DNA of 64,000 bases from Pseudonocardiales bacterium (GTDB taxonomy: Bacteria > Actinomycetota > Actinomycetes > Mycobacteriales > Pseudonocardiaceae): contig JAFAWY010000050.1 in the NCBI GenBank assembly GCA_019241525.1, positions 1 through 64,000 of the forward strand, given 5' to 3'. Both the position numbers and the translations under genes were made by a program. The notes below the pieces were generated by a model. The model did no database searches. It worked only from the letters and a program-made list of their open reading frames with translations, and was not told where the DNA came from. Of this stretch, positions 1-64,000 are shown piece by piece. Every line of letters begins with the position of its first letter. The first letter of the stretch is position 1.

Positions 1-523
1 CACCGATTGGCCGTGCCCACCACAGGTTGCCACCGGCGCAACCTGCTCCTGCAACTGCCAGAGCTGACCCCGATGGCCAGTAGTCACACCGACGCCACCC
101 AGACCGATCTCAAACAATGCGCTTTCGAATAGTTGTCGTCACCAGCAGTACGTCCGTCTCCCCGAGCCAAGCACGCTGTCTGCGTGGCCGGCACCGTGCA
201 TGCCCACGGCGACCAGATCAAGGTGGCGAGGAGCCCTGCACATCCGATCGGCCTCGACACACGACACACTCGGCAATGCGCTCAGCTGATCCACAGTGGC
301 GCGGCTACGTCGGCGGCGCGGATAGCAACGCTATGTCCACCCCAATCCGCACCATCTCGTGGTGCAGGCGGTGGCCACGTGCATCAACGCATCGTGCGGG
401 ACGTGCGCGAGCAAAGATCCAGCCGCTGCTCGGCTACCCGTCGGCGGTGGAACTTCGAGGTGCGATGGCCTTTCCTCTGCTTAGGTTGGCCTGTCGATGG
501 CTGGTGCGGCCGACACTGCCTGG
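1..523. other. No convincing gene at left edge
   Basis: The only hint of coding is an open plus-strand frame entering from the window edge and ending at TAG 130-132 (43 codons, no start seen). It could be the tail of a truncated gene but matches nothing I recognise. The longer open frames here on both strands have poor codon use and no ribosome binding site. Confidence 0.3.
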
Positions 524-1057
524 TCATGCTGCGCGTTCGCTGAGCTTGCGCAGCGCAGTCTGGCGTAGTTGCTCATGCGCGCGGTCGGCACCGATCAGAT
601 CATCGACGGTGGACGGTTCCGCCCGGAGCACGCCCAGCAGCACGTGCCACACGTCGATGTCCTTGCTGCCCAACCACACCGCTTCGCGCAGCGCGCACTC
701 CAGGGACTTCTTGGCGCTCCGGTGAAAAGGAATGTGCCCACCGCGCCATCGCCTCGCCGGTCGGTCCAGCGCACCCTCGCCGAAGTGCAATTCGACCGAG
801 GCACGCACGCGGTCAATATCGATCCCCAGGCTGGCCAGCGCCTCGGTGTCGAGCTCCGGTCCGCTGTCTCGGGCCACCCGCCGGCGCAGGCCGGCCGCGT
901 CGCATCCCAAGTCAGCAAAGGCCGCGGACACCCTATTAGCGGAGGCCAGTGCGAGAAGCAGGTGCCCGACCTCAATCCGCTCACTGCGCAAATCCCGCGC
1001 CTCTTCCTGGGCGAGGACTACGGCGCTTCGCGCTTGCCTGCTGAACCGTTCGAACAT
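524..1057 (-). CDS. Clp N-terminal (ClpC-N-like) domain protein
   Basis: A 177-residue protein opening with MFERFSRQARSAVVLAQEEA, the typical start of ClpC. Two Clp_N-type helical repeats are visible, about residues 5-75 and 90-155, and there are no AAA modules, so it is a stand-alone N-domain protein. Such proteins may act as adaptors or decoys for the Clp protease; that is inference. The start follows AGAGGTGGG on the minus strand. It lies 16 nt after the small HTH gene and is probably co-transcribed with it from the operator-promoter at 1294-1330. Confidence 0.85.
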   Translation of the reverse strand: MFERFSRQARSAVVLAQEEARDLRSERIEVGHLLLALASANRVSAAFADLGCDAAGLRRRVARDSGPELDTEALASLGIDIDRVRASVELHFGEGALDRPARRWRGGHIPFHRSAKKSLECALREAVWLGSKDIDVWHVLLGVLRAEPSTVDDLIGADRAHEQLRQTALRKLSERAA

Positions 1058-1073
1058 TTCCGCCTACCCACCT

Positions 1074-1286
1074 CTAACCGATGTCTCGATGCTTCTTGTG
1101 CACTGCCTGCCGGGTGACCCCGAGCACGTCTGCGATCTCCTGCCAGGACCAACCGGATCGACGCGCGTTGGCGACCTGCAGCGTCTCCAAACGATCGGCC
1201 AGATCCCGTAACGCGCGCACCGAACGCAGGCCCATTTCCGGGTCGGAGTTGGTCGCTTGGTCCGCCAGCGCCCCGTGTTCCGCCAT
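1074..1286 (-). CDS. Small HTH DNA-binding protein, partner of Clp-N protein
   Basis: A 70-residue protein starting MAEHGALADQ. The C-terminal half (WSWQEIADVLGVTRQAVHKK, about residues 45-64) is a clear helix-turn-helix with the recognition helix near the end. An in-frame upstream start at 1343 would add 19 residues that cover the operator, so I prefer ATG 1286, which sits 7 nt after a TAAGTT box and could be leaderless. It is first in a two-gene operon with the Clp-N protein. It probably binds the palindrome just upstream and represses itself (inference). Confidence 0.75.
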   Translation of the reverse strand: MAEHGALADQATNSDPEMGLRSVRALRDLADRLETLQVANARRSGWSWQEIADVLGVTRQAVHKKHRDIG

Positions 1287-1293
1287 GGCAGGC

Positions 1294-1330
1294 AACTTAG
1301 GTTGACAAGCGCATGTTGTCAACCTAAGTT
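1294..1330. promoter_or_regulatory. Symmetrical divergent promoter/operator
   Basis: A perfect inverted repeat: AACTTAGGTTGACAA (1294-1308), 7-nt spacer, TTGTCAACCTAAGTT (1316-1330). On each strand this gives TTGACA, 17 nt, TAAGTT, an ideal sigma70-type promoter in both directions. On the minus strand the -10 is 7 nt from ATG 1286. TGTCAAC-CTAA-GTTGACA (1317-1334) is itself a shorter palindrome, repeated imperfectly on the left side. Confidence 0.8.
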
Positions 1331-1360
1331 GACATTTAGTCATCGTCAGGCGATTACGTT

Positions 1361-1978
1361 GTGGGGTTGCCGAACCAAACCGGAGCGATCCCAGGACCGC
1401 GGCCCAGGCCGACTCCGCCCGACTGTCCGGCTGAGAGCCACCGGGAGAAACCAGCGAGCATCGCGGGGACGGACTGGCCAGGAGGTGCGTTTCCGCGAGA
1501 CGCTGTTTCGGTGCATGACAAGCCGTGGGCTCGTGCCCGCCTAGCGTCGTTACGTCCTGGCAAGGGTGACCGTAGCGGGCGGGCCATCCGCAGCCACGGT
1601 ATCCGCGTTAGCTCGACCGCCGACAGTGCCGAAGCAAGGGAGTCGGTGGCCGTGGCCGGCAGTGTCGCCGTGGCCGGCAGCGCGGCTACAGCAGGCAGTG
1701 TCGCGGTGGCCGGCAGCGTCGCCGTGGCCGGCAGCGCGGCCACGGCAGGTAGTGTCGCGGTGGCCGGCAGCGTGGCCACCGCGGGCAGCGTCGGGGTTGT
1801 GGGCAGCGTCGCAACCATGTTCAGCGCTGGCATCAGAGCGTGCATCGGATGTTTGGCATGCGTCGGCTGCTGCCGGTGCGTGGGTTGCATCGGCTGCATT
1901 GACTGCGTGGACTGCATCGGCTGTATCGGCTGCGTTGGACTGCGGGGCGCCGTGGGCCAACGCGGTACGCGGGCCTGA
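1361..1978 (+). CDS. Possible repeat-bearing protein (doubtful)
   Basis: An open frame of 205 codons starting GTG 1361, about 25 nt after the plus-strand half of the symmetrical promoter. It carries the V-A-G-S-V-A hexapeptide array (about residues 98-151), which fits the left-handed beta-helix hexapeptide pattern, then the Cys-Ile-Gly tail. No ribosome binding site precedes it. Alternatives are a minus-strand gene or no gene at all. Confidence 0.2.
   Translation: MGLPNQTGAIPGPRPRPTPPDCPAESHREKPASIAGTDWPGGAFPRDAVSVHDKPWARARLASLRPGKGDRSGRAIRSHGIRVSSTADSAEARESVAVAGSVAVAGSAATAGSVAVAGSVAVAGSAATAGSVAVAGSVATAGSVGVVGSVATMFSAGIRACIGCLACVGCCRCVGCIGCIDCVDCIGCIGCVGLRGAVGQRGTRA
1652..1813. repeat. Nine 18-bp tandem units in a 54-bp higher-order pattern
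   Basis: Nine degenerate 18-bp units (GTGGCCGGCAGYGTCGCC type) run without interruption; units 1-3 and 4-6 repeat as 54-bp blocks. The tract is open in several frames because 18 is a multiple of three. On the plus strand (GTG 1361 to stop 1978) it reads V-A-G-S-V-A hexapeptides with high GC at third positions. On the minus strand, frames from 1981 and 2103 read A-A-G-H-x-D and A-T-L-P-A-T. I cannot decide which frame, if any, is translated. Confidence 0.8.
1841..1939. repeat. 9-bp tandem repeat (C-[IV]-[GD] codons on plus strand)
   Basis: In the same open plus-strand frame as the 18-bp array, degenerate 9-bp units of the type TGCATCGGC give a Cys-Ile-Gly-like tripeptide repeat. On the minus strand the same bases read Q-P-M/Q-P-T or A-A-D triplets. 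The Cys-rich reading is unusual for an actinobacterial protein, which is why I do not call a gene. Confidence 0.6.
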
Positions 1979-2074
1979 CATTCACTCGAATCAGGAATAA
2001 CCGCGCGCCATTCACGGATTATGCAAAAATTCTGAGCAGGCTTTTCCGTCGAAGCCGTTAATTTCGCCGAAACC

Positions 2075-2248
2075 CTAGCTGCGCCGTGGGTCCCCGGATG
2101 CAAAGGCCGCGACGGATTGCCTGATCATGCCTAGGCGGTCGCGCACCCGGTCGTAGGCTCGTCCGGCCCGATCCGCCACGGCGGCCTCACCGAATTCGAA
2201 CCCCGGGCGAGCTATCGCCGGCTCGTCGGCTAGTTGACCATGCTCAGG
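2075..2248 (-). pseudogene. C-terminal fragment of an unidentified gene
   Basis: Between an in-frame stop at 2249-2251 and TAG at 2075-2077 the minus strand has an actinobacterial-looking open frame including ARPGFEFGEAAVADRAGRAY and ending SGDPRRS. The only start inside is GTG 2179, which would leave 34 residues. It looks like the helical tail of a lost gene, perhaps an ESX/WXG-type helical protein, but that is a guess from composition. Confidence 0.3.
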
Positions 2249-2396
2249 CTATCGAGCGGTATTCAAGGTTTCATGGCGCTTTGTTTCCTATATGAGCCTC
2301 GCCGAACGCGGCACCACTGTTAATATGCGCGCTATTTCTGGGTTTCGCCCAGCGGAGCACACGTCTGCGCAGCTTCTAACCTGCAATGTGCACGAA

Positions 2397-2433
2397 AGTC
2401 CACCAGGAACGGTCTGGTCGATCCTGGTGGACT
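2397..2433. repeat. Perfect 12-bp inverted repeat (hairpin)
   Basis: AGTCCACCAGGA (2397-2408) and TCCTGGTGGACT (2422-2433) are exact reverse complements around a 13-nt loop. No gene end is adjacent and no T-run follows on either strand. It could be a terminator left from a lost gene or part of a mobile-element end. Confidence 0.6.
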
Positions 2434-2552
2434 GGGTATTGCAAGGCTTTAGTTCAATACCGGTTGCGACACTGTCGCCTTGGGTTCATCGAAGATCACC
2501 ACGTTGGAGTCGGAGGCTGTTTGACTCACGGTAGAAGCGGCTGGTGTCGGCG

Positions 2553-2816
2553 TCAGCGTGGTGGCGGGATGAGCTCGGAGCGGGCCGCGAGGAGAGCGCT
2601 GATGGTGGCGCAGGCCTTTCCCTCGCACATCAGATCGATCGCCGAGCGCAGCTCGATGATCGCGCGGTCAGGGATGTGATCCCAGTGGCCGGCCGCAGTG
2701 GCGATCCGATCCACGAGGGGGACGATGTCGTCGAGCGGCGCTTCGGACATGAAGGCGGCGACTAGGGCATCGACATCACGGACGAGGTTTTGTTGGGTGG
2801 TGTCGGATCCGCTCAT
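2553..2816 (-). CDS. Small conserved-looking hypothetical protein, 87 aa
   Basis: Starting at ATG 2816, the protein (MSGSDTTQQNLVRDVDALVA...) is an amphipathic, probably all-helical acidic protein with a CEGKACATISALLAARSEL-type C-terminal helix. I do not recognise the family. Codon use is actinobacterial, unlike the neighbouring non-coding frames. A longer start at 2873 would add 19 residues. TACGGT lies 8 nt before ATG 2816, so the message may be leaderless. Confidence 0.55.
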   Translation of the reverse strand: MSGSDTTQQNLVRDVDALVAAFMSEAPLDDIVPLVDRIATAAGHWDHIPDRAIIELRSAIDLMCEGKACATISALLAARSELIPPPR

Positions 2817-3159
2817 GCACACTGACCGTAGTCGCTGATCGCCTATCGTTAGTGCTCCCACGCGTACCGTCACCCGCTCGTGATTGCCAGTAACCGGTCG
2901 CCCGCCACAACCGCTCCCGTTGACATGCGATTGAGTCGAAACGGTTCAACGCGGCCAATCGATGCACTGAACAGCGTTCCCGCGCACATTCGGCACCGAC
3001 ACAACTCCGCGTTGCCCCGGGCAGCGAATCGAAGGCCACAAGTCCGCCACGGCTACGCCGCAAGTGAGTTACCAGTTTTGAGCAGGCCTTTGGGCTGGCC
3101 TCATCGAGGGAGCGGGGCGGCGACGAGCCGACATGACCGCGCCGGCGGCAGCTCGCTGG
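2817..3159. other. Gene-free stretch
   Basis: No gene, repeat or RNA signature was found between the 87-aa hypothetical gene and the VOC gene. Confidence 0.5.
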
Positions 3160-3585
3160 CTAGGCGCTGGTTGCTGTCCTGGTAAGCGATTGGGAGAACC
3201 TGATGTGGTTGCCGGCCGGGTCACGAAACGCACAGTCACGCACGCCGTAGGGCTGGTCGATCGGTTCCTGCAGGACCTCCGCCCCGGCGGCTTGGATCTG
3301 TTCGAAGGTCGCGTCACAGTCGTCGGTTTTGAAGATAAGGCTCCCTAGCGCACCTTTCGCTAGCAGCTCCGACAACGCCCGCGCGTCCTCTGGCGAGCGT
3401 CCCATCTCCGGCAGGATCAGCCCGATCTCCAGCTCCGGTTGACTTTCTGGGCCGACTGTCAGCCAGCGCATGTCACCGAGCGGAGCGTCGACGCGCAGCT
3501 GCAGACCAAGTACATCCCGGTAGAAAATCAAAGCCTTGTCCTGGTCATCGACGATCACGAAGGTGTGCGAGACGGTCAAGTTCAT
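3160..3585 (-). CDS. VOC (glyoxalase/bleomycin-resistance fold) protein
   Basis: A 141-residue single VOC module. The N-terminal beta-alpha unit (VSHTFVIVDDQDKALIFYRD) and C-terminal RDPAGNHIRFSQ are diagnostic; metal-ligand-type positions include His7 and the Glu in LEIGLIL. The substrate is unknown. In actinobacteria such proteins are often paired with a small AraC regulator, which here follows on the same strand but is broken. The start ATG 3585 has TAGCCT 7 nt upstream, suggesting a leaderless message. Confidence 0.85.
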   Translation of the reverse strand: MNLTVSHTFVIVDDQDKALIFYRDVLGLQLRVDAPLGDMRWLTVGPESQPELEIGLILPEMGRSPEDARALSELLAKGALGSLIFKTDDCDATFEQIQAAGAEVLQEPIDQPYGVRDCAFRDPAGNHIRFSQSLTRTATSA

Positions 3586-3592
3586 GGCGGCG

Positions 3593-3598
3593 AGGCTA
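3593..3598 (-). promoter_or_regulatory. -10 box of VOC gene (leaderless)
   Basis: TAGCCT on the minus strand, 7 nt from ATG 3585, with no Shine-Dalgarno sequence between. Same geometry as at several other genes in the window. Confidence 0.45.
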
Positions 3599-3638
3599 GC
3601 GGCCTAGCCGAGCGTCCGGCTTCTTCAATCCTGCTCGA

Positions 3639-4063
3639 TCAGCGGCACAGCTTCGGCCGCAACCACGACTTGGCCACGCAGGCCGGCACGGCGGCGGCCG
3701 GGGTCACACGCTGGGCCGCCCTGTACACACTCGGGCTTTGGCCGACCAGCTCGGTGAAACGCGCGCTGAACGAGCCAAGCGAGGATGCGCCGACCGCCAG
3801 GCACACCTCCGTTACCGTCAAGTCGCCGCGACGCAGCAGCGCCATTGCCCGCTCGATGCGCCGGGTCATCAGATAGGTGTAGGCGTTTCGCCGTAGGCCA
3901 AGCGGAACCGGCGGGTAAAGTGCGACGGTGACATAAAGGCGGCGTGTGCCATCGTCGGCACGTCTAACGGCACGGCATACCAGCGGTCCATCAGGTCCCG
4001 TGCCCGCCGCAAGCGGACTAGCTCCTTTTGGTTCAACCGTTCTCGGTTCACGATGCGGAGCAT
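3639..4063 (-). pseudogene. AraC-family regulator, broken by a frameshift
   Basis: Reading from ATG 4063 (preceded by AAGGGG) gives LVRLRRARDLMDRWYAVPLD, then MSPSHFTRRFRLAYGETP, the first AraC helix-turn-helix. The frame then runs into a stop at 3869. The second half (YTYLMTRRIERAMALLRRGD, then VCLAVGASSLGSFSARFTEL and VYR) continues one frame over to 3639. A single missing base near 3885-3890 (GAAACGCCTACACC, where family alignment predicts one more C) explains it. Restored, the protein would be about 141 residues, normal for this short AraC class. It either recently died or carries an assembly error. It would have regulated the VOC gene (inference). Confidence 0.8.
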
Positions 4064-4222
4064 TCCAACAACCCCTTGCTCGTGCCACCTGTATAGCCGA
4101 GTCCGCCCTGACCAAACATCCGGGTCCACTAATGAGCGACCGAGCTGCACCAGGTCCGGATGGTCAGCACCGATAATGTCTACCGCGATGACTTTCCTGA
4201 TGCCTGCTCCGCCAAACTGACT

Positions 4223-4721
4223 ATGCGCGCTGATTGGGATCTGAGCGGCGCACATGCCATCTCTGCGGAATGCGATGTCGCTGTCATTGTCGATGTGCTC
4301 AGCTCCACCACGACCCTGACTGTCGCGGCCGACCGTGGCGATGCAGCCAGAGCTGCGCGTTGCAGTTATCGCCGCCGGTGAACGCTGGCCAGAGGGAAAC
4401 CTTCGACCGGCAGTCGAAGATCAATGGGGTGCGGGCAGCGTCCTCCAGCTTCTTCGCGCTGACGGATGGTCGGCCATCTCCCCCGAAGCGAACACGGTGG
4501 CCGACACCTTTTGCGCTGTTGCCAGAGATCTGGCTACGGCTCTATACGACTGCGCAAGGGGCCGCGAACTGATCAGCATCGGTTATGTCGACGATGTGGA
4601 AACAGCCACCCAACTCGACAGCAGCTCAGTCGTCCCTCGCCTCCAGCATGGCGCATTCACATCCACTCTCTATAGATGTGGCATCCCCGACTGTCGGATA
4701 CTGCGGTTACTGGTTTGGTAG
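4223..4721 (+). pseudogene. comB: 2-phosphosulfolactate phosphatase-like (ComB) remnant
   Basis: From ATG 4223 the N-terminus ECDVAVIVDVLSSTTTLTVA is the ComB family start. After about 40 residues the frame is lost, and the C-terminal third resumes in another frame from about 4347 (VAVIAAGERWPEGNLRPAVE, WGAGSVL, then GRELISIGYVDDVETATQLD) to the stop at 4721. Compared with the usual length of about 230 residues, some 70-80 middle residues are missing. The internal deletion plus frame change make it non-functional. It sits beside the broken AraC gene, so this block is decaying. Confidence 0.75.
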
Positions 4722-4878
4722 AGTCGTCGAGTTTATTTAAGCAGGCCGCAGCCCGCCAGATGAGTGATCGGACCGAACATCCCAAAACAATGGATGTTGC
4801 GTTAGCCGTCGCAAAGCGGTACCATTTCGCAGTGACCCCTATGGGATGCGTCAAGTATTTACGGTAACGATTGGATGC

Positions 4879-5304
4879 ATGCAGGTGGCAACAGGCAAGG
4901 TTGTGCGGTTCGACGAATTTCGCGGCTACGGTTTCGTGGCTCCCGACCTCGGCGGCGAAGACGTATTTATACATGTCAACGACCTTGACTTTGACAAGCG
5001 CTTAATTGGACCGGGCACGTTAGTTGAGTTCGATGTCGAAGATGGCGACCGAGGCCCGAAGGCTTCCCGGGTCCGGATTCTGGGTCGGCCCACCAGTCCA
5101 CCGACGGCGATAAGTACAACAAACACACCTTCGCGTACGGCCACGGATGACGGCCTTTGTGACGTGCTTTCCAAAAAAGAATTTCTTGATGAGGTTACTG
5201 AAACTCTTCTCAATGCTAGCCCCACTATGACGGCCGAGCAAATATTACGCATACGGGAGGGTCTGGTCAGGATAGCCGATTCGCATGGGTGGATCGAGGC
5301 ATAG
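4879..5304 (+). CDS. Cold-shock domain protein with C-terminal extension
   Basis: A 141-residue protein. Residues 3-68 are a cold-shock domain: GKVVRFDEFRGYGFVAPDLG holds the RNP1-like aromatic motif and DVFIHVNDL the RNP2-like one. A variable linker rich in Thr/Pro is followed by a conserved helical tail (DDGLCDVLSKKEFLDEVTE ... HGWIEA) typical of an actinobacterial subfamily. It should bind single-stranded RNA or DNA. ATG 4879 is chosen because the domain begins there; the upstream in-frame ATG 4846 would add 11 unconserved residues. No clear partner gene is adjacent. Confidence 0.85.
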   Translation: MQVATGKVVRFDEFRGYGFVAPDLGGEDVFIHVNDLDFDKRLIGPGTLVEFDVEDGDRGPKASRVRILGRPTSPPTAISTTNTPSRTATDDGLCDVLSKKEFLDEVTETLLNASPTMTAEQILRIREGLVRIADSHGWIEA

Positions 5305-5544
5305 CGCAGTGCCGTGAGCAGACGGTATGCCAGTAGCCTGTCGGGTCATCGATTAACGGCGGCCGTGGCGACCTGCCGCATCACTCATATCCGCGGATTC
5401 GGACCCACCCTGACGGTCCGAGGCCAACGCATCGGCCGGATCACCATCGAGAACCGACTGATGTCATTCACCTCACCCACAGCGACTTAGCCAGTCGGCC
5501 CACACCTCGGTGGCCACCGTCGTGCGGGCTCCCAAGACATCGGA
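5305..5544. other. Gene-free; one 58-codon open frame
   Basis: GTG 5314 to TAG 5488-5490 encodes an Arg-rich 58-residue peptide (MSRRYASSLSGHRLTAAVAT...). It lacks a ribosome binding site and family match; I do not call it. Confidence 0.3.
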
Positions 5545-6076
5545 CTACGTGACATCATAGATCTCAAGACTTCGACAGCAATACAGCATCCGCCGTCCCT
5601 GCCGTAGCCGACGCAATCGACCCGGATGCCTCACCGGGACAAGCACTGACCTCCACCGCGGGCCAGCAACACCTTCTGCGTTGGTCGGCAACTCCCCCAC
5701 TCGCCTAGGAGGCCGGATACCGCTTCGAGCTCGCCAGCCGGAAGTGCGCCCGTCGACAGCCGTGCGCAACACGGTGCCGCCTGCCCCGACTCCGTCCCGG
5801 AGTAGTCCGCCTATCGCTTTAGCGACCTCGTCGACATACCCTGGTCGCCGGCTCCCGGGAAACCGACCCGCACGTCGCCGTCTCGACGCGCTCTATGTTG
5901 CCGTCTGCCTCTCCGACCGCAACCGCGCGCATAGCGCGCAACAACTCCAGCGCCGAAAGCACTCGGAACATCTCATGTGAAAGTTGCCGAAGGTCTGGAC
6001 GCTTCAGTATGCCGGGCCGGGCAGTTGGTAGGTCTGCGAGGGACTCGTTGGTTTCCGCTTTGCCAACCAGTGGCCG
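5545..6076 (-). pseudogene. Degraded unidentified coding sequence
   Basis: The minus strand from 6076 reads PTARPGILKRPDLRQLSHEM, then FRVLSALELLRAMRAVAVGE and ADGNIERVE, before a stop at 5819. An overlapping frame then continues GYVDEVAKAIGGLLRDGVGA, then GTVLRTAVDGR, and runs to 5545. The two look like one gene split by a frameshift near 5840-5890. No proper start is visible. I do not recognise the family. Confidence 0.3.
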
Positions 6077-6967
6077 TCAGGTCGTGTCATCCCGCCGGGC
6101 ATACCTGCATACACGCCGCCCCGTCACGGGACACCCGACTGGAGCAGCCAGCGATCGCTGGGGGTTGGTAACCGGTGTTCCGCCCCGTACGAACCACCGT
6201 TTTCGTGTTACGTCAACCTTCTCGTGGATGGGAAGAGATCCGAAAACTGTCGCGATGACGTTCCCGCCGCAGTGGCAATGCTGCCCAGCCTACGATCGCT
6301 ACCCGCGACCGTTGGTAATGACCCTGCAGTTGATCAGACGTGTAGGTCGGGGCCACACTATTCGCTCAGGAGAAAACTACACTGGTATGCAGATGGGTGC
6401 ACTGTACTTTGCGCCGAGTCGGCTCTGCCCTGGCGCGTTCTATCATAAATAGTTGTGGGAAATCTCTGACCAACCATCGCCAACGGTGGTAGGCAGCAGT
6501 AGAGCGCATGTACCGGGCGGGTGAACAGTTTCAGCAGGTAGAGCGCCTTCACCGCGGTGGTGACACCGGCACTCACACCGTGTCGCCATCGCTCGTCGCT
6601 TGGTGGCACGGAGCATGATTTGCCAGCGATCGCCCACGCGGTGGGGGATCACATCAGATCCCACCTACCCCATCACCATCGAGGTCATCTGCCTGACTTA
6701 CGGACGCAACCGCGGCGGTGGCACAAGGCAGTATAGGAAGAGTACGTTGTGCGTCGGGCAGTATTGTGGAATCGAACTTACGGAGAGTATTCAGGCAAAT
6801 ATTCTTCGTTGCCTCCCGTTAGGTACCGGCCGCTTGGGGCTACGTCGAAGCAAGCCAGCGCTACGTATGAGAAAACCAACTCTGGACTACGTAGCCGGGC
6901 CTCGCAGATTTAGGTGCATCTACTGATTGCTCATGAGGCTACACCTGGGCAGGGTATGGGAAACTGA
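6077..6967. other. Gene-free stretch of about 0.9 kb
   Basis: Open frames here have unlike-actinobacterial composition (many Cys, Trp, His) and no ribosome binding sites. GC content and codon bias look random. Probably decayed sequence. Confidence 0.5.
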
Positions 6968-7033
6968 ATGGACATTACGCCGATGCCGCGTTTTGCCCTG
7001 GTACCGCCGGGACGCTTTACCGAGGAGGATTTG

Positions 7034-7135
7034 ATGTCTGACGCACTAGGCCTTGCGGAGATCGACGAACCGGAGATCGAGCGGCTAGCCGCCGACATCC
7101 CGTCGCCGCGACGCGCCAGTGCGGGGAGCGGATGA
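7034..7135 (+). CDS. Small acidic peptide, 33 aa, with strong ribosome binding site
   Basis: ATG 7034 is preceded 5 nt upstream by a full GAGGAGG (7022-7028), one of the best ribosome binding sites in the region. The peptide (MSDALGLAEIDEPEIERLAA...SAGSG) has an acidic helical N-terminus and a small Ser/Gly/Ala tail. An in-frame upstream ATG at 6968 would give 55 residues but lacks a site of that quality. It could be a real small protein, a peptide precursor, or the 5' end of a truncated gene. The flavoenzyme gene follows 244 nt later. Confidence 0.4.
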   Translation: MSDALGLAEIDEPEIERLAADIPSPRRASAGSG

Positions 7136-7379
7136 CTCTTGGCGATGGCGTAGTAGCGCACGGTTAGCCCGACGCGGGCCGCACTGCCGCCATCGATGTC
7201 TTCGCAGAGGTGGTTGCCAACGCGTACGCAACGCGTTGTCCCATCACTCCATGATGTCGAAATACTCCGATTCGTTAACATATGGGAAATGGTCCGCCGC
7301 CGCCGATAAGGGCTGGCAGCGTCACCCGGATCCCGGCAGAACTCAATTACGACGCACCGCCAGGTCTGGGAGCTGTTTC

Positions 7380-8795
7380 ATGATCCAAGTCTCGTCTCAT
7401 CGTTTGGAAGAACTCCGCACGGTGCTGGCCGGGAAGGTGATCACACCCGAGGATGCCGACTATGACACCGCGCGCATCCAGTGGAACAACGACATCGATC
7501 GCCGCCCGGTAGCGATCGCTCGCTGTTTGTCGCCAGCCGATGTTGCTGCGGCAATCACTTTCGCCCGAGAGCAGAATTTGGAGGTATCGGTGCGGGGCGG
7601 TGGTCACGCGTTCTCCGGGGCGGGAGTCTGTGATGGCGGACTTATGATCGATCTCAGTGCGATGCGTCGCGTCGTGATCAGTGCGGACGCGCGTTTGGCC
7701 CGGGTAGGCGGTGGTGCCACCGTGGCCGAACTGGATGCGGCTACCCAGGTACATGGCTTGGCGGTGCCTACCGGGGTGATCAGTCACACCGGCGTCGGCG
7801 GCATGACGCTCGGTGGTGGTATCGGGTGGTTGACCCACAAAGCTGGCTTGACCCTCGACAGCCTGGTCTCGGTCGATGTCGTGCTTGCCGACGGTCGCTG
7901 TGTGCATGCCTCGCCTCAGGAGCACGCCGATTTGTTCTGGGCGATCCGCGGCGGGGGCGGGAACTTCGGCGTGGTTACGACCTTTGAGTTCAAGCTGCAC
8001 CCCATCGGGCCTGAAGTGCAACTGGGACTGTTCTTTTGGGGGATGGAAAGCGGAGAGCAGGTCCTCCGATTGGCCCGCGATATCGTGCCCAACCTTCCTC
8101 CCGATGCTGGCGCACAAATCGCTATCGGGCTCAATGCACCCCCGGCCCCGTTTGTACCGCCCCAGTACCATTTCACGCCTGGATATCTGCTCCTCGTGGT
8201 GGGCTTTTCTTCCGCTGCCGAACACGCCCGGATCATTGCGCCGATTCGGGATGCGCTGCCGCCGTTGTTCGAGCTGGTCAGTCCGATCCCGTATCTCGCA
8301 CTACAGCGCACGCTCGATGAGACCGCCCCGTGGGGCCTTCTGGGCTACCAAGAAGCGATTTACCTAGACGAACTCACTGACGATGTGATCTCGGAGATCG
8401 TCAATCGGATTCCCGCTAAGCGCTCCCCACTAAGCTACTGTCTGATCTTCCGCCTGGACGGAGCCTATTCGGAGGTCGGCGATGATGAGACGGCCTTCGG
8501 CGGGCGGCGGGCGCCGCGATACATCATCAACATCGCGGGCATCGGGGCCACTCCGGAAATCTTGCGAGCAGACCGGTCGTGGGTGCGGTCAGTCTGGGAC
8601 GCGTTGCGACCGTTCGCCAAAGACTCCGGTGGGTACATCAACTCCATGACCGATGACGATGGGGATCGCGTACGGGCGTCATACGGCCTAGGCAAGTACC
8701 AGCGACTAGCTCGGATCAAAGCCAAGTACGACCCGGACAACATGTTTCATCTCAACGCCAATATCAAACCTTACGAGCCGCCCCTCCCCGGCTGA
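7380..8795 (+). CDS. FAD-binding oxidoreductase, berberine-bridge-enzyme type
   Basis: A 471-residue PCMH-type flavoprotein. Residues about 35-205 form the FAD domain: VRGGGHAFSG carries the His that usually binds FAD covalently, and GGMTLGGGIGWLTHKAGL is the diagnostic glycine motif. The C-terminal BBE segment (KAKYDPDNMFHLNANI) closes the active site. Such enzymes oxidise sugars, alkaloids or polyketide alcohols with oxygen; the substrate here is not predictable. No signal peptide is seen, so it is probably cytosolic. ATG 7380 has GGGAG 8 nt upstream; the open frame extends to 7119 but that part is not conserved. Confidence 0.85.
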   Translation: MIQVSSHRLEELRTVLAGKVITPEDADYDTARIQWNNDIDRRPVAIARCLSPADVAAAITFAREQNLEVSVRGGGHAFSGAGVCDGGLMIDLSAMRRVVISADARLARVGGGATVAELDAATQVHGLAVPTGVISHTGVGGMTLGGGIGWLTHKAGLTLDSLVSVDVVLADGRCVHASPQEHADLFWAIRGGGGNFGVVTTFEFKLHPIGPEVQLGLFFWGMESGEQVLRLARDIVPNLPPDAGAQIAIGLNAPPAPFVPPQYHFTPGYLLLVVGFSSAAEHARIIAPIRDALPPLFELVSPIPYLALQRTLDETAPWGLLGYQEAIYLDELTDDVISEIVNRIPAKRSPLSYCLIFRLDGAYSEVGDDETAFGGRRAPRYIINIAGIGATPEILRADRSWVRSVWDALRPFAKDSGGYINSMTDDDGDRVRASYGLGKYQRLARIKAKYDPDNMFHLNANIKPYEPPLPG

Positions 8796-8843
8796 GCTGG
8801 GTATCCCCATGCGGTAACCGGCACCGGGTAACCTGAGGTTCTG

Positions 8844-9566
8844 GTGGCGAACCGCGCCGGACCAACCGGCAATGATCTGGATTACCCGGAGATCAAGATT
8901 CGACGCGTATCGGGACTGACCGCGCCTCGCATCCGGCTGCTGATCGCGGTGTCCTTATTGCTCGCGGCGACTGTCACCGTTGCGGTGGTGCCGGTACCTA
9001 CGCCGCTGCAGATCCGAGCCTGGGCACAATCGGTCGGCGTGGCCGCACCACTGTTGTTTCTCCTGGGGCATGCCCTGGTGACCGTGGCACCGGTGCCTCG
9101 CACCGTATTTACCCTTGCTGCTGGGCTGCTGTTCGGACCGCTGCTTGGCGTGAGTCTGTCACTGACCGCGACCATGCTCTCTGCGGTGCTCGCGTTTGGC
9201 CTGGTCCGCCGGCTGGCGGGTGGCCCTGTCCGGCCGCATCTGGACCGCCAGGTACTGCGCACGGTAGATGCCCGGTTACGGCGGCGTGGCTGGCTTGCAG
9301 TGGCGTCCTTGCGGTTGATTCCGGCAGTTCCGTTCTCGGTAGTCAATTACTGCTGCGCGCTGTCTTCGATCTCTTTTCGCCACTACTTGGCTGGCACCGT
9401 GGGAATCGTGCCCGGATCGGTAGCAGTGGTCCTGCTCGGCGATGCTCTCACCGGCAACACCTCGCCCGCATTGCTCGCCGTGTCGCTGGCGGGTGCGGCA
9501 ATCGGCATGCTCGGATTGATTGCCGAGGCCCGCTTCCCCGCATCGGCCGAGGCGACTTCACGATGA
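8844..9566 (+). CDS. TVP38/TMEM64 (DedA-like) membrane protein
   Basis: A 240-residue integral membrane protein of the SNARE-associated/VTT family. An N-terminal transmembrane helix (RLLIAVSLLLAATVTVAVVP) is followed by the VTT core with a re-entrant motif (TVFTLAAGLLFGPLLGVSLS) and RLIPAVPFSVVNY. Family members are thought to move or scramble lipids. The GTG start has GAGG 7 nt upstream. It corresponds by position and type to M. tuberculosis Rv1491c (from memory) and lies tail-to-tail with the SPFH gene. Confidence 0.85.
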   Translation: MANRAGPTGNDLDYPEIKIRRVSGLTAPRIRLLIAVSLLLAATVTVAVVPVPTPLQIRAWAQSVGVAAPLLFLLGHALVTVAPVPRTVFTLAAGLLFGPLLGVSLSLTATMLSAVLAFGLVRRLAGGPVRPHLDRQVLRTVDARLRRRGWLAVASLRLIPAVPFSVVNYCCALSSISFRHYLAGTVGIVPGSVAVVLLGDALTGNTSPALLAVSLAGAAIGMLGLIAEARFPASAEATSR

Positions 9567-9864
9567 CCGCCAGCTGGAGATAGCTGTTGGCGCACATCTA
9601 GCCTGCTCCGCTCTGCGATACTTCCGCACCACAACGTGGTGGGCAAGGGACCGCTGACCTTGCGCACCGATGGGGGGCGGTGGGGTACGCATCCCGGCGT
9701 CGTTCATCGCCACAGCGACGATCAAGCCAACTTACGGCAGGTGCCGCACTGGCCCGCCAATCCATGGGGCAGCTTGGTTAGTGCGGCGCCGATGGCCCGG
9801 ACAGTAGCGCCGACACCGCGCTGCTGCTCGACGTGCTCAGGGTGAGTTCACCCGTTGCTGCTGA

Positions 9865-11109
9865 TCAGTCGGACGGCGGCCGTTGTGGAGGAGGGTTCCG
9901 GTCGGCCGGAGGCCGCTGCGCAGACTCGCCAGACCGGGTTACTTCTTCGTGGTCGGCATCGAGTGGCTCGCTGGAGGGCCGCAGAGGAGGACTGAGCGAC
10001 GCGCTCATGGACACCTCTTTGTGGGCCACCTCCTCGGCGGCCCGTAGGGCAGCGGCTACATGCGGGTCACTGGGAGTCTCGAACCACCCTGCGACACCCT
10101 CGTCGTCATCCTCAGGCCGGCTACTGGACACGTAATCCCTGCTGGGCTCGTACCGGAACACCCCGTCGTCTCCCGGGGCGCCGAGCATCCTGGTGAAACC
10201 CTCGAGAGCCTTACCGAAGTCGCTCGGCACGATCCAAACCTTGTTCGCGTCACCCTGCGCCATTTGCGGCAATGTCTGAAGGTACTGGTAGGCGAGCAAC
10301 TCAGGGGTAGGCCGACCCGCCTTGATCGCGGAAAAGACCTTTTCGATCGCCTTGGCCTGGCCCTGCGCCTGAAGGTAACGCGCAGCACGTTCACCTTGGG
10401 CTCGCAGTATTCGGGATTGGCGCTCGGCTTCCGCGGAAAGGATCGCCGCTTGCTTGGCACCCTCAGCAGAAAGAATCGCGGCCTGCTTCTGACCTTCCGC
10501 CGTCTTGATCGCTGACTCCCGATGGCCCTCTGCTGTGAGGATCGTGGCACGCTTTTCCCGGTCGGCGCGCAATTGCTTTTCCATCGAGTCCCGGACGGAT
10601 ACCGGCGGATCGATTGCCCTCAGCTCCACCCGACCGACCCGGATGCCCCAGCGCCCGGTGGCCTCGTCAAGCACGCCGGACAGCTGGCCATTGATGTAGT
10701 CCCTGGAGGTCAGGGTGTCATCCAGGCTCATCCCACCCACAACGTTACGCAGCGTAGTAGTTGCCAACTGCTCTACTGCGGCGACGTAGTCGGAGATCTC
10801 GTACACGGCGTCTTTCGGGTTCGTCACCCGGAAGTACACGACGGTATCGATATCGACGGTCAAATTGTCTTTAGTGATCACGGACTGCGGTGGGAAGGAG
10901 ACCACCTGCTCACGCAAATCGATCCGATCCCGGATGCGATCGATAAATGGCACCAGGAAGTTCAGTCCGGGATTGAACGTGCTCCGGTAACGACCTAGCC
11001 GCTCGACAACGGCGGCGGACGCCTGCGGGATCACCACGACGGCCTTGTAGACCGTGACGACGATCGCCAGCATGATCACAACCAGCACCACGACCAGGGC
11101 AATACTCAT
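9865..11109 (-). CDS. SPFH/stomatin (prohibitin-like) membrane protein
   Basis: A 414-residue protein with an N-terminal membrane anchor (ALVVVLVVIMLAIVVTVYKA), a Band-7 domain about residues 30-190 (VVERLGRYRSTFNPGLNFLV), then a long alanine/glutamate coiled coil with AEGxKQAAILSAEG repeats, and a disordered Pro/Asp-rich tail. It should oligomerise in membrane microdomains. Its start overlaps the end of the NfeD gene by 4 nt, and NfeD/SPFH pairs act together (established family knowledge). Equivalent to Rv1488. Confidence 0.9.
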   Translation of the reverse strand: MSIALVVVLVVIMLAIVVTVYKAVVVIPQASAAVVERLGRYRSTFNPGLNFLVPFIDRIRDRIDLREQVVSFPPQSVITKDNLTVDIDTVVYFRVTNPKDAVYEISDYVAAVEQLATTTLRNVVGGMSLDDTLTSRDYINGQLSGVLDEATGRWGIRVGRVELRAIDPPVSVRDSMEKQLRADREKRATILTAEGHRESAIKTAEGQKQAAILSAEGAKQAAILSAEAERQSRILRAQGERAARYLQAQGQAKAIEKVFSAIKAGRPTPELLAYQYLQTLPQMAQGDANKVWIVPSDFGKALEGFTRMLGAPGDDGVFRYEPSRDYVSSSRPEDDDEGVAGWFETPSDPHVAAALRAAEEVAHKEVSMSASLSPPLRPSSEPLDADHEEVTRSGESAQRPPADRNPPPQRPPSD

Positions 11110-11534
11110 GGAATGTCCCCCACAACAACGGCGGTGGCACCGGAGATGGTCATCACCGTAACCTTCCGGCCGGGCTCGAGTACCTCAGTTTCGTCGTACG
11201 CACGGGCAGACCACAACTCTCCACGGAGCTTGATCTTGCCACCATGCGCATCGACGGTGCTGACCACGATGGCCTTATCGCCGAGCAACGCATCGACGTT
11301 AGTCGGCACGTGCGCGCTGTACATCCGGCGTTTGAGCACCGGACGGGCCAGCATGGTCAGCGCCACCGAGGTAATGGCAAACACCGCTACCTCCAGCCAG
11401 ATCGACCCGCCCAGTGCCGCAAAACCCGCCGCGACCAGCGCACCCACACCGAGCATGATCAGCACGAAGCCTCCTGTGAGAACCTCGGCAGCGATCAACG
11501 CAAACCCGGCGATGAGCCACACGACAGCGGCCAT
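11106..11534 (-). CDS. NfeD-family membrane protein
   Basis: A 142-residue short NfeD: hydrophobic helices across residues 3-70 (VWLIAGFALIAAEVLTGGFV), then a small OB-fold domain (ALLGDKAIVVSTVDAHGGKI). It probably regulates or scaffolds the SPFH protein encoded next, with which it overlaps by 4 nt. Equivalent to Rv1487 in position. Confidence 0.88.
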   Translation of the reverse strand: MAAVVWLIAGFALIAAEVLTGGFVLIMLGVGALVAAGFAALGGSIWLEVAVFAITSVALTMLARPVLKRRMYSAHVPTNVDALLGDKAIVVSTVDAHGGKIKLRGELWSARAYDETEVLEPGRKVTVMTISGATAVVVGDIP

Positions 11535-11589
11535 GGGTCCATAGTGGCAGATCTTCTACCGGGATGGCGCTGTGATCGTCAGGAGATCA

Positions 11590-12432
11590 CTACACGTCCG
11601 TCGTGACGAAGTCGATCAACGCTTCTACGGCGCCCAGCAGGGCTGGCTCAAGATCACGAAAGCTGGCCACCGAGTCCAGAATGCGGCACCATTCTTGCGC
11701 CGGATCCGCGATCCCCCGCCGGTCGACCCAACCTAACGCCTGGCACACACCTTCTTTCCACGGCACGCCCCGCGGTACGTCCGGCCACCGTGGAATGGAT
11801 AGCGCCGCAGGTCGTACGGCTTGCCAGATATCGACATAGGGATGCCCGGTCACCAGGACATGCTGCGAACGCACCGCCTGTACGAGGCGGCTTTCCTTGC
11901 TGCCACCGACGAGGTGATCGACTAGTACCCCGAGCCGCCGGTGTGGCGCCGGGTGGAAGTCCGCAACACGCTCGGCCAGTTCGTCAATGCCGTCGAGTGG
12001 TTCCACGACCACACCGTCAACCCGCAGATCGTGACCCCAGACCCGTTCCACAAGCTCGGCGTCATGCTTGCCTTCCACCCAGATCCGGCTGGCCCGTGCG
12101 ACTCGAGCTCGCCGGCCCACCACCTTGACGGAGCCAGAGGCGGATCGAGTGGTGCCCGCGGTGTCCTGGCCTACCGGACGGACCAGTGTGATCGGATCGC
12201 CGTCGATCAAGAAGGCGGCGCACCGGAGCGGGAACATCCGGACCCGTCCCTTGCTGTCCTCGAGCAGCACCGAATCACGTTCACAGCGCACGATGGCACC
12301 GCAGAAACCACTTGCGGCGTCCTCTACCACCAGACCGGCCTCGGCCGACAACTGCGGCACTTCCCGGCGCCGGTGTGGCGGCAGGGCATCGGCACCGGAT
12401 CCTGCGTTGCTCAGTGAGTTCCACCTCGGCAT
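11590..12432 (-). CDS. DUF3097 protein
   Basis: A 280-residue cytosolic protein matching the actinobacterial DUF3097 family (Rv1486c-like). The core RIWVEGKHDAELVERVWG resembles a Toprim-type glutamate motif, and later VLVDHLVGGSKESRLV and VTGHPYVDIWQAV are family-typical, suggesting a nucleic-acid function, though none is proven. The upstream open frame to 12543 overlaps the divergent gene and is not conserved, so I choose ATG 12432. TAGCGT lies 7 nt before it with no Shine-Dalgarno: a leaderless message. Confidence 0.8.
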   Translation of the reverse strand: MPRWNSLSNAGSGADALPPHRRREVPQLSAEAGLVVEDAASGFCGAIVRCERDSVLLEDSKGRVRMFPLRCAAFLIDGDPITLVRPVGQDTAGTTRSASGSVKVVGRRARVARASRIWVEGKHDAELVERVWGHDLRVDGVVVEPLDGIDELAERVADFHPAPHRRLGVLVDHLVGGSKESRLVQAVRSQHVLVTGHPYVDIWQAVRPAALSIPRWPDVPRGVPWKEGVCQALGWVDRRGIADPAQEWCRILDSVASFRDLEPALLGAVEALIDFVTTDV

Positions 12433-12439
12433 GGCGGCG

Positions 12440-12513
12440 ACGCTAGCCGGATGAGCGATTTCTGGCGCAGTGGCCACGCCGCATGTGCACGAGCTGAGTG
12501 GGCGTTCTACTCT
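12440..12513. promoter_or_regulatory. Divergent leaderless promoter pair
   Basis: The -10 box TAGCGT on the minus strand (12440-12445) is 7 nt from ATG 12432. TACTCT on the plus strand (12508-12513) is 8 nt from GTG 12522. Neither gene has a Shine-Dalgarno sequence. The short region between must hold both -35 areas. Confidence 0.45.
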
Positions 12514-12521
12514 CCTACTCC

Positions 12522-13316
12522 GTGCCATGCCCCAGCGCGACACTCACCGTGTGGGCCTCAGCTTGGCTGCACGGCTCCGCCGCCCCTGATGCCGTGATCG
12601 ATGGCCTGCATACGTGGGCAGGCCTCCAGGAGGTGGTAGCTGCCGATGAAGCCACCGCGCTGCAGCTCGATCTGCCGGCCCCGGGAGCAGTACCGACCTC
12701 AGTGGTCGGCTTGCTCGCCGCGATCCGGCGGGCCGGGGCCGGTGCTGGGCAGCTGTTGTTGCCGGTAGTGGGCGATGTGCGAGGCCTGCCACCCAACGGA
12801 CCACTGGCCGCTGCAGCGTTGACCAGTGGCGAAGTCGCCGTGTTCGCTGGCGCAGAACTAGCTGCAGTGCCGAGTGCAGTTGCAGACGGGGTGCTGCGCT
12901 GGACTGTGTTCAGCAATGGTCCCCTCCCCCCGGCCCCCGAACCTGCCCTGGTCGATGCCGAGCATGGCTTGCGCGGCGCCGTCCGCCAAGCGGCGACCAC
13001 ACTGGTGGAGCTCGATGTCGCGCGGCACCGGCCAGGCGTTCGTGCTGAGATTGCCGAAACGCTGGAACATCGGGTCCGGCCGCCGTGGCCGGAGGGCACA
13101 CCGGGCCGTGCACTGCGCGTGCTTGAGCAGGCTGACGAGGTGGAGGCCATCCTGCGGGTCGCGGATCCCGACAACCTTGGCGGTGCAGTGTCCGCATCGG
13201 TGGCGGCAGCTCGGGCAGCGGCACTGCGACCGCTGTTCACGGCGGTGCGCGAGGCCCGGCGCTCGGCGGTGGCCGAGGCGGTGCGGGCGCTGACCCCACG
13301 TGCTGGACGGCGTTGA
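12522..13316 (+). CDS. Conserved-type hypothetical protein, 264 aa
   Basis: I do not recognise a named domain. The protein (from GTG 12522: PCPSATLTVWASAWLHG...) is Ala/Val-rich and mixed alpha/beta in the first 150 residues, with LLLPVVGDVRGLPPNGPLAA looking like a beta-turn core, then a charged helical C-terminal half ending RRSAVAEAVRAL. No signal peptide or transmembrane helix. GTG 12498 would add 8 residues. It is convergent with ferrochelatase and divergent from DUF3097. Confidence 0.65.
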   Translation: MPCPSATLTVWASAWLHGSAAPDAVIDGLHTWAGLQEVVAADEATALQLDLPAPGAVPTSVVGLLAAIRRAGAGAGQLLLPVVGDVRGLPPNGPLAAAALTSGEVAVFAGAELAAVPSAVADGVLRWTVFSNGPLPPAPEPALVDAEHGLRGAVRQAATTLVELDVARHRPGVRAEIAETLEHRVRPPWPEGTPGRALRVLEQADEVEAILRVADPDNLGGAVSASVAAARAAALRPLFTAVREARRSAVAEAVRALTPRAGRR

Positions 13317-13366
13317 CCAACTCCCGCTCAGGCAAACCGCCCCGTCTATCCGATTTCGCGGCGTGT

Positions 13367-14404
13367 TTACCGGATGACGGCTTGCTGCGCAGGCAAACAA
13401 CAGTCCGGCGCACACGGGCAGCCGTTGGATCCCTGGCCGGCCGCCGGCACCCGTGAGCACCGACGTGCGGGTGCTCCGACGGCCTGCTCGGCGACGAGTT
13501 CCACCACCATCTCAGCGAAGCGCGGGTCCGTGCCCGGGGTGGCGGCACGCACGAAGTTCATCCCTAATTCGGTCGCGCGCTGCCGGGCTTCGTGATCGAG
13601 ATCCCACACCACCTCCAGGTGGTCAGAGACGAATCCGATCGGCGAGACCACAACGCTGGCCACCCCTTGTGCATGCACAGTCTCGAGGTGGTCAGTGACG
13701 TCCGGTTCCAGCCACGGCACCTGCGGTGGCCCAGAGCGGGACTGCCAGACGATGTCGTAGCTGTGCACTCCGGCCGCCGCGGCGACTAGCCGGGCCGCCT
13801 CGGCAACTTGCCGGGAGTAGCGGTGACCACCGTCGGCAGCAAGCCCCGCGGTGGCGTCCGCAGCCGTGGGCACCGAGTGCGCGGTGAAGATCACCCGGGC
13901 GCCAGGACCAGCCTGCTCGCAGGCCGCCCGCAGGGCATCGGTGCACGCGGCGACAAACAGCGGATGATCGAAGAACTGCCGGAGCTTGACCAGTTCAGGC
14001 GCCGCAGATCCGGCGGCTTGCCGGGCCCTGGCGATGTCCTCATGATACTGCCGGCAACCCGAGTACCCCGCCCATGCCGATGTGGCGAAGACCGCGGCGC
14101 GGCGTATCCCGTCGGTGGCCATTGCGGCAACGGTGTCCTCCACCATCGGGTGCCAGTTGCGGTTGCCGAAGTACACCGGCAGGAGCAACCCGGCGCTGGT
14201 GAGGACCTGCTCGACTGCGACGATCAGTGTGCGGTTGCACTCGTTGATCGGCGACACTCCCCCGAAGTGCAGGTAGTGCTGCGCCACCTCCTCCAACCGC
14301 TGCGCTGGCACGTCCCGGCCGCGGGTGACGTTTTCCAGGAAGGGACGCACCTCGTCGGGGCCCTCGGGGCCGCCGAAGGACAGCAGCAGCACAGCGTCGA
14401 TCAA
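13367..14404 (-). CDS. hemH: Ferrochelatase (coproporphyrin type)
   Basis: A protein of about 345 residues that inserts iron into the porphyrin at the end of haem synthesis; actinobacterial enzymes use coproporphyrin III. Visible motifs: [20 protein letters not shown] at the start, the catalytic His region [11 protein letters not shown], and [20 protein letters not shown]. The C-terminus [12 protein letters not shown] is cysteine-rich, as in mycobacterial enzymes that bind a [2Fe-2S] cluster. I take TTG 14404 as start because homology begins there; no ATG or GTG is available nearby. Same order as Rv1485. Confidence 0.88.
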
Positions 14405-14480
14405 CGTAGTGATCCAGCCAAGGTTGGCAGCTGTTGAAGACGCCACGGACCGGGATTGGCAGTACGTGAAGGCATGCCCA

Positions 14481-15248
14481 CTAGACGCCGACCGCGTGGA
14501 AACCGCCGTCAGCCCACACCATGGAGCCGGTGGTGGCGGGTAGCCAATCCGACAGCAGCGCACACACCGTACGGGCCACCGGGCTGGGGTCTTCGATGTT
14601 CCAACCTAGCGGTGCACGAGAGTTCCAGGCGTTTTCGAACTCGGCGAAGCCGGGGATGGATTTGGCCGCCATGGTGCGCACCGGCCCGGATGCCACAAGA
14701 TTGACACGAATACCGTCCGGGCCTAGTTCGCGCGCCAGGTAGCGGCAGACCGATTCCAGTGCCGACTTTGCTACCCCCATCCAGTCATAGGCCGGCCACG
14801 CCTGCCGGTTGTCGAAATCCATCCCGACGATCGAGGAACCGCGCCCGAGCAGTGGCAAACAGGCCATCGCCAGTGATTTGAACGAGAATGCAGACACCTG
14901 CAAGGCAGTGGCAACGTCTGTCCACGGCGTATTGAGGAATTTGCCACCCAGGCAGGACGCCGGTGCGAAAGCGATGGAATGCAATACCCCGTCGAGGCCA
15001 TCGACGTGCGCACTCAGTCGATCGGCCAATGAGTCCAGCTGGGTCTGATCGACCACATCGAGTTCGATGACCGGAGCGGGCTGGGGTAGTCGTTGCGCGA
15101 TCCGCTCCACCAGGCGCAACCGGCCATACCCGGTGAGCACCACCCGGGCACCCTGCTCCTGCGCGACGCGCGCCACGTGGAACGCGATCGAGGCATCGGT
15201 GATCACTCCGGTGACCAGTAACCGTTTGCCGTCGAGCAGACCCGCCAC
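14481..15248 (-). CDS. inhA: Enoyl-ACP reductase, InhA type
   Basis: A 255-residue NADH-dependent enoyl-ACP reductase of FAS-II. The N-terminus [20 protein letters not shown] and [20 protein letters not shown] are InhA-like. The active-site Tyr and Lys are in [14 protein letters not shown], and the Ser of the inhibitor pocket in LHSIAFAP is kept. C-terminal [20 protein letters not shown] matches. GTG 15248 is preceded by AGGGAGGA. It follows fabG by 31 nt, the fabG1-inhA order of mycobacteria. Confidence 0.93.
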
Positions 15249-15279
15249 CGAAATCCTCCCTCGTGTCCCTTCGTTACCG

Positions 15280-16020
15280 TCAATGACCCATACCCAAGCC
15301 ACCGTCGACCGGCAACACCGCCCCGGTGATATAGGCGGCCGCGTCCGAGGCAAGGAACGTCACGACCCCGGCGATCTCATCAGGGGTGGCTTGACGGCGC
15401 AACGGGATCGAACCCAGGATTTCGTCTTTGCGCGCCTGACTGACGTCCGCGGTCATCTGGGTGTCGACGTAGCCGGGTGCGACGACGTTTGCCGTGATCG
15501 ATCGAGATCCCAGCTCCCGAGCTATGGATCGGGCCACACCGATCAACCCAGCCTTGCTGGCAGCATAGTTGACTTGACCTGGCGCGCCGGATAGCGCGAC
15601 GACAGACGAGATGAATATCATCCGACCCCACCGGGCCCGCAGCATGCTTTTCGCAGCCCGTTTGGCGACCCGGTAGGCACCAGTGAGATTGGTATCCAGC
15701 ACTCGGGAAAATTGGTCTTCGGTCATCCGGAGCAGCAACGTGTCGTCTGTGATCCCGGCGTTGGAAATGAGCACTTCGATCGGCCCGTGGGCCTGCTCTG
15801 CTTCCGCAAAGGCCGCTTCCACAGCCGCGCCATCGGTGACGTCGCAGCGCACACCCAGCACGTCCGCGGGCACGCTAGATCCACGATGGGTGACGGCGAC
15901 CCGGTCACCTTGTTTAGCGAAGGCATGGGCGATCGCCAACCCGATACCGCGATTGCCCCCGGTCACAAGAACGGAACGGCCCACCTGCGATCCCTCCGTG
16001 GCACTTGACGATCCGCTCAC
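15280..16020 (-). CDS. fabG: 3-oxoacyl-ACP reductase (FabG/MabA)
   Basis: An SDR of about 246 residues that reduces beta-ketoacyl-ACP with NADPH. Cofactor motif SVLVTGGNRGIGLAIAHAFA, NAGIT, catalytic Ser in MIFISSV, Tyr-x3-Lys in NYAASKAGLIG, and the C-terminus AYITGAVLPVDGGLGMGH are all present. GTG 16020 overlaps the VWA stop (GTGA) and gives a short leader like MabA's (xTATEGx). GTG 15984 with GGAGGGA 7 nt upstream is a real alternative. It is translationally linked to VWA upstream and inhA downstream. Confidence 0.92.
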   Translation of the reverse strand: MSGSSSATEGSQVGRSVLVTGGNRGIGLAIAHAFAKQGDRVAVTHRGSSVPADVLGVRCDVTDGAAVEAAFAEAEQAHGPIEVLISNAGITDDTLLLRMTEDQFSRVLDTNLTGAYRVAKRAAKSMLRARWGRMIFISSVVALSGAPGQVNYAASKAGLIGVARSIARELGSRSITANVVAPGYVDTQMTADVSQARKDEILGSIPLRRQATPDEIAGVVTFLASDAAAYITGAVLPVDGGLGMGH

Positions 16021-17000
16021 GGTAGCCGCTGGCCGATGGCCACCGCGCTGGCAGCGGCGAGTATCGCAGCGAGGGTGCCGGCGATCAGCCATGGCTTGCT
16101 GGCATCGGCCCGCTTGGTTTCGTAGCCGATCTGCTCGCCCAGCGTGTTGACGACGTCGCTGAGCTCACCGGCAGTGCCGGCATCGTAGAACTGACCCCCG
16201 GACAACTCGGCGATTCGCCGGATCGACTCGTCGTCGGTCGGCACCGGCTGGCGCTCACCGTTGATCTCCACCTGGCCGTAGGGGGTGCCGAAGGAGATGG
16301 CCGAGATCGGGACTTTGGCGGCGGCGGCGGCCCGAGCCGCGGTGAACCCGCCGCGCGGATCATCGCCGTCGGGTGTCGGCACGGTCTGCTTGCCGTCGGT
16401 AAGTAACACGATGCGCGCTGGCGGCGGTCCCTGCGCATCCGATACCACGGCACCGAACGCCTCGATGGCGGACAGGGCAGCGAAGATCGCTTCCCCCGTA
16501 CCGGTGGCCTCAGCCAGCTTGAGATTGTCGATCGCCCGGCTCACCGAGGCACGTTCCGTGGTCGGTGAGACCAATACCGTCGCCGAGCCGGCGAACGACA
16601 CCAGCCCCAGGTTCACCCCAGGCGTGAGGTCGTGGGCGAACTTCTTCGCCTCCCGTTGGGCCGCCGCGATCCTGCTCGGTTCGATATCCGTGGCGCGCAT
16701 GGACAGCGACACATCGATCACCAGCATCACCGTGGCCCGGTTGCGCGGCACCTTCTGCTCCGCAGTCGGGCCGGCCAGCGCGACCGTGAACAGCACCAAT
16801 GCGGCCAGCAGCAGAGCTACCGGCAGGTGCCGTTGCCAGCCCTGACGCTTCGGTGCGATCTTCTCCAGCATGGCCAGGTTGGCAAAGCGCAAAATCTGCT
16901 GGCGCCGCCGACGCTGCATCCACACATAGCCGATCGTCAACGCGGCGACTACTGCCAGCATCAGGAACCACCACGGGCTGGTAAACCCGCCGAAGCTCAT
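16017..17000 (-). CDS. Membrane VWA-domain protein (Rv1481-like)
   Basis: A 327-residue protein with transmembrane helices near residues 8-28 and 58-78, a von Willebrand A domain about 88-290 with a MIDAS motif (MLVIDVSLSMRATD, later LTDGKQT), and a C-terminal transmembrane helix (WLIAGTLAAILAAASAVAIG). It is the BatA-like partner of MoxR/DUF58 proteins, here fused into operon order with fabG-inhA. Overlaps both neighbours by 4 nt. Confidence 0.9.
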   Translation of the reverse strand: MSFGGFTSPWWFLMLAVVAALTIGYVWMQRRRRQQILRFANLAMLEKIAPKRQGWQRHLPVALLLAALVLFTVALAGPTAEQKVPRNRATVMLVIDVSLSMRATDIEPSRIAAAQREAKKFAHDLTPGVNLGLVSFAGSATVLVSPTTERASVSRAIDNLKLAEATGTGEAIFAALSAIEAFGAVVSDAQGPPPARIVLLTDGKQTVPTPDGDDPRGGFTAARAAAAAKVPISAISFGTPYGQVEINGERQPVPTDDESIRRIAELSGGQFYDAGTAGELSDVVNTLGEQIGYETKRADASKPWLIAGTLAAILAAASAVAIGQRLP

Positions 17001-17959
17001 GCGACGCCCCCTGACCAGAGGCGTTTGCGGGCGACGGCGAACCGCACCATGTCAGAGACCCAGTCTGAGTCGGTGCGCAGCGTCAGCTGGGCAGCGCCGC
17101 ATCGCCGTAGCGCCCTGGCCACCTCATCGCGATGCGCGGCCGCCGCGGCGGCGAACTCCCGGCGCAGCAGCGGCGTAGTCACCACCTCCTTCTGCCGCCC
17201 TGTCTCAGGATCCGCCAGCACCACCGTGCCCATATCCGGCAGTTCAAGGTCGCGTGGATCGAGGACCTCGATCGCGATGAGGTCGTGCCGGGCGGACAGC
17301 CCGCGCAGCGGGCGTTCCCAATCGAAGACTTCCCCAGACCGGGGGCCGAGGAAGTCCGAGATCACCGAGACCAACCCGCGGCGTCGCGGAGGCCGGCGTA
17401 GCGCTTCCAATGTCGCGGCAACGTCACCGCGGACCCCTTCGGCAGGTCGTGGCAACTCCGCGATCTGGCGGAGCATCCTCCGGGCATGTGCCAGGCCGCC
17501 GCGGGCCGGGACCCGCAGCGTGTCAGCGCCAGTAGCCACGACGGCACCGATCCGGTTCCCGCCGCCCCGGGTCAGATGAGTCACTGCAGCGCAGGCTGCG
17601 ATCGCCAGCTCACGCTTGTCACACTCCGCGGTACCGAAGTCGAGACTCGCCGACAAATCCACCGCGAGCCAGGTCTCCAACTCCCGGTCGGCGACGGTCT
17701 CACGGATATGCGGTTCGGTGGTGCGCGCGGTGACCGCCCAGTCCATCCGGCGGACGTCATCGCCTGGTTGGTAATGGCGAGCTTCACCCGGTTCCGTACC
17801 CGGCCCTGGAACCAGTCCCAGATGATTGCCTTGCAGCAGCCCGTCCAGCCGGCGCCGTACGGTCAGTTCGAGCGCGCGCAGCGCGGCTTCCGTGCGTCCC
17901 TCCCGCAGCACCGGCGGCGCCCACGGGTGCCGCTCGGCCCGCTCGCCGCGCGCCGCCAT
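16997..17959 (-). CDS. DUF58 protein (Rv1480-like)
   Basis: A 320-residue protein with the DUF58 signature GEARHYQPGDDVRRMDWAVT, followed by a VWA-like fold (WLAVDLSASLDFGT). No transmembrane helices are evident, unlike many DUF58 proteins. It works with MoxR ATPase and the VWA membrane protein in a chaperone or metal-insertion-like complex (family inference). Stop overlaps the VWA start by 4 nt; 36 nt separate it from moxR. Confidence 0.9.
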   Translation of the reverse strand: MAARGERAERHPWAPPVLREGRTEAALRALELTVRRRLDGLLQGNHLGLVPGPGTEPGEARHYQPGDDVRRMDWAVTARTTEPHIRETVADRELETWLAVDLSASLDFGTAECDKRELAIAACAAVTHLTRGGGNRIGAVVATGADTLRVPARGGLAHARRMLRQIAELPRPAEGVRGDVAATLEALRRPPRRRGLVSVISDFLGPRSGEVFDWERPLRGLSARHDLIAIEVLDPRDLELPDMGTVVLADPETGRQKEVVTTPLLRREFAAAAAAHRDEVARALRRCGAAQLTLRTDSDWVSDMVRFAVARKRLWSGGVA

Positions 17960-17995
17960 TGGCTCGAACTGTCCCTCCGTCAGGCAGTTGCTCGA

Positions 17996-19093
17996 TCAGC
18001 CCTGCCCAGCCACCCCGGCTGGTGCTCCTGAGTCACCGATCACCGGGTCCTGGGGGCGGGCAGATACTTGGGGCAACGGCACGGTCTGCAGTACCCGGGT
18101 GACGATGTGCTCCACCGGCACCCCGTCGGCCAGCGCGTCGTAGGACAGCACCAGGCGGTGGCGCAGCACGTCGCCGGCAACATCGATGACATCTTGCGGC
18201 AGCACGTAATCCCGCCCGCGAATCAACGCCATCGCGCGAGCCGCCGCCACGATGCCCAGGCTGGCCCGCGGGGAGGCGCCATAAGCCACCCATCCGGCCA
18301 CGTCCGATAGCCCGTGCTCGGCCGGCGTACGGGTAGCGAGCACCAATCGCACCACGTAGTCGACCAGGGCGTGGTGCACGAATACCCGAGCAGCGACTCG
18401 TTGCAGTCGGACCAGCTCGGTGGGGTCGAGCACGCGATGCGGTTGTGGCGGCTGCACACCCATCCGGTAGATAATTTCCCGCTCCTCTTCCACCGTGGGG
18501 TAGTGCACGAGGATCTTGAACAGGAAGCGGTCGCGTTGCGCCTCAGGAAGCGGGTAGACGCCTTCGTTCTCGATGGGGTTCTGAGTGGCCAGCACCAGGA
18601 ATGGCGCGGGAGTCGGGTAGGTGGTACCGCCGATCGACACGTGCCGTTCCGCCATCACCTCCAGCAACGCCGATTGCACTTTGGCCGGCGCACGGTTGAT
18701 CTCATCGGCCAGCACGAAATTCGCCATCACTGGCCCGAGTTCGACGTCGAACTGTTCCCGGCCCTGCCGGTAGATGCGGGTACCGAGAATGTCAGCGGGA
18801 ACCAGGTCAGGGGTGAACTGGATGCGCGAGAACGTGCCGCCCACCACCCGGGCGATAGTTTCTACAGCGAGAGTCTTGGCTACCCCAGGCACGCCTTCCA
18901 GCAGCAGGTGGCCCCCAGCCAGCAGGCCGACCAGCATCCGCTCGACCAGCCGATCCTGACCGACGATCACCCGTTGGATCTCGAAGACTGTCCGCTCGAT
19001 CAGCTCGGCATCCTTGGCTGGGGACGCCGGGCGGCTGGAATGGTTGGTGAGACCGGAAACTGGTGGGGGTACCCCGCCGTCTGCGTCGCTCAC
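17996..19093 (-). CDS. moxR: MoxR-family AAA+ ATPase
   Basis: A 365-residue AAA+ ATPase. Walker A in LLLEGVPGVAKTLAVETIAR, Walker B in NFVLADEINRAPAKVQSALL, sensor ATQNPIENEGVYPLPEAQ. GTG 19093 follows AGGAGGA; the frame upstream to 19210 is not conserved. The first ~35 residues are Ser/Pro-rich and disordered. First gene of the moxR-DUF58-VWA-fabG-inhA-hemH run. Confidence 0.93.
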   Translation of the reverse strand: MSDADGGVPPPVSGLTNHSSRPASPAKDAELIERTVFEIQRVIVGQDRLVERMLVGLLAGGHLLLEGVPGVAKTLAVETIARVVGGTFSRIQFTPDLVPADILGTRIYRQGREQFDVELGPVMANFVLADEINRAPAKVQSALLEVMAERHVSIGGTTYPTPAPFLVLATQNPIENEGVYPLPEAQRDRFLFKILVHYPTVEEEREIIYRMGVQPPQPHRVLDPTELVRLQRVAARVFVHHALVDYVVRLVLATRTPAEHGLSDVAGWVAYGASPRASLGIVAAARAMALIRGRDYVLPQDVIDVAGDVLRHRLVLSYDALADGVPVEHIVTRVLQTVPLPQVSARPQDPVIGDSGAPAGVAGQG

Positions 19094-19261
19094 GGGTCCT
19101 CCTCGCACATGGTCCGTCCGGTTCAGGGGCACGCCTACGGTGGCACACCACATTGCAGCAGGCGCAGCGACATGCGCGGACACCAGGGATGCTGATTCAG
19201 CCAGACCCAACCGTGGTCCAGGTATGACGGCTGTGAAGGCTATCCGGGACCTACAGCATCC

Positions 19262-20593
19262 CTACAGCATCCGCACGGCGTAGGGCATGATCCCGTCGTA
19301 ACGCACCGAAGTGACGCGCACCGCAGCGCCGGAGTACGGCGCTTCGATCATCTGTTCTCCGCCGATGTACAGGGCCACGTGATGGACATCTCCGCTGGTC
19401 CCCCAGAACAGCATGTCGCCGGGCTGCTTTTGGGCCAGGGGGACTTTCCGGCCTGCGTTGTACTGGAAGCCGCTGTAGTGCGGTAACGAATAGCCCAGTG
19501 CGCGGGAGAAGGCGTAGATCATCAGCCCCGAGCAGTCGAAGCCGATTTTGCGGTAATCACCGAAGGAGTCCGCAACACCGCCATCCCGGACGCCGATGGT
19601 AGGTCCTGCCGCGTCCCCACCGCCCCAGGAGTAGCGGATACCGAGTTGCGACATCGCCCGATTAATCACTGACTGGGCGGAGATGGCCATGGCCCGGGAC
19701 CCACCAGCAGTCGCCGCGCCGCGCTCGGCCGCCGCAGCAGCCGCGGCAGCCGCCGCCGCAGCCGCCGCCTGCTCACGATCGCGCTGCGCTCGCCATTCTT
19801 CGTAGCGCTGGCGCTGACCGCGCAGTCCCGCTGCGGCGTTCTGGGCGTCGTAGAGCTGCCGCTCAAGGTCGGCTTTGTGGTCTTCGAGGGCTTTGGACTT
19901 CGCGGCTTGGGCCGCCTCGGTGTCGATTGCGGTGTGGTACGCGGCATCGAAGGCGCTCTTCGCTTCCGCGGCGGTTTGTTGAGCGGCTTGAGCTGCGGCC
20001 AGGGCCGCTCGGGTCTGGGACTCCTTATTGGCCGCATCGACGCGGGCGCGCCGCATGTTGTCCACCGCGTGCAGCTGGGCGCCTCCCACGGCATCCAGCA
20101 GCTCGGCTCGAGCAAGCAAGTCCTTGGGACTTTTGGTGCCGAGGAAAGCCGACAGTGAACCGACGGTGCTCCCCTGCCGGAAACTTGCTGCAGCAAATTG
20201 GTCGAGATCCTGACGCGCCACATCAATCTGCTTTGCAGCTGCCTCAGATTCCGCCCTGGCACTGTTCGCCCGCAGCGTCGAAGCGCTCAAGGCGGCCTGG
20301 GCCGCCTGCTCATTGATCAGCGCCTTGTTGGCCTGTTCGCGTTTAAGCTCCAGCTGAGACTGCGACGCCAGTAGTGCCGCGTCGGCCTGGGCAACCTGGT
20401 TGGCCAACTGACCGACCCGGGCTGCGGTGGCGTCGACATGCGTCTGGCTGCTTTTTATCGCGTCGTCACTGGGGTTTGGCGGAGGTGGTGGCAACGCATG
20501 ACCGACAGCTGGCTGAACCACCAGAGCCAGCAGCGTGAGCAGGCTGACAACGAATGCACGACCGGGAACGCGACGCCGAATCCGGACGCTCAA
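19262..20593 (-). CDS. Secreted NlpC/P60 peptidoglycan hydrolase, RipA-like
   Basis: A 443-residue protein: signal peptide (RAFVVSLLTLLALVVQPAVG), an alpha-helical coiled-coil region about 40-285 that autoinhibits such enzymes, a poly-alanine linker (codons near 19728-19770), and a C-terminal NlpC/P60 domain with catalytic Cys in FDCSGLMIYAF and His in GDVHHVALYIGG. It cleaves stem peptides at septa in relatives. The start is TTG 20593 behind GGGAG. RipB, which follows RipA in M. tuberculosis, is absent here. Confidence 0.9.
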   Translation of the reverse strand: MSVRIRRRVPGRAFVVSLLTLLALVVQPAVGHALPPPPPNPSDDAIKSSQTHVDATAARVGQLANQVAQADAALLASQSQLELKREQANKALINEQAAQAALSASTLRANSARAESEAAAKQIDVARQDLDQFAAASFRQGSTVGSLSAFLGTKSPKDLLARAELLDAVGGAQLHAVDNMRRARVDAANKESQTRAALAAAQAAQQTAAEAKSAFDAAYHTAIDTEAAQAAKSKALEDHKADLERQLYDAQNAAAGLRGQRQRYEEWRAQRDREQAAAAAAAAAAAAAAERGAATAGGSRAMAISAQSVINRAMSQLGIRYSWGGGDAAGPTIGVRDGGVADSFGDYRKIGFDCSGLMIYAFSRALGYSLPHYSGFQYNAGRKVPLAQKQPGDMLFWGTSGDVHHVALYIGGEQMIEAPYSGAAVRVTSVRYDGIMPYAVRML

Positions 20594-20986
20594 ACCCCAC
20601 TCCCTTCCCGGCGCCTCGAGAACAGGCGGCGGTCCCCCCCGACACCGTCAGAACGCGTCGATCTAGTACGCGGATGCACTGTGTCACGTGGTCCTCACAG
20701 ATACCAACAATCTCTGGTTTAACATTCGCAACATCAGCCACATGTGTTACATCTAGCCGCGCGATGTCACATCCTGTGACGGCTCAACCGGCGGCAAGCG
20801 GCCGGAAACGGTCCCGGTGGAAGCCCACCCGCGTCGCTGGCGCGTCTGGCAGTAAGGCGCCTTCCGGCGCGTCGACGGAGGCGAACGCTGTGACCTCGCG
20901 GACCATGAAATTGGCAACCAGCGTGTAGCCGCCAAGCGTGTGGGCCCGGCGGCGTTAGGACGTAGAGTCACGGTAAGGAGGAGCCT
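20594..20986. promoter_or_regulatory. Divergent ripA-like/aconitase regulatory region
   Basis: No gene. Contains GTCAC at 20683, GTTAC at 20746, and the palindrome GTCACATCCTGTGAC at 20766-20780. GTNAC pentamers spaced by about two helical turns (20746 and 20766) resemble MtrA boxes; MtrA controls ripA in mycobacteria (established), but its usual spacing is shorter. The Rv1476-type membrane gene normally found here is missing. Confidence 0.4.
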
Positions 20987-23842
<2,856 letters not shown>

Positions 23843-23958
23843 TTGGTAAGCGGTGTTGTAGCAACCAACTCCGTTCCCGGCTTGGTACATGTTACGGCTG
23901 GCTGCTGGCGGGAATGCAGAGGGAGGTGAAGTACTGACGGCGGGAGGCTGAGGTTGGT

Positions 23959-24966
23959 ATGGCCAGGCAAGTTGTGGTGATCACAGGTGCCAGCGCGGGA
24001 ATAGGTCGAGCGACCGCTCGGCTGTATGGGGCGCGGGGGGTGCAAGTCGGTCTGCTGGCCCGAGGACGCGCAGGGCTGGACGCCGCGGCCAAGGATGTGG
24101 AGAACGCGGGAGGCACTGCGCTGGCCATCCCAACCGATGTCGCTGACTACCAGCAGGTCCAAGCCGCGGCAACGCAGGTAGAAAACGATCTGGGCCCGAT
24201 CGACGTCTGGATCAATGTGGCGTTCACCTCGGTATTCGCGCCGTTTCACGAGATCAAGCCCGACGAGTTCCGCCGGGTGACCGAGGTCAGCTACCTGGGG
24301 TTTGTCTACGGGACGATGGCCGCGTTGTCCCGGATGCGCAGCCGGGATCGGGGCACGATCGTGCAGGTGGGTTCCGCATTAAGCGAACGCAGCATCCCAT
24401 TGCAGTCTGCGTACTACGGCGCGAAGCACGCGATTAATGGGTTCACCGAGTCACTGCGTACTGAGCTCATCCATGACGGCAGCAACATTCACATTACGGT
24501 GGTGCAGATGCCGGCCGTCAATACCCCGCAATTTTCCTGGGTACTGTCCCGGCTTCCCCGTCACCCCCAGCCGGTGCCGCCGATCTACCAGCCTGAGGTG
24601 GCCGCTCGCGGCGTGATCTTTGCGGCCGATCATCCCCAACGCAAGCAGTACTGGGTGGGGACGAGCACTGTAGGCACCCTGCTGGGGCAGAAAATCGCTC
24701 CGGCGCTGTTAGACCGTTACCTGGCCAAGACCGGGTACCAATCTCAGCAGACCACCGACAAAGTCGTTGCTGACCGCCCGCACAACCTGTGGAGCCCCCT
24801 GGATGGCGCGGACGGGCATGACTACGGGGCGCACGGTGAGTTCGATAATCGAGCCCACCACCGCGCTCCACAGCTGTGGTTTTCTCACCACGCGCGGCTG
24901 GTGTCCGCCGCTGTCGCGGTGGCTGTCACCGCGGCTGGTGCGGCCACGTGGCTGCGCCGGAGCTGA
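23959..24966 (+). CDS. SDR-family oxidoreductase with C-terminal membrane helix
   Basis: A 335-residue classical SDR: VVVITGASAGIGRATARLYG for cofactor binding, Ser in VQVGSALSERS, Tyr-x3-Lys in SAYYGAKHAINGF. The usual NNAG is INVAFTS, a notable deviation. A C-terminal extension of about 70 residues ends in a transmembrane helix and Arg tail (AVAVAVTAAGAATWLRRS). Substrate unknown. Its 3' end overlaps the convergent DinB gene by 41 nt. Confidence 0.85.
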   Translation: MARQVVVITGASAGIGRATARLYGARGVQVGLLARGRAGLDAAAKDVENAGGTALAIPTDVADYQQVQAAATQVENDLGPIDVWINVAFTSVFAPFHEIKPDEFRRVTEVSYLGFVYGTMAALSRMRSRDRGTIVQVGSALSERSIPLQSAYYGAKHAINGFTESLRTELIHDGSNIHITVVQMPAVNTPQFSWVLSRLPRHPQPVPPIYQPEVAARGVIFAADHPQRKQYWVGTSTVGTLLGQKIAPALLDRYLAKTGYQSQQTTDKVVADRPHNLWSPLDGADGHDYGAHGEFDNRAHHRAPQLWFSHHARLVSAAVAVAVTAAGAATWLRRS

Positions 24967-25504
24967 GGGCGGATCGGGCTGCGCTGATTCCGGTGTCGAT
25001 GTCCTGCAGGTGATGGCGGCCCTCGTGGACGGTGTGCCGGGCAAGCCAGGCGATCGATCGCTGCATCGGTGCCGGATAACCGTAGATGCATTGCCGTTGC
25101 CACTGACCGCCGTCAAGTCTCGCGAAAGCTCTGGCGAGCAGCCCCGTTGCCATGTCCACTTCGCGGGCCACGTCCTCGATGCGGTCGTCACTGTAGCGGG
25201 CAAATATCACACGTTGATCACGGTAGATGGATGCCAAACGCGGGGTGTCCTCGACCAACGCCAGGTAGAGCCGCTCCCGCTGGGCCAGCACGACGTCACG
25301 GAAATGGCAGGCGTACTCCAGCGCGGACCAGACTTGCGGCTCAGGACGCCTGCGCAGCACGCGCTCATGTTCTACGTTCTGGAGGCCGGGCGCCAACCTT
25401 GTCCGGTAGGCGCTGCCAAGAAAACGGAGGGCGGCGGGAGCCTCCTCTACCCCAAGCGTGTCATAGCTGAAATCGCACTGCGTGCAGGAATCCATAGTGG
25501 CCAT
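24926..25504 (-). CDS. DinB-superfamily protein next to egt genes
   Basis: About 192 residues, four-helix DinB/YfiT type: WSALEYACHFRDVVLAQRER and HTVHEGRHHLQDID carry the metal-binding histidines usual in the family. The N-terminus CTQCDFSYD is a small Cys-x2-Cys element. DinB-fold proteins include thiol-dependent S-transferases, and EgtB's N-domain has the same fold, so an ergothioneine- or mycothiol-linked role is possible (inference). Starts ATG 25504 or 25495 are both possible. Confidence 0.75.
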   Translation of the reverse strand: MATMDSCTQCDFSYDTLGVEEAPAALRFLGSAYRTRLAPGLQNVEHERVLRRRPEPQVWSALEYACHFRDVVLAQRERLYLALVEDTPRLASIYRDQRVIFARYSDDRIEDVAREVDMATGLLARAFARLDGGQWQRQCIYGYPAPMQRSIAWLARHTVHEGRHHLQDIDTGISAARSALSSGAATWPHQPR

Positions 25505-25537
25505 GATGGCCTGGGCGCTTCGCAGGTCGTCACCGGT

Positions 25538-25573
25538 TGTATGAGTCGCGGAATGTTCGCCGCGACTCATACA
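25538..25573. repeat. Perfect 14-bp inverted repeat between egtD and DinB gene
   Basis: TGTATGAGTCGCGG (25538-25551) and its exact complement CCGCGACTCATACA (25560-25573) flank an 8-nt loop. It is 111 nt past the egtD stop and 34 nt before the DinB start. No T-run follows on the minus strand, so a regulatory hairpin or operator is as likely as a terminator. Confidence 0.7.
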
Positions 25574-25683
25574 GATAACGTCGGGTGCCCAGTGCAGCCA
25601 GCGCACCACCGCGGACCACCAGCCGTACCAGGTCGCCACCGGAGTTTCGCGGAGCGCGTGTCTTCCTTGAACTGAGACCTCCG

Positions 25684-26661
25684 CTATGAAGCTGCAGCGA
25701 GCACCAACGCGAACCGGTCGTCAGGATCGGTCCACCACAGCTGGTCGGTAAACCCGGCCGTCTGTAGCTCTGCGCCAAGCCCGGCCCGGCGGAATTTGGT
25801 GGAGACCTCGGTGCGCATCTGCTCACCCTCGGCGAACTGCGCTCGCATGCCGATCGCGGGGACCTGCACGGTCATCGCACGGCGCGCCTGTAGCCGCATC
25901 TCGATCCACTCGTGGGTGACATCCCAGAGCGCGAGGTGATCGAAAGCAGAGACGTCGAAATCAGCGCCGAGCTCACGGTTAAGTACGTGCAGCACATTGC
26001 GGTTGAACTCGGCAGTGATGCCGGCGGCATCGTCATAGGCGGGGACCATGATCGCCGGGTCGGTGACCAGCCCGGCGCCCACCAACAACAACTCACCCGG
26101 ATGCAGTGCGGCGTGCAGCGTGGCGAAGAAAGCAGCGCGCTCGTTCGGTACGAGATTGCCGATCGTGCCGCCGAGAAAAGCCACCAGGCGGCGTTCGCTG
26201 CGCACGGCTGGCAGCAGCTCCAAGTGCTCGGTGAAGTCGCCGACCACACCATGGACTACCAAACCGGGATACTCCCGCGCCACCGCCGCCATGGCAGCCC
26301 GCAACGCGGACTCCGAGACGTCCAGCGGCACGAAGCGCCGCAGCGATCCGGTGGCGGTGAGCGCATCGAGCAGCAACCGGGTCTTCTCCGACGAACCCGA
26401 ACCGAGCTCGACGAGGGCGTCGACGGCAGCTCGCGCCGCGATCTGAGCTACGACCTGCCGTAGCAATTCCCGCTCGGTCCGGGTGGGGTAGTACTCGGGC
26501 AGCATGGTGATCTGCTCGAACAGTTCGCTACCGCGGGCATCGTAAAACCACCTGGGTGACAGCCATTTGGGATCGGCAGACAGCCCCAGTCGAACGTCGT
26601 GGCGCAGCGCGTGGGCGGCGTCGGTCTCGGACAGGTGAACCTCGAGCACGGGCGCGGTCAT
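25684..26661 (-). CDS. egtD: L-histidine N-alpha-methyltransferase
   Basis: A 325-residue SAM-dependent enzyme that trimethylates histidine to hercynine, the first committed step of ergothioneine synthesis. WLSPRWFYDARGSELFEQIT and ALVELGSGSSEKTRLLLDAL (SAM site) are family signatures; FLGGTIGNLVPNERAAFF and MRLQARRAMTVQVPAIGMRA also match. Start overlaps the egtC stop by 4 nt. Confidence 0.95.
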   Translation of the reverse strand: MTAPVLEVHLSETDAAHALRHDVRLGLSADPKWLSPRWFYDARGSELFEQITMLPEYYPTRTERELLRQVVAQIAARAAVDALVELGSGSSEKTRLLLDALTATGSLRRFVPLDVSESALRAAMAAVAREYPGLVVHGVVGDFTEHLELLPAVRSERRLVAFLGGTIGNLVPNERAAFFATLHAALHPGELLLVGAGLVTDPAIMVPAYDDAAGITAEFNRNVLHVLNRELGADFDVSAFDHLALWDVTHEWIEMRLQARRAMTVQVPAIGMRAQFAEGEQMRTEVSTKFRRAGLGAELQTAGFTDQLWWTDPDDRFALVLAAAS

Positions 26662-27422
26662 GGCTCCTCGGCAATGGTCGCAGGGATTGAGGTGATGTCC
26701 ACAGTGGACGCTGTCGCGGTGAGCAGATGGCCGTCCGGGACGGGTTGCCAGCCGGCACAGTGGCCGGTCGGCTCGGAGCAGACCAGCACCGCCCCGTCGT
26801 CCAGCCGCACGGCCAGCGCATGGTGCACCGCGGTGGCGGCGAGAGTGGTGCCGTCGGTGACCAGTAGGTTCAGCTTTGAACCAGGAGCGGCGGCCAGCAC
26901 TTGCGCGGTGACCGTGCCCAACGCTTGGCCTAGCGACTCACCAGCCACCAGACGGTGCCGGACCAGCGCCCACAGCAGCGCGGAGTCGGTGGGTGCTTCC
27001 AGGGTGAGCAAGTCGGTCACCGGCAGCTGGCTGGCCAGCTTAGCCATGCTGTCTGGCCAGCCGGTGACCATGCCGTTGTGGCTGAACAACCAGCGGCCGC
27101 TGGACAACGGAGAGCAGGCGAGTTCGGTCATGGGCATGCCGATCGTCGCCGACCGGACGGCGGCGAGTACCGCGGCGCTGTGCACAGCGCCAGCTAGCGC
27201 GGCGAATGACGGGTCGGCCCAGATTGGGATGGCCCGCCGGTACCGGATTGGGGTGACCGCGCCGTCCGGATACCAGCCTGCGCCGAATCCGTCGGCGTTG
27301 ACGACTGCCTCGCAGCGCATATCGGCTGGGGCGTAACTTTGCCGCAGCAGCGAATGCGGCGGGTGCAGCAGCAGCGTCGCCAGGTCACAGGGCGGCCCGA
27401 GATAGGCCAGGTGCCGGCACAC
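26658..27422 (-). CDS. egtC: Gamma-glutamyl-hercynylcysteine sulfoxide amidase
   Basis: A 254-residue class II glutamine-amidotransferase-fold enzyme that removes the gamma-glutamyl group. GTG 27422 is followed directly by the nucleophile Cys2 (CRHLAYLG), and VNADGFGAGWY and RWLFSHNGMVTGW are Ntn motifs. The long upstream frame lies inside egtB and is discarded. 5 nt separate it from the egtB stop. Confidence 0.94.
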   Translation of the reverse strand: MCRHLAYLGPPCDLATLLLHPPHSLLRQSYAPADMRCEAVVNADGFGAGWYPDGAVTPIRYRRAIPIWADPSFAALAGAVHSAAVLAAVRSATIGMPMTELACSPLSSGRWLFSHNGMVTGWPDSMAKLASQLPVTDLLTLEAPTDSALLWALVRHRLVAGESLGQALGTVTAQVLAAAPGSKLNLLVTDGTTLAATAVHHALAVRLDDGAVLVCSEPTGHCAGWQPVPDGHLLTATASTVDITSIPATIAEEP

Positions 27423-27427
27423 GAGGG

Positions 27428-28765
27428 TCAACCGGCCTGCTGCTCGGCGGCGGCATCCCGAGCACAGCGGAAACCGGTGAAGATCTGCCGGCGGATTGGG
27501 TGATCCCAGTTCCGGAAGGTCCCGCGGCAGGCAGCGGCATCGGTGGCGAAGGAGCCGCCCCGCAACACCCGGTAGTCCCCACCAAAGAACACCTCGGAAT
27601 ATTCCCGGTACGGGAACGCAGTGAAGCCGGGATAACCGGCAAAGCCGGAGGACGTCCACTCCCACACATCGCCGATCAGCTGGTGCACGCCCAGCGGCGA
27701 AGCACCCGTTGGATAGCTGCCTGCTGGTGCGGGCTGCAGATGCCGCTGCCCCAGATTGGCGCGTGCCGGGGTCGGGTCATCATCGCCCCACGGGTAGCGG
27801 CGGGACCGTCCGGTGGTGGGATCGAACCGGGCGGCCTTCTCCCACTCAACCTCGCTGGGCAAGCGCTTTCCGGCCCATGCCGCGTAGGCCTCCGCCTCGA
27901 AGAAGCTGACATGCACGACGGGCTCGTGAGGTGGGATCGGCTCAACGACGCCGAACCGGGTGCGCCACCACTGTCCGCCATCAAAGGACCAGAACAACGG
28001 AGCCACCAGCCCTGCTTCGCACCGGTGCTCCCAGCCGCGGTTGCTCCACCACCGCGGGTCGTCGTAGCCGCCCTCAGCGATGAACCGGTGGTAGTTCTGG
28101 TTGGTCACCGGAGTGGTGTCGATCCAGTACGCAGGGGTGCGGGCTTGGTGGGCGGGGCGCTCGTTATCCAGTGCCCATGGTTCGGTTGACGTCCCCATGG
28201 TGAACTCACCCGCGGGGATCAGCACCTCGTCGGGCAGGTTCGTGGAGTGCTCGGGCTCAGGGGCGGGAGCGCGCAGCGCGGCCGGGCCGACCCGGAGCTG
28301 GTGGGTGGCCAGCATCGTTTCGTCGTGCTGCTGCTCGTGCTGCACGATCATCCCGAAGGCGAAACCGTGCTCGACAAGCTTGCGGCCCTCCAGCCGGACG
28401 CTATCCAGTACGTCGAGCACCTTGCTGCGCACCACACCCAGGTAGTGCCGGGTCTGGGCCGGGTCCAGGAGGGGCAACGCGAGGCGATTGGGTCTGGCCT
28501 GCTTGAACGCATCGTAGAGGTAGTCGATATCGGCCCGGACGGGATCACGACCACCCACGTCGCGCACCAACCAAAGCTCCTCCTGGTTGCCGATGTGCGC
28601 GAAGTCCCACACGAGCGGGGACATGATCGGGGAATGCTGGCGAATCAGCTCAGTGTCGTCCACGGCAGCGGTGAGCGCCTCGCTGCGGGCCCGGGTCCGG
28701 CCCAGCTCGGCGGCCACATGATCGCGCAGCGCGGCGGCGTTCAGCTCGATGATCGGTGTACTCAC
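27428..28765 (-). CDS. egtB: Hercynine oxygenase
   Basis: A 445-residue iron enzyme that joins hercynine and gamma-glutamylcysteine as a sulfoxide. N-terminal DinB_2 domain with iron-site motif QHEQQHDETML; C-terminal FGE-sulfatase domain with VEWEKAARFDP, DVWEWTSSGFAGYPGF and VLRGGSFATD. GTG 28765 overlaps the egtA stop (GTGA) and follows GGAGGG. Confidence 0.95.
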   Translation of the reverse strand: MSTPIIELNAAALRDHVAAELGRTRARSEALTAAVDDTELIRQHSPIMSPLVWDFAHIGNQEELWLVRDVGGRDPVRADIDYLYDAFKQARPNRLALPLLDPAQTRHYLGVVRSKVLDVLDSVRLEGRKLVEHGFAFGMIVQHEQQHDETMLATHQLRVGPAALRAPAPEPEHSTNLPDEVLIPAGEFTMGTSTEPWALDNERPAHQARTPAYWIDTTPVTNQNYHRFIAEGGYDDPRWWSNRGWEHRCEAGLVAPLFWSFDGGQWWRTRFGVVEPIPPHEPVVHVSFFEAEAYAAWAGKRLPSEVEWEKAARFDPTTGRSRRYPWGDDDPTPARANLGQRHLQPAPAGSYPTGASPLGVHQLIGDVWEWTSSGFAGYPGFTAFPYREYSEVFFGGDYRVLRGGSFATDAAACRGTFRNWDHPIRRQIFTGFRCARDAAAEQQAG

Positions 28766-30111
28766 AGCAGCTGCCCTCCAGTGCATCGCGATCCATTACG
28801 TCGTGTGCCACCAGCTGCGGCGACGCCGTCGCCCGCGGCATTGATGAGATCGTCTGCTGGGCAGCGACCCCGCCGGATCCGGTACTCGGTGATCTCCTCC
28901 AGGAGCATCTGCACCTCGGGTGGGGCGTCCAACGCTGGCAGTGCGCCGCAGGCGAGTTCGAATACCTCTGTTGCGGCAACGGCGAGGGTCTCGTCGCGCA
29001 GGCCGCGTTTGGCGGCCTGCAACCATCGTCCAGCGGCCGGCGCGCACACCTCTCGAGCGGCCGCCGTCACCTCGGGGTCGGCGAGCAGCGCGGCCAGCAC
29101 AGCCACCGGCACCAGCCACTGCCCGACCGGCTGGGCGTCCAGATAGCGGACTTCGAGGTAGCCATGCGGTCGCACTGGCGGGAACAGCGTGGTCAGGTGG
29201 TAATCCAGATCAGCGGTGCTGGGTCGGCCTGGTAGCGCTCCGGATAGCCAATCAGCAAAGGTAACCCCGCTGGGCACCTCCCAACTGCCGCAGGGACGGC
29301 GCTGGCAAAGCAACGGAGTATCCAGCGCTCGGCGGGCCCAATCAGCGGCTGGATTCCACTCCAATTCCGGATCCCACTTCACCGGACTTGGCCTGGTGCG
29401 GGTCGGATCCAGCGCGAACCAGGCCTGCATCCGGGAAGACACCCATCCAGTAAGGCGGCCACCTAGCCACGGCGAGTTGGCGAACGCGGCCACCAGCACA
29501 GGCCCGAGATCGTGTAAGGCTGCCCAGCGCAGTGCCACGTCAGAAGGGGTGCCGGCATCCAGGCACACCTGCACCGCCGCGGTGGAGCACATCATGGCCC
29601 GCCCCATCGGACCGATCCGGTCGAATGCACTTTCCATGGCGGCGTAGCGGGGAATGTCGACCAGGCGGCGGGACGGCCGATAGGGGTCAGAGCCCAGATC
29701 GGTAAGGACGAGGCCTGCGGGATCGAGCAGTTCGGTCAGTGCGGCGGTATCGCCTTCGACGGTGGCGATGAGCTCGGTCAGCGAGGTGCAAGGAGGGCTC
29801 GAGATCTCTAGCTGACCACCGGGTTCGACCGTGACGGTGGAGCCGTGGGGAAGGGGATTGTGGGGACTGTCGGGGACGAGGGAAGGGGGAACATGTGCGC
29901 CGAGCGTTTCGGCCAGGTGCTGGGCCTGCAACGGGCGATGGGGATTCCCGGAATGCTGCACCACCCACTCAAGCTCGGCGCCGAGCAGCCTTGGCGGGCC
30001 GTGCTTGAAGCAGACCGACGCGACATAGATTTCGGCCTCTTCGCGGCAGCGCAGCACCGTGGGTGGTGCGGCTGGCGCTGACGTCCAAGGCTGCGCTGCC
30101 TCTGCCGTCAC
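28762..30111 (-). CDS. egtA: Glutamate-cysteine ligase EgtA
   Basis: A 449-residue ATP-dependent ligase making gamma-glutamylcysteine for ergothioneine. LLGAELEWVVQHS, STVTVEPGGQLEISSPP and RAMMCSTAAVQVCLDAG are GCS2-type motifs. GTG start behind AGGAGG. First gene of egtA-B-C-D, all joined by 4-6 nt, so one operon. Confidence 0.95.
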   Translation of the reverse strand: MTAEAAQPWTSAPAAPPTVLRCREEAEIYVASVCFKHGPPRLLGAELEWVVQHSGNPHRPLQAQHLAETLGAHVPPSLVPDSPHNPLPHGSTVTVEPGGQLEISSPPCTSLTELIATVEGDTAALTELLDPAGLVLTDLGSDPYRPSRRLVDIPRYAAMESAFDRIGPMGRAMMCSTAAVQVCLDAGTPSDVALRWAALHDLGPVLVAAFANSPWLGGRLTGWVSSRMQAWFALDPTRTRPSPVKWDPELEWNPAADWARRALDTPLLCQRRPCGSWEVPSGVTFADWLSGALPGRPSTADLDYHLTTLFPPVRPHGYLEVRYLDAQPVGQWLVPVAVLAALLADPEVTAAAREVCAPAAGRWLQAAKRGLRDETLAVAATEVFELACGALPALDAPPEVQMLLEEITEYRIRRGRCPADDLINAAGDGVAAAGGTRRNGSRCTGGQLL

Positions 30112-30221
30112 AACCCACCTCCTGGGAATTGACGGGTCCTCGCCACGCTACCCAGTTACTCCGACACTCGCACCGTTACGCCAATGACGTTCGTTTACCG
30201 TTCCCATCCGGTTCCGACCCT

Positions 30222-30289
30222 GTGTCGCGCTCTCGTGCCTGGTGTGTCGGGCCACGTGGCCCGACACACCAGGCACGAGAGCGCGACAC
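30222..30289. repeat. 68-bp perfect palindrome
   Basis: Two exactly complementary 34-bp arms (30222-30255 and 30256-30289) meet with no spacer at CCAC/GTGG. The arm begins GTGTCGCGCTCTCGTGCCTG and continues GTGTGTCGGGCCAC. It begins 7 nt past the stop of the ABC exporter gene and about 110 nt upstream of egtA. There is no T-run, so it is not a standard intrinsic terminator. Confidence 0.9.
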
Positions 30290-30296
30290 GCCCGCA

Positions 30297-32150
30297 TTAA
30301 GCCAGGGCGAACTGAGTGTGGTGCAGTTGGGCGTACCGACCACCTGCGGCGAGCAGCTGTTCGTGTGCGCCCCGTTCGACGATCCGGCCGTCTTCGATCA
30401 CCAGGATCTGATCGGCGGCGCGGATGGTGGACAGCCGGTGTGCGATGACCAGCGCCGTGCGTCCATGCAGCGCCTCGCCGAGCGCGGCCTGCACCGCGGC
30501 TTCAGACTCAGAATCCAGATGCGCGGTGGCCTCGTCCAGGATCACCACGCGAGGTCGGGCCAGCAATAGCCGAGCGATGGCCAGTCGTTGCCGCTCACCA
30601 CCGGAAAGGCGGTACCCACGGTCGCCGACCACGGTGTCCAGCCCGTCAGGCAGTGACCGCACCAGCGGCTCCAACCGGGCTCGCCGCAGCGCGTCCCACA
30701 ACTGTTCATCGGACGCGTCCGGTGCGGCGAAGCGCAGATTGCCCGCAATGCTGTCGTGGAATAGGTGCCCGTCCTGAGTCACTACGCCTACCGTGTCGCG
30801 CAGCGCGGCGAAGGACAGGTCCCGGACGTCGATCCCGGCCAGGCGCACTGCCCCGCCGCTGACGTCGTACAAGCGGGGAACCAGCGACGCCGTGGTGGAC
30901 TTGCCCGCCCCCGAGGAGCCCACCAGCGCCACTAGTTGTCCGGGTTCGGCTCGGAAGGTCACCCCGTGCAAGACCTCGGTACCGCCCCGCGCATCCAAGG
31001 TGGCCACTTCCTCCAGAGATGCCAGCGACACCTGCTCGGCCGAGGGGTAGGCAAAGTGCACGTTGTCGAATTCCACCGAGACCTCGCCCGAGGGCATCGT
31101 CCGGGCATCCAACCGCTCAGTGATCATCGGGCGGACATCGAGGACCTCGAAGACTCGCTCGAAGGCGACCAGCGCGGTCATGACGTCGACCCGGGCATTG
31201 GCCAGCGAGGTCAGTGGTGTGTAAAGCCGGGTGAGCAGCAGCGCGAGGCTGACCACGGTGCCTGGCGCGATGTCACCACGCAGCGCCAGCCAGCCTCCCA
31301 GCCCATAGACCAGCGCTTGGGCCAGCGCCGAGACCAAGCTCAGCGCGGTGAGGAACACTCGCGCCGACATCGCGTTGCGCACACCGATGTCCCGGACCCG
31401 AGCTGCCCGATAGCCAAATTCCGCCGCTTCGGTCTCCGGGCGCCCGAACAACTTGACCAGCGTGGCGCCTGGTGCGGAGAATCGCTCGGTCATCTGCGTG
31501 GTCATCGCCGCGTTGTGCGTAGAGGCCTCGCGCCGCAACTCGGCCATCCGTGCGCCCATCCCCCGCGCCGGCATGACGAAGATCGGCAGCAGCACCAACG
31601 CCAGTACGGTGACCGGCCACGACAGCATCAGCATCACCACCAGCGTGAGCACCAGCTGGATCACGTTGGTCACCACGCCGGACAGCGTTGAGGTCAGCGC
31701 GGTCTGCGCGCCGATGACGTCGTTGTTGAGCCTGCTCACCAGCGCCCCGGTCCGGGTGCGGGTGAAAAACGCCACGGGCATCCGCTGGACGTGCTCGAAG
31801 ACTGCACGGCGCAGGTTGAAGATGAGGCCCTCACCGATCCGGGAGGACTGCCAGCGTGACGCTAGCCCAATCCCTGCGTCGAGTACGGCTAATCCCGCGA
31901 TCAGCGCAGCCAGTCCCCCAACTAGTGCAGGCCGCGCATGCCCAACGATGGCATCGACGACACGGCCGGCCAGCACCGGGGTCGCCACGGTGAGTACCGC
32001 AGACGCCATGCTCAGTGCGAGAAAAATCAGCAGCGACGTCCGGTGCGGCTTGGCGAATGCGGCAACCCGGCGGACCGTACCCGGCGCCAGGGCACGGGGT
32101 GTGGTGCTCTGACGCGCCACGCTGTTCAGCAGGCCCCACGTATTGTCCAT
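30297..32150 (-). CDS. ABC exporter, fused permease-ATPase
   Basis: A 617-residue half-transporter: six transmembrane helices about residues 38-320 (SLLIFLALSMASAVLTVATP first), then an ABC domain with Walker A LVGSSGAGKSTTA, signature RLSGGERQRLAIARLL, Walker B RVVILDEATAHLDSE and H-loop VIAHRLSTI. MsbA/multidrug type; substrate unknown. It would act as a homodimer. ATG 32150 follows AAAGGAT. Confidence 0.9.
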   Translation of the reverse strand: MDNTWGLLNSVARQSTTPRALAPGTVRRVAAFAKPHRTSLLIFLALSMASAVLTVATPVLAGRVVDAIVGHARPALVGGLAALIAGLAVLDAGIGLASRWQSSRIGEGLIFNLRRAVFEHVQRMPVAFFTRTRTGALVSRLNNDVIGAQTALTSTLSGVVTNVIQLVLTLVVMLMLSWPVTVLALVLLPIFVMPARGMGARMAELRREASTHNAAMTTQMTERFSAPGATLVKLFGRPETEAAEFGYRAARVRDIGVRNAMSARVFLTALSLVSALAQALVYGLGGWLALRGDIAPGTVVSLALLLTRLYTPLTSLANARVDVMTALVAFERVFEVLDVRPMITERLDARTMPSGEVSVEFDNVHFAYPSAEQVSLASLEEVATLDARGGTEVLHGVTFRAEPGQLVALVGSSGAGKSTTASLVPRLYDVSGGAVRLAGIDVRDLSFAALRDTVGVVTQDGHLFHDSIAGNLRFAAPDASDEQLWDALRRARLEPLVRSLPDGLDTVVGDRGYRLSGGERQRLAIARLLLARPRVVILDEATAHLDSESEAAVQAALGEALHGRTALVIAHRLSTIRAADQILVIEDGRIVERGAHEQLLAAGGRYAQLHHTQFALA

Positions 32151-32215
32151 CTAAGCATCCTTTACTGCTGCCGCGAACGTCGGCGTCTGCTGACTGTAAC
32201 GCTGTAATAATCGAA

Positions 32216-33364
32216 TTATCCCGATGTCGCTTGGCGTACCCTTAAAAACCCCTGTTTCGATATGTTCTCATTACTTCCTGATTGCCTGCTGTTACGTCGA
32301 GCGTAATCGGGCAAAAACAGAGTCGAGTCACCGAACTCGTGCCACAAATAACGGTTTTGCACCGCCGCAGTGTAGGCAGCATTGACGAGTTCGGCTCCGG
32401 CGACGGACTCAAGTAACAACAAATGGCTGGCTTGTGGCGCATGCAGGCCGGTGATGAGTCCCGTCACGGCTCGGACCGGATGCCTGGGGCCGAGGACGAG
32501 ATCGGTCCAGCCGCGCGCGGCTTTAATCAGGCCGCTAGGGTGCGCCGCAGTCTCCAACGCCCGCACGACGGTGGTACCAACCGCAATGACGCGGTGCCCA
32601 GATTCGCGCGCATTCTGGACCAGCCGGGCGGTGGGTTCGGGCACCTCGAAGCGCTCCGAGGCCGGCGGTTCATGCAGCTCGAGGCTGGAGACGCCGGCAT
32701 GCAGGACGATCGGAGCAAAGGTGACCCCCATCGCCATCAGCTGCACCAGCAACGGCGCAGTAAACGGGCGGCCGGCGCTAGCCATTTCAGCACTCCCCGG
32801 CTGCCGGGCGTATACCGTTTGATAGTCGGCTAACGGGTACTGCTCGGAGAGATAGTCGTAGCCAATCGGGCGGCCATACGTAGACAGGTAATCCACGAGT
32901 GCGGTCGGCGGCGTCACCGCCGCCCGCCACAACCGGCTTGTCCCATCATCGGGTGTGGGGTCCGGATAAGCGGTGCTGAGCTGGAGTTTCACGCCGCCGG
33001 GCAGGTGCAGCTGCTGCCCTGGACGAGTGGTCAGGTCGGGTGCGCGCCCGTCGTGCCGGCGGATTTCCACCACCCACTCCCTCGAACTCAATGAGGTGGC
33101 GATGTGCACCGGTGCGAGGTTGCCATCGTCACGACGCCCGCTTACGGCTGCCGGCATGGTGGCTGAGGTGTTGACCACCACAAGGTCGCCGGGCTCCAGC
33201 AGAGCGGGCAAATCGAGGAAACGCCGGTGCTCGATCCGGTCAGGCCGAGCCACCAGTAGCCGGACACCGTCGCGCGGCACTCCACGGCGTTCCGGTGGTC
33301 CGGTGGCTTCGCTTCCCGGCGCCAGCGTGAACTGCGTAGTCGGATACTCAGCGGCGATTGTCAC
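32216..33364 (-). CDS. queA: QueA-like SAM:tRNA ribosyltransferase-isomerase
   Basis: A 382-residue protein with QueA motifs: GDLVVVNTSATMPA, IGYDYLSEQYPLADYQTVYA, GSAEMASAGRPFT, FAPIVLHAGVSSL and AVGTTVVRALETA. QueA makes epoxyqueuosine in tRNA. No other queuosine gene is in the window and many actinobacteria lack the pathway, so the real substrate is uncertain. GTG 33364 overlaps the SDR stop by 4 nt. Confidence 0.85.
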   Translation of the reverse strand: MTIAAEYPTTQFTLAPGSEATGPPERRGVPRDGVRLLVARPDRIEHRRFLDLPALLEPGDLVVVNTSATMPAAVSGRRDDGNLAPVHIATSLSSREWVVEIRRHDGRAPDLTTRPGQQLHLPGGVKLQLSTAYPDPTPDDGTSRLWRAAVTPPTALVDYLSTYGRPIGYDYLSEQYPLADYQTVYARQPGSAEMASAGRPFTAPLLVQLMAMGVTFAPIVLHAGVSSLELHEPPASERFEVPEPTARLVQNARESGHRVIAVGTTVVRALETAAHPSGLIKAARGWTDLVLGPRHPVRAVTGLITGLHAPQASHLLLLESVAGAELVNAAYTAAVQNRYLWHEFGDSTLFLPDYARRNSRQSGSNENISKQGFLRVRQATSG

Positions 33365-34086
33365 CGGACTATCCCCATCATGAGTTCTGCGGCCCGGTAG
33401 CGACCGCTTGGTAGATCCGCTTCGGCCAGCACCAGTAACGCTGGTACAACGCTGTCTGGTGGCGGCCGATCGCTGATGTCCTCGCCCGGAAACGCCTGCT
33501 GGTGCAGATCGGTGGCCATGTCGCCCGGGTCAAAGGCATAGATCCGAAGTTGTGGGTGCTCCACCGCGAGAACCGCCGTGAGCTGGTCCAGCGCTGCCTT
33601 AGTCGAGCCGTAGCCGCCCCATCCCGGGTATGGCTCCACCGCAGCGTCCGACGAGACATTGATCACCCGTCCTGCGTGGCGCGCGAGTTGCGGCAGCAGT
33701 AGCTGGAAAAGTGCCAGCGGGGCCAAAGCATTGACCGTGTAGACCTGTTCAAGCACGTTAAGGGGGTAGTCAGCGAGGCCGGGCTGCGGGCTCGGGCCCA
33801 GCACGCTGGCGTTGTTGACGAGCATGTCGACACCGCCTACCGCGTTCGCCACCTCGGCCAGCTGCACACGATGGTGAGGATCGCTGACATCACCAGATAT
33901 CGCTGTCACCGCGTGCGGGGTCCCGATCTCAGCAACCGTCTTGGCAAGCCGCACGGGGTCACGAGCGTCGGTCACGACATGCCAACCACGGCGCACGAGG
34001 CCGACGGCGAATGCTCGACCGAGGCCGCGACTCCCGCCGGTCACCACAGCTACCCGCGTCGCGGGAGGTGCACTTTCCTGCGTCAT
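33361..34086 (-). CDS. SDR-family oxidoreductase, SoxR-linked
   Basis: A 241-residue classical SDR: VAVVTGGSRGLGRAFAVGLV, LVNNASVLG, RVINVSSDA, GGYGSTKAALDQL (Tyr-x3-Lys). It starts at ATG 34086, head-to-head with soxR across 54 nt, and is translationally coupled to queA. Likely induced through SoxR by redox-active compounds (inference). Confidence 0.88.
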   Translation of the reverse strand: MTQESAPPATRVAVVTGGSRGLGRAFAVGLVRRGWHVVTDARDPVRLAKTVAEIGTPHAVTAISGDVSDPHHRVQLAEVANAVGGVDMLVNNASVLGPSPQPGLADYPLNVLEQVYTVNALAPLALFQLLLPQLARHAGRVINVSSDAAVEPYPGWGGYGSTKAALDQLTAVLAVEHPQLRIYAFDPGDMATDLHQQAFPGEDISDRPPPDSVVPALLVLAEADLPSGRYRAAELMMGIVR

Positions 34087-34101
34087 GCCGCGAGCATGTA
34101 A

Positions 34102-34124
34102 CTTGAACCTCACTTCAGGTCAAG
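34102..34124. promoter_or_regulatory. Probable SoxR operator
   Basis: CTTGAACCT-CACTTC-AGGTCAAG, an imperfect dyad in the 54-nt gap between soxR and the SDR gene. Its length and AACCT/AGGTC half-sites fit MerR-family spacing between -35 and -10. On the minus strand TTGACC could be the -35 of the SDR-queA operon. Confidence 0.55.
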
Positions 34125-34140
34125 GGATGGGTCGAGCAAT

Positions 34141-34638
34141 ATGGACAACACTGACCTGTTACCGATTGGTGAGATAGCCAGCCGCGCCGGGGTGGCTCCC
34201 TCGGCTCTGCGCTACTACGAACGGCGTGGGCTGATCAGCGCCGTCCGGACCTCGGGCGGTCAGCGGCGCTACCCGCGCAACGTGCTGCGACGGCTGGCCT
34301 TCATCCGTGCCGCACAGAATGTCGGGCTCTCGCTACACGAGATCTCCAGTGCACTGGACACCTTGCCGGCGCAGCGCACACCCACCACAGCGGACTGGGC
34401 ACGACTGTCCCGCTCCTGGCGTAGCCGGCTTGATGAGCAGATTGCCGGGCTCACCGCTCTGCGAGACGGGCTGACGTCATGCATCGGCTGCGGTTGCCTA
34501 TCGCTGCGCCGCTGCAGGCTGTCCAACCCCAACGACAAGGCCGCCAGCTACGGCGCCGGTGCCCGTTACCTGCCGCCCACTCTGCGCCGCCCCATCGACG
34601 CGGAGGCCGGACAGCAACGGTCTGGGAACGCACGGTAA
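34141..34638 (+). CDS. soxR: Redox-sensitive regulator SoxR
   Basis: A 165-residue MerR-family protein: winged HTH GEIASRAGVAPSALRYYERR, dimerisation helix, then the [2Fe-2S] motif CIGCGCLSLRRC near residues 118-129 with all four cysteines. In actinobacteria SoxR senses redox-active small molecules and drives adjacent reductase genes. The C-terminal tail after residue 135 is variable. Confidence 0.93.
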   Translation: MDNTDLLPIGEIASRAGVAPSALRYYERRGLISAVRTSGGQRRYPRNVLRRLAFIRAAQNVGLSLHEISSALDTLPAQRTPTTADWARLSRSWRSRLDEQIAGLTALRDGLTSCIGCGCLSLRRCRLSNPNDKAASYGAGARYLPPTLRRPIDAEAGQQRSGNAR

Positions 34639-34686
34639 GCCGTTATCCAGTGACGGCCTCGCCTGACCTCCTGCCTCACCCTGGAG

Positions 34687-34725
34687 GCATATCGGGGTCA
34701 GAAGGTTTCGCTTACCCCGATATGC
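34687..34725. terminator. Hairpin between convergent soxR and HTH gene
   Basis: GCATATCGGGGT (34687-34698) pairs exactly with ACCCCGATATGC (34714-34725) around a 15-nt loop. It sits between two gene ends, 48 nt past soxR and 37 nt past the HTH gene, so it can end both messages. Confidence 0.65.
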
Positions 34726-34762
34726 ATCCACGTCGGGGAAAGGGCCCTCTTGGTCGAGAAGT

Positions 34763-34972
34763 CTACTTCTTCTTTGTACGGGTGGCGCCGCCACGACCAC
34801 GCAGCGTCACACCGGACTCGGAAAGCACCCGGTGGACAAAGCCGTACGAGCGCCCGGTCGACTCAGCCAACGCCCGGATGCTGGCTCCCTTCTCGTACTT
34901 CTTCTTCAGCTCGGATGCCAGCTTGTCCCGTGCCACACCGGTGATCCGGCTGCCTTTTTTCAGGTCGGCCAC
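34763..34972 (-). CDS. Small HTH protein (Rv1473A-like)
   Basis: A 69-residue basic protein with a resolvase/Lsr2-like HTH (GASIRALAESTGRSYGFVHR) and a Lys/Arg/Gly tail (RGRGGATRTKKK). Conserved across actinobacteria downstream of this ABC-F gene. Function unproven; likely a DNA-binding regulator. GTG 34972 behind GAAAGG. Confidence 0.85.
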   Translation of the reverse strand: MADLKKGSRITGVARDKLASELKKKYEKGASIRALAESTGRSYGFVHRVLSESGVTLRGRGGATRTKKK

Positions 34973-35179
34973 CTCGAAACGCCTTTCTTCCGATAGCAGA
35001 AGAGCCGGTCACGGCCCTTGCGGCAATGATCGACCACGTTAGCGATCTCCGCTAGACGATCTCCGGGTGGATCTGTGAGCGGTACCCATAGCGGGCTCAG
35101 ATGCTCAATATAGCGACAAAAACGACAAAGCAATCGGTTGGCCGGTTGTGAGTACGCTGAGTAGTCGGGACATCACAAT

Positions 35180-36805
35180 TTACGCTAATTGCACTAGTTC
35201 TAGGTAATCAACGCTCCAGTGGTCTTCAGTGCCCTCCGGCAACACGATCACTCGCTCTGGACCGAGTGCCTGCACCGCCCCGGGATCGTGGGTCACCAAC
35301 ACGACCGCACCCGAGTACAGCCGCAGCGCGTCGAGCACCCGCTCCCGGGACACTGGATCGAGGTTGTTGGTCGGCTCATCCAGAAGCAGCACGTTGGCCG
35401 CTGAGCACACCAGTGCAGCCAGCGCCAGCCTGGTCTTCTCGCCGCCGGACAGGGTGCTGGCCAGCTGGTCCAACTGCTCTCCGCGAAACAGGAAGGCACC
35501 CAGCAGGGTGCGCAGTTGTTGTTCGGGGACATCCGGTGCAGCGTGGCGGAGGTTTTGCCACACCGTGGCATCGAGATCCAACGTGTCGTGTTCCTGCGCG
35601 AAGTATCCCAGTTGTAACCCATGCCCTGGTTCGACTTGGCCGGTGTCAGGGGTTTCCATCCCGCCGAGTAAGCGCAGCAAGGTGGTCTTTCCGGCGCCGT
35701 TAAGGCCGAGGATGACTACCCGCGCGCCCCGGTCAACGGCGAGGTCCACCCCGCTGAACACTTCGAGTGAGCCGTAGGACTTACCCAGCCCACTGGCTCT
35801 CAACGGGGTTCGGCCACAAGCGGCGGGTTGGGGAAAGCGGATCTTGGCCACCTTCTCGGCACGTTGCTCGGTCTCGGTGCCGGCCAGCAACCGTGCGGCC
35901 CGTCGTTGCATGTTCTGCGCGGCAACTGCCTTGGTTGCCTTGGCTCGCATCCGGTCGGCCTGCGCCATCAGCGCGGTAGCCTTCTTCTCCGCATTGGCCC
36001 GTTCGCGGCGCCGGCGCTTCTCGTCGGCCGTACGGGCGTCCAGGTAGCGCCGCCAATCCAGGTTGTAGACGTCGACCTCACCGCGGATCGCATCGAGAAA
36101 CCAAACCTTGTTCACTACCGCCGCGAGCAGGTCGGTGTCGTGGCTGATCACGACAAGGCCGCCGTCGTGAACCGTCAGAAAATCCCGCAACCAGATGATC
36201 GAATCGGCATCGAGGTGGTTGGTTGGCTCATCGAGCAGCAGCGTCGTGTTCGAGCGGCCGCCTGAGCCGTCAACGGCACCGAAGAGGATCCGAGCCAGTT
36301 CGACCCGGCGCCGCTGCCCGCCGGACAGTGTGCTCAGCGGCTGCGGCAATACCCGGTCAGGCAGCCCGAGACTGGCACAGATCCGCGCCGCCTCGCTTTC
36401 CGCAGCGTAGCCACCCAGCGCCGAGAACCGGTCTTCCAGCTGGCTGTAGCGGCGCACGGAGCGACCCTGTTCATCGGGGTCGACCAGCTCAGCCATCGCC
36501 GACTGAACCTTGTCCATGTCACGCAGCAGTTCGTCGAGCCCGCGGGCGGACAGCACCCGATCCCGTGCCGAGATGGTCAGATCGCCATCCCGGGGATCCT
36601 GCGGCAGGTAGCCCAAGTCCCCACTGCGCTGCACCTGCCCCCCGTAGGGTGCGGATTGGCCGGCCAGCACCCGCATCGTGGTCGTCTTCCCGGCTCCGTT
36701 GCGGCCGACCAACCCGATCCGGTCACCGGGCTGTACCCGCAGCGATGCATCGGATAGCAGAGTGCGAGACCCCGCGCGGAGTTCAAGGTCGCTAGCAGTG
36801 ATCAC
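35180..36805 (-). CDS. ABC-F ATPase (Rv1473-like)
   Basis: A 541-residue soluble protein with two ABC domains and no membrane part. First Walker A GLVGRNGAGKTTTMRVLAG, signature TLSGGQRRRVELARIL, Walker B TTLLLDEPTNHLD; second GLNGAGKTTLLRLLGG, LSGGEKTRLALAAL, LLLDEPTNNLD. The Lys/Arg/Ala-rich linker reaches the tRNA sites of the ribosome. ABC-F proteins relieve stalled or antibiotic-blocked ribosomes. GTG 36805 starts MITASDLEL as in homologues. Confidence 0.92.
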   Translation of the reverse strand: MITASDLELRAGSRTLLSDASLRVQPGDRIGLVGRNGAGKTTTMRVLAGQSAPYGGQVQRSGDLGYLPQDPRDGDLTISARDRVLSARGLDELLRDMDKVQSAMAELVDPDEQGRSVRRYSQLEDRFSALGGYAAESEAARICASLGLPDRVLPQPLSTLSGGQRRRVELARILFGAVDGSGGRSNTTLLLDEPTNHLDADSIIWLRDFLTVHDGGLVVISHDTDLLAAVVNKVWFLDAIRGEVDVYNLDWRRYLDARTADEKRRRRERANAEKKATALMAQADRMRAKATKAVAAQNMQRRAARLLAGTETEQRAEKVAKIRFPQPAACGRTPLRASGLGKSYGSLEVFSGVDLAVDRGARVVILGLNGAGKTTLLRLLGGMETPDTGQVEPGHGLQLGYFAQEHDTLDLDATVWQNLRHAAPDVPEQQLRTLLGAFLFRGEQLDQLASTLSGGEKTRLALAALVCSAANVLLLDEPTNNLDPVSRERVLDALRLYSGAVVLVTHDPGAVQALGPERVIVLPEGTEDHWSVDYLELVQLA

Positions 36806-36846
36806 GTGAGGTGACTCCAAAAGTGGTCGCCGACCAGGGATCGATT

Positions 36847-36908
36847 CCCCGCGCGCCGTGGCGTGCGGGGCCAGTCACACATCAGCTTGTCGCGACCACG
36901 GACTCCAT
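36847..36908 (-). promoter_or_regulatory. Candidate leader peptide and hairpin before ABC-F
   Basis: On the minus strand an 8-residue open frame MESVVATS (36908-36882) ends 12 nt before a GC-rich hairpin (CCCCGCACGCC / GGCGCGCGGGG, 36870-36847, one mismatch). The ABC-F start lies 41 nt further. The layout resembles ribosome-stalling attenuators of ABC-F genes, but so short a frame can occur by chance. Confidence 0.35.
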
Positions 36909-36963
36909 CCTACCTAGCGGCCACATCTGAATTAGCCACGGTCTCAACGGGTGCAGTAGCCGC

Positions 36964-37647
36964 TCATCCACCCTGGCTGCGCTTCACCAGCTGCACCTCG
37001 ACGCATCGCGCCCGCCGGGCGGCATCGTCGAGCACTGCGCGGCGCGGCTCAGCGATGGCGAGTATGCGGGGCTGCATGCGTTCCCGTAACCCGATCAACC
37101 GAGGGTCGGCAGTCACGGTGCGCAAGGCTGCACTGTCTCCACCGAGAACAATGGCATCCAGCTCTGCGGCGCGGGGCAGCAGTACACCCGCCGCGGCGTC
37201 GGCCGCGGCACGCAAAGCCATCCGTACTTGGCCTTCGCGTCGCCGGGCGAACCGCTGCTGGGATTGCCCACCAGCCGCGCTACGCCCGTGCACTAGCCGG
37301 CTACCGGTCTTAGAAGACAGGACTATCCCAGCGCGAGCGATTCCCACGCTGTATCCGCCTAGACGAACCAGCAGCAACCCAATTGTGCGCGCCGCCAGGA
37401 GGTGGTCGACCAGGTCATCCACTGCCAGCCCGGCCCGCTGCCCGGTTGGTCCCGCAAATGGGCCGAATGGCAGCGGCATGGAAGCGATCCACCCGTCAGC
37501 GGTGACCACGTCGACTTGCCACGGCTCGGCTCTGGTGGCCAGCGCACCGCCATGATCGTCGACGAAGCGCTCCAGGAATCTCGCCAGCCGCTCTGGTTCC
37601 ACCTCGACCGCACGGCCCCCGCCGGCAAGTTCCCGGATGCGGCTCAT
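36964..37647 (-). CDS. acVLRF1-type peptidyl-tRNA hydrolase/release factor
   Basis: A 227-residue protein with the VLRF1 catalytic-loop sequence SAAGGQSQQRFARRREGQ (about residues 130-147), containing the GGQ-like glutamine used to free nascent chains from stalled 60S/50S complexes. N-terminal half has an alpha/beta release-factor fold (EVEPERLARFLERFVDDHGG). ATG 37647 has TAATGT 7 nt upstream and no Shine-Dalgarno. Precedes ABC-F on the same strand: a ribosome-rescue pair. Confidence 0.8.
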   Translation of the reverse strand: MSRIRELAGGGRAVEVEPERLARFLERFVDDHGGALATRAEPWQVDVVTADGWIASMPLPFGPFAGPTGQRAGLAVDDLVDHLLAARTIGLLLVRLGGYSVGIARAGIVLSSKTGSRLVHGRSAAGGQSQQRFARRREGQVRMALRAAADAAAGVLLPRAAELDAIVLGGDSAALRTVTADPRLIGLRERMQPRILAIAEPRRAVLDDAARRARCVEVQLVKRSQGG

Positions 37648-37654
37648 CAGCGGC

Positions 37655-37674
37655 ACATTACGCCCGCGTAGCGT
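37655..37674. promoter_or_regulatory. Overlapping divergent leaderless promoters
   Basis: In a 33-nt gap, TAATGT on the minus strand (37655-37660) is 7 nt from ATG 37647, and TAGCGT on the plus strand (37669-37674) is 6 nt from GTG 37681. The -35 region of each must lie inside the other gene. Confidence 0.5.
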
Positions 37675-37680
37675 GCACTT

Positions 37681-38874
37681 GTGCTCGATGTGCTGGTAGC
37701 GGGAGGCGGTCCGGCGGGATGGGCGGCAGCTGCGGCATGTGCGCGCCTGGGCCTGGCCACTGAGTTGGTAGACCTTGCGCCAGATCGGCCGTGGCGGGCT
37801 ACCTACGGCTCCTGGCGGGCCGAGCTGCCCGCCGAGACAGACGCCGCGGTGGCCGCAGCCGGCCACGGCGAGGCGATCGGTACCACCACACATCACCTGG
37901 GGTGGGTATACGCGGTGCTGAACAACAGCGTGCTGCGGGATGGATTCGCCAGCTCGCCGGTCACTGTCGTCAAGGGACGGGTACGCGCCGCCCGCCCGGA
38001 TCCGCAGGGTGTCACCGTCGACGTAACCGGCGGGCAACGTCGCGCTGCAGTCGTCCTGGACGCCACCGGCGCGGCACGCTCGGTGCTCGGCGTCAGTTCC
38101 CGCGGCGCATCCGCAGATCAGACCGCGGTCGGGGTGCTGGTGGATGCCGAAGCCGCCCGCAAATTGGTGACTCCGGGCACTGCCTTATTCATGGATTGGC
38201 GGCCACACCACGGCGAGGCGGGATGGCCGACATTCCTGTACGGGGTGCCGGTGACCGCCAACCACGTGCTGTTGGAGGAGACGTCATTGGCCCGACGGCC
38301 TGGCCTCGGGCTGGCAACGCTACGTCGCCGCCTGCACGCCCGGCTGGCATACCACGGCATCGCGCTGCCCGCCGGGGGCGAGGAGCGAGTGCGCATCCCG
38401 GTGGATCGACCGCTTCCGGCCCCCGGCGACTGGCGCCAACCGGTGGTGCCGTTCGGTGCGGCAAGCCCGCTGGTGCATCCGGCTACCGGCTACAGCGTGG
38501 CCACGTCACTGCAGCTGGCTCCTCGGGTGGCCGCCGCCGTACGCGATGCGCTACAGCGCGGCGGCCCCGCAGCGGCGGGCGCCGCAGCCTGGCGCACGGT
38601 ATGGAGCCCGGCCGCGTTGGCGGTGCATGCATTGCGACGGCGGAGCCTGGATTCCCTCCTGCGCATACCGCCGGGACTGGTGCCGAGGTTCTTCGATGTG
38701 TTCTTCGCACTTGCTCCCCAGCATCGCTGGGCCTATCTCACCGGTCGTGAGGACGTCCAAGGCAGCGCTGCTGCAATGGCCGCTTTATTCGCGGCATCCC
38801 CGTGGTGGCTGCGCAGGCGCCTGGTAACCGGCGCACTCGATCCGCGGATACCGCGCGCCGTCGACGAGCGGTGA
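37681..38874 (+). CDS. Lycopene cyclase-family FAD protein
   Basis: A 397-residue flavoprotein: dinucleotide motif DVLVAGGGPAGWAAAAACAR, conserved YGSWRAEL, FMDWRP, PTFLYGVPV, and C-terminal FFDVFFAL as in CrtL-type lycopene cyclases. It would close carotenoid ends to beta-rings. No other carotenoid gene is nearby. Starts leaderless at GTG 37681. Confidence 0.8.
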   Translation: MLDVLVAGGGPAGWAAAAACARLGLATELVDLAPDRPWRATYGSWRAELPAETDAAVAAAGHGEAIGTTTHHLGWVYAVLNNSVLRDGFASSPVTVVKGRVRAARPDPQGVTVDVTGGQRRAAVVLDATGAARSVLGVSSRGASADQTAVGVLVDAEAARKLVTPGTALFMDWRPHHGEAGWPTFLYGVPVTANHVLLEETSLARRPGLGLATLRRRLHARLAYHGIALPAGGEERVRIPVDRPLPAPGDWRQPVVPFGAASPLVHPATGYSVATSLQLAPRVAAAVRDALQRGGPAAAGAAAWRTVWSPAALAVHALRRRSLDSLLRIPPGLVPRFFDVFFALAPQHRWAYLTGREDVQGSAAAMAALFAASPWWLRRRLVTGALDPRIPRAVDER

Positions 38875-39159
38875 ACACTACGTGATACCCAGCTGCTGCA
38901 CCGGAAGGTAATCCGTTTGGGGACCACCGGGTGATGCGGCCGTGCTTCGGGTCGCGCGGCGCTTTCCGGCTGATTTCCGGCAATGCGAGCCCGACCAGAG
39001 GACGCTGGATGGTTGCAGACCCTTGCCTTGTCTTAGCGAAGACCACCGAATCGTCGCCTAGGCACTTACGCACAGACGTTGGCTGGTCGGGAACTCCTGC
39101 GGTGAGCAAACCTCATTCACGAGCCCGGACTCTGCTACCCGCGTCCAGAGCAACGGCTG

Positions 39160-39645
39160 TCAACTCGGAATGCTGATGGTCACCTCGACATCAGGCTTGA
39201 TTTTCAGTGCCCCAAGCATCGCTGCGAAAGGCTTGATCCCGAACTTTCGTTGGTCCAGAACGAGTTTAGCGTTCCAATGCTGACCATCGTTTTGCGCGTC
39301 GAGTGAGATCGGGTTCGTCACGCCGTGCACGGTGAGGTCACCCTCGATGCGCGCGCGGTTACCATCGCGCTTCACGGAGACCGATCGAAACTGAATTTTC
39401 GGATACTTGCGGGGCTCGAGCGTCTTTTCGGCGTTGCGCTCAATGTCCTTACGGTTGGAGTCTGAGATGTTGTCCATCACACGCAAGGAAGCGGGGTCGA
39501 AATCGGCGGTAATGCCGTCGTCGTCCCCCACGTCGAGAGATAAATTCGTTACCCGCAACGTCGCATCGTGACCGAAGGAGCTCAGCGCTCCTTCGACGAA
39601 GACCAATACCCGGCAGTCCACAGCGTTAGCGTCGTAAGTTGGCAC
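39160..39645 (-). CDS. YceI-family protein
   Basis: A 161-residue lipocalin-like beta-barrel: FVEGALSSFGHDATLRVTNL, KTLEPRKYPKIQFRS, IEGDLTVHGVTNPISLD, KFGIKPFAAMLGALKIKPDV. YceI proteins bind isoprenoids. No signal peptide is seen from GTG 39645, which has TACGCT 6 nt upstream. The frame upstream to 39687 is unconserved. Confidence 0.85.
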   Translation of the reverse strand: MPTYDANAVDCRVLVFVEGALSSFGHDATLRVTNLSLDVGDDDGITADFDPASLRVMDNISDSNRKDIERNAEKTLEPRKYPKIQFRSVSVKRDGNRARIEGDLTVHGVTNPISLDAQNDGQHWNAKLVLDQRKFGIKPFAAMLGALKIKPDVEVTISIPS

Positions 39646-39709
39646 GCGGTGAGCGTAGCCGGGCAAGACACAAAGAGTCACCGGCATTCACCCGAAGTGC
39701 CGTGGGTGT

Positions 39710-41062
39710 TCACTCAACGAGAGTGGCCAGCGCATACGCTGCGGGCTCAACTGCCTCGGCGAGCTTTTTCACGTCAGGCAGCCCATCTCGATCAGCGTGC
39801 AACCCGACATACGCACGGTCCCGATACCAGGACAGGCCAATCACCAGAGCCTGGCCTGCGAGCAGCGGCGGCATCGGAAATATCTCGACCAGCTCGGCAC
39901 CGTCGCACGTCAAGGAGATATTCGGCACCGGAACGCTGGTCAGCATGAGGTCGAACAGCAGCGGGGCACCCTGACCGGCCATTGGAGTAGCTATTCGGTG
40001 CACCGCGGCTGGTAACCGGTCGGCAAGTTCCGGTATGGCGCCGGGGCCGCGACTGGTACCGGCAGCTTTGTTCTGCGCCATCGTGCGCTGGATCTGGAGC
40101 AGCCGCTCGGTGGGACTAGGCTCACCCACTGGTAATTCGCACAGGTAACCAGACAGCCGGTTTCCCCCGATACGCTGCACAGCTCTAGACCGTCTGCTGA
40201 CCGGGATGAACGCCCGGAGCGTCAACCCCTCGACCTCGTTACCGCGAGCCATGAGCCAATCCCGTAACGCTCCGGTCACCACCGACAGCAAGACATCGTT
40301 GACTGTGCCGCCGTAAGCGCGCCGGATCCGGCGTACCTGCCGGAGACTTAGCGACGCCATCGCCAGCGCCCGCCGTCCCGATGACCAGGCCACCAGTGGC
40401 GACCCCGGGGTCGGTAACCGGGCGCTGCGCAAGACCGCCACGGCGGTGCCTGCCGCGTCCCCTAACCAGCCCACAAGGTTCTCCACCGTGCTGCGCACGT
40501 CACCGGGCTGGTGCCATACCCGCCCCGACACCGTGGCCTCGGGAGGCGATGGCGTGCCGTTGACAGCGTTCTCGCTACCGGGTAGATCGCCACCTCGCGG
40601 GAACTCATCCAGTAGTCGCAGACCAATTCCCAACGCGCTGAGTCCATCGCCGAACGCATGGTGCATCTTGAACAGCACCGCAAAACGATCCCAATCACTG
40701 CCGGCGATGACATGCAATTCCCACAGCGGACGGTTTCGCATCAACGGATGAACCAGCAACTCGGCAGCCACTGCGGCGGCGCTCTCCAGGTCGGCGTGGT
40801 GTTCGAGCTGGTGCACCTGGAGGTGATCTTTGGCGCAGAATCCAGGATCATCAGCCCACGTTGGTGCGGACAACGGGTTCCATGACGGCTCTACTCGCCG
40901 GCGCAATTCGGGTAGGCGCTGGGCGCGCTGCGCTAACAGCGCGGCCACCCGCACGGGATCGCCGAGTCCAGTCCGCCGGAAGGTCACCAAGGCCCCAAGA
41001 TGCATCGGCGATGCATCGCGATCCAGGCACAGGAAAGCTGTGTCCAGTCCGGTAAGCCGCAC
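39710..41062 (-). CDS. Wax ester synthase/diacylglycerol acyltransferase (WS/DGAT)
   Basis: A 450-residue acyltransferase making triacylglycerol or wax esters from acyl-CoA. Start LTGLDTAFLCLDRDASPMHL is typical, active site KMHHAFGDGLSALG has the HHxxxDG motif, and C-terminal LTSVPVPNISLTCDGAELVE matches. Starts at GTG 41062. Head-to-head with the NYN gene, 62 nt apart. Confidence 0.92.
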   Translation of the reverse strand: MRLTGLDTAFLCLDRDASPMHLGALVTFRRTGLGDPVRVAALLAQRAQRLPELRRRVEPSWNPLSAPTWADDPGFCAKDHLQVHQLEHHADLESAAAVAAELLVHPLMRNRPLWELHVIAGSDWDRFAVLFKMHHAFGDGLSALGIGLRLLDEFPRGGDLPGSENAVNGTPSPPEATVSGRVWHQPGDVRSTVENLVGWLGDAAGTAVAVLRSARLPTPGSPLVAWSSGRRALAMASLSLRQVRRIRRAYGGTVNDVLLSVVTGALRDWLMARGNEVEGLTLRAFIPVSRRSRAVQRIGGNRLSGYLCELPVGEPSPTERLLQIQRTMAQNKAAGTSRGPGAIPELADRLPAAVHRIATPMAGQGAPLLFDLMLTSVPVPNISLTCDGAELVEIFPMPPLLAGQALVIGLSWYRDRAYVGLHADRDGLPDVKKLAEAVEPAAYALATLVE

Positions 41063-41124
41063 CGATGCAGCTTCGCACAATTGATCGTGTACGGCGCGCA
41101 AAACCTGTCGAAACGAGCTGCGGC

Positions 41125-41550
41125 ATGATCGTGCCCATGCAGGTACTGGTCGATGCGGACAATCTCGACGTGCCCCGGTTGCGCCTGCTGGTCGCGGCTC
41201 TGCAGGGAGCCTCACCTGCGGACGTCGTGGTGGCTGGTGCGCCAGCCGTCCTGGAGGCGGTCGACTGGCCGACGCACACCCAGCTTCTGCCGGCCACCGG
41301 CTGGCAAGGCGCCGACCTCCTACTGGCCCGTGCCTATCGCGCCCAACACCAGCCGCTGCTGCTGGCCACCGGTGACGGCGACTTCGCTCAACTGGCGCGA
41401 CGCCACCCTGGCCCAGTCCTCCTCGTCAGCAGCACCGCCAACCGCTCTCACAACCTCACCGCACCCCATATCATCCCCACCGACCCCGCCCTGGACGGCG
41501 GCGCACAGCTACGTGCCTGGCTTGCCCGTGAGCAGCGGTGCGAGTCATAA
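41125..41550 (+). CDS. NYN/PIN-like nuclease-domain protein
   Basis: A 141-residue protein with PIN-fold acidic positions: QVLVDADNLD near the start and LLATGDGDFAQLARR about residue 95. Such domains cut RNA with magnesium. Alternative start ATG 41137. Followed 21 nt later by the HIT gene, possibly one operon. Confidence 0.7.
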   Translation: MIVPMQVLVDADNLDVPRLRLLVAALQGASPADVVVAGAPAVLEAVDWPTHTQLLPATGWQGADLLLARAYRAQHQPLLLATGDGDFAQLARRHPGPVLLVSSTANRSHNLTAPHIIPTDPALDGGAQLRAWLAREQRCES

Positions 41551-41571
41551 CTCGGCACCGGAAGGAGAATC

Positions 41572-41997
41572 GTGTCGACTCTGTTCAGCCGCATCATCGA
41601 GGGAGAGATTCCGGGCCGATTTGTCTGGCGCGACGAGCGCTGCGCGGCATTTCTCACCATCGCGCCGCTACGGCCAGGACATGCCCTCGTAGTGCCCCGG
41701 CAAGAGATCGACGAGTGGACCGACGCGGACGACGGCCTGCTCGCCCATCTGATTGCGGTGGCAAAGCAGATCGGCGCCGCGCAGAAGGCGGGCTTCGACG
41801 CGCCCCGAGCCGGATTGGTGATTGCGGGGTTCGAAGTCCCGCACTTGCATGTGCATGTATTCCCGGCCTGGGACATCGACGACTTCAACTTCGACAAAGC
41901 CGACCGCGACCCGGATCACGCTGACCTCGACGCCGCGGCGGACACGCTACGCCAAGCTCTACGGCAAGCCGGGCATGGCGATCGCGTGCCCAACTGA
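41572..41997 (+). CDS. HIT-family nucleotide hydrolase
   Basis: A 141-residue histidine-triad protein: NTD-like LFSRIIEGEIPGRFVWRDER, PLRPGHALVVPR and catalytic VPHLHVHVFPAW. It hydrolyses nucleoside-phosphoramidates or AMP conjugates. GTG start after AAGGAGAA. Confidence 0.92.
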   Translation: MSTLFSRIIEGEIPGRFVWRDERCAAFLTIAPLRPGHALVVPRQEIDEWTDADDGLLAHLIAVAKQIGAAQKAGFDAPRAGLVIAGFEVPHLHVHVFPAWDIDDFNFDKADRDPDHADLDAAADTLRQALRQAGHGDRVPN

Positions 41998-42033
41998 CGA
42001 TCTGCGTGGTATCCAGCCGACCGGCCTACGGCG

Positions 42034-44346
42034 TCAGGTCGGGATAAGCGCGGTTTCCCCCGCCGATGGGGTCAGCGGACGGAAACCGCGTAGCCGAAGG
42101 CTGTTGGACACGACGAATACCGACGACAATGCCATTGCGGCTCCGGCAATCATGGGGTTGAGCAGGCCCATTGCGGCCAGTGGGAGTGCGGCCACGTTGT
42201 AGCCGAAAGCCCAGAACAGATTGCCCTTAATAATCCGCAAGGTGCGCCGGGACAGCCGGATTGCATCGGCGGCCACCCGCAGGTCTCCGCGAACCAGAGT
42301 GAGGTCGCTGGCCTCGATGGCAGCGTCGGTGCCGGTGCCCATGGCCAGCCCTAGGTCTGCTTGAGCCAGTGCGGCGGCATCGTTGAGTCCGTCGCCGACC
42401 ATCGCAACAACCCGCCCCTGGCGTTGTAGGCGGGTGACCTGTTCCACCTTTTCCTCGGGTAACACCCCAGCGATCACGGTGTTGATGCCGACCTCGGCAG
42501 CCACACAGCGCGCCACGGCTTCGTTGTCACCGGTGAGCAGCATGGGAGTCAGCCCCAGGCCGCGCAGCATCCGCACCGCCTCGGCGCTGCTCGGCTTCAC
42601 CGAATCGGCCACCGACAGCAGGCCACGGATACTGCCATCCCAGGCGACGGCAATGACGGTGTGACCCTTCACCTGGCACCGGTCCGCAGCAGCGTGCAGG
42701 GTGTCGGGCAGCGGCAGCGACCACTGCTCGGCCAACCAGGCTGGCCGGCCTACCAGCACCATGCTGCCGTTCACCACACCCTGGACGCCTCGCCCGCGTA
42801 CTGAGCGAAAGCCGGTGACGGCGGGGACATCGCCCAGCCGCTGCCGCGCGCCAGCGGCCACTGCGGCGGCGACGGGGTGCTCGGAGAAGTCCTCCACGGC
42901 GGCCGCACGGCGCAGCACGTCGTCGGCGTGCTCACCGGCGGCGGGTAGCACATCGACCAGAGCCATCGTGCCCGTGGTGATGGTGCCGGTCTTGTCCAGC
43001 AATACGGTGTCCACCCGCCGGGTGGACTCCAGCACTTCCGGGCCTTTGATCAGGATGCCCAACTGGGCACCACGACCTGTGCCGACCAGCAGCGCGGTAG
43101 GCGTGGCCAGCCCGAGAGCACACGGACAGGCGATGATCAGCACAGCTACCGCAGCGGCGAATGCGGTCCCCACAGCCGCACCGATGGCTAGCCACACGCC
43201 GAAAGTGGCCATCGCGAGCAGGATCACAACAGGCACGAACACCGCGGAGATCCGGTCGGCCAAGCGCTGCACTCTGGCCTTGCCGCTTTGCGCATCCGCC
43301 ACTAACCGGGCCATGTGCGCCAGGTGGGTGTCCGCGCCGACCCGGGACGCGCGCACCCGTAGCCGACCAGACAGGTTCACCGTGCCGCCGGTGACCGGCG
43401 TTCCAAGACCGACCTCGATGGGTATCGACTCGCCGGTGAGCATGCTCGCGTCCACCACCGATGCGCCCTCAAGCACGTCACCGTCCGCGGCGAATTTCTC
43501 TCCCGGACGGACCACGAACTCATCGCCGACCACGAGGGAATCGATGGGTACACGCGCTTCCTGACCACCGCGCAACACCGCTGCATCCGTAGCGCTGAGG
43601 TCTAGTAATGCGCGCAACGCCGCACCCGCGCGCCGTTTCGCGCGTCCCTCGAAATACCGGCCGGCGAGAAGGAACACGGTGACGCCAGCAGCGACCTCAA
43701 AATAGACCGGACTGTGTGCGTGGTTGCCCGAACCAGCACCCCCATGCGCGGTGACGAACCCGCCGCCGGTGACGAACCACGCATAGCAACTCCACAGGAA
43801 TGCTGTCACCACACCCATCGAGACCAGGGTGTCCATAGTGGCCGCGCCATGGCGCAGATTTCGCCATGCTGCTCGGTGGAACGGCCAGGCTCCCCATGCC
43901 ACCACGGGAGCGGTCAGCAGCAGCGACAGCGGCTCGACATTGTCCGGTACGTGCAACCCCGGCACCATCGGCGCCATGGACATCGCGATCACCTGGATGG
44001 CGAGCACGGCGCTGCCCAGCAGCCGTTCTCGCAGTGACCGCAGCTCGGCACCGTCATGTGCGACGTAAGAGCTCGCTGCTTGGTCGGCAAGCAGCTGCGC
44101 GGAATATCCAGCGCGGGCCACCGTCGCCACGAGATCGTCCGGGGTGACACCGTCCGCGTAGCTGATCCGCGCCTTCTCGGTGGCGAAGTTGACGCTGGCA
44201 TGCACTCCTGGTAGGCGGTTCAATTTCTTTTCAACGCGTGCTGCGCAGGATGCGCACGTCATGCCGTAAATGGTCAATGCGACTTGACGGTTGGCGTCCC
44301 CGGGTCCGGTCGGGGTGCCGGTGCCGTAGTCATGGGCAGTGGACAC
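42034..44346 (-). CDS. copA: Copper-exporting P-type ATPase
   Basis: A 770-residue P1B ATPase: N-terminal metal-binding GMTCASCAARVEKKLN, eight-helix membrane part, CPC ion site in IIACPCALGLATPTALL, phosphorylation DKTGTITTG, HP-type SEHPVAAAV and hinge GDGLNDAAALAQ. Exports Cu(I). GTG start lies 3 nt after the secreted-protein gene; end of the csoR operon. Confidence 0.95.
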   Translation of the reverse strand: MSTAHDYGTGTPTGPGDANRQVALTIYGMTCASCAARVEKKLNRLPGVHASVNFATEKARISYADGVTPDDLVATVARAGYSAQLLADQAASSYVAHDGAELRSLRERLLGSAVLAIQVIAMSMAPMVPGLHVPDNVEPLSLLLTAPVVAWGAWPFHRAAWRNLRHGAATMDTLVSMGVVTAFLWSCYAWFVTGGGFVTAHGGAGSGNHAHSPVYFEVAAGVTVFLLAGRYFEGRAKRRAGAALRALLDLSATDAAVLRGGQEARVPIDSLVVGDEFVVRPGEKFAADGDVLEGASVVDASMLTGESIPIEVGLGTPVTGGTVNLSGRLRVRASRVGADTHLAHMARLVADAQSGKARVQRLADRISAVFVPVVILLAMATFGVWLAIGAAVGTAFAAAVAVLIIACPCALGLATPTALLVGTGRGAQLGILIKGPEVLESTRRVDTVLLDKTGTITTGTMALVDVLPAAGEHADDVLRRAAAVEDFSEHPVAAAVAAGARQRLGDVPAVTGFRSVRGRGVQGVVNGSMVLVGRPAWLAEQWSLPLPDTLHAAADRCQVKGHTVIAVAWDGSIRGLLSVADSVKPSSAEAVRMLRGLGLTPMLLTGDNEAVARCVAAEVGINTVIAGVLPEEKVEQVTRLQRQGRVVAMVGDGLNDAAALAQADLGLAMGTGTDAAIEASDLTLVRGDLRVAADAIRLSRRTLRIIKGNLFWAFGYNVAALPLAAMGLLNPMIAGAAMALSSVFVVSNSLRLRGFRPLTPSAGETALIPT

Positions 44347-44349
44347 GTC

Positions 44350-45231
44350 TTACCTCGCCAGCGCGGTGAATTCGACGGTCCGCAACTGGCCATGATGCTG
44401 GAACTCCAGAAACATCCGGTAATAACCAGTAGTCGGCACTTCGACGTCAAAATCGGTTGCGGTCTCCTGGCGAGGACCGCCGACGGGACGCACATTCAAA
44501 TAGGCGAGGTCACCCTCGCGGAGAATGACCAGTCGGGCACCGCTCCCGAGAATGGGATCGAGATCGGTGACCGGCAGGTTGTCGCGCATCACGTGTACCC
44601 ATATTCGCGACACCGTCCCAGCGATCAGATTTCCGGTCCAGATTGCCGTGTAACCATCGATGTCGGCAGCCGTCGACTCTTTCGATATAGGACCCGGTTC
44701 GAAGAAACCGGGCGCATCAAGGTCTACACCGAGAGTGACGGGTGTCTTGGCCGTGCCGGGAAGGAACTCCGCGAAGGCGCGGTAGCTTCCCGGCTCCTCA
44801 AGATCAAGCGGCACAGTCCAGGTGCCATCACGATCCATGACGGGGTAAAGATGCTGATAACCACTCATATCCCGACGTACGACGATGAGCGTCATCAGGT
44901 GATCGCCACGCCGGGCAAAATCGGTGACCGGCTTTCCGTTACTCGCGAAGATGGCGAATCGAAATGTGTCATATTCGCCCGCGGTAAATCGGGTGATCCG
45001 GGGACGCAGTACGTAGCCTTGGCTGGCGACGGCCAGCCCACCCGGGCCGGTGGCATGATTCTCCTCGCCGATGCCCCGCCCTTCGCGGTCGTGCGATGCT
45101 GGGCCGGTACGGCCGACCACGGCTTCCCCGAAATTGATGGCGAGCCCGAAGAGCATCACTAAACCAGCGAGCAACGCGAGCACTGGAGTCGGAGTCCGCA
45201 CCCGCTGCGGTTGCAATTTGCCGGTCTGCAC
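44350..45231 (-). CDS. Membrane-anchored copper-operon protein
   Basis: A 293-residue protein with one N-terminal transmembrane helix (PVLALLAGLVMLFGLAINFG) and an extracellular beta-rich part resembling YtkA/CopC-like folds. Its repeated HL/YP and aromatic patterns (MSGYQHLYPVMDRDGTW, MFLEFQHHGQLRT) contain Met and His that could bind copper. Not a named family to me. Lies between copZ and copA, so a periplasm-side copper role is likely. Confidence 0.75.
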   Translation of the reverse strand: MQTGKLQPQRVRTPTPVLALLAGLVMLFGLAINFGEAVVGRTGPASHDREGRGIGEENHATGPGGLAVASQGYVLRPRITRFTAGEYDTFRFAIFASNGKPVTDFARRGDHLMTLIVVRRDMSGYQHLYPVMDRDGTWTVPLDLEEPGSYRAFAEFLPGTAKTPVTLGVDLDAPGFFEPGPISKESTAADIDGYTAIWTGNLIAGTVSRIWVHVMRDNLPVTDLDPILGSGARLVILREGDLAYLNVRPVGGPRQETATDFDVEVPTTGYYRMFLEFQHHGQLRTVEFTALAR

Positions 45232-45264
45232 CCTGGCTACCCTGAGCTCACGGGATGTGAAGGC

Positions 45265-45483
45265 TCATCCCACCACTTCATACCCGGCCTCATCGATGGC
45301 GGCGCGGACCGCGGTGCGATCCAGCGGTCCAGTGCTCGTTATCCGTACCCGACCGGCGGCAAGGTCGACCTGCACGTCGGTGACGCCCTCGATTGCCCCG
45401 ACTTCCTCCGTCACCGCCGATACACAGTGCTGGCAGACCATCCCGGTGACGGTGTACTCGCTCACCGTGGCGGTGTCCCCCAT
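45265..45483 (-). CDS. copZ: Copper chaperone, HMA domain
   Basis: A 72-residue ferredoxin-like metal carrier: SEYTVTGMVCQHCVSAVTEE holds the MxCxxC-type site (here MVCQHC), ending DRTAVRAAIDEAGYEVVG. ATG 45483 follows AGGAGGT. Passes Cu(I) to CopA. Confidence 0.92.
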   Translation of the reverse strand: MGDTATVSEYTVTGMVCQHCVSAVTEEVGAIEGVTDVQVDLAAGRVRITSTGPLDRTAVRAAIDEAGYEVVG

Positions 45484-45524
45484 CTCACGACCTCCTGAGG
45501 TCTGTTGCGTCTGCCTGCGATACG

Positions 45525-45803
45525 TCATGAGCGAACGAGGCGAGCTACCGCGTCTGCTGCTTCCTTAACTTTGACCGCAGCATCGGCACGGTCAGCCGCT
45601 GCATCGACGACGCAGGTGGCCATGTGTTCTTCGAGCAAAGCCAGCGCGAAGGATTGCAGGGCCTTGGTGGCAGCTGAAACTTGGGTCAGCACATCGATGC
45701 AATATTGGTCCTGCTCCACCATCCGCTGTAGCCCGCGTATCTGGCCCTCGATCCGGCGTAGCCGGTTGAGGTACGCGTCTCGATCCTTGGTGTAGCTGGC
45801 CAC
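45525..45803 (-). CDS. csoR: Copper-sensing repressor
   Basis: A 92-residue all-helical repressor: RLRRIEGQIRGLQRMVEQDQ, then Cu(I) ligands Cys in YCIDVLTQ, and His/Cys in LEEHMATCVV. All three ligands are present. GTG 45803 follows GGAGAGG. Controls the operon through the site upstream. Confidence 0.93.
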   Translation of the reverse strand: MASYTKDRDAYLNRLRRIEGQIRGLQRMVEQDQYCIDVLTQVSAATKALQSFALALLEEHMATCVVDAAADRADAAVKVKEAADAVARLVRS

Positions 45804-45861
45804 CGAACGTCCTCTCCCCGACCGCAGATCTGCTGAGTAACACCTCTCTGAGACCGGTAAT

Positions 45862-45878
45862 ATACCCCTAGGTGGTAT
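45862..45878. promoter_or_regulatory. Probable CsoR operator
   Basis: ATACC-CCTAGGT-GGTAT, an AT-flanked dyad with a GC core, 59 nt upstream of csoR. CsoR boxes have this form (TA-rich ends, CCC/GGG centre). Confidence 0.6.
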
Positions 45879-45940
45879 CTGTTCGCCAACGTCGGCAAGT
45901 TTTACGTCTCCAGCCGTCGACACGGATCACCTTGCAATAT

Positions 45941-47026
45941 TTAGGTCGGGATCAGTACCACCCACACTGGGCCCGGCGCGAATGTCAGCGGCGAACCATC
46001 CGGCAGGGTGTAACGGGTTGCCGCGTCAGGCGCTGGGCGCGACCAGTTTCCCGAAAAGGCCTGGCCGTCACGGAGCACCACCACCTCACCGGAGCCGACC
46101 GTCGCCGCGAACGGCGATGGCGACCCTGCCGCGTCGCGGATTCCAGCGTCGCGCACCCCTACCCGCTGTAACACCACCGTGGTAGCGCTCGGTCGAGGAC
46201 CAGATGCCGACAGGAGCGGTGCGCCATCCATGGAGATCAGCCACCGGCCTGCGGTGGGCTCCCACTGCAATCCGACGGAGGTGGCCGGGTAGCTGACAGC
46301 AGTTTGCTGGAGGGGACGCCCGCCTGGCGGCGTAGGTCCGAAGCGAAAGCCGATATCACGTGGGGGCGCACCGCCTTGGCGCAGCGAATTGGCGTCGCCA
46401 TAGAGATTGTGCGGCATCTGTCGCTTGGAGTCCCTGCGGTAGTCACTAGGCCGGCTCAGTGCAGAGACGTCCAGTACCGGTGCCTGCGCCACCAGCGCTC
46501 CGACCGAGGGAGCTGCTCCAGAAAATGCCAATGCCGGGCGGCCGAAGTTGGCCAGGAGTTCCACGTCAGAAGCTCGAGTGCTCCGCACCGGTCCCACCAC
46601 CGGTGGAATCTGCGACTGGTACACCGCAAGCAGCCGGCTGAGGCCGCCCTCGACCGGCTCGACATAGACCAAATCCGCCTGCTCGAGCCCGCGTTGCGGG
46701 CGGGCCACTGAGGCATTGTCAATCTTCACTCCGAGCACCGGTGCGTTGAGATCGGTGGGCAACCCGGTGAACGGCGAGACCGGTGGCGGAGGCGGCGGAT
46801 CAGGCGCTGCGACCGGTGACGGAGTCGACATCGCTCCGTGTCCGGGTGCTGGGGGTGACATAACCCGACCTGCACGCGAAGCAGACCCGTCAGCAGGTGC
46901 CGGAAGCGCCGTTGATGGTGCGCTCAACGGAACGCTGCTGGAGCTGGTAAACACCGCGATCGGCAGCGCACACACCAGCAGGATCAGGGCCAGCACGCGC
47001 AGCGCCTGCCCCCCTTGACCCACCAT
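45941..47026 (-). CDS. DUF3048-domain membrane-anchored protein
   Basis: A protein of about 361 residues: one N-terminal transmembrane helix or signal (ALRVLALILLVCALPIAVFT), a Pro/Ala/Ser-rich linker, then DUF3048 (PFTGLPTDLNAPVLGVKIDN, VEGGLSRLLAVYQSQIPPVV, GPVRSTRASDVELLA). Function unknown; outside the membrane. ATG 47026 (GGTGG upstream) or ATG 47074. Confidence 0.8.
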   Translation of the reverse strand: MVGQGGQALRVLALILLVCALPIAVFTSSSSVPLSAPSTALPAPADGSASRAGRVMSPPAPGHGAMSTPSPVAAPDPPPPPPVSPFTGLPTDLNAPVLGVKIDNASVARPQRGLEQADLVYVEPVEGGLSRLLAVYQSQIPPVVGPVRSTRASDVELLANFGRPALAFSGAAPSVGALVAQAPVLDVSALSRPSDYRRDSKRQMPHNLYGDANSLRQGGAPPRDIGFRFGPTPPGGRPLQQTAVSYPATSVGLQWEPTAGRWLISMDGAPLLSASGPRPSATTVVLQRVGVRDAGIRDAAGSPSPFAATVGSGEVVVLRDGQAFSGNWSRPAPDAATRYTLPDGSPLTFAPGPVWVVLIPT

Positions 47027-47148
47027 TGCCACCGCCTTGCCACCGCGTGATGCAACGTTAAGTGACACTTTCATACCAGTGCTGATCGGTGCAGGTGAAA
47101 TTACGACCCGCCGATTGGCCGCGACGCCTCCCAGACTCACTACACAGA

Positions 47149-47162
47149 GTTAATTTATTAAC
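47149..47162. promoter_or_regulatory. AT-rich palindrome before GGDEF gene
   Basis: GTTAAT-TT-ATTAAC, a perfect dyad in the gap between the DUF3048 and GGDEF genes; could be a regulator site or -10 area. Confidence 0.35.
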
Positions 47163-47306
47163 CCGATAGTGAGCCTGATCGTCGATGCTGTTATCACTGA
47201 GGGTGACAATCGTTCCGTTTTGTGGCCCTCCGGGCGGAGGATGACAAAGAGTCGCTTGCCGATTACGCTGAGGGAGATAGCTCAACGTCACTATCGGGGG
47301 CACCTA

Positions 47307-48602
47307 GTGAGTGCGAGCCACGGGCTTGATTGCGTCGCACCCTGGCGCGGCCTGATGGCTCTGCGCCCACGGCGCTGGAAGCTGTGGAGCGAGCGGAAGA
47401 TCGTCATCGGCTATGTCCTGGCCGTGGAGCTCGTGGCAGTGGGACTGGCTGCGGGAGCGATAGCAGCAGTCCCGGTTGCCTTGAGCGATCTGTCCCGGTT
47501 CGGGCTGCTAGCGGCGGGAGCGATCGTCCATCGCGAGGCGGTTCGCCGCATCGAGAACCAGCGCGAGTGGGTCGCCAGCCATGGTCTGCTGACCAATCCC
47601 ACCGCTTTATGGATTTTCGCGGGGGTGCTGTCCGTTCCGCTGCCGTTGGTGTATGCCATGACGACGCTGGTCCACTTGCATTCCTGGTATCGGGGCAGCG
47701 CCGCGAGGTTGTACCGCAAGCTGTTCTCCGCCGCGACGATGGTGCTGGCCGCTACAGCTGCGGTTGCGCTGCTGCAACTCCTGGAGCCCAACGAATATCC
47801 GGTTATCCCGGAAGGGCCGATCGGGCTCATGGTTCTGCTCGGGGCTGCGGCGTTGTACTGGCTGGTCAATGTGGTCATCGTGGTCGGTGCCGTGATGCTG
47901 TCCGATCCGCTACAGCCGGTCCGTCAGGCATTGGGCGATCCTGGTGACCAGGTCGTCGTGGTGGCCTCGCTGGGGCTGGCGGTTGCGCTGGCCATGATGC
48001 TGGCCTTCCAACCGTGGCTGTTCGTTGTTCCCATGCTCGCTGTGTTGCCCCTGCATCGCGCCTTGCTCCTACCGCACTTTCAGCAGGTAGCCCGCACCGA
48101 CTGTAAGACGGGCCTGCTCACCGCGGGCTTCTGGCGCGAGGAAGCGGATCGGGAACTCCAGCGCGCCCGCCGGCTGGCCGAACCGCTCGGGGTGCTGATG
48201 TTGGACCTCGATCACTTCAAGTCGTTCAACGACCGGATGGGCCATCTCGTCGGTGATCAGCTGCTTCGTGCGGTGGCAGACGAGTTACGTTCGGAAACCC
48301 GGCCTTATGACCTGGTAGGGCGATTCGGCGGCGAAGAATTCGTCATCCTGCTGCCCGGTGTCGGAGCCGCGCAGGTGGAGGCCATCGCAGACCGGATCCG
48401 CGAGCGCATCAGCCGGTTACGCGTCTTGGTAGACGGTCCGCACGATGGCCCGACGACGGTCGACGGCATCTCGATCTCGATCGGCGCGTCGGTCCGACCC
48501 AATGATGGTGATGACATCGACCATCTCGTGCTGGCGGCCGACGGCGCACTACTGGCCGCCAAGGCAGCTGGCCGAGACCGTGTCTGCCTAGCCCACCGCT
48601 AG
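47307..48602 (+). CDS. Diguanylate cyclase (GGDEF) with membrane sensor
   Basis: About 431 residues: some six to seven transmembrane helices (IVIGYVLAVELVAVGLAAGA first, LIVHLHSWY-type loops), then a GGDEF domain (TDCKTGLLTAGFW, MLDLDHFKSFNDRMGHLVGD, and catalytic RFGGEEFVILLPG). The GGEEF signature predicts active c-di-GMP synthesis. GTG 47307 follows GGGGG; ATG 47355 is an alternative. Confidence 0.88.
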   Translation: MSASHGLDCVAPWRGLMALRPRRWKLWSERKIVIGYVLAVELVAVGLAAGAIAAVPVALSDLSRFGLLAAGAIVHREAVRRIENQREWVASHGLLTNPTALWIFAGVLSVPLPLVYAMTTLVHLHSWYRGSAARLYRKLFSAATMVLAATAAVALLQLLEPNEYPVIPEGPIGLMVLLGAAALYWLVNVVIVVGAVMLSDPLQPVRQALGDPGDQVVVVASLGLAVALAMMLAFQPWLFVVPMLAVLPLHRALLLPHFQQVARTDCKTGLLTAGFWREEADRELQRARRLAEPLGVLMLDLDHFKSFNDRMGHLVGDQLLRAVADELRSETRPYDLVGRFGGEEFVILLPGVGAAQVEAIADRIRERISRLRVLVDGPHDGPTTVDGISISIGASVRPNDGDDIDHLVLAADGALLAAKAAGRDRVCLAHR

Positions 48603-48681
48603 TCACGTCTCGCATCCGACGCCCCATCTCGCGCTAAACCCACGGCAGGCAGACACGTCGGAGGTTTAGAGTCGCCTGATA

Positions 48682-48705
48682 GCCCGATATGGCTCCATGT
48701 CGGGC
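48682..48705. repeat. Hairpin just upstream of fbiC
   Basis: GCCCGATATGG (48682-48692) and CCATGTCGGGC (48695-48705) form an 11-bp stem with one G-U-type mismatch, 2-nt gap, 6 nt before the GGGAGGG site. It could end the GGDEF message or modulate fbiC translation. Confidence 0.5.
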
Positions 48706-48721
48706 GCGGCGGGAGGGCGTG

Positions 48722-51073
48722 GTGAGTGACGGGGGCGGGCTTACGCAGTTGAGTACGGGCCAACTGTTGGCACGAGCCCGCGCGGTACGTGACACCACCT
48801 GCGGCAGGCGGATGACCTACTCCCCCAAGGTGTTCATCCCGTTAACCATGTTGTGCCGCGACCGCTGCGGCTACTGCACCTTCGCGCATGCTCCCCGCGA
48901 GCTGCCGTCGGCTTACCTCGAACTCGATGAGGTCCTGGCCATCGCCAGCCATGGTGCTCAGCTTGGGTGCCATGAGGCGCTGTTCACCTTAGGCGAGTGT
49001 CCCGAGGCACGCTACCCGTCGGCCCAACGTTGGCTAACCGACCACGGCTACGATTCCACCGTCGAGTACTTGGTCGCGGCATGCCGAGCGGTGCTCGACC
49101 AGACCGGTCTGCTACCGCACGCCAATGCGGGTGCGTTGGCTCGCGACCAGCTCGCTGCGCTGCGTCGGGTGACCGCCAGCCAAGGCATGATGATCGAGTC
49201 GTTGCGGCCAGATCTGGCTGCGCATCGAGGCGCTCCGGACAAGCATCCTGACCGGCGGTTGGCCACCCTGCATGCAGCGGGCGAGCTGGGCATTGCGTTT
49301 ACCACCGGCATCCTGGTCGGCATCGGTGAGACGGAGACCGATCGGGTTGTGGCGCTGGAAGCCATCGCGCAAGCCCACCGCCGGTATGGGCATGTGCAGG
49401 AAGTGATCGTGCAGAACTTCCTGCCCAAGCCCGGCACCGCGATGCGGCATGTCCCGCGCTGCCCCCCGGAGGAACACCTTAGGGCTATTGCGCTGGCCCG
49501 GCTGCTACTGCCGCCGGAAGTCCATGTGCAAGCGCCCCCTAACCTCACCGACGATCTGGGCGATCTCGTCGCTGCGGGGATTGACGACTGGGGCGGCATC
49601 TCACCGCTGACGGCGGATCACGTCAACCCCGAGCGGCCGTGGCCCGCGCTGGCACAACTGCGTGCCGCCACCGAGGCAGCAGGGCATACCCTGGCACCAC
49701 GACTGACCATCTATCCGGAGTATGCCCGGCAACCACAGCACTGGCTTGACCAGGCTTTACGGTTCGCCGTGCTGGACCGCGCCGATGCCGAAGGGCTTGG
49801 CCGCGACGATCCGGGTGCGGTGTTCTGCGAAACCGCACAACAGGCCGTCAACGTCGGCGACGGGGCTGAGGTGACCCTGTCCGGACGACGCTCCACCGCC
49901 TGGTACTCCGGCACCGACGTCGCACCGCCGCTGTTGCTACCGGCGACGCCGCGCGCCACCGGGGCGGTGCGTGAGGTGCTCGACGGGGTTCGTGCGGGGC
50001 AGCGTGCCGAGCTCGAGGAACTGGTCACGTTGCTGCGGGCCCGTGGCCCGGAGGTGGCTGCCGTCGCAGCGCTGGCTGACGAGCTGCGCGCCGCAACCAT
50101 CGGCGACACCGTGACCTATGTGGTTAATCGCAACATCAATTACACGAATGTCTGTACGTTCCGCTGCCGTTTTTGCGGATTCTCCAAAGGCAAGCTGTCG
50201 CTGAACCTGCGCGGAGCACCGTACCTGCTGGATCTCCCCGAGATCGTGGCGCGCGTGCTGGAGGCACAACGCAAAGGTGCCACGGAGGTCTGCCTGCAGG
50301 GCGGGGTGCACCCTAGCTTCGACGGTGACTACTACGTGATGGTCTGCCGGGCGATTCATGAAGCCGCACCTGACATCCATATCCACGGCTTCACTGCGCT
50401 GGAGGTCACCGAAGGCGCCCGCAGGCTGGGCGAGCCACTTGCCGCCTACCTGACCCGATTACGTGAAGCGGGACTCCGTTCGCTGCCTGGTACCGCGGCG
50501 GAAATCCTCGATGACGAGGTTCGTGCGGTGCTGTGCCCGGACAAGATCACTACTGCGGAGTGGCTCGAGGCTCACCGGGTGGCGCACACGGTGGGGCTGC
50601 GCTCGAACGTCACGATGATGTTCGGGGCGATCGAGCAGCCGGTGCACTGGGCGCGGCATCTGGTGCGGGCGCGTGATTTGCAGGCGCAGACCGGCGGGTT
50701 CACCGAGTTCGTCGGGTTGCCGTTCGTCCATATGGCGACTCCGATGTATCTCAAGCGCGCGGCGCGGCGCGGACCAACTTGGCGAGAGGTGCTGCTGGTG
50801 CATGCGGTTGCCCGGATCGCCTTGCACGGTTTGATCGACCACGTGCAGGCATCGTGGGTCAAACTCGGCGTCTCCGGCGCCCGCCAGCTCCTCCAGGCCG
50901 GCGTTGACGACCTCGGGGGCACGCTGATGGACGAGAACATCAGCCGTGCTGCCGGTGCCAGCCATGGGCAGCACCTGGACCAGGCCGGTTTCCGGGCGAT
51001 CGTCGAGCCGCTTGGCCGTGCGTTGGCTCAGCGCACCACGTTGTACGAGCCGGTGGAGATCACGACGCCTTAG
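48722..51073 (+). CDS. fbiC: FO synthase (7,8-didemethyl-8-hydroxy-5-deazariboflavin)
   Basis: A 783-residue fusion of CofG and CofH, radical SAM halves that make the F420 chromophore. First cluster motif CRDRCGYCTFAHAP, second CTFRCRFCGFSKG near residue 480. HIHGFTALEVTEGA and EILDDEVRAVLCPDKI are CofH marks. GTG 48722 follows GGGAGGG. Ends overlapping the convergent regulator by 14 nt. Confidence 0.95.
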   Translation: MSDGGGLTQLSTGQLLARARAVRDTTCGRRMTYSPKVFIPLTMLCRDRCGYCTFAHAPRELPSAYLELDEVLAIASHGAQLGCHEALFTLGECPEARYPSAQRWLTDHGYDSTVEYLVAACRAVLDQTGLLPHANAGALARDQLAALRRVTASQGMMIESLRPDLAAHRGAPDKHPDRRLATLHAAGELGIAFTTGILVGIGETETDRVVALEAIAQAHRRYGHVQEVIVQNFLPKPGTAMRHVPRCPPEEHLRAIALARLLLPPEVHVQAPPNLTDDLGDLVAAGIDDWGGISPLTADHVNPERPWPALAQLRAATEAAGHTLAPRLTIYPEYARQPQHWLDQALRFAVLDRADAEGLGRDDPGAVFCETAQQAVNVGDGAEVTLSGRRSTAWYSGTDVAPPLLLPATPRATGAVREVLDGVRAGQRAELEELVTLLRARGPEVAAVAALADELRAATIGDTVTYVVNRNINYTNVCTFRCRFCGFSKGKLSLNLRGAPYLLDLPEIVARVLEAQRKGATEVCLQGGVHPSFDGDYYVMVCRAIHEAAPDIHIHGFTALEVTEGARRLGEPLAAYLTRLREAGLRSLPGTAAEILDDEVRAVLCPDKITTAEWLEAHRVAHTVGLRSNVTMMFGAIEQPVHWARHLVRARDLQAQTGGFTEFVGLPFVHMATPMYLKRAARRGPTWREVLLVHAVARIALHGLIDHVQASWVKLGVSGARQLLQAGVDDLGGTLMDENISRAAGASHGQHLDQAGFRAIVEPLGRALAQRTTLYEPVEITTP

Positions 51074-53693
51074 CCCGAACTGCCATCTTCAGCTGGGCGA
51101 ACAACTCGTCGCGGCTGCTGACGTCCAATCGCTGGCGCATCCTGGCAACGTGGTGCTCGACGGTCTTGGCTGAGATGAACAGGCGCTGCCCGATCTGGCG
51201 GTAGGTCAGCCCCGTCAAGATGAGTTCGGCAACCTCGCGTTCCCGGTCGCTGAGCACAGGTGTAGCAGCCGGCCGGGGGGTGGTCTGCGGCTCCAGCCGA
51301 TCATCCCCGCCGCTATCGGCTGCCGAGCTGGCCGCACCGGGGCCGTTGGCCTGCAGCGCCCGAGCACACCCGAGCAGATCGACCATGGCCTTTCGGTCGG
51401 TGGTCCGGATCGCGGCTTGACCGGCCAGCCGGGAACCGTCGTTTGCCAGCCCGATTGACTGCAGCCCGCGGGCCGCGGATTCCACTTCCGAGCTGTCGAA
51501 GGTTCCGGCCAGCACCTGTATCCAGGTTCGGCTGGCAGCCGCGAGAACGGCGGCGTAGTGGCTGCTCTGGGCTGCGTCCGCAAGCGCCGCAACGTGATTC
51601 TGGGCCACCGCGGGCTGCTCTCTCAAAACCGCGGCATGCATGCCGTACCAGTGCAGTGGCACTGACCACAGCGGTGGGTCACCGAGCCGCTCCAGTAGCA
51701 GGCGCGCCTGTTCCAGATGCGGTGCCACCCGGTCGAACTCGCGTAACCTGGCTGCTGCAACGGCTAGCTCACCCAGCGGCAAGAGGGTGAACAGGTCGAC
51801 TGGATACCGGACGATCGCCTCTCTGGCCGCCGCCCAAGCCCCCTGCAGCGCCGGAATGTCGCTTTCCCGTCGAGCCAAACCAACCACCAGCGCAGTGGCG
51901 AACAGTTCTTCGCGGGGTTCCAGGGTTCCTGAGTTGGAGGAAGCGCGGTCCAACCAGCGCCGGGTCAACGCGTCCTCGCCGCGGATCATGGCGGTCCAGG
52001 CCAGCAGGAGCTGATACCGACCCCGGGCGAACAATCCGCCGGCATCGCGTTCCAGGGCACGTTCCAAGACTGACGTGGCGACATCGAGTTCTCCGGAATG
52101 CAGCGCCACGATGGCTGCCAATGCCGCTGGCGTGTCTGGAAGGAGTACAGCGCCGCCGCCCGGTTCGAGTAAGGCGGCAGCCTGGGTCAGCGTGGACAGC
52201 GCCGTGGTCGGTGCCGACATAGGCGAGTCGGTGATTGACTGGAGCACTCCGCTAGCCATCAACATTTCCGCCCCGGCCACCATCGTGGGTGGTCGATCGC
52301 CGTTGGCGGCCGCCAGCACCTCGCGCGCCTCGGCCAGCGATCCGGTGCCCATCAGCGCCAAGGCGGCCAACGGTGCCGCTGAGCCCATGCGGGAAGTGCC
52401 GATCCAGCGGTAGACCTCGGCACTGCGCGTGAGCAGACCACGCTGCGCCAACACTGCTCCCGCCACAGTGCCAGCCCGGGCCAGGTCGGCGCAGTCCGGA
52501 TTGGATAATGCCTCGTCAGCCAGCCGCAATGCGGTGTCCAGATCACCGGCGCGGGCGGCAGCCTCAGCTCGGCGCGGCGCCAATGAAGCCGCATCGCCAC
52601 CAGCGCAGACGGCTTGGGCGTAGAGATGTGCAGCGTGCGCCGCAACGTCAGTGCCGGCTCTGGCACCGGGGGCCGAGCCAGCCAATGCAGCGTCGCCGGC
52701 AGTTTCGAATATCGCAGCGAGGTCGCGTCCGCGAGCGCCGGAGGCCAGCAGCTGTTGCGCCAGCTCAAGCGCTGGACGGCCACGTTGCAGGTGCGCGTCG
52801 AGTACCAGCCGCTGCATCACCCGGCGGGTACCCGGTGCGGCTCCAGCAACCAGTGCCTGCTGCACGAGCGGGATCAGCTGACCCTCAGCGAGCAGCAGAC
52901 CATGCGACTGCGCCATCGACCACAGGTCGGTGATCACGGATGGATCGACGGCGAGTACAGGAGCGAGGATGTCGGGATCGGGTGCCGCGCCTAGTCCCAC
53001 CGCAAGCAGCAGCCCACGCAAAGGTCGGGGCAGCCGGTCAAGGTCGTAACGAATGCGGTCGATCACATCGGGCGGTAGCTGCAGATGGTCCTCATCGAGC
53101 CGGCCAGCGCTGCGCAGCGCGCGCATGACCTCGTCGATGAGCATCGGTGATCCACCGGTCTGTTCGCAGAGCAGGTCCACCAGGGCCGCAGGCGGGGCTT
53201 GATCGAGCAACGCTGCGCAGCGCAGCTGCGTTGCTCGGCGGTTGAGCCGACCCAACAGCACCGGCGGTTGCTGCCGGCTCACCGCATCCTCGAGTGCATC
53301 CAGTTCAGGTTTACGTGGCCAGGGCCGGTAGGCGACGACGATGCGCGTGTTGCCGGACAGCGCGAACCTGTACAGCCGGTCGAGGTCGCTGCTGTCCAGC
53401 AGATGGGCATCGTCGACGAGCACAGCCACATCCGTCACATTCGGGGACTGCATCGACGCGATCTCAGTCGCCTCCACTCCCACCACGGTCGCTCCGGCCG
53501 CGAGGTAGGCCTCGCGCAGGGCGCCTAGCAGCGCGCTCTTGCCACACCCGCCGGGGCCCACGACGCCGGCCGACAGCGGCGCGGATGGATCAGCGCACAC
53601 CGTGTCGTACAGCACCTTCGCGGGCAACAAGCCCGCCAGCATTACCTCCGGTCCGTCCTGCCGTGGTCGGGAGCGCGCCGTCACCTGGTTCAC
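51060..53693 (-). CDS. LuxR-type ATPase regulator of ini-like locus (IniR-like)
   Basis: An 877-residue protein: N-terminal P-loop (GVVGPGGCGKSALLGALREA, Walker B VAVLVDDAHLLDSSDL), a large helical-repeat middle part, and C-terminal LuxR HTH (LSDREREVAELILTGLTYRQ, then FISAKTVEHHVARM). M. tuberculosis IniR has this design and controls iniBAC. GTG overlaps the Hsp70 stop (GTGA), so both are translated together. Confidence 0.85.
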   Translation of the reverse strand: MNQVTARSRPRQDGPEVMLAGLLPAKVLYDTVCADPSAPLSAGVVGPGGCGKSALLGALREAYLAAGATVVGVEATEIASMQSPNVTDVAVLVDDAHLLDSSDLDRLYRFALSGNTRIVVAYRPWPRKPELDALEDAVSRQQPPVLLGRLNRRATQLRCAALLDQAPPAALVDLLCEQTGGSPMLIDEVMRALRSAGRLDEDHLQLPPDVIDRIRYDLDRLPRPLRGLLLAVGLGAAPDPDILAPVLAVDPSVITDLWSMAQSHGLLLAEGQLIPLVQQALVAGAAPGTRRVMQRLVLDAHLQRGRPALELAQQLLASGARGRDLAAIFETAGDAALAGSAPGARAGTDVAAHAAHLYAQAVCAGGDAASLAPRRAEAAARAGDLDTALRLADEALSNPDCADLARAGTVAGAVLAQRGLLTRSAEVYRWIGTSRMGSAAPLAALALMGTGSLAEAREVLAAANGDRPPTMVAGAEMLMASGVLQSITDSPMSAPTTALSTLTQAAALLEPGGGAVLLPDTPAALAAIVALHSGELDVATSVLERALERDAGGLFARGRYQLLLAWTAMIRGEDALTRRWLDRASSNSGTLEPREELFATALVVGLARRESDIPALQGAWAAAREAIVRYPVDLFTLLPLGELAVAAARLREFDRVAPHLEQARLLLERLGDPPLWSVPLHWYGMHAAVLREQPAVAQNHVAALADAAQSSHYAAVLAAASRTWIQVLAGTFDSSEVESAARGLQSIGLANDGSRLAGQAAIRTTDRKAMVDLLGCARALQANGPGAASSAADSGGDDRLEPQTTPRPAATPVLSDREREVAELILTGLTYRQIGQRLFISAKTVEHHVARMRQRLDVSSRDELFAQLKMAVRAKAS

Positions 53694-55438
53694 GTAGGTG
53701 GCCTCCGGGGGTGGGTTGGGCTGGTCGTGGGCGGAGCTGCGATGGTCGTGCTGGGGTGGGGCCGGGTTGTCGGCGGGGGCGCAGACGTCGTCGTGGTCGG
53801 AGAAGCCGTGGTCGGAATCGTCGTGCGGGTCGTGGTCGGAGGGGGATTAGACCAGCTCGTGGTCCACGTGTAGGTGGTGACCCAATCGGGGGCTGGCACG
53901 CCGGCGGGCGCTGTGGCGGGATCCGGCTTGGCGGGGGGATCCGCGAGCTGGTGCGGCGCTGCCGTCTCGGTTTTCCGGATCACCCCGCTCGACCTGGTCA
54001 TGGTGGAGCTGACTTCCCCATCTACCCCCGCGCCCGCCATCGGGCTCGCCGAGCTGGGAATGGGCGACGCATCGGGCACTGGCGTACCCGGTGGTGATGG
54101 CGCATTACGCGCCGAGGTGCCCGCATTCGCCGATGGGCTGGGATCACTGTGCGCGAGCAAGAAGGGAACTGCCGCCACCCCCGCCGCAGTAAGGACTGCG
54201 AGAGTGCTGGAGACGGCGATGCGGGTGGCCCGCCGGGAGTTGGTTCGGCGCCGTCGGACCTCGACGGTTTCGATATCGAGCGGGACGGCGGTCAGGGACG
54301 GGGGTGGGGGGTTGTTTTCGGGCTTCAGAAATGTTGTTGGGGCAGGCAGTGGTGGGGGGCTGCTGTCCAAATGTGTGGTGGGGGCGGCGAGGGTGGCGGC
54401 ACCGCGGGCAATCGTGGTGCTCGGGTCGGCGTCGATGGTGACGGGCTGATTGAACTCACTGGACAGGAGTTGGGCGACGAGAGGAATGCGAGAGGAGCCG
54501 CCAACGAGCAGCACGGTGCCGAGCTCGGTGGGTGACAGCTGCGCAGAGTCCATGGTGCGGCGCAGAGCGTGGACTGTTTCGGCTAGTTGCGGGCGGATCA
54601 TGTCGTCGAACTCGGTGCGGTGGAGCCGGACCGAGGTGGTGATGCCGGGCGCGGCGACCGGGATGGTGACTTCGGTATCCGCGGATAAGGCCTGGGTGGC
54701 GAGAGTGCATTGGTGACGTAGCGTGGCGGTGGCGGCCAGGGTGGCCGGGTCGTCGGCGTCGAGTTCGGCGAGGGCGGGGGTCGTAGCGAGTACATGACCG
54801 AACACCGCGTCGTCGAAGTTCGCCCCTCCCAGCTGCGCCAAGCTGTGTGAACTGCCCAGGGTGGTGAACTCGGTAGGGCCGCCGGCACGCAGCACGGTGG
54901 CGCTGAAGGTGGTCCCACCCAGGTCATAGATGGCTACGGTTTGTCCAGGAATGAAGGGCTGCGTGGCGGCGTAACCGGCCGCGGCAGCGTGAGGTTCGGG
55001 GCATAGCCGCACCGGCGGGAGCCCTGCGCTGGCCAGCGCGGTGGCCAGCACTTGACGTTTGTAGTCACCCCAGCTGACCGGGTGAGTTACCATAATGCCC
55101 GCTGCTGGACCGCCGTGCTGGCCGGCGCCTTGGTCGACCACCCAGCCGATGAGCATCGCAGCAAGCTGCGCTGCGGTGTAGGCCTGGCCGGCGATGACCA
55201 TCGGTACCTCATCGCCGATGCGCCCGATGAACCCGCGCACCACCCGGTCCGGTTCGGTCACCGCATAGCGCACCGCGGCTGACCCCACCACCACTTGGCC
55301 ACCGTCGCCCAGATACATCACCGAGGGCACCACCGCCGAGCCTTCACCCAAGGCGATCACCTCAGCTGGGCCATCTTCCCGGCAGACCGCCGCAGCCGTG
55401 ACTGTGGTTCCCACATCGATCCCCAGCCAGTAGCGCAT
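53690..55438 (-). CDS. Membrane-anchored Hsp70-family ATPase domain protein
   Basis: A 582-residue protein: Hsp70 nucleotide-binding domain 1-350 (LGIDVGTTVTAAAV, AIYDLGGTTFSATVL, VLLVGGSSRIPLVAQLL), a Pro-rich linker, a basic patch RRRRTNSRRATR, one transmembrane helix about 407-429, and a 150-residue Pro/Thr/Ser-rich outer tail. No peptide-binding domain. It takes the place of IniB beside the dynamin pair. Its substrate is unknown. Confidence 0.88.
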   Translation of the reverse strand: MRYWLGIDVGTTVTAAAVCREDGPAEVIALGEGSAVVPSVMYLGDGGQVVVGSAAVRYAVTEPDRVVRGFIGRIGDEVPMVIAGQAYTAAQLAAMLIGWVVDQGAGQHGGPAAGIMVTHPVSWGDYKRQVLATALASAGLPPVRLCPEPHAAAAGYAATQPFIPGQTVAIYDLGGTTFSATVLRAGGPTEFTTLGSSHSLAQLGGANFDDAVFGHVLATTPALAELDADDPATLAATATLRHQCTLATQALSADTEVTIPVAAPGITTSVRLHRTEFDDMIRPQLAETVHALRRTMDSAQLSPTELGTVLLVGGSSRIPLVAQLLSSEFNQPVTIDADPSTTIARGAATLAAPTTHLDSSPPPLPAPTTFLKPENNPPPPSLTAVPLDIETVEVRRRRTNSRRATRIAVSSTLAVLTAAGVAAVPFLLAHSDPSPSANAGTSARNAPSPPGTPVPDASPIPSSASPMAGAGVDGEVSSTMTRSSGVIRKTETAAPHQLADPPAKPDPATAPAGVPAPDWVTTYTWTTSWSNPPPTTTRTTIPTTASPTTTTSAPPPTTRPHPSTTIAAPPTTSPTHPRRPPT

Positions 55439-55471
55439 CGGCGTACCTCCTCGTCCCGGCCCCCGCAGACC

Positions 55472-55660
55472 CTAAAGGCACGCATAAGCCGATCTGAACG
55501 GGACTGGCTGGGTATCGTGCACACGCTCGGCATTGTTAGCGAAACGGTAAGTGACGATCTTGACCGCTGCCGTCGCGCCCGGTCCCTGGTAGTAGCCTCC
55601 GGGAGCCACGCACCAGGCCAGCTTCGCCACTCCTGCTGGTGATGGCGGAGCTGGTTGCAT
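55472..55660 (-). CDS. Small protein between Hsp70 and dynamin genes, 62 aa
   Basis: ATG 55660 is preceded 5 nt upstream by GGAGG on the minus strand. The product (MQPAPPSPAGVAKLAWCVAP, then GGYYQGPGATAAVKIVTYRF ... SAYACL) has a Pro-rich start, a Gly/Tyr turn and two cysteines. Unrecognised. It lies 33 nt before the Hsp70 gene on the same strand, so it would be its operon partner. Confidence 0.45.
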   Translation of the reverse strand: MQPAPPSPAGVAKLAWCVAPGGYYQGPGATAAVKIVTYRFANNAERVHDTQPVPFRSAYACL

Positions 55661-55685
55661 GACCGCCTCCAGAGAGGGCAACCCA

Positions 55686-57518
55686 GTGACCACAGCACGG
55701 CCGGCCGGCTTGGACCTCGTTGACCGGGCAATCGGTTTGACCGAGGCGGGCGACCGGAAGGATCTGTCGCAGCGACTGGTGAACACGCGCCGGCGATTGC
55801 TCGATCCCACTGTCCGGGTGCTGGTGGTCGGCGAGTTCAAGCAGGGCAAGAGCCTGCTGGTCAACGCTCTTGTCGATGCCCCGGTGTGCCCGGTGGATGA
55901 TGACATCTCCACCGCGGTGTCGACTGAAGTTGGTTACGCGAAGGTTCCAGTCGCGACGCTGGTGCGTAGCACCGGCAATGGTGGAACTGGTGACGATGAC
56001 CATCTCACCCGCGTTGAGGTGCCGCTGCATGAACTCGCCTCATATGTCTCCGAGGCGGGTAATCCGACCAACCGCCAAGGTTTGTTGCGCGCCGAGGTCG
56101 GCATCCCCCGGCAGATCCTGGCCGACGGACTGGTCTTGGTCGACACCACCGGAGTTGGCGGCCTGAGCTCGGTACACACCACCAGCACCTTGGCGACGCT
56201 ACCGACCGCCGATGCGGTGCTGCTGGTCTCCGATGCTTCCCAGGAGTACTCAGAACCCGAAATCAACTTTCTGCGTCAGGCGGTGAAGTTGTGTCCCAAC
56301 GTCGCCTGCGTCTTGACCAAGATCGACCTCTACCCGCAGTGGCGCCGCATCGCGGAACTGGATCGTGTCCATCTTGCGGGCGCCACACTGGCGGCCGACT
56401 TGCTTCCGGTGTCATCGACGCTGCGTCTGCACGCGATCAAGGTTGACGACAAGCAGCTGCATGCGGAGTCCGGCTTCCCAGCGCTGGTGGGCTACCTGCT
56501 CGGCGCGGTGGCCAATGCCGACCGATTGAGCCGGCGCAGCGTGGCGCATGACATTTTCACCGTCACCGACCACCTCGCCGTGTCGTTGCGCGCTGAGCTA
56601 CAAGCTCTGCAAAACCCCGAGGACAACCTAGCGTTGATGACCGAGCTCAAAGCTGCCCAGACTCGGGCCGAAAGCTTGCGTCAACGCTCGTCACGCTGGC
56701 AGCAGACGCTCAGCGATGGCATCGCCGACCTGTACGCCGACATCGAGCATGATCTGCGTGACCGGTTGCGTCAGGTGATCCGCAACGGCGAGGCCGCTTT
56801 GGAGCAAGCTGACCCGAGCGCAATCTGGGAGCAGTTCACTGAATGGCTCACCCAGCAGCTCGCGGCGGCCACGTCCGACAATTTTGTCTGGGCCAACCAG
56901 CGCGCGCAGTGGGTCGCGCACCAGGTCGCGGAGCACTTCGCCGAAGATGGCGGGAAGCTGCTTCCCGAGCTCCGGCTTGGAAACGCTGCGACCACGCTGG
57001 ATGCGGTGCCTGAGCTGGTGGCGCCGAATGCCGACGACTCCAAGCTTTTCGGCAAGCTGCTGACCGGGATGCGAGGCTCGTATGGCGGCATGTTGATGTT
57101 CGGCATGTTGACCACGTTGGCCGGAATGTCGTTGTTGAACCCGATCTCTCTGGCAGCCGGGTTGCTACTCGGGGGCAGGACGTTGCGCGAAGACAAACAA
57201 AACCGGCTTAAACGACGCCAAGCTGAGGCCCAGATGCTGTTACGCAAACAGGTCGACGACGCAAGCTTCCATGTCAGCAAGGAGCTGCGAGACCGGTTGC
57301 GCGAGGTGCAACGGCTGTTGCGAGATCACTTTACGGATGTGGCCAGCGAGCTACACCGCTCCGTATCAGAGTCGCTTCAGGCCGCAGAGAAGGCTGCGAA
57401 CACTGAGGCATCTGCGCGGCAGCTGCGGATCCAGCGGGTCAAGGCTGACCTGGCGCAGATCGACACGTTGCGCCAGGCTGCCCGTGCCCTGTTGACGAGC
57501 TCGGAGACTGGATCGTGA
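55686..57518 (+). CDS. Dynamin-like GTPase, IniA-type
   Basis: A 610-residue bacterial dynamin: G1 VVGEFKQGKSLLVNAL (about 48-63), G3 VDTTGVGGLSS, G4 VLTKIDLYPQW, long helical stalk, hydrophobic paddle (MFGMLTTLAGMSLLNPISLA). IniA of mycobacteria remodels membranes. GTG 55686 has AGAGAGGG upstream; ATG 55659 (GGAG upstream) would add 9 residues. Coupled to the next GTPase by GTGA. Confidence 0.88.
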   Translation: MTTARPAGLDLVDRAIGLTEAGDRKDLSQRLVNTRRRLLDPTVRVLVVGEFKQGKSLLVNALVDAPVCPVDDDISTAVSTEVGYAKVPVATLVRSTGNGGTGDDDHLTRVEVPLHELASYVSEAGNPTNRQGLLRAEVGIPRQILADGLVLVDTTGVGGLSSVHTTSTLATLPTADAVLLVSDASQEYSEPEINFLRQAVKLCPNVACVLTKIDLYPQWRRIAELDRVHLAGATLAADLLPVSSTLRLHAIKVDDKQLHAESGFPALVGYLLGAVANADRLSRRSVAHDIFTVTDHLAVSLRAELQALQNPEDNLALMTELKAAQTRAESLRQRSSRWQQTLSDGIADLYADIEHDLRDRLRQVIRNGEAALEQADPSAIWEQFTEWLTQQLAAATSDNFVWANQRAQWVAHQVAEHFAEDGGKLLPELRLGNAATTLDAVPELVAPNADDSKLFGKLLTGMRGSYGGMLMFGMLTTLAGMSLLNPISLAAGLLLGGRTLREDKQNRLKRRQAEAQMLLRKQVDDASFHVSKELRDRLREVQRLLRDHFTDVASELHRSVSESLQAAEKAANTEASARQLRIQRVKADLAQIDTLRQAARALLTSSETGS

Positions 57519-59020
57519 GCTCGCCGAGGGGCGCCGCACCCAGCATCGGGGCGGCGGTGCGGGCGGTATTGCGGCAGTCCATTGAGCTGTACCGCGACAG
57601 TCCGAGCACGGTTGCACGGCTGCGTGATCAGATTGATCGGCTGGACGAACCGCTCCGGGTAGCCATTGCTGGCAAGGTGAAAGCAGGCAAATCGACGCTG
57701 CTCAACGCGCTGGTGGGGGAACAGATCGCGCCGACCGACGCCGGGGAATGTACCCGCGTGGTTACGTGGTACCGGGACGCTCCCAGCCCGCGCGTCACCC
57801 TCGTGCCGCGCACTGGTGCGCCCCGGCAGCTTCCGCTGACCCGCACCGATGGCCGCCTGGAGTTCGATCTTCGGGGCAGTGCTCCCGACGACGTCGATCG
57901 ATTACTTGTCGACTGGCCCTCCCGCAGCTTGCGGACCACCACATTGATCGACACGCCGGGAATCGCGTCACTGTCGACACACGTCTCCGCCCGATCCGTC
58001 GAGCTGCTTGCTCCGGATGATCAGCCGTCAGATGCTGACGCCGTCATCTATTTGATGCGTCATCTGCACGCCACCGATGTGCGGTTCCTTGAGTCTTTCT
58101 ACGATCAAGGCGGTGCTCCCGCGGCGGTGGTCAACACCGTTGCGGTGCTGTCCCGGGCCGATGAGATTGGCGCTGGCCGGCTCGATGCGATGGTGTCGGC
58201 GCGGCAAGTCGCCCGCCGCTACCGCGCTGAACCTAAGGTTCGCCAGCTGTGTCAGACCGTGGTTGCCGTAACCGGACTGCTCGCCGAGACCGCGCGGACG
58301 CTACGGCAGGCGGAATTCGGCGCGCTGAGCGAGCTGGCTCAGATGCCACGATCTGATTTGGACTACCTCCTGCTCTCGGCAGACCGGTTCGCTACGGCGC
58401 AAGCACCCCCTATCCTGCCGGCTGAGACGCGTAGCGCCTTGGCAGAGCGGTTCGGACTGTTCGGATTGCGGTTGGCGACCACGCTGATTCGCCAGGGGTA
58501 CCGCGATCCAGCCGGCCTGGCCGATGAGCTGGTCCGGCGTAGCGGCCTAGACGAGCTACGCACTGTGCTGGCCACCCAGTTCACTGAACGCCGCGATGTG
58601 CTCAAGGCCCGTTCAGCCCTGCTGCTGGTGGAGCGGGTCCTGCGGGAACAACCTCGCCCAGAGGGTCATCACTTGGCCAGTGACGTAGAGCGGATCATGG
58701 CCGGTGCGCATGAATTTCGCGAGCTGCGACTGCTTGCCGAGTTGCGTGCACCGCACGTGACATTGCCGTCCGATGCTCGCTCTGATGCAGAGCGGCTGCT
58801 CGGTGCGCACGGTGCGTCGACCCACAACCGGCTCGGGCTGGCGCCCGACGCAGATTCTGGGCAACTCCGGGAGGCTGTGGTGGCTGCGCTGGCCCGCTGG
58901 CAGCGGCGCGCTGAGAGCCCGCTGTCAGATCGCGCTGCAAGTGACCGAGCGCGGGTGGTAGTGCGTAGCTGCGAGGGAATGCTGGCCCGGTTGTCCGCAG
59001 GGCAAGGCCAGCTGACGTAG
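57515..59020 (+). CDS. Dynamin-like GTPase, IniC-type
   Basis: A 501-residue GTPase: G1 AIAGKVKAGKSTLLNALVGE, Thr switch ECTRVVTWY, G3 LIDTPGIASLST, G4 VLSRADEIGAG, then a helical C-terminal part ending near AGQGQLT. Lacks an obvious membrane paddle, so it likely pairs with the IniA-type protein. Overlaps it by 4 nt. Confidence 0.88.
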   Translation: MSSPRGAAPSIGAAVRAVLRQSIELYRDSPSTVARLRDQIDRLDEPLRVAIAGKVKAGKSTLLNALVGEQIAPTDAGECTRVVTWYRDAPSPRVTLVPRTGAPRQLPLTRTDGRLEFDLRGSAPDDVDRLLVDWPSRSLRTTTLIDTPGIASLSTHVSARSVELLAPDDQPSDADAVIYLMRHLHATDVRFLESFYDQGGAPAAVVNTVAVLSRADEIGAGRLDAMVSARQVARRYRAEPKVRQLCQTVVAVTGLLAETARTLRQAEFGALSELAQMPRSDLDYLLLSADRFATAQAPPILPAETRSALAERFGLFGLRLATTLIRQGYRDPAGLADELVRRSGLDELRTVLATQFTERRDVLKARSALLLVERVLREQPRPEGHHLASDVERIMAGAHEFRELRLLAELRAPHVTLPSDARSDAERLLGAHGASTHNRLGLAPDADSGQLREAVVAALARWQRRAESPLSDRAASDRARVVVRSCEGMLARLSAGQGQLT

Positions 59021-59024
59021 CGCA

Positions 59025-59059
59025 GGCGCGGGGGCGAAGCAGGTTTGCGCCCCCGCGCC
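59025..59059. terminator. GC-rich terminator hairpin after iniC-type gene
   Basis: GGCGCGGGGGCG (59025-59036) pairs exactly with CGCCCCCGCGCC (59048-59059), loop 11 nt, 5 nt past the stop at 59020. It also lies past the end of the convergent CHRD gene. Confidence 0.75.
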
Positions 59060-59092
59060 GTGCCGGCGCCCGAACTCGGCCACGTTATACCG

Positions 59093-59593
59093 TCAGTCAA
59101 GCTGGCCGCGGATCGCTCCGGCTTGGTGCGCGGTGGTGTGCAAGTTCAGGTAGAAATCAGATGGATGGTCGAGCACAGCGTAGATCTTGTCTCGGCTGGC
59201 ATGAACGCAGTTGGCAACGGTGTGGTGATCTCCATCGAAATGCTCGTCGTTGAAGAAATCAATCCAATGCCCACCGTCGTGATGACGAGGCGCGTTGTGG
59301 AGATGGAAGGCGGTCACCGCCCCATCGAGCCTGTCCCAGGTGATGTAGTAGCACACTCTCTGCAGTTCAGCGTCAAAATCGAGGCCGGCGACACCTCGCC
59401 CGTCATGGTCTCCACCATCTTCCAGCTCGTCTCCATCAAGCTGTACAAGGAATTGCTCATGGCCGTGGTGGTAGGCAGTGGCCACCTCATGCGCTGACGC
59501 TGAGCCAGGCCCGGCAAATACCAAGATTGACGAGGCGAATGTTAGACACGTTCCGACTTGCCCGATCTTCCGGAGTCCTGCGCTGCGCTGCAT
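59093..59593 (-). CDS. Secreted CHRD-domain protein, His/Asp-rich
   Basis: A 166-residue protein: signal peptide (TCLTFASSILVFAGPGSASA), then a CHRD domain (FLVQLDGDELEDG...; AVTAFHLHNAPR; WIDFFNDEHF; FYLNLHTTAHQAGAIRGQL). The mature part is rich in His and Asp (AYHHGHEQ, DGDHH), suggesting metal binding. ATG 59593 follows AGAAAGG. Paralogue of the next gene. Confidence 0.85.
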   Translation of the reverse strand: MQRSAGLRKIGQVGTCLTFASSILVFAGPGSASAHEVATAYHHGHEQFLVQLDGDELEDGGDHDGRGVAGLDFDAELQRVCYYITWDRLDGAVTAFHLHNAPRHHDGGHWIDFFNDEHFDGDHHTVANCVHASRDKIYAVLDHPSDFYLNLHTTAHQAGAIRGQLD

Positions 59594-60032
59594 CTGGTGA
59601 CCTTTCTTCTCCTGGCGAGCCATCTGCAAGCTAGCCGTCACGATTCGGTGGTATAAGCCCGGCGTACGGGTGCCGTCACCGATAGATAGACGTCACGCGA
59701 ACGCTCCAAAGAAGGCGAGCAGAACCCCGACTTCATGAAAACTGGCTATTTCGGCGCACAGCATCAACTGAGCTCCGCTCACCCCTCTGAGAATGGCAAT
59801 GACATCTAACTGTCGTCATTAGGCGGTACGGCGTTACATCTCTATCGGGCTCATTATCGCGGCCGCCCGCTTGCGCTCCGTGCGCAAAATACGGGCAGAG
59901 AGAGCAAACATTTCCGAAGTTTCACCCAGCGAGGGCAGAGCTGCAAAGAAAGCCGATTACACTGCGTGATTATTCGGTTACGTTACGGCTTGATCGCCGG
60001 TCCGAGGCCCGTGTGGCGAGGATGCAAGCAGA
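59594..60032. other. Gene-free stretch
   Basis: Nothing supportable; GC content is lower than in the neighbouring genes. It may hold the promoter of the first CHRD gene. Confidence 0.5.
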
Positions 60033-60064
60033 TCCTTGGCCGGTCGTGTTCGGCCGGCCAAGGA
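60033..60064 (-). terminator. Terminator hairpin after second CHRD gene
   Basis: TCCTTGGCCGG (60033-60043) and CCGGCCAAGGA (60054-60064) pair perfectly over 11 bp, loop 10 nt, 16 nt past the stop of the minus-strand CHRD gene. Confidence 0.65.
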
Positions 60065-60080
60065 CTGGCAGATGAGCCGA

Positions 60081-60584
60081 TCAGCGCAGCTGTCCACGAA
60101 GCGCTCCCGGAGGGAACGCCGTCGAGTGAAGGTTCAGGTAGTAGCCCGCGGGATTGTTGATGACCGATCGGATCTGGTCTGGAGTGGTAGGGACACAGCC
60201 CGAAGCCTTGCCGTCCGCGCCGGGGAAGTGCTGGTCGTTAAAGAAATCAATCCAGTGTGGCCCCTCACTCCCTGCCGCGGCGACGTGGAGGTGAAAGGCG
60301 GTGACTTCCCCCTTAAGCCCTTTCCAATCAACCGTGAAGCAGGCCTGTTTTCCTGGCTCGCTGAGGTTGAGTTCAGCGGTACCTTGCCCGTTTGTGTCAC
60401 CGCCCTCTGGAACTTCCCGAGGGATCAGCTGGACGGTGAATCGACCATTGGGGTCCTGGTACCTCGGGCCGATCTCATGCGCTGCCGCCGAGGTCGGCCC
60501 AGCAACTACGAAGATTGATGAAATAAAAGCAATACATAGCCCAGCCCGGCCCAGCCCCCGGGTGCCTCCGCTGTGCTGCAGCAT
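60081..60584 (-). CDS. Secreted CHRD-domain protein, second copy
   Basis: A 167-residue paralogue of the first: signal peptide (LCIAFISSIFVVAGPTSAAA) and CHRD domain (FTVQLIPREVPEGG, EVTAFHLHVAAAG, HWIDFFNDQHFPGADG, YYLNLHSTAFPPGALRGQLR). It lacks the His clusters of its twin. ATG 60584 follows AGAAAGG. The function of bacterial CHRD domains is unknown. Confidence 0.85.
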   Translation of the reverse strand: MLQHSGGTRGLGRAGLCIAFISSIFVVAGPTSAAAHEIGPRYQDPNGRFTVQLIPREVPEGGDTNGQGTAELNLSEPGKQACFTVDWKGLKGEVTAFHLHVAAAGSEGPHWIDFFNDQHFPGADGKASGCVPTTPDQIRSVINNPAGYYLNLHSTAFPPGALRGQLR

Positions 60585-60927
60585 TATCGGACCTTTCTTG
60601 TCGGTGCCAGCCATCCGCGCCTGATCTTAAGTGTCTGGCGGTCCCAGATAATGCAGCCAAGCCAGGAAACCGCCAGAATTCGCCAGCATTTTGGAACCAT
60701 TGCGAAGAAACGCCAGTTCGCCCCTTCACCCACTTCAGCATAGCCGAGCGCGTCGAACGCACTTGGCCCCACCCTCGACGTTTCTGTTGGCTGTCCGTGC
60801 ACGAATTACCGGCGATCCTGAAGACGGCCAGCAATCTACGCTCCGATAGGGGAATCGCTGTGGATATCTTGTTACTTTCCGTGGCAGACTCGGCGATGGC
60901 GTCGGTGGGCTAGCTAGGCTCGTCGTT
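60585..60927. other. Gene-free stretch with leaderless -10 at right end
   Basis: No gene. TAGGCT at 60915-60920 lies 7 nt before GTG 60928 and is the probable -10 of the aldolase operon. Confidence 0.45.
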
Positions 60928-61587
60928 GTGAGCTATCCCGGAGGGGGCCTGCGCAACCAGCTCGCACATGTCGGTGCGGAGGCTGTGCGTGCAGGTCTGG
61001 TGGTCGGGTCGGGCGGCAACCTCTCGGCCAGAGCTCCGGGCTCTGATAGATGCTGGATCACCGCGGCGGGCAGCTGGCTTGATCGGCTGGGACCGACCGA
61101 ATTCTCCTTGATCGGCATTTCCAGAAATCAGCTAGAGGATGGTCATCCGCATCCGTCCAGTGAGTGGCGATTGCATACCGAAACCTATCGCCGGCGCCCG
61201 GATGTCAACGCCATCGTCCATCTGCACCCACAGGTCAGTGTGCTGCTCACGGCTCTGGGTCACGACATCGCGTTGATGACCACCGACCACGCGTATTACC
61301 TTCGTGAGATCGTGACCGTGGCGTTCGATCCGCCTGGCACCCTTGATCTTGCGATCGCCGCTGCGGACGCCGTCGCGAACGGGGCCAATGCCCTCATTCT
61401 GCGTCATCACGGCTGCTCGGTGCTGGCCGATTCGGTGGAACTTGCGCACAAACGCGCGGTCAACCTGGAAGAAGCCGCCCGGGCAACCTATGCGGCACTT
61501 CTGCTGTCGCAAGGCCGACCTGCGCAGATTCCTGCGGTCCCAGCCCAGTTTCTCGACGCGGTGCGGCGCGACGAGGCGCAGGTATGA
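60928..61587 (+). CDS. Class II aldolase/adducin-family protein
   Basis: A 219-residue zinc enzyme of the fuculose-phosphate aldolase fold: GSGGNLSAR, PSSEWRLHTETYRRRPDVNA, zinc His in VHLHPQ, and RHHGCSVLADS. Substrate not predictable. Starts at GTG 60928, leaderless; TGA overlaps the next ATG. Confidence 0.85.
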   Translation: MSYPGGGLRNQLAHVGAEAVRAGLVVGSGGNLSARAPGSDRCWITAAGSWLDRLGPTEFSLIGISRNQLEDGHPHPSSEWRLHTETYRRRPDVNAIVHLHPQVSVLLTALGHDIALMTTDHAYYLREIVTVAFDPPGTLDLAIAAADAVANGANALILRHHGCSVLADSVELAHKRAVNLEEAARATYAALLLSQGRPAQIPAVPAQFLDAVRRDEAQV

Positions 61588-62105
61588 ACCGCCCGCAGAT
61601 CGATCCTGGCACCACGGAGGTACTGCGGTTACGTCCGCCACGCCACCGGGTCAGTTCTCGCGCCATCATCTGGTGGACCACTCAGGCCGCGCTGGAGGTC
61701 GCCGCCGTGGTGATTCCGCTGGGAATAGCCGCGATCGTCTGGGGCACTGCGCTGCCGTGGCTGGTACCCGGCACCGGAGTCGTCGCTGCTATTGGATTGG
61801 CTTACTTGCTGGTGATGCCCCGGTGGCGCTTCCGGGTGCACCGCTGGGAGACCACAGATCACGCTGTCTATACAGCGCAGGGATGGATCAATCAGGAATG
61901 GCGCGTTGCGCCGATGTCCCGGATCCAGACCGTCGATACCGAACGCGGTCCGCTGCAACAGTTGTTCGGACTGGCCACCGTCACAGTCACCACTGCGTCG
62001 GCGGCCGGTGCGCTGCGGTTGGTGGGGCTGGATCGGGCGGTGGCCGACGATCTCGTCGCGCAACTGACCGAGACGACCCAGGCCACCCGCGGGGATGCCA
62101 CGTGA
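61584..62105 (+). CDS. PH-domain membrane protein (YdbS-like)
   Basis: A 173-residue protein: two transmembrane helices (about 30-75) followed by a bacterial PH-2 domain (TAQGWINQEWRVAPMSRIQT, GLATVTVTTASAAGALRLVG). Likely membrane stress or lipid-related, pairs with the next gene. ATG overlaps the aldolase stop by 4 nt. Confidence 0.85.
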   Translation: MNRPQIDPGTTEVLRLRPPRHRVSSRAIIWWTTQAALEVAAVVIPLGIAAIVWGTALPWLVPGTGVVAAIGLAYLLVMPRWRFRVHRWETTDHAVYTAQGWINQEWRVAPMSRIQTVDTERGPLQQLFGLATVTVTTASAAGALRLVGLDRAVADDLVAQLTETTQATRGDAT

Positions 62106-62178
62106 CCGTCGTCCCGGCCATCAACCTGCCTTTCACCCAGAACGCCGCCCATTTGTTTCTCCCCGCGGTGGTGGCCTG

Positions 62179-63678
62179 GTGAGTGCGTCTGGTGGTTCCA
62201 ATTGGCAACGGCTCGACCCTCGGATGCTCGCGGTGACCCCATTGCGCCTGCTTGGCGGGTTTCTTCCGGTGATCGCGGTCGTACTGATCATCGGCATCGG
62301 GGGGGATTTCGGCAGCCGGGTCTACGGGTTGCTGGCTGGCGTGCTGTTCGTACTTATCGCTGGCACGCTGCGGTGGTTCACCACCCGCTACCGGATTGAC
62401 AGCGACCGCGTTGAGCTGCGTTCCGGCTTGCTGTTTCGAAGCGCCCGATCGATCCCGCGGGACCGGATTCGCACCGTCGATGTCACTGCCGGACTCGTCC
62501 ACCGGATCTTTCGCCTCTCCGTGCTCAAGATCGGAACCGGGGAGCGCAGCGATGGCGGCGAATCCCGTGAATTGACCCTCGATGCGATCGCTGCCAGCGA
62601 AGCCGACCGGGTACGGCAGCGACTATTGGATCCGTCGGGTGCCGGTCGTGACCACGAGACAGTTGCGCCGGCAGCGGAGGTACTGGCGGCACTGAGATGG
62701 TCCTGGCTACGTTTCGCGCCCCTCACGGTGTCCAGCTTGGTGGCGTTGGGCGCCGTCGGTGGCGCGTTCGCGCAACTCGTCAATGACGTCGGCGCTGAGG
62801 CCGTCGATGTGGGCAAGGTCGGTCAGAGGCTGACCACGGCGCCGTTGTGGCTTGGCGTCACCGTATTGACTGTGGTGATCCTCCTGGTCGCCTTGGTGGG
62901 TTCGGTGCTGGTCTTCATTGAGGCCTGGTGGGGTTTTCGGCTGGTGCGCGAGCCAGGCGGCACCTTGCGCATCCGTCGCGGGCTGCTCACCACCCGGTCG
63001 GTGTCTCTGGAGGAGCGGCGCTTGCGGGGGGTCGCGGTTGTGGAGTCGCTGCTGCTGCGGGCCGGACGGGGGGCACGGACTGTCGCGGTGGCGACCGGGC
63101 TGGGCGGCCATCAAGGCCATGGCCGGGGCAATCTCTTGCCACCCGCCCCGACAACCGAAGCACACCGGGTGTCCGGTGTGGTACTCGCCGAAATGCCCTC
63201 CCCCACGAGCACGCTGCTGCATAGGCATCCACGGGCAGCACTGCGCCGCCGGCTGGTCCGCGCGGCGGTGCCGGTATTGGCGACCGCCGTGGCGCTGTGG
63301 TTCGCTCCGGTGCCGGCTTGGGCAATGTGGCTAACGCTGGTCTTGCTGCTCCCGGTGACAGTACTGCTCGCCGTGGACGCTTACCGCAATCTGGGGCATG
63401 CCCTCACCAGTCACTATCTCGTCACCCGGCACGGCGCGGGGATCCGCGCCACTGTCGCCCTACAACGCAGCGGCGTGATCGGTTGGACGGTCTCGCAGTC
63501 GTTGTTCCAGCGGCGCCTCGACCTGGTTACCGTGACCGCGACTACCGCCGCTGGACACGGCGCATACGCGATAATCGACGTCTCGACCTCGGCGGGGTTG
63601 GCTGTTGCGCGGCAGGCGGTGCCGGAACTTCTTGACCCGTTCCTGCAGCATGAGGTGGTCGTGCCAGGTACCCACTAG
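62179..63678 (+). CDS. PH-domain membrane protein (YdbT-like)
   Basis: A 499-residue protein with several membrane helices ([20 protein letters not shown] first) and repeated PH-2 domains ([60 protein letters not shown]). GTG 62179 begins the conserved part; ATG 62095, overlapping the gene before, would add 28 unlike residues. Confidence 0.82.
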
Positions 63679-63681
63679 GCT
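63676..63681 (+). promoter_or_regulatory. -10 box of orn
   Basis: TAGGCT, 7 nt before GTG 63689, identical in sequence and spacing to the box before the aldolase gene. AAGGA also lies in the spacer. Confidence 0.4.
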
Positions 63682-63688
63682 CAAGGAC

Positions 63689-64000
63689 GTGAACGACCGT
63701 CTGGTATGGATTGATTGCGAGATGACGGGGCTGGACCTCGGCAAGGATGCGCTGATCGAGATTGCCGCATTGGTTACCGATGGGCAGCTGCGCACCCTCG
63801 GTGAGGGCGTCGATGTGGTCATTAATGCCGATGATGCGGTGCTGGATTCCATGCCAGAGGTGGTGCGGGAAATGCACGCCCGCTCCGGCCTTACCGACGC
63901 TGTGCGGCGCTCCACGGTGAGCCTCGCCGAGGCCGAGCGGCGGGTGCTGGCCTACGTCCGCACCTGGGTCCCGGACCCTCGATCGGCACCCCTGGCCGGT
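63689..64000 (+). CDS. orn: Oligoribonuclease, cut by window end
   Basis: The first 104 residues of a DEDD-type 3'-5' exonuclease that degrades short RNAs: [20 protein letters not shown] has the first acidic pair (D, E), and [20 protein letters not shown] matches. Full proteins have about 200 residues. GTG 63689 is preceded by TAGGCT and AAGGA. Confidence 0.93.

Follow-up and report, generated by a model that had tools for sequence, protein, structure and literature searches.

A putative double operator in front of a split, two-gene relative of ClpC2 in a Pseudonocardiales bacterium

The locus

The window analysed here is a stretch of 64,000 nucleotides from a Pseudonocardiales bacterium (GCA_019241525.1, contig JAFAWY010000050.1, positions 1 to 64,000). 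Near its beginning, a gene for a small helix-turn-helix (HTH) protein and a gene for a Clp_N protein follow each other on the minus strand, and a gene with amino acid repeats lies on the plus strand (Table 1). Between them is a palindrome. Positions 1294-1308 are the exact reverse complement of 1316-1330, and one further pair (1293/1331) extends this to a perfect inverted repeat with 16-bp arms (1293-1308 and 1316-1331) and a 7-nt loop. The real window has arms of at least 12 bp at three places, this repeat counted, and inverted repeats with arms of 12, 13 or 15 bp (loop of at most 10 nt) were found in none of 8 dinucleotide shuffles of the window per arm length. The sequence TGTCAACNTANGTTGACA occurs at a single place in the 4.7-Mb genome, as seen in a search with an 18-mer pattern. 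Elsewhere in the window, a loop-free, perfect palindrome of 68 bp (34-bp arms, 30222-30289) is either a strong hairpin or an assembly artefact, and another inverted repeat with perfect 14-bp arms and an 8-nt loop is found at 25538-25573.

An earlier note on this DNA had described a 15-bp inverted repeat with TTGACA-17-TAAGTT on both strands, a -10 inside the palindrome and a distance of 7 nt to the HTH start, and the sequence agrees with all of this. The inverted repeat is better described as two consecutive putative operators, TGTCAAC-n4-GTTGACA, that are 27 bp apart, and the promoter-like element predicted inside them is of the sigma-70 type.

Table 1. Positions of the genes and of the predicted promoter and operator elements in the window.
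Feature	Position	Strand	Remarks
Distal operator TGTCAACTTAGGTTGACA	1317..1334	-	The -35 forms its right arm; 104 of 105 distinct loci have an equivalent site
Proximal operator TGTCAACCTAAGTTGCCT	1290..1307	-	Right (last) arm degenerate, imperfect; contains the -10
-35 TTGACA, HTH promoter	1317..1322	-	TTGACA/G/T in 103 of 104 loci
-10 TAAGTT, HTH promoter	1294..1299	-	17-nt spacer; 7 nt (1293-1287) to the ATG at 1286; leaderless layout
-35-like TTGACA, opposite strand	1302..1307	+	By-product of the palindrome
-10-like TAAGTT, opposite strand	1325..1330	+	17 nt from TTGACA; rare in relatives (5 of 104)
Predicted repressor (70-aa HTH protein)	1074..1286	-	Modelled recognition helix at residues 59-69
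Clp_N protein, 177 aa	524..1057	-	Second gene of the pair; starts 16 nt past the HTH stop
Separate repeat gene	1646..1978	+	Gly-Ser-Val six-residue repeats, then Cys-rich tail; probably not driven by the palindrome

Conservation of the operators

Related loci were collected in two samples, both retrieved by similarity to the HTH protein and not by the operator. The first sample has 110 loci (30, and 80 from a scan of named genomes), of which five are duplicates, leaving 105 distinct ones. The second consists of the 30 best loci from 298 genomes of the order and overlaps slightly with the first. Both are confined to the best HTH matches. A site was accepted when at least 10 of 12 letters matched. 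The check that the earlier note had proposed, a search for the palindrome upstream of other HTH/Clp-N pairs, came out strongly positive, with two GTCAAC-n4-GTTGAC sites in 104 of the 105 distinct loci and in 30 of 30 loci of the second sample. In the 104 loci the sites are spaced by 27 bp (50 loci), 28 bp (48) or 29 bp (6). One locus, L072, has no operator site in the stretch fetched for it, and this counts against the explanation that is favoured below. As a background value, of 20,000 stretches of 122 nt drawn at random from the fetched loci, true sites included, 327 have at least two sites. The left arm of the distal site is upstream of the -35 and thus outside the HTH promoter; it reads GTCA in 104 of 104 loci, followed by an A in 101 of them, a conservation that is partly there by construction because the sites were chosen at 10 of 12 letters.

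At the level of whole genomes, the operator pattern is found in 81 of 120 genomes of the family, mostly exactly twice (no copy in 39, one in 22, two in 51, three in 5 and four in 3), and the reversed control pattern in 3. Four fused ClpC2 genes from the same genus code for an HTH similar to that of the window and have double GTCAA-n7-TTGAC sites at the ATG.

Distribution of the split pair

Matches to the HTH protein are found in 172 of 200 genomes of the family at E <= 1e-3, a loose threshold that includes fused ClpC2 and perhaps other HTH genes, and related HTH proteins in 179 of 298 genomes of the order at E <= 1e-12. In the named-genome scan the best 80 of 543 loci were kept, and these come from Streptomyces, Kitasatospora, Actinomadura, Actinoplanes, Promicromonospora, Cellulosimicrobium, Geodermatophilus, Nocardioides, Prauserella, one Mycobacterium and others. 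In the first sample, 108 of the 110 loci have a Clp_N gene behind the HTH gene, or 103 of 105 once duplicates are removed; for the two misses, L037 and L115, just 89 bases are available past the HTH stop. In the second sample the figure is 29 of 30, and the one miss, L141, shows no Clp_N match in 1473 bases past the HTH. The gap between the two genes ranges from -8 to +136 nt and is -1 in 34 of 108 loci. The idea that a fused gene was split by a sequencing error was rejected, because the nearest relative, G007 (14-nt gap), and the other fetched loci show the same split.

By a crude rule, a third gene (a same-strand open reading frame of at least 100 aa close behind Clp_N) is present in 34 of 79 named loci. 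No downstream neighbour is common to all 79, and by eye some recur within a genus, as in Actinomadura and Kitasatospora.

HTH/Clp_N pairs were also found in a plasmid collection, in Rhodococcus fascians, Streptomyces collinus, Nonomuraea gerenzanensis and the gammaproteobacterium Agarilytica rhodophyticola. Both sites have the standard form in the Rhodococcus and Agarilytica pairs, and a diverged operator with GTTGC stands before those of Streptomyces collinus and Nonomuraea. On the Streptomyces collinus plasmid pSCO1 (L200, 2498-4861) the HTH gene with its diverged operator, the Clp_N gene, an ABC ATPase and an ABC permease stand in a row, an array that would be compatible with a role in detoxification. 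The Agarilytica plasmid (L201, 2423-3203) carries the pair with both operators and a strongly diverged Clp_N. Another Streptomyces plasmid codes for a 281-aa protein with a related HTH embedded in it (L199, 2054-2899); this stretch has no Clp_N match and no operator pair upstream. As judged from the loci sampled, the split two-gene form with a putative ClpC2-like operator is common across actinomycetes, including Streptomyces. No description of the split pair was found in the open-licence PMC literature, as far as titles and abstract openings go.

The two proteins and their relatives

The 177-aa protein scores 42.5 against Pfam Clp_N (cut-off 20.7), and the 70-aa protein is just above the cut-off for HTH_23 (25.3, cut-off 24.6). 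The structure model of the HTH protein has a mean pLDDT of 93, and helices 48-55 and 59-69 form the HTH. When a profile of 51 HTH rows is compared to solved structures, the best sequence match is the antitoxin RelI (9SDC, E 2.5e-5), and matches are also found to a mycobacteriophage immunity repressor (7R6R, E 1.3e-3) and to the N part of ClpC2 (8ADA, Rv2667, E 3.1e-3). As a single sequence, the HTH protein matches the ClpC2 N part weakly (E 0.23). Foldseek with the HTH model returned nothing at E <= 0.001 (best E 1.6), a second fold comparison of the whole model was weak (best Z 5.3), and 8ADA and 9SDC were absent among the matches listed in both. The kinship of the HTH protein with ClpC2 and RelI rests on sequence, and the absences from the fold searches do not speak against it. 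The model of a fused ClpC2 (mean pLDDT 70, residues 1-34 below 50) was left out of the comparisons. Phage records searched with the HTH protein gave no match.

Two details of the proteins also fit ClpC2. D31 and R42 of the HTH protein align without gaps with D46 and R57, the Asp-Arg bridge of the ClpC2 dimer (PMC10030653); R42 is invariant in the 51 rows. In the Clp_N protein, the ligand pocket positions F2, F80 and E89 of ClpC1 are occupied by F, F and E, and over 131 Clp_N rows (L031 and L130 among them are one locus) these residues are kept in 118, 118 and 103. By our own mapping the three positions are equivalent to F96, F172 and E181 of ClpC2. The link to ClpC2 had not been foreseen in the earlier note.

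Taylor et al. (2023, PMC10030653) report that ClpC2 represses its own promoter, which is predicted to be leaderless, through the operator clpC2o, CGTCAAC-n5-GTTGACG, often present in two copies over the -35 and the -10. In the same paper the autorepression is demonstrated by EMSA and reporter assays, and cyclomarin releases it. Three compounds are reported to bind the C domain of ClpC2, namely desoxycyclomarin, ilamycin E2 and an ecumicin analogue, and of these only desoxycyclomarin induces ClpC2 (PMC12913811). As the ecumicin and ilamycin analogues bind without inducing, capture of a ligand alone need not derepress.

A probable self-repressed gene pair

We consider it likely that the palindrome is the promoter-operator of a split two-gene relative of ClpC2, in which a dimer of the HTH protein represses the pair and the Clp_N protein is a ligand-binding sensor or sponge. 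By analogy with ClpC2, an HTH dimer would bind each operator and block RNA polymerase by hiding the -35 and the -10, so that the pair represses itself. The HTH protein, at 70 aa, offers limited space for a sensor. The likely sensor and sponge is therefore the Clp_N protein, with its ClpC1-type pocket. It would probably act as a co-repressor together with the HTH protein, both their contact and the ligand being our suggestion. Capture of a ClpC1-directed peptide, or of an unfolded or modified protein, would then free the operator and lead to more sponge. Both in the split pair and in fused ClpC2, it would be the HTH domain that reads GTCAAC. The earlier note had proposed a leaderless, self-repressing promoter-operator for the HTH/Clp-N pair; the two sites shared by nearly all loci support this, and the pair is very probably self-repressed. 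Counted against the whole explanation are L141 with its lack of a Clp_N, the weak single-sequence match between the HTH protein and ClpC2, the weak fold matches, the DNA binding that Taylor et al. place in the C domain, the analogues that bind ClpC2 without inducing it, and the fact that a covariation (below) goes back to no more than one or two origins.

HTH or Clp_N as the DNA reader

Taylor et al. assign the DNA binding of ClpC2 to its Clp_N-like C domain, at R185 and R189, because the R185A/R189A exchange weakens binding (PMC10030653). Carried over to the split pair, this would mean that the Clp_N protein itself binds the operator and that the HTH protein merely dimerises or assists. Among the 131 Clp_N rows, 117 do keep the Arg equivalent to R185, and the R189 position has R more often than any other residue (55 rows). 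However, ClpC1 has the first Arg as well, and the second position is also A (32) or D (14), and W in the window protein.

Further evidence comes from the operators. For a count of recognition helices and half-sites, 4 of 133 loci were dropped (L020, L094 and L105 have a degenerate site under the stricter rule given in the next section, L072 has none), leaving 129. Position 7 of the recognition helix is K in 120 loci (mostly VHKK), R in 8 (VHRK) and Q in 1. In the K loci, the four half-sites have A as base 6 in 119, 119, 119 and 117 of 120 cases. In the R loci, G takes its place at three half-sites (8, 7 and 7 of 8 loci; 22 of the 24 half-sites off the -35), and the half-site that doubles as the -35 keeps its A in 8 of 8. 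This retained A separates, as far as these loci tell, the reading of the operator from the needs of the promoter. The change from K to R is accompanied by a change from A to T at helix position 4 in 7 of 8 R loci, and the VHQK locus, L098, has the half-site GTCAAG. On the Clp_N tree the covariation of K/R with A/G has one or two origins; independence was tested and is not supported. On the Agarilytica plasmid, the standard operators are kept together with a Clp_N that barely matches the family profile (E 4e-4).

The covariation with the HTH recognition helix, one or two origins notwithstanding, argues against binding by Clp_N. So does the extent of the ClpC2 N-domain crystal, 8ADA, which covers residues 4-72 (PMC10030653): the counterpart of its last residue in the HTH protein of the window is residue 57, just before the modelled helix, and the recognition helix is thus out of view. 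The term helix-turn-helix is absent from the main text of PMC10030653. We regard direct binding by the Clp_N protein as unlikely, and favour the HTH protein as the DNA-reading part of the pair, which falls short of proof.

A toxin-antitoxin-like module was considered as well, with the HTH protein as a RelI-like antitoxin and autorepressor and the Clp_N protein as a growth inhibitor that interferes with ClpC1. The RelI antitoxin (Rv2664) is reported to resemble the HTH region of ClpC2 and is paired with a toxin in RelS-RelI (2026, PMC13284704). That RelI is the solved structure which the HTH profile matches best would fit such a module, as would the gap of -1 in part of the loci. It is nevertheless quite improbable, with the ligand pocket mostly kept in Clp_N, the PADLOC models of anti-phage defence systems giving no family for either protein at E <= 0.01, and ClpC2, the nearest studied relative, described as protecting rather than harming (PMC10030653).

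A promoter in one direction

The promoter of the window had been called fully symmetrical in the earlier note, with the suggestion that it may also drive the repeat-bearing frame on the other side. The symmetry holds for the window sequence and is rare in the relatives: 87 of 104 loci have a -10 towards the HTH gene (TAnnnT, 17-19 nt away from the -35), and 5 of 104 have one on the opposite strand (16-19 nt). The window is among four loci with both. Under a stricter rule for both samples (7 of 8 outer letters per site, which makes arm counts under it partly a matter of construction) the figures are 110 of 129 for the HTH direction and 6 of 129 for the opposite one. As a control, TAnnnT at the distal site in the HTH direction is found in 9 of 104 loci. 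The start codon, in each case the first one in frame, comes 5-7 nt past the -10 in 104 of 104 loci. In 88 of 104 loci a TAnnnT can be read on the opposite strand within the proximal site, whatever the distance to a -35, because TA is its own reverse complement. G007 has TAnnnT at neither place. The predicted symmetrical promoter is a peculiarity of this genome.

The repeat frame on the plus strand looks like a real gene. Compared to G007, it shows 2, 1 and 15 substitutions at codon positions 1, 2 and 3 in the part 1800-1978, and 31, 31 and 63 over the whole frame 1361-1978. Its conserved reading begins near 1646 (GTG, with ATG in G007), about 310 bp from the palindrome, and the stretch between them has frame-breaking indels and, in G007, a stop. 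Since the conserved part starts only after some 300 bp of this kind, it is unlikely that the gene is driven from the palindrome. The gene is found in 1 of 60 family genomes, namely that of the window. Matches occur in 14 of 394 genomes of the class at E <= 1e-6, the window's own counted, and one other genus of the order accounts for 11 of these. A symmetrical promoter that works in both directions, for the pair and for this gene, and for which the double TTGACA-17-TAAGTT and the codon constraint could be cited, is hardly credible given the rarity of the opposite -10, its lack in G007 and the broken stretch in front of the gene.

Further along on the minus strand is an AraC-type regulator (3639-4255), whose matches to Pfam HTH_18 and HTH_AraC lie in two frames that overlap. 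It has a one-base frameshift compared to G007, from decay or an assembly error.

Significance

Streptomyces and Nonomuraea species make ClpC1-directed peptides. ClpC1 is the target of several antitubercular peptides, and mycobacteria are reported to sense and soak up cyclomarin by means of ClpC2 (PMC10030653, PMC12913811). In the split form, the part that reads DNA and the part that binds a ligand would be separate by nature. This form predicts where ClpC2 touches the DNA, and it offers more than 100 native pairs of operator and HTH protein as test material. More tentatively, and with somewhat less than even confidence, it can be proposed that throughout the ClpC2 superfamily the DNA is read by the small HTH and not by Clp_N, and that many actinomycetes and at least one gammaproteobacterial plasmid use a two-subunit system in which the separate Clp_N is a detachable sensor and decoy for agents that hit ClpC1. 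If the HTH is the DNA reader of the superfamily, the published DNA-binding site of ClpC2 needs revision.

Comparison with known systems

The autorepression of fused ClpC2 is already known; the locus described here is a two-gene, split form with putative n4 operators. Shared with ClpC2 (Rv2667 and its M. smegmatis counterpart) are the GTCAAC/GTTGAC half-sites, the related N part with the residues of the D-R bridge, and the Phe/Phe/Glu pocket. Two operators overlapping the -35 and the -10 of a leaderless promoter are likewise common to both, known here from the layout of the DNA. ClpC2 is a single chain, whereas the pair is encoded by separate open reading frames with 16 nt between them. The operator has n5 in ClpC2, as in the four fused genes from the same genus, and n4 in the split pairs. 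The second conserved Arg of ClpC2, R189, is a Trp in the window protein, and a response to cyclomarin is known for ClpC2 only.

RelI, like the protein described here, is a small HTH protein related to the HTH of ClpC2 and paired with the next gene (PMC13284704). The partner is different: RelS is a RelE-like RNase toxin (RelE/BrnT-type), while here it is a Clp_N protein, as in nearly all of the distinct loci. The N-terminal domain of ClpC1 belongs to the same family as the Clp_N protein and has the same ligand-pocket residues, whereas the Clp_N protein of the window stands alone, with its 177 aa and without AAA+ modules.
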